Positions 1-8,617 of a stretch of 8,617 bases of DNA are shown in pieces. The stretch is from NCBI GenBank assembly GCA_946887385.1, contig CAMPKU010000197.1:1-8617 (forward strand), given 5' to 3'. Position numbers and translations under genes: made by a program. The DNA is from an uncultured Gammaproteobacteria bacterium (GTDB lineage Bacteria; Pseudomonadota; Gammaproteobacteria; Rariloculales; Rariloculaceae). Position 1 is the first letter of the stretch, and every line of letters starts with the position of its first letter. Under the pieces are notes generated by a model that saw nothing but the letters and a program-made list of their open reading frames with translations, was not told where the DNA came from and ran no database searches.

Positions 1-4
1 CCAT

Positions 5-34
5 TTGTCTGAGCCCTCCGGCTCGTTCTATCAT
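5..34 (+). promoter_or_regulatory. Candidate sigma70-type promoter for the thiamin operon
   Basis: A -35-like TTGTCT (5-10, 4 of 6 matches to TTGACA) is followed after 18 nt by a -10-like TATCAT (29-34, 5 of 6 matches to TATAAT). This would start transcription near 40-42, just before the TPP aptamer that begins around 48. That is where a riboswitch leader should start. The call rests on motif match and position only; the spacer is 1 nt longer than the optimum and also contains an inverted repeat. Confidence 0.45.
11..24. repeat. Short inverted repeat in the promoter spacer
   Basis: GAGCC (11-15) and GGCTC (20-24) form a perfect 5-bp inverted repeat around a 4-nt loop, between the proposed -35 and -10 boxes. 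The following bases are T-rich but not a true T-run. It could be the end of a weak terminator for a gene lying left of the window, or an operator-like site. Neither can be decided from the sequence. Confidence 0.3.
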
Positions 35-47
35 TCTCGCGAATCTG

Positions 48-139
48 GACCGAGGGGTGGCCGGCGACGGCCTGAGAGATCGACGACGAGTCGATCAACC
101 CTTTGAACCTGATCCGGTTAGTACCGGCGAAGGGACGGG
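48..139 (+). promoter_or_regulatory. TPP riboswitch (THI element) aptamer
   Basis: This RNA element binds thiamin pyrophosphate and turns down downstream expression when TPP is plentiful. All conserved blocks are present in order. GGGGTG (54-59) pairs through GGG/CCC with 99-101 as P2. GCCG/CGGC (60-63/68-71), capped by a GCGA tetraloop, is P3. The invariant CTGAGA lies at 72-77. An optional P3a hairpin pairs ATCGAC with GTCGAT (79-84/90-95). The CTTTGAACCTGAT block is at 101-113, the P5 stem CCGG/CCGG is at 114-117/124-127, and GCGAAGGGA is at 127-135. P1 looks short (CCG 50-52 with CGG 136-138, possibly extended by GGA/TCC across a bulge). The element lies 60 nt upstream of a TonB receptor heading a transport and kinase cluster, which fits thiamin uptake. 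No intrinsic terminator follows, so control is probably at translation. Confidence 0.96.
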
Positions 140-167
140 ATATCCGATCTTCCCCGCTCGCTAGTTG

Positions 168-196
168 AACCGGATCTCGCTCGTAGAGGAGATCCG
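168..196 (+). promoter_or_regulatory. Riboswitch expression platform: SD-masking hairpin with alternative partner
   Basis: CGGATCTC (171-178) and GAGATCCG (189-196) form a perfect 8-bp stem with a 10-nt loop. The Shine-Dalgarno sequence AGAGGAG (185-191), 8 nt before the ATG at 200, lies across the loop and the 3' strand, so the hairpin would hinder ribosome binding. The 5' strand with two preceding bases, AACCGGATC (168-176), is also perfectly complementary over 9 bp to GATCCGGTT (111-119) in the aptamer P4/P5 arm. The two pairings cannot coexist. Inference: TPP-bound aptamer leaves 168-178 free to mask the SD (off), while ligand-free aptamer releases 111-119 to capture 168-176 and expose the SD (on). 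Confidence 0.7.
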
Positions 197-199
197 CGC

Positions 200-2335
200 A
201 TGTCGTTGTCTTTTACGCGCCTCACGGCGCTCGCGGCCGTTGCGGTGGCAGTTGCCGCTGCTGCGCGCGGCCAACCGTCCACCGGCCTCGAAGAGATCGT
301 GGTGACGGCGGACTTCCGCGAAGGCCGCATCGAAGAGCTGCCCGTGAGCGTCAGCGTGCTCGACGGCGCCGAGCTGCGGGCTACGACTCAGCAGCACTTC
401 GAGGAAGCGATCCGTCTGATTCCGAACTTGAACCTTTCGGGCGAAGGCTCGCGGGCGCGTTACTTTCAATTGCGCGGCGTCGGTGAGCTCGAGCAGTACG
501 AGGGCTCGCCGAACCCGTCGATCGGCTTCATCGTCGACGACATCGACTTCTCGGGGCTCGGCAGCATCGGCACACTGTTCGACATCGACCGCGTGGAAGT
601 GCTGCGCGGGCCGCAAGGCACACGCTATGGCGCGAACGCGCTTGGCGGTCTGGTGTACATGCGCTCGCAGTCGCCGCCCTCCGACCTCGCGAGCGACTTC
701 GAAGCCACCACCGGCAGCGACGGCACGCGGGCGCTCGGCGCGGCCGTCGGCGGCCCCATCGGCGACGCGCTGGGGTTCAGAGCGTCGGTGCACAGCTATG
801 AGAACGACGGCTTTCGCGACAACGTCTTCTTGGGTGCCGACGATACCTATGGCCGCGACGAGGTCACGGTGCGCGGCAAGTTGGCCTGGTCGCCGAGCGA
901 CGCTGTGCAAGTCGACTTTTCGGGTCTCCATGTCGATGTCGACAACGGCTATGACGCGTGGGCGATCGACAACGGCTTCAACACGTATTCCGACAATCCC
1001 GGGCGCGACGCGCAACGCTCGACTGCGGGCTCCGTACGCGTGGAAGCAGCGCTCGAGCGCCTCGACATCGTGAGCATCTCGGGCTTCGCAGACACCGATG
1101 CCGTGTTCAGCTTCGACGCCGACTGGGGCCACCCGGCGTACTGGGCGCCCTACGTGTACGACTGGGTGACGGCGAACGATCGCGAGCGGCGCACGGCGAG
1201 CCAAGAGGTGCGTGTGCTGTCGAAGCCGGGCGCGATCGCGGGCGGCCGCGGCGATTGGCTGGTCGGGGCCTATGCGCTCGACATCGACGAGCGCAACGCA
1301 CAGACGAACGTTGGCCTGTACGAGGATCCGTTCTGCGGGCCCGTTTGCTCGCTCGACGTGAACAGCGCCGTTCGCAGCGACTACGACGCCACCAACTCCG
1401 CGTTGTTCGGCCAACTCACGCTGGGGCTCACAGACCGCATGCGGTTCACGGCCGGCGTTCGCTGGGAACGCCGCGCCGCGGATTACGCCGACAGCACGGG
1501 TGTGCGTTTTTCGCCCGACGACGACATGGTCGGCGGCGAGCTCGCATTCGACTGGCGGTTGGGCAACGGGCGCTCGGCGTATCTGCGCTACGCGCGCGGT
1601 TACAAGGCCGGCGGCTTCAACGTCTCGCTCGCGGGCGTCGACTTCGGCGACGTGGACAACGACGCAGTGTCCCCGGCCAACATTCCGTACGACGCCGAGT
1701 CGCTAACGAGCATCGAAGCCGGCCTCCGTGTGGCGTCGGCCGACGGCCGGCTGCGAGCCGACGTGGGCGCGTTCGTCGCCCGCCGTGACGACCAGCAAAT
1801 CAAAGTGCCGCTGCAATTGCGTCTCGGCGATCCGTCGTCGTTCCTGTTCGTGACGGCGAACTCCGAGCGCGGCACGCATCACGGTCTCGAGGCGACCGTC
1901 GATTGGCAGGTAACCGAGCGTTTCGAGCTGTCGGCCGCCGTGGGCTTCTTACGCGCCGAAATCGACGAGTTCTCGCTGTTCCCCGAGCTCGTGGGCCGCG
2001 AGCCGGCGCACGCCCCCGAATACACGTACTCGTTGGGCGCGATGTATACCGCGCCGTCCGGCTGGTGGGCGCGGCTCGATTTCGCCGGCATGGACGAGTT
2101 CTTCTTCGATTACGGTCACGACCAGGCTTCCGAGTCCTACGGCCTCGCGAGCCTGAGCGTGGGCCGCGCATGGAACGCGTGGGACGTGAAGCTCTGGGCG
2201 CGCAACCTGTTCGACGAGGACTATTTCGTGCGCGGTTTTTATTTCGGCAACGAGCCGCCCGATTTCCCGCCGACGCTGTACACGCGCCTCGGCGATCCCC
2301 GCCACTACGGCATCACGCTTCGCTACCGGTTGTAG
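200..2335 (+). CDS. TonB-dependent outer-membrane receptor, probably for thiamin or its phosphates
   Basis: This 711-aa protein is a TonB-dependent receptor: an outer-membrane beta-barrel with an N-terminal plug that imports scarce ligands using TonB/ExbBD energy. Residues 1 to about 24 form a signal peptide with an Ala/Val-rich core. EEIVVTA at 31-37 is a TonB-box-like segment. The plug domain runs to about 160 and contains the characteristic RVEVLRGPQG (131-140) and YGANALGG (143-150). The rest is barrel, ending in the strand HYGITLRYRL. The length is normal for the family. The ATG at 200 is supported by AGAGGAG at 185-191 and by the signal peptide. The ligand is inferred from context: it is the first gene behind a TPP riboswitch and precedes a thiamine-binding protein and a PnuT-type carrier. 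The sequence alone does not give specificity, so TPP, TMP, thiamin or a precursor are all possible. Confidence 0.93.
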   Translation: MSLSFTRLTALAAVAVAVAAAARGQPSTGLEEIVVTADFREGRIEELPVSVSVLDGAELRATTQQHFEEAIRLIPNLNLSGEGSRARYFQLRGVGELEQYEGSPNPSIGFIVDDIDFSGLGSIGTLFDIDRVEVLRGPQGTRYGANALGGLVYMRSQSPPSDLASDFEATTGSDGTRALGAAVGGPIGDALGFRASVHSYENDGFRDNVFLGADDTYGRDEVTVRGKLAWSPSDAVQVDFSGLHVDVDNGYDAWAIDNGFNTYSDNPGRDAQRSTAGSVRVEAALERLDIVSISGFADTDAVFSFDADWGHPAYWAPYVYDWVTANDRERRTASQEVRVLSKPGAIAGGRGDWLVGAYALDIDERNAQTNVGLYEDPFCGPVCSLDVNSAVRSDYDATNSALFGQLTLGLTDRMRFTAGVRWERRAADYADSTGVRFSPDDDMVGGELAFDWRLGNGRSAYLRYARGYKAGGFNVSLAGVDFGDVDNDAVSPANIPYDAESLTSIEAGLRVASADGRLRADVGAFVARRDDQQIKVPLQLRLGDPSSFLFVTANSERGTHHGLEATVDWQVTERFELSAAVGFLRAEIDEFSLFPELVGREPAHAPEYTYSLGAMYTAPSGWWARLDFAGMDEFFFDYGHDQASESYGLASLSVGRAWNAWDVKLWARNLFDEDYFVRGFYFGNEPPDFPPTLYTRLGDPRHYGITLRYRL

Positions 2336-2343
2336 GTGCACTC

Positions 2344-2619
2344 ATGCGCGTCACCGCCGAAATGAGCTTGTATCCCCTTCAGGGCCAGCCGATCGAGAAG
2401 ATCCTAACGTTCATCGACACGGTTTCCAGCCAACCCGGCGTCGAAGTCGTCGTGAACCAGCTGAGCACGCAAATGCGCGGCGAGCTCGGCGTGGTGATGA
2501 GCACGCTCACCGCGGCGATCGAGCGCTCGTTCGGCGCCGGCGGCGCGCAAGCGCTGGTGCTGAAAATCCTCAATGCGGATTTGCCGATCGGCGAGCCACC
2601 GATTCTCGAGCAGAAGTAG
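2344..2619 (+). CDS. Small thiamine-binding protein (MTH1187/YqgV family)
   Basis: This 91-aa protein matches the thiamine-binding family once called DUF77 (Pfam Thiamine_BP, MTH1187/YqgV/YkoF-like). These are small ferredoxin-like folds that bind thiamin or hydroxymethylpyrimidine compounds. Visible hallmarks are the opening strand MRVTAEMSLYPL, a helix with IEKILTFIDTV, a second strand VEVVVNQLSTQMRGEL, and a helix LTAAIERSFGAGG before a final strand ALVLKILNAD. The length is typical for a single-domain member. No signal peptide or membrane segment is seen, so it should be cytoplasmic. It starts 8 nt after the receptor stop, with AGGTG (2334-2338) overlapping that stop as a modest ribosome-binding site, suggesting translational coupling. 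Its place between outer- and inner-membrane transporters suggests a role in buffering, delivery or sensing of imported thiamin; that role is inferred. Confidence 0.85.
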   Translation: MRVTAEMSLYPLQGQPIEKILTFIDTVSSQPGVEVVVNQLSTQMRGELGVVMSTLTAAIERSFGAGGAQALVLKILNADLPIGEPPILEQK

Positions 2620-2628
2620 CTAGCCCAG

Positions 2629-3234
2629 GTGGATGTCGTGGCGCTCGTGCGTGAGCTGCCGCCACTCGAGGCGGCCGGCGTGCTGTTCGGCGTGTTGTAC
2701 CTCGTGCTCGCGATTCGCGAAAGCCTTTGGTGCTGGCCCGCGGCGTTCATGTCCTCGGTGCTCACGATCGTTGTGATGTTCGGCGCGCGGCTGTATTCGG
2801 AGGCCGCACTGAACGTTTTCTACGCTGCGATCGCCGTCTACGGCTGGTACCAATGGCGTTACGGCGGCAGGCGCAGCGGCGAAAGCGAGCTGCCGATTAG
2901 CGTGTGGCCGCTGAAGAACCACATGCTCGCCATCGGCGGCAGTGTTGCGCTGAGCGCGGCGCTTGGCTGGCTCATGAGTCGGCATACCGATGCCGCGTAT
3001 CCGTATCTCGACGCGTTCGTCACCGTGTCGTCGATCGTCACGACGTACATGGTGGCGCGCAAGCTCCTGGAGAACTGGCTGTATTGGCTCGTCGTCGACA
3101 GCTTGAGCATGTATCTGTACTGGCAGCGCGGGCTCAATCTGTACGTGGGGCTCTTTGGGATCTATCTCGTGCTCGTCGTGATCGGCCTCGTTCGTTGGCA
3201 TCGCGACTGGCGCGCGCAGCCGGCAACCGCATGA
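2629..3234 (+). CDS. pnuT: PnuC-family carrier, probable thiamin transporter PnuT
   Basis: This 201-aa integral inner-membrane protein of the PnuC family carries vitamin-like substrates by facilitated diffusion, with later phosphorylation trapping them. About seven hydrophobic segments are visible (near 13-29, 36-51, 58-75, 97-115, 124-142, 148-164, 170-189). Family signatures include ESLWCWPAAF (31-40), the aromatic YGWYQWRYG (71-79) and ENWLYWLVVD (148-157), the last being the well-conserved substrate-channel segment. The start is a GTG at 2629, 9 nt after the previous stop; the ribosome-binding site is weak, and GTG at 2638 or 2647 are alternatives. Family members carry nicotinamide riboside (PnuC), riboflavin (PnuX) or thiamin (PnuT). 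The TPP riboswitch and thiamine-binding neighbour point to thiamin. The stop overlaps the next start by ATGA, tying it closely to the kinase. Confidence 0.88.
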   Translation: MDVVALVRELPPLEAAGVLFGVLYLVLAIRESLWCWPAAFMSSVLTIVVMFGARLYSEAALNVFYAAIAVYGWYQWRYGGRRSGESELPISVWPLKNHMLAIGGSVALSAALGWLMSRHTDAAYPYLDAFVTVSSIVTTYMVARKLLENWLYWLVVDSLSMYLYWQRGLNLYVGLFGIYLVLVVIGLVRWHRDWRAQPATA

Positions 3235-4103
3235 CGCACACGGCAGCCAACGTTGCAGCGGCACGCGCGGCGCTCGAGCGTGTCGCCGGCGATGCTGATG
3301 CGCAGCGCGCGCGGCTCGAGCCGCTCGCCGGCGGCACGCACCGGCGCAGCTGGCTCGTGACGTTCGCGGACGGGCGACGCGCCGTGCTGCGCACACCGGT
3401 AGGCCGCTCGAACGCGCTGCTCGATCTCGCTACGGAGACGCGCGCCATGGACGCGGCCGCGCGCGCCGGAGTGGCGCCACGCGTGCTCGCGGCCGACGCG
3501 GCGAGCGGCGCGTTGCTCACCGACTATCGGGACGGTGCGCCATGGACGCCCGCCCAAGCGCGCGAGCCAAGCAACCTCGAGCGGCTGGCGGCTTTGCTGC
3601 GCACACTGCACGCGCTGCCCATCCAGCTGCCGGTGTTCGCGGCCGAGCGCATCGCCGCGCGCTATCTTGCTGCGCTGCCTTCATACGTGCGGGAGCCGAG
3701 CGCGGCGGAGTGGGGCGACGAGCTGCTTACGTTGACGCGGCGTTACGACGTGCGCTACGCGCCCACGGCGTTCTGCCACAACGATCTCGCAGCAGCCAAC
3801 GTGCTGGACGACGGGCGGCTGGCCCTCGTGGACTTCGAGTATGCTGTGCGCGCCGATCCGCTGCTCGATGTAGCGAACGCCGCCGTCATGAACGGGCTCG
3901 GTGCCGAGGAGCAACGCGCGCTGCTCACGGCGTATCGGCGAGCGGTGCCGGCCATGGCCGAGCTCGAGGAGCTTGCGTGGCTCCTGCGAATGGTGCGCCT
4001 CATGGCGTGGTTTTGGGCTTTGCTCGGAGAGGCGAGCGCCGACGACGCGTCGCTGTACGCGACGTACGTTGCGGAGCTCGGCGAGCGGTTGCGACAGGAC
4101 TAG
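3231..4103 (+). CDS. APH/choline-kinase-fold phosphotransferase, probable thiamine kinase
   Basis: This 290-aa cytoplasmic kinase belongs to the aminoglycoside phosphotransferase/choline kinase superfamily, which includes the E. coli thiamine kinase ThiK. The N-lobe has a nucleotide loop LAGGTHRRSWLVTF (32-45) and the ATP-lysine region RRAVLRTP (49-56), where Arg stands at or near the usual Lys. The catalytic loop is CHNDLAAAN (182-190), with H183, D185 and N190. The metal-binding DFE is at 201-203. The ATG at 3231 overlaps the carrier stop as ATGA, so I prefer it to upstream in-frame starts inside pnuT. Coupling to a PnuT-type carrier behind a TPP riboswitch suggests it phosphorylates incoming thiamin to TMP, trapping it; the cell would then need ThiL to make TPP. 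Choline or another small alcohol as substrate cannot be excluded from sequence. Confidence 0.82.
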   Translation: MTHTAANVAAARAALERVAGDADAQRARLEPLAGGTHRRSWLVTFADGRRAVLRTPVGRSNALLDLATETRAMDAAARAGVAPRVLAADAASGALLTDYRDGAPWTPAQAREPSNLERLAALLRTLHALPIQLPVFAAERIAARYLAALPSYVREPSAAEWGDELLTLTRRYDVRYAPTAFCHNDLAAANVLDDGRLALVDFEYAVRADPLLDVANAAVMNGLGAEEQRALLTAYRRAVPAMAELEELAWLLRMVRLMAWFWALLGEASADDASLYATYVAELGERLRQD

Positions 4104-4109
4104 AAGACG

Positions 4110-4988
4110 ATGGCGAACGTAGCGTTCTTGGGCCTCGGGGTGATGGGCTTTCCGATGGCAGGCTGGCTCGCCAAGAAGGGCCACGGCGTGACGGTGTACA
4201 ACCGCACTGCCGCCAAAGCCGAGCGTTGGTGCAAAGAGCACGGCGGCAAATCGGCGCCTACGCCGGCCGCGGCTGCGCAGGGCGCCGACGTCGTCTTCAG
4301 TTGCGTAGGCGACGATCCGGACCTGCGCGAGATTGCGCTCGGCACGAGCGGCGTGATCGCCGCAATGAAGCCCGGCACCGTCTACTGCGATCACACCACG
4401 GCCTCGGCCGACATCGCGCGCGAGATTGCCGCCGCCGGCAGCAAGCGCGGCGTGCACTGTTTAGACGCCCCGGTCTCCGGCGGCCAAGCCGGCGCCGAGA
4501 ACGGCAAGCTCACGGTCATGGTGGGCGGCGAAGCCGCGCCGTTCGCGACGGCCGAGCCGATCATTCGCTCGTATGCGCAAACCGTGCGCTTGCAAGGGCC
4601 CGCGGGCTCCGGGCAGCTCACGAAGATGGTGAACCAGATCGCGATCGCCGGTGTCGTGCAGGGTCTGGCCGAAGCGCTGAACTTCGCGCGCAAAGCGGGG
4701 CTCGATGTGGCCACGGTGGTCGAGACGATCTCGAAGGGCGCCGCGCAATCGTGGCAGATGGAGAACCGCTGGAAGACGATGAGCGAAGGCAAGTTCGACT
4801 TCGGCTTCGCCGTCGAGTGGATGCGGAAGGACCTGCGGATCTGCTTGCAGGAATCTCGCAACAACGGCGCCGAGCTGCCGCTGGCGGCGCTCGTCGACCA
4901 GTTCTATGCCGACGTGACCGGCATGGGCGGCAAGCGTTGGGACACGTCGAGCTTGATTGCGCGCTTGAATCGCCACGATAAAAAGTAG
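4110..4988 (+). CDS. NAD(P)-dependent beta-hydroxyacid dehydrogenase (HIBADH family)
   Basis: This 292-aa oxidoreductase belongs to the family of 3-hydroxyisobutyrate dehydrogenase, tartronate semialdehyde reductase and related enzymes, which interconvert beta-hydroxyacids and aldehydes with NAD(P). The Rossmann motif GLGVMGFPMA (8-17) is followed by VTVYNRT (27-33). An Asn-Arg after the second strand often goes with NADP preference. The substrate motif DAPVSGGQAGAENG is at 119-132. The catalytic Lys lies in KMVNQ (K172, N175). FAVEWMRKDL (233-242) in the C-terminal helical domain is also typical. The length is standard. It begins 6 nt after the kinase stop, with a weak AGGA (4096-4099) upstream. 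The substrate cannot be assigned: the surroundings are mixed, so the common label 3-hydroxyisobutyrate dehydrogenase would be overprecise. Confidence 0.9.
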   Translation: MANVAFLGLGVMGFPMAGWLAKKGHGVTVYNRTAAKAERWCKEHGGKSAPTPAAAAQGADVVFSCVGDDPDLREIALGTSGVIAAMKPGTVYCDHTTASADIAREIAAAGSKRGVHCLDAPVSGGQAGAENGKLTVMVGGEAAPFATAEPIIRSYAQTVRLQGPAGSGQLTKMVNQIAIAGVVQGLAEALNFARKAGLDVATVVETISKGAAQSWQMENRWKTMSEGKFDFGFAVEWMRKDLRICLQESRNNGAELPLAALVDQFYADVTGMGGKRWDTSSLIARLNRHDKK

Positions 4989-4994
4989 CGCCCA

Positions 4995-5858
4995 ATGGCT
5001 CCGATCCTCGCCGATCTCGTGAAGCTCCTCGAGCTCGAGCGCATCGAGGAATTCATTTTCCGCGGCGAGAGCCGCGATCTCGGCGGCTCACGCGTGTTCG
5101 GGGGTCAGGTGCTCGGGCAAGCGCTCACGGCCGCAAGCTACACGGTCGAAGGCCGGCAGGTGCACTCGCTGCATGCTTACTTTTTGGTGGCCGGCGACGT
5201 GAACGCGCCCATCGTGTATGAGGTGGACGTGGCGCGCGACGGCCGGAGCTTCAGCAACCGCCGCGTGGTCGCGGTGCAGCACGGCCGGCCGATATTCAAC
5301 ATGACGGCGTCGTTTCAGGTGCCCGAGGAGGGTCTCGAGCACGCGGCGACGATGCCGCAGGTGCCGGGGCCCGAAGGCCTCGCCGACGTGCGCGAGCTTC
5401 CGCCCGACGTGCTCGAGAAGGTGCCCGAGAAGATGCGGCGGTTCCTCATCCATGAACGGCCGTTCGAGTTCCGGCCCGTCGAGCCGGTTCACGTGATCGC
5501 GCCGCCGCGCGCGGCGCCCGTGCGGCACATCTGGGTGAAGACCGTCGACGCGCTGCCCGATAACGCGCACTTGCACCGCAACGTGCTCGCCTACGTGTCG
5601 GACTATCAGCTGGTGTCCACGGCGACCATGCCGCACGGCATCCATTTCGCCGAGGGCAACGTGCAGCTCGCGAGCCTCGACCATGCCATGTGGTTCCATC
5701 GGCCGTTCCGGGCCGACGAGTGGCTCTTGTACGCGATGGAGAGCCCGAACGCTGCGGGCGGGCGAGGCCTCGCACTGGGCAGATTCTTCACTCGCGACGG
5801 CCGGCTCGTCGCATCGACGGCGCAAGAGGGTGTCGTGCGCGTGTGGTCGGCCGGTTAG
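4995..5858 (+). CDS. tesB: Acyl-CoA thioesterase II
   Basis: This 287-aa cytoplasmic double-hotdog thioesterase hydrolyses acyl-CoA to free fatty acid and CoA. The length equals that of E. coli TesB within a residue or so. The first hotdog contains SRVFGGQVLGQAL (32-44), VHSLHAYFL (56-64) and the RDGRSFSNRRV segment (81-91). The second contains LAYVSDYQLV (198-207), ASLDHAMWFHRPF (226-238) and STAQEGVVRV (274-283). The predicted catalytic triad is D203, S227 and Q277, matching the Asp204-Thr228-Gln278 arrangement of the E. coli enzyme with Ser in place of Thr, a common variant. The ATG at 4995 lies 6 nt after the dehydrogenase stop. TesB is usually a dispensable housekeeping enzyme that adjusts acyl-CoA pools; no specific link with thiamin is known to me. 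Confidence 0.95.
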   Translation: MAPILADLVKLLELERIEEFIFRGESRDLGGSRVFGGQVLGQALTAASYTVEGRQVHSLHAYFLVAGDVNAPIVYEVDVARDGRSFSNRRVVAVQHGRPIFNMTASFQVPEEGLEHAATMPQVPGPEGLADVRELPPDVLEKVPEKMRRFLIHERPFEFRPVEPVHVIAPPRAAPVRHIWVKTVDALPDNAHLHRNVLAYVSDYQLVSTATMPHGIHFAEGNVQLASLDHAMWFHRPFRADEWLLYAMESPNAAGGRGLALGRFFTRDGRLVASTAQEGVVRVWSAG

Positions 5859-5868
5859 GCGCCGGCCG
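5848..5868 (+). promoter_or_regulatory. GC hairpin over the tesB stop, abutting the marC ribosome-binding site
   Basis: CGGCCGG (5848-5854) and CCGGCCG (5862-5868) form a perfect 7-bp all-GC stem with a 7-nt loop that contains the tesB stop TAG (5856-5858). The last paired base is the first G of the next gene's SD, GGAGG (5868-5872). There is no T-run, so it is not a standard intrinsic terminator. A ribosome finishing tesB would melt the stem, so it may couple marC translation to tesB. The functional reading is inference. Confidence 0.45.
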
Positions 5869-5878
5869 GAGGTTCGTC

Positions 5879-6481
5879 GTGGACTGGTCCGACATTGCGG
5901 CAGCAGCGGCCACGTTGTTCTTCGTGATGGACCCGCTCGGCAACATGCCGGTTTTCAACGCCGTGCTGTCGCGCTTTACGCCGCGGCGGCGCGCGCAGAT
6001 CACGGCACGAGAGCTCGTCATCGCGCTCGCGATTTTGCTGGTGTTCTTGTTCGCGGGGACGGCCGTCCTCGAATTCTTGGGTCTATCGCAGCCCTCGCTC
6101 AGCATCGCGGGCGGCGTGCTGCTGTTCATCATTGCGCTGAAGATGATTTTTCCGGGCGCCGGCGCAGATGCTGCCGGCGAAAAAGACGAGCCGTTCATCG
6201 TGCCGCTCGCCATGCCGATGGTGGCCGGTCCGTCCACGATCGCGATCCTATTGCTGCTCTCCTCCACGGAGCCGGAGCGCATCTGGGAGTGGTGCACGGC
6301 GCTCGTCATCGCGTGGGCCGGCACCACAGTGCTGCTCACCGCGTCGCCGTTCCTGCTGCGTGTGCTGGGCAGTAGAGGCTTGCGTGCGCTCGAGCGTCTC
6401 ATGGGCATGCTGCTCGTGCTGCTCGCCACGCAAATGCTGTTGAACGGCGTGCGCGAGTTCGTGCGCTCGCTGGGCGCCTAA
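5879..6481 (+). CDS. MarC-family (UPF0056) integral membrane protein
   Basis: This 200-aa inner-membrane protein of the MarC/UPF0056 family has about six membrane segments (near 5-20, 46-66, 72-91, 108-127, 139-160, 172-190). Hallmarks are FFVMDPLGNMPVF (14-26), where the family usually has an N/D-P-x-G turn, then PLAMPMVAGPSTIA (109-122), and RLMGMLLVLLATQML (173-187). I chose the GTG at 5879 because GGAGG (5868-5872) sits 6 nt upstream, the resulting length is normal, and the reading frame upstream of it lies inside tesB and is arginine-rich. The family's function is not settled: E. coli MarC was once linked to multiple antibiotic resistance and this was later withdrawn, while some archaeal relatives have been described as amino-acid transporters. 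It appears to be the last gene of the tight rightward cluster. Confidence 0.9.
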   Translation: MDWSDIAAAAATLFFVMDPLGNMPVFNAVLSRFTPRRRAQITARELVIALAILLVFLFAGTAVLEFLGLSQPSLSIAGGVLLFIIALKMIFPGAGADAAGEKDEPFIVPLAMPMVAGPSTIAILLLLSSTEPERIWEWCTALVIAWAGTTVLLTASPFLLRVLGSRGLRALERLMGMLLVLLATQMLLNGVREFVRSLGA

Positions 6482-6588
6482 TCTCGCCAGGAGTGTTGCA
6501 ACGCCGGCGGCAAACCGTCGAAGATGTGCTCGACGAGAACGCGCATGTCGCTCGCTTTTCGTCACCGCTGCCATATCGGGAGCACGCG

Positions 6589-7695
6589 ATGCCGCGCAGG
6601 GCTCGGCTCATCATGCTCGTCGCAGTCGCCGCACTGTGGACCGCGCCGGCTGCGCGCGCCCATCACAGCTTCTTCGGCCGCTTCGACACAGCGACGTTGA
6701 TCGAGCTTGAAGGCGAAGTCGTCGAGCTGCTCTGGCGCAATCCGCACGTGTCCTTCACGGTGCGCATCGCGGGCGCCGCGGACGCAGCCGTCGACTGGGA
6801 AATCGAGACCAGCTCGCTGACGGTGCTGAGGCGCATGGGCATCGACGAAGGCACCTTCAACGTCGGCGATCGCATCAGGATCGCGGGTAATCCGCCCGTC
6901 GGCGCGAAGGAAGAGCTCTACGCACGGCACGTGTTGCTGCCCGACGGCCGCGAGCTCTTGCTGAATGTGGGCCTGAAGCCGCGCTGGTCGAGCGCTGCGC
7001 TCGGCGACGACTCGCTGCTCATGGCGCGGATGGGCGACGGCTCGCGGCCCGAGCTCGGGATTTTCCGCGTTTGGAGCCACACGCGCGCTGAAGCGCGCTT
7101 GTTCCCCGAGGCTACGGATCCCAACTTCGACATTCAGTCGTACCCGCTCACGCCGGCGGCACGCGCGGCGCTCGACAAGTTCGATCGCGCCACCGATAAC
7201 CCGACCGCGAACTGCACGCCGAAAGGCATGCCGACGATCATGGAGGCGCCGTACCCGATCGAGCTCGTGCAGCAGGCCGACGGCAACATCGTTTTGCGGC
7301 TCGAGGAGTACGATCTCGAGCGCCCGATTCGGATGAGCCGCGGCCCGCCGGCCGAGCCGCCCGCGCCCTCGCCGCTAGGCTACTCGGTGGGCCGATGGGA
7401 GGGCCGCACGCTCGCGGTTGCGACGAGCCGCGTCAATTGGCCGTACTTCAGCCAGCTCGGGATACCGCAAAGCCCGAACGTCGCGATCGTCGAGCGCTTC
7501 ACGCCTAGCGACGACGGCAGCCGGCTCGACTACGAAATGACGGTCATCGATCCCGCGACGTTCACGAAGCCCGTGGTGCTCAAGCAGTACTGGCTCTATC
7601 TGCCGGAGGTGCGGCTCATGCCGTATCAGTGCACGGACGTCACGCGAGCTCGCGGCGGTACTGCCGGCCGCGCTCCGCGTAGTTTGCAGCGCTAG
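6589..7695 (+). CDS. Secreted protein of unknown function (DUF6152-like)
   Basis: This 368-aa exported protein of unknown function has a signal peptide at 1-24 (MPRRAR, hydrophobic core, then PAARA) with likely cleavage before HHSFFGRFD. The HHS-x-FD start and the WRNPHVSFTV segment (49-58) are typical of the DUF6152-type periplasmic proteins often seen in proteobacteria, whose N-terminal domain looks like an all-beta fold. The second half (about 145-360) is less familiar, with RVWSHTRAE, SVGRWEGRTLAVATSRVNWP and YEMTVIDPATFTKPV. Similar C-terminal segments occur in hypothetical proteins. The start is chosen for the signal peptide and GGGAG (6578-6582), 6 nt upstream; the earlier GTG at 6493 would bury the signal peptide. 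The 107-nt gap before it shows no convincing promoter or terminator. The final ~18 residues are Arg-rich and lie within the convergent overlap with the next gene. Confidence 0.8.
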   Translation: MPRRARLIMLVAVAALWTAPAARAHHSFFGRFDTATLIELEGEVVELLWRNPHVSFTVRIAGAADAAVDWEIETSSLTVLRRMGIDEGTFNVGDRIRIAGNPPVGAKEELYARHVLLPDGRELLLNVGLKPRWSSAALGDDSLLMARMGDGSRPELGIFRVWSHTRAEARLFPEATDPNFDIQSYPLTPAARAALDKFDRATDNPTANCTPKGMPTIMEAPYPIELVQQADGNIVLRLEEYDLERPIRMSRGPPAEPPAPSPLGYSVGRWEGRTLAVATSRVNWPYFSQLGIPQSPNVAIVERFTPSDDGSRLDYEMTVIDPATFTKPVVLKQYWLYLPEVRLMPYQCTDVTRARGGTAGRAPRSLQR

Positions 7696-8155
7696 CTTCG
7701 AGCGCGCGGCATTCGTCGTCCGTGAGCTCGCGCGCACGGCGGGCCGGTGCGCCGATGATCAGCGAGCGGTCCGGGAACGACTTGCGCTCCGTGATCAGCG
7801 CTCCGGCGCCGACGAGACAGTACTTGCCGATCACGGCGTGGCTCAGCACCGTAGCGCCGATGCCGATCAGCGAGAAGTCGCCGACGGTGCAGCCGTGCAC
7901 AACGGCGCCGTGGCCGATCGTGACTCCGTTGCCGATGGTGCACGGCGCGTCGCCGTCCACATGAATGACGGCCGTATCCTGCACGTTCGTATCGGCGCCG
8001 ATGCGAATGTCGTTGACGTCGCCGCGCAGCACGGCGTTGAACCACACGTTGGCATGGCGGCCGAGAAACACTCGCCCGATCACGGACGCGCTCGGCGCGA
8101 CATAGAACTCGTCGCCGACGGTGGTGACGCGGTAGGCGCCGAGCTCGTACAGCAT
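7640..8155 (-). CDS. Gamma carbonic anhydrase family protein (YrdA/CaiE-like)
   Basis: This 171-aa left-handed beta-helix protein of the gamma carbonic anhydrase/hexapeptide-repeat family forms trimers, with zinc at subunit interfaces. Hexapeptide turns run from about 20 to 125. Metal-ligand histidines are visible at H65 (VIHVDG), H82 (IGHGA) and H87 (VHGCT). The RGDVNDIRIG segment (44-53) and NVQD (57-60) carry the conserved Arg, Asp and Gln of the family. IGAPARRARELTDDE (134-148) begins the C-terminal helix. Activity as a true carbonic anhydrase is uncertain, since YrdA/PaaY-type members often show little or condition-dependent activity. The ATG is 1 nt after the gpmA stop, with no strong SD, so translation probably depends on ribosomes from gpmA. 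Its 3' end overlaps the convergent secreted-protein gene by 56 bp. Confidence 0.93.
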   Translation of the reverse strand: MLYELGAYRVTTVGDEFYVAPSASVIGRVFLGRHANVWFNAVLRGDVNDIRIGADTNVQDTAVIHVDGDAPCTIGNGVTIGHGAVVHGCTVGDFSLIGIGATVLSHAVIGKYCLVGAGALITERKSFPDRSLIIGAPARRARELTDDECRALEASAANYAERGRQYRRELA

Positions 8156-8156
8156 G

Positions 8157-8617
8157 CTACTTTTTCGCTTTGGCCTGAGCGGCGACAGCCGCGGCCGCGG
8201 CCGCGATCGCTGCGGCGTCGCCGAGGTATTCGGCGCGCGTGGGCTTCAAAGCCGCGTCGAGCTCGTACAACCGCGGCACGCCAGTGGGAATGTTCAGCTC
8301 CGTGATCTCGTCGTCGGAGATGCCTTCGAGCATCTTCACCACGGCGCGCAAGCTGTTGCCGTGCGCGGCGACCAGCACATGGCGGCCGCCGAGAAGCGCC
8401 GGCGCGATGCGATCCTCCCAATACGGCTGCACGCGGGCGAGCGTCGTTTTCAAAGACTCGGTGCCCGGCAGCACCGTGGGCGCCAGGCCGGCGTAGCGCG
8501 GATCGTGCCGCGGATGCCGTTCGTCGCTCTCGTCGAGCGGCGGCGGCGGAATGTCGTAACTACGGCGCCAGATCTTCACCTGCGCTTCGCCGTGTTTCGC
8601 CGTGGTCTGTGCCTTGT
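8157..8617 (-). CDS. gpmA: 2,3-bisphosphoglycerate-dependent phosphoglycerate mutase, C-terminal part
   Basis: This glycolytic/gluconeogenic enzyme interconverts 3- and 2-phosphoglycerate through a phosphohistidine. The gene enters from the right edge, so only the last 152 residues are visible, about 60% of a normal ~250-aa protein. The N-terminal RHG with the phosphorylated His lies outside. Visible family features are [15 protein letters not shown], the [11 protein letters not shown] segment, [16 protein letters not shown], the catalytic AAHGNSLRA with the second active-site His, and [14 protein letters not shown]. The tail is Ala/Lys-rich ([20 protein letters not shown]), as in many GpmA proteins. 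The GTG at 8577-8579 is an internal Val codon: the frame remains open and homologous to the edge. It is co-directional with the carbonic anhydrase-like gene, 1 nt apart. Confidence 0.95.

What the first reader, a model, noticed from the sequence alone, without database searches (positions are those of the whole stretch)
111..196. Mutually exclusive pairing links the TPP aptamer to the Shine-Dalgarno hairpin
Seen in sequence: AACCGGATC (168-176) is perfectly complementary over 9 bp to GATCCGGTT (111-119), inside the conserved P4/P5 arm of the aptamer. The same bases form the 5' strand of an 8-bp stem (171-178 with 189-196) that masks the SD at 185-191. TPP binding requires 114-117 to pair within P5, freeing 171-178 to mask the SD; without TPP the 9-bp pairing can form and expose it. 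This is a complete translational switch built from one duplicated 9-nt motif, with no separate anti-sequestor element.
Basis: partly seen in the sequence, partly recalled or inferred. Interest (0 to 1): 0.72.

Follow-up and report, generated by a model that had tools for sequence, protein, structure and literature searches.

The report
Vitamin B1 switch masking ribosome site
The leader of a probable vitamin B1 uptake operon carries a TPP riboswitch in which a sensor strand and the ribosome-binding site compete for the same short complementary strand; this looks real and conserved, but it is a member of a well-known kind of RNA switch.

Summary
In detail: 111-119 and 168-176 are 9-bp complements, 171-178 and 189-196 form 8 pairs over the Shine-Dalgarno (SD) site, and 111-119 lies in the P4/P5 arm of an RF00059 TPP aptamer. 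In this leader alone the match is not significant if the whole aptamer is searched (p 0.16). Relatives make it convincing. Of 71 orthologous TonB-receptor leaders, 27 are long, 38 start right at the aptamer, 6 are unclear; the P5-strand complement lies 10-75 nt after the aptamer in 23 of 27, 0 of 38 and 0 of 6. In a pooled set, 55 of 78 long leaders have it (10.8 expected), 28-43 nt before the start, thiC leaders included. Best reading: a translational strand-exchange TPP riboswitch, probably committed during transcription. Corrections: the motif repeated between aptamer and SD flank is 6 nt, not 9; folding predicts easier, not free, SD access without TPP; E. coli thiM has a complement at the same register (8 pairs, not significant alone), so the principle is not new. 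In a phylum sample it is a minority solution (14 of 74). No probing data exist here.

The parts
5..34 (+). sigma-70-like promoter, TTGTCT-18-TATCAT, 9 of 12 matches; would start RNA just before the aptamer
   Evidence: 1 found, mean 0.0 in 50 shuffles; consensus match only. A CTATCAT also stands before the aptamer of L081 (by eye)
43..152 (+). TPP riboswitch aptamer (RF00059), including the optional hairpin 79-95
   Evidence: 73.9 bits against gathering 54.3; pairs listed
111..119 (+). P4/P5 5' strand GATCCGGTT: 114-117 form P5 with TPP; anti-sequestor without TPP (pairs 168-176)
124..127 (+). P5 3' strand CCGG, partner of 114-117 in the aptamer
   Evidence: in alignment A2, 116-125 is AT instead of GC in 5 of 45 leaders, the same five in which 116-171 is A-T
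168..178 (+). shared switching strand AACCGGATCTC: 168-176 pairs with 111-119 (ON), 171-178 pairs with 189-196 (OFF)
189..196 (+). 3' strand of the SD-masking stem, GAGATCCG; 191-196 repeats aptamer 111-116
185..191 (+). Shine-Dalgarno sequence AGAGGAG, 8 nt before the start codon
200..2335 (+). TonB-dependent outer-membrane receptor, probable thiamine/TPP uptake
   Evidence: Pfam PF00593, PF07715; substrate inferred from the riboswitch and neighbours, no NCBIfam family reaches its cut-off
2344..2619 (+). small YkoF-like ORF, possible thiamine-binding protein
   Evidence: PF07615 20.1 bits, just under its cut-off of 21; no NCBIfam hit; a relative, L116:427-702, passes PF07615 and PF01910 Thiamine_BP
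2629..3234 (+). PnuC-family inner-membrane vitamin transporter; thiamine as its substrate (PnuT) is inferred
   Evidence: PF04973 180.1 bits; TIGR01528 nicotinamide riboside transporter PnuC 73.9 bits, above its cut-off of 42.45
3231..4103 (+). APH-fold kinase from the ATG at 3231; possible thiamine kinase
   Evidence: PF01636 88.4 bits; best NCBIfam hits both below cut-off: NF041256 GntI 109.4 of 357, TIGR02721 thiamine kinase 65.3 of 299; start position

Best explanation
It is a translational OFF-type TPP riboswitch controlling a probable thiamine-scavenging operon by strand exchange. With TPP, 114-117 is held in P5, so 171-178 is free to pair with 189-196 and bury the SD. Without TPP, 168-176 pairs with 111-119, which dismantles P5, blocks later TPP binding and removes the 5' strand of the SD stem, so ribosomes can load. 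Because ligand-free folds are computed to be far more stable than the aptamer once about 165-175 nt are counted from window position 1, the decision is probably taken during transcription. Shown by sequence: the aptamer, both pairings and their conservation. Inferred: TPP binding by this copy, ligand-dependent change at 168-196, the effect on translation, and kinetic control.
For: RF00059 aptamer and SD geometry. Complement of the own P5 5' 7-mer 10-75 nt after the aptamer in 23 of 27 long and 0 of 38 direct TonB leaders (Fisher p 8e-14; rows are related, so this overstates). 55 of 78 long leaders with 7 or more contiguous pairs against 10.8 expected; best aptamer partner of the anti-SD region is the P4/P5 5' strand in 57 of 78 against 15.4 expected. 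Anchored leaders (57 of 78): aptamer 116 A with platform T 7, C 2; 116 G with C 37, T 10, G 1 (p 0.002 without the G-G case). 62 leaders whose strand is not GATCCGG match their own platform in 13, against 4.9 when swapped, maximum 11 in 2000 permutations. On the preselected alignment A2 the ON helix pairs in 96.0% and the OFF stem in 92.4% of cells, with 9 and 8 double-changed cells, reached by 0 and 2 of 500 shuffles. No terminator-like site in 1-400. Opening 185-191 costs 9.2-11.3 kcal/mol with the aptamer forced and 2.1-7.6 with the 9-bp helix forced.
Against: Folding shows no clean opening of the SD: mean unpaired probability of 185-191 is 0.19-0.26 free against 0.15 with the aptamer forced, and coding sequence re-pairs it in the 43-230 fold. 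The free 43-205 RNA keeps the SD stem (about 0.8). 23 of 78 long leaders lack a 7-pair complement; so does L118, left out of the 78 by my filter. In the swap set the plain GATCCGG strand would also fit 11 of 62, because U171 pairs with G as well: only L207, L242, L247 and thiM fit their own strand and not GATCCGG, while ThiC leaders L179 and L194 fit GATCCGG and not their own. Widening the search to 130 nt finds the complement in 3 of 38 direct leaders (L035, L052, L056). Numbers of double-changed pairs (92 and 130 of 500 shuffles as high) and of further pair types (99 and 50 of 500) are not unusual. The computed gap against the aptamer, 11-18 kcal/mol from transcript end 165 on, exceeds what TPP binding normally pays.
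Confidence: 0.8

Rival explanations
1. The SD hairpin is a constitutive or P1-coupled brake; the P5 complement is a by-product of a GATCC repeat near the SD, and switching runs through another alternative helix (anti-P1 as in E. coli thiC).
For: In E. coli thiC the longest duplex is CTTGTCGGA/TCTGACAAG and the P5 5' strand has only 6 pairs, in line with the published anti-P1 stem (PMC5234074, passages). In the free 43-205 fold the SD stem persists without most of the 9-bp helix. A single leader is not significant on its own (p 0.16).
Against: In the window the next best aptamer-platform duplex scores 16 against 23, p 0.947. The complement recurs in 55 of 78 long leaders at 28-43 nt before the start. 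Nucleotides outside the SD stem (168-170) also pair with 117-119: 117-170 in 57 of 57 anchored leaders, 118-169 in 47, 119-168 in 39.
Confidence: 0.11
2. Control is mainly transcriptional (Rho-dependent or intrinsic termination) with translation following.
For: E. coli thiC and tbpA TPP riboswitches also change mRNA levels (PMC5234074 and PMC11487190, passages).
Against: No terminator-like site in 1-400; the conserved elements sit on the SD close to the start codon. Rho sites were not tested.
Confidence: 0.05
3. Chance complementarity between a conserved aptamer motif and a GC-rich leader.
For: For this leader alone p 0.16 over the whole aptamer; GC-rich sequence makes 7-pair runs common (10.8 of 78 expected).
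Against: 55 of 78 observed; 0 of 38 in direct leaders within 75 nt; own 7-mer complement in 69 of 155 leaders against 7 of 155 for the reversed 7-mer and 3 of 155 for a repeat of it.
Confidence: 0.03

Closest known systems
E. coli thiM TPP riboswitch (translational)
   Same: Aptamer P4/P5 5' strand TGATCTGG complements platform CCAGGTCA, 8 contiguous pairs, 39 nt before the start, with an SD stem just downstream. SD masking on ligand binding and an unpaired SD without ligand are stated in PMC4112796 (for a TPP analogue) and PMC3280964 (passages).
   Different: In thiM the complement abuts the anti-SD strand TTGCTTCT; in the window 171-176 serves both helices. The thiM duplex is not significant alone (p 0.23) and is not its best-scoring one. 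The published thiM alternative pair, as I recall it, is GAAG 83-86 with CUUC 108-111; the thiM papers I asked for were not held.
E. coli thiC and tbpA/thiB TPP riboswitches
   Same: Exchange between an aptamer-disrupting helix and an RBS-masking stem, with sensing during transcription (PMC5234074, PMC11487190, PMC8609307, passages).
   Different: The published ON helix is called anti-P1. In my scan thiC's longest duplex is on the aptamer's 5' side (p 0.33) and thiB's on the P5/P4 3' strand (p 0.15), not on the P5 5' strand.
Direct-type TPP riboswitches (RBS within the aptamer's 3' end)
   Same: Same aptamer and same receptor family in 38 of 71 leaders; the category is described in PMC2258182 (passages).
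   Different: No separate SD hairpin; the start lies 6-14 nt after the aptamer's AGG(G/A).
Eukaryotic TPP riboswitches controlling splicing
   Same: Part of the P4-P5 region pairs elsewhere in the RNA and is withdrawn when TPP binds (PMC2258182, passage).
   Different: The target is near a 5' splice site, not an SD-masking strand.

Membership tests
TPP riboswitch (RF00059) | Covariance-model match above gathering score, full length | tested here: met
   73.9 against 54.3, model positions 1-105
TPP riboswitch (RF00059) | Binds TPP | not testable with these tools
   conserved core present in the alignment; binding not measured
TPP riboswitch (RF00059) | Lies upstream of thiamine genes | tested here: inconclusive
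   PnuC-family transporter above cut-off, but named for nicotinamide riboside; YkoF-like and thiamine-kinase-like ORFs below cut-off. Relatives with the same platform precede ThiC (L093)
Translational strand-exchange (sequestor/anti-sequestor) platform | Stem that buries the SD | tested here: met
   171-178/189-196; 92.4% of cells paired over 45 preselected leaders
Translational strand-exchange (sequestor/anti-sequestor) platform | Alternative helix incompatible with both the aptamer and the SD stem | tested here: met
   111-119/168-176 overlaps P5 and the SD stem; 96.0% of cells paired over 45 preselected leaders, 55 of 78 unselected
Translational strand-exchange (sequestor/anti-sequestor) platform | SD more accessible in the ligand-free fold | tested here: inconclusive
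   opening cost falls by 1.2-7.6 kcal/mol depending on transcript length and stretch, but unpaired probability barely changes
Translational strand-exchange (sequestor/anti-sequestor) platform | Ligand-dependent change in vitro or in cells | not testable with these tools
   no experiment available
anti-P1 platform of E. coli thiC type | Alternative helix uses the P1 strands | tested here: not met
   best aptamer-platform duplex in the window is on the P5 5' strand; no other duplex scores better than p 0.947
Direct translation attenuation (SD in aptamer) | Start codon within about 15 nt of the aptamer's 3' end | tested here: not met
   start is 65 nt after AGGG in the window

The most novel reading that the evidence does not exclude
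A distinct subtype of translational TPP platform, common in one gammaproteobacterial order and shared with E. coli thiM, in which the SD flank mimics the aptamer's P5 5' strand so that one 11-nt strand chooses between sensor and ribosome site; orthologous receptor genes have exchanged it for the direct type during evolution.
Probability: 0.45. Interest if true: 0.45.

Novelty: new member of a known kind. Interest (0 to 1): 0.33.

Why it matters
Expression platforms vary so much that covariation analysis has been hard to apply to them; a 2026 study built whole-riboswitch models for terminator-type TPP switches and found only two nucleotides shared between aptamer and platform (PMC13273304, passages). 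Here a translational TPP platform shares seven to nine nucleotides with the aptamer over dozens of leaders, so it can be modelled and tested directly. It also offers two natural designs, strand exchange and direct masking, in front of the same receptor gene, which would let the cost and benefit of each be compared.

Tried and rejected
Larger ON helix: the window's lowest-energy 43-230 fold also pairs 123-138 with 144-165. The platform stretch before the switching strand complements the aptamer's CCGGCG.AGGGA at p 0.05 or less in 2 of 57 leaders, so this part is not conserved and is not claimed.

Genome of the window: none is held. I used 76 receptor loci, 147 genomes of the order of L001's genome and 120 genomes of its phylum.

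What the 78 are: long leaders pooled from the receptor loci plus the window (29) and from the order sample (49). Own 7-mer complement in place: 22 of 29 and 32 of 49, 54 of 78 together. In one search, 20 regex hits were dropped as not aptamers; one of them, L118 (strand GATCTAG), looks like a real long leader and has at best 5 of 7 pairs, so 55 of 79 would be fairer. Start codons came from a rule (frame, SD, ATG); those of L030, L059, L075 and L116 were set by hand, and all 27 starts were fixed in the script. Six of 71 TonB leaders stayed ambiguous and are outside the 27 against 38 comparison; none of the six has the complement. The two counts of 23 of 27 differ by one leader: L068 passes contiguous pairs, L014 passes the own 7-mer.

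Preselection: alignment A2 holds 45 of the 58 leaders, and those 58 are what was left after 20 of 78 were dropped by hand as lacking the element or deviating. Its near-perfect ON pairing is partly due to that.

Generality: in the phylum sample 24 of 74 long leaders have 7 or more pairs against 16.9 expected; 14 of 74 have the own 7-mer complement in place. Some lineages seem to use the P4 5' strand or the P5/P4 3' strand; not followed.

Tree: 67 of 71 receptors were long enough. The long/direct label needs three changes, one of which rests on L042 and L059, rows with very long branches that look mistranslated.

Literature: searches were (listings only), and passages were seen of PMC5234074, PMC3280964, PMC2258182, PMC11487190, PMC10907184, PMC8609307, PMC4112796, PMC13273304 and PMC6414600. 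None of what I saw describes a P5 5'-strand anti-sequestor in bacteria. Rodionov 2002 and Winkler 2002 are recalled, not read; PMC1920254, PMC2018614 and PMC3597705 were not held. I do not claim it is absent from print.

Full report
What is there. The window begins with a leader that holds a full TPP riboswitch aptamer (RF00059, 43-152, 73.9 bits) and ends at an AUG at 200 with SD AGAGGAG at 185-191. A promoter-like TTGTCT-18-TATCAT at 5-34 would start the RNA just before the aptamer, and no terminator-like hairpin was found in 1-400. Downstream stand a TonB-dependent receptor (200-2335), a small YkoF-like ORF (2344-2619, just under the Pfam cut-off), a PnuC-family transporter (2629-3234) and an APH-fold kinase (from 3231) whose NCBIfam matches, GntI and thiamine kinase, are both far below cut-off. 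With the riboswitch this looks like a thiamine-scavenging operon; the substrate is inferred.

The observation. 111-119 and 168-176 are perfect complements (9 bp), 171-178 and 189-196 form 8 pairs over the SD, and the aptamer strand lies in P4/P5. On this leader alone the finding is not secure: searching the whole aptamer against the platform, shuffled platforms reach the same score in 16% of cases; restricting to the P4/P5 5' strand gives p 0.005, a choice made after seeing the match.

Relatives of the same gene. A profile of 26 receptors found 76 loci in genome contigs. Of these, 70 carry the aptamer's 3' half upstream (three of the other six have under 200 nt of upstream sequence), so with the window there are 71 leaders. 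Start distances are bimodal: 38 leaders start 6-14 nt after the aptamer (direct), 27 have 62-80 nt (long), six are unclear. The complement of each leader's own 111-117 strand stands 10-75 nt after the aptamer in 23 of 27 long, 0 of 38 direct and 0 of 6 unclear leaders; within 130 nt, in 23, 3 and 0. One of the three, L035, has an in-frame ATG 107 nt after the aptamer behind CCCGGATCC and GAGGATCGG, so it may be a long leader that I filed as direct. The complement thus follows the kind of platform, as the switching model requires.

A wider set. RF00059 was found in 113 of 147 genomes of the order of L001's genome, mostly once per genome. Pooled with the receptor loci, and after removing repeats and hits judged not to be aptamers, 78 long leaders remained. 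In 55 the P4/P5 5' strand has 7 or more contiguous pairs with the platform against 10.8 expected from shuffled strands, 28-43 nt before the start. Over the aptamer's 3' half the best partner of the anti-SD region is the P4/P5 5' strand in 57 of 78 against 15.4 expected. In 57 of 78 leaders the element can be anchored by GG(A/G)T(C/T) alone, leaving four columns free to test: 117-170 pairs in 57; 116-171 is G-C 37, G-U 10, A-U 7, G-G 1, A-C 2; 118-169 pairs in 47 (U-A 32, U-G 12, C-G 3); 119-168 pairs in 39. Five of the A-U cases are in alignment A2, and there 116-125 in P5 is A-U too, so the aptamer base, its P5 partner and its platform partner differ together. All seven A-U leaders precede ThiC (Pfam for L093; N-termini by eye for the other six), so the design is not tied to the receptor gene. 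They may be one clade. Two ThiC leaders, L179 and L194, have the mismatch A-C.

Independence. Rows are related, so p values overstate. In a swap test, among 62 leaders whose strand is not GATCCGG, 13 match their own platform against 4.9 on average when strands are exchanged among them, maximum 11 in 2000 permutations. This is weaker than it looks: GATCCGG itself would fit 11 of the 62, since U171 pairs with G as well. Four leaders fit their own strand and not GATCCGG (L207, L242, L247 and E. coli thiM); two fit GATCCGG and not their own (L179, L194).

Structure statistics. On A2 (45 leaders, preselected) RNAalifold predicts P4/P5 plus the SD stem. The ON helix pairs in 96.0% of cells with 9 double-changed cells (0 of 500 shuffles), the OFF stem in 92.4% with 8 (2 of 500); sliding either helix by one to three columns drops the paired share to 8.6-64.7% and 19.6-58.9%. 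The number of double-changed pairs and of further pair types is not unusual for either helix.

Folding. With the aptamer forced, the SD stem has probability 0.99 or more except for its end pair (0.83-0.91), and opening 185-191 costs 9.2-11.3 kcal/mol; with the 9-bp helix forced it costs 2.1-3.3 for RNAs ending at 196-205 and 6.1-7.6 for ends from 215 on; in the 43-230 fold 209-216 pairs with 183-190. As the RNA grows from 43, the 9-bp helix dominates at ends 180-190 (0.96-0.97), the SD stem competes at 200-210 (0.75-0.79), and the 9-bp helix dominates again from 215. The gap between free and aptamer-forced ensembles is 5-6 kcal/mol at ends 140-150 and 11-18 from 165 on. TPP affinities of 50-500 nM (PMC3280964) to 8 nM for thiM (PMC4112796) correspond to roughly 9-11.5 kcal/mol by my conversion, so TPP would compete best before the switching strand emerges. 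This argues for commitment during transcription, as reported for E. coli thiC and tbpA (PMC5234074, PMC8609307, passages). Tertiary contacts are not in the model, so this is a lead, not a result.

What is known. Translational riboswitches with a sequestor and a mutually exclusive antisequestor are standard (PMC2258182, passages), and TPP riboswitches are a prime example of strand exchange (PMC10907184, passages). E. coli thiC's published ON helix is anti-P1; my scan's longest thiC duplex is on the aptamer's 5' side (p 0.33), thiB's on the P5/P4 3' strand (p 0.15), and thiM has TGATCTGG with CCAGGTCA at the window's register (p 0.23, second best). None of the three is significant alone. In eukaryotes the P4-P5 region pairs near a splice site (PMC2258182, passage). 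So the principle is known and the window is a new member. What may be new is how strongly one order has settled on this strand: 32 of 49 leaders of the order sample against 14 of 74 in the phylum sample.

Verdict. A real, conserved translational TPP riboswitch of a familiar kind.

Noticed in passing
L005, L006, L008 and 35 other loci: 38 of 71 orthologous receptor leaders have no separate platform: the start codon follows the aptamer by 6-14 nt. On the receptor tree the long/direct label needs three changes, one of them doubtful; L028 and L037 are direct inside a long clade.
   Followed up: partly
L093, L110, L120, L125, L131, L133, L191 (thiC leaders): ThiC leaders with a P5 strand GATCCAG carry T at the platform position that faces A116; L179 and L194, also thiC, keep C and so a mismatch.
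   Followed up: yes
L116 and L135 (two places 7.7 kb apart on one contig): Two TPP riboswitches with very similar platforms on one contig. L135 precedes a TonB receptor; in L116 the platform's ATG opens only an 8-codon frame, and a YkoF-like ORF that passes the Thiamine_BP cut-off starts further on.
   Followed up: partly
L085:755-1447: A second TPP riboswitch in L001's genome, with a P5-strand complement, stands before a methyltransferase-domain ORF with no obvious thiamine role.
   Followed up: no
L035, about 80-107 nt after the aptamer: A leader filed as direct also carries CCCGGATCC, GAGGATCGG and an in-frame ATG downstream, as if both platform types were present.
   Followed up: partly
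L202, L205 (phylum sample): The platform carries TCAGGTTCG, complementary to the aptamer's TGAACCTGA (P4 5' strand), suggesting that other lineages use a neighbouring aptamer strand as anti-sequestor.
   Followed up: no
L059 and L075, 8 nt after the aptamer: Long-type leaders that also carry an AUG at the direct-type position, by my count out of frame with the receptor start chosen; possibly a relic or an upstream ORF.
   Followed up: no
window 2344-2619: Small YkoF-like ORF between receptor and PnuC-family transporter, a candidate thiamine-binding protein that matches Pfam just below its cut-off.
   Followed up: partly
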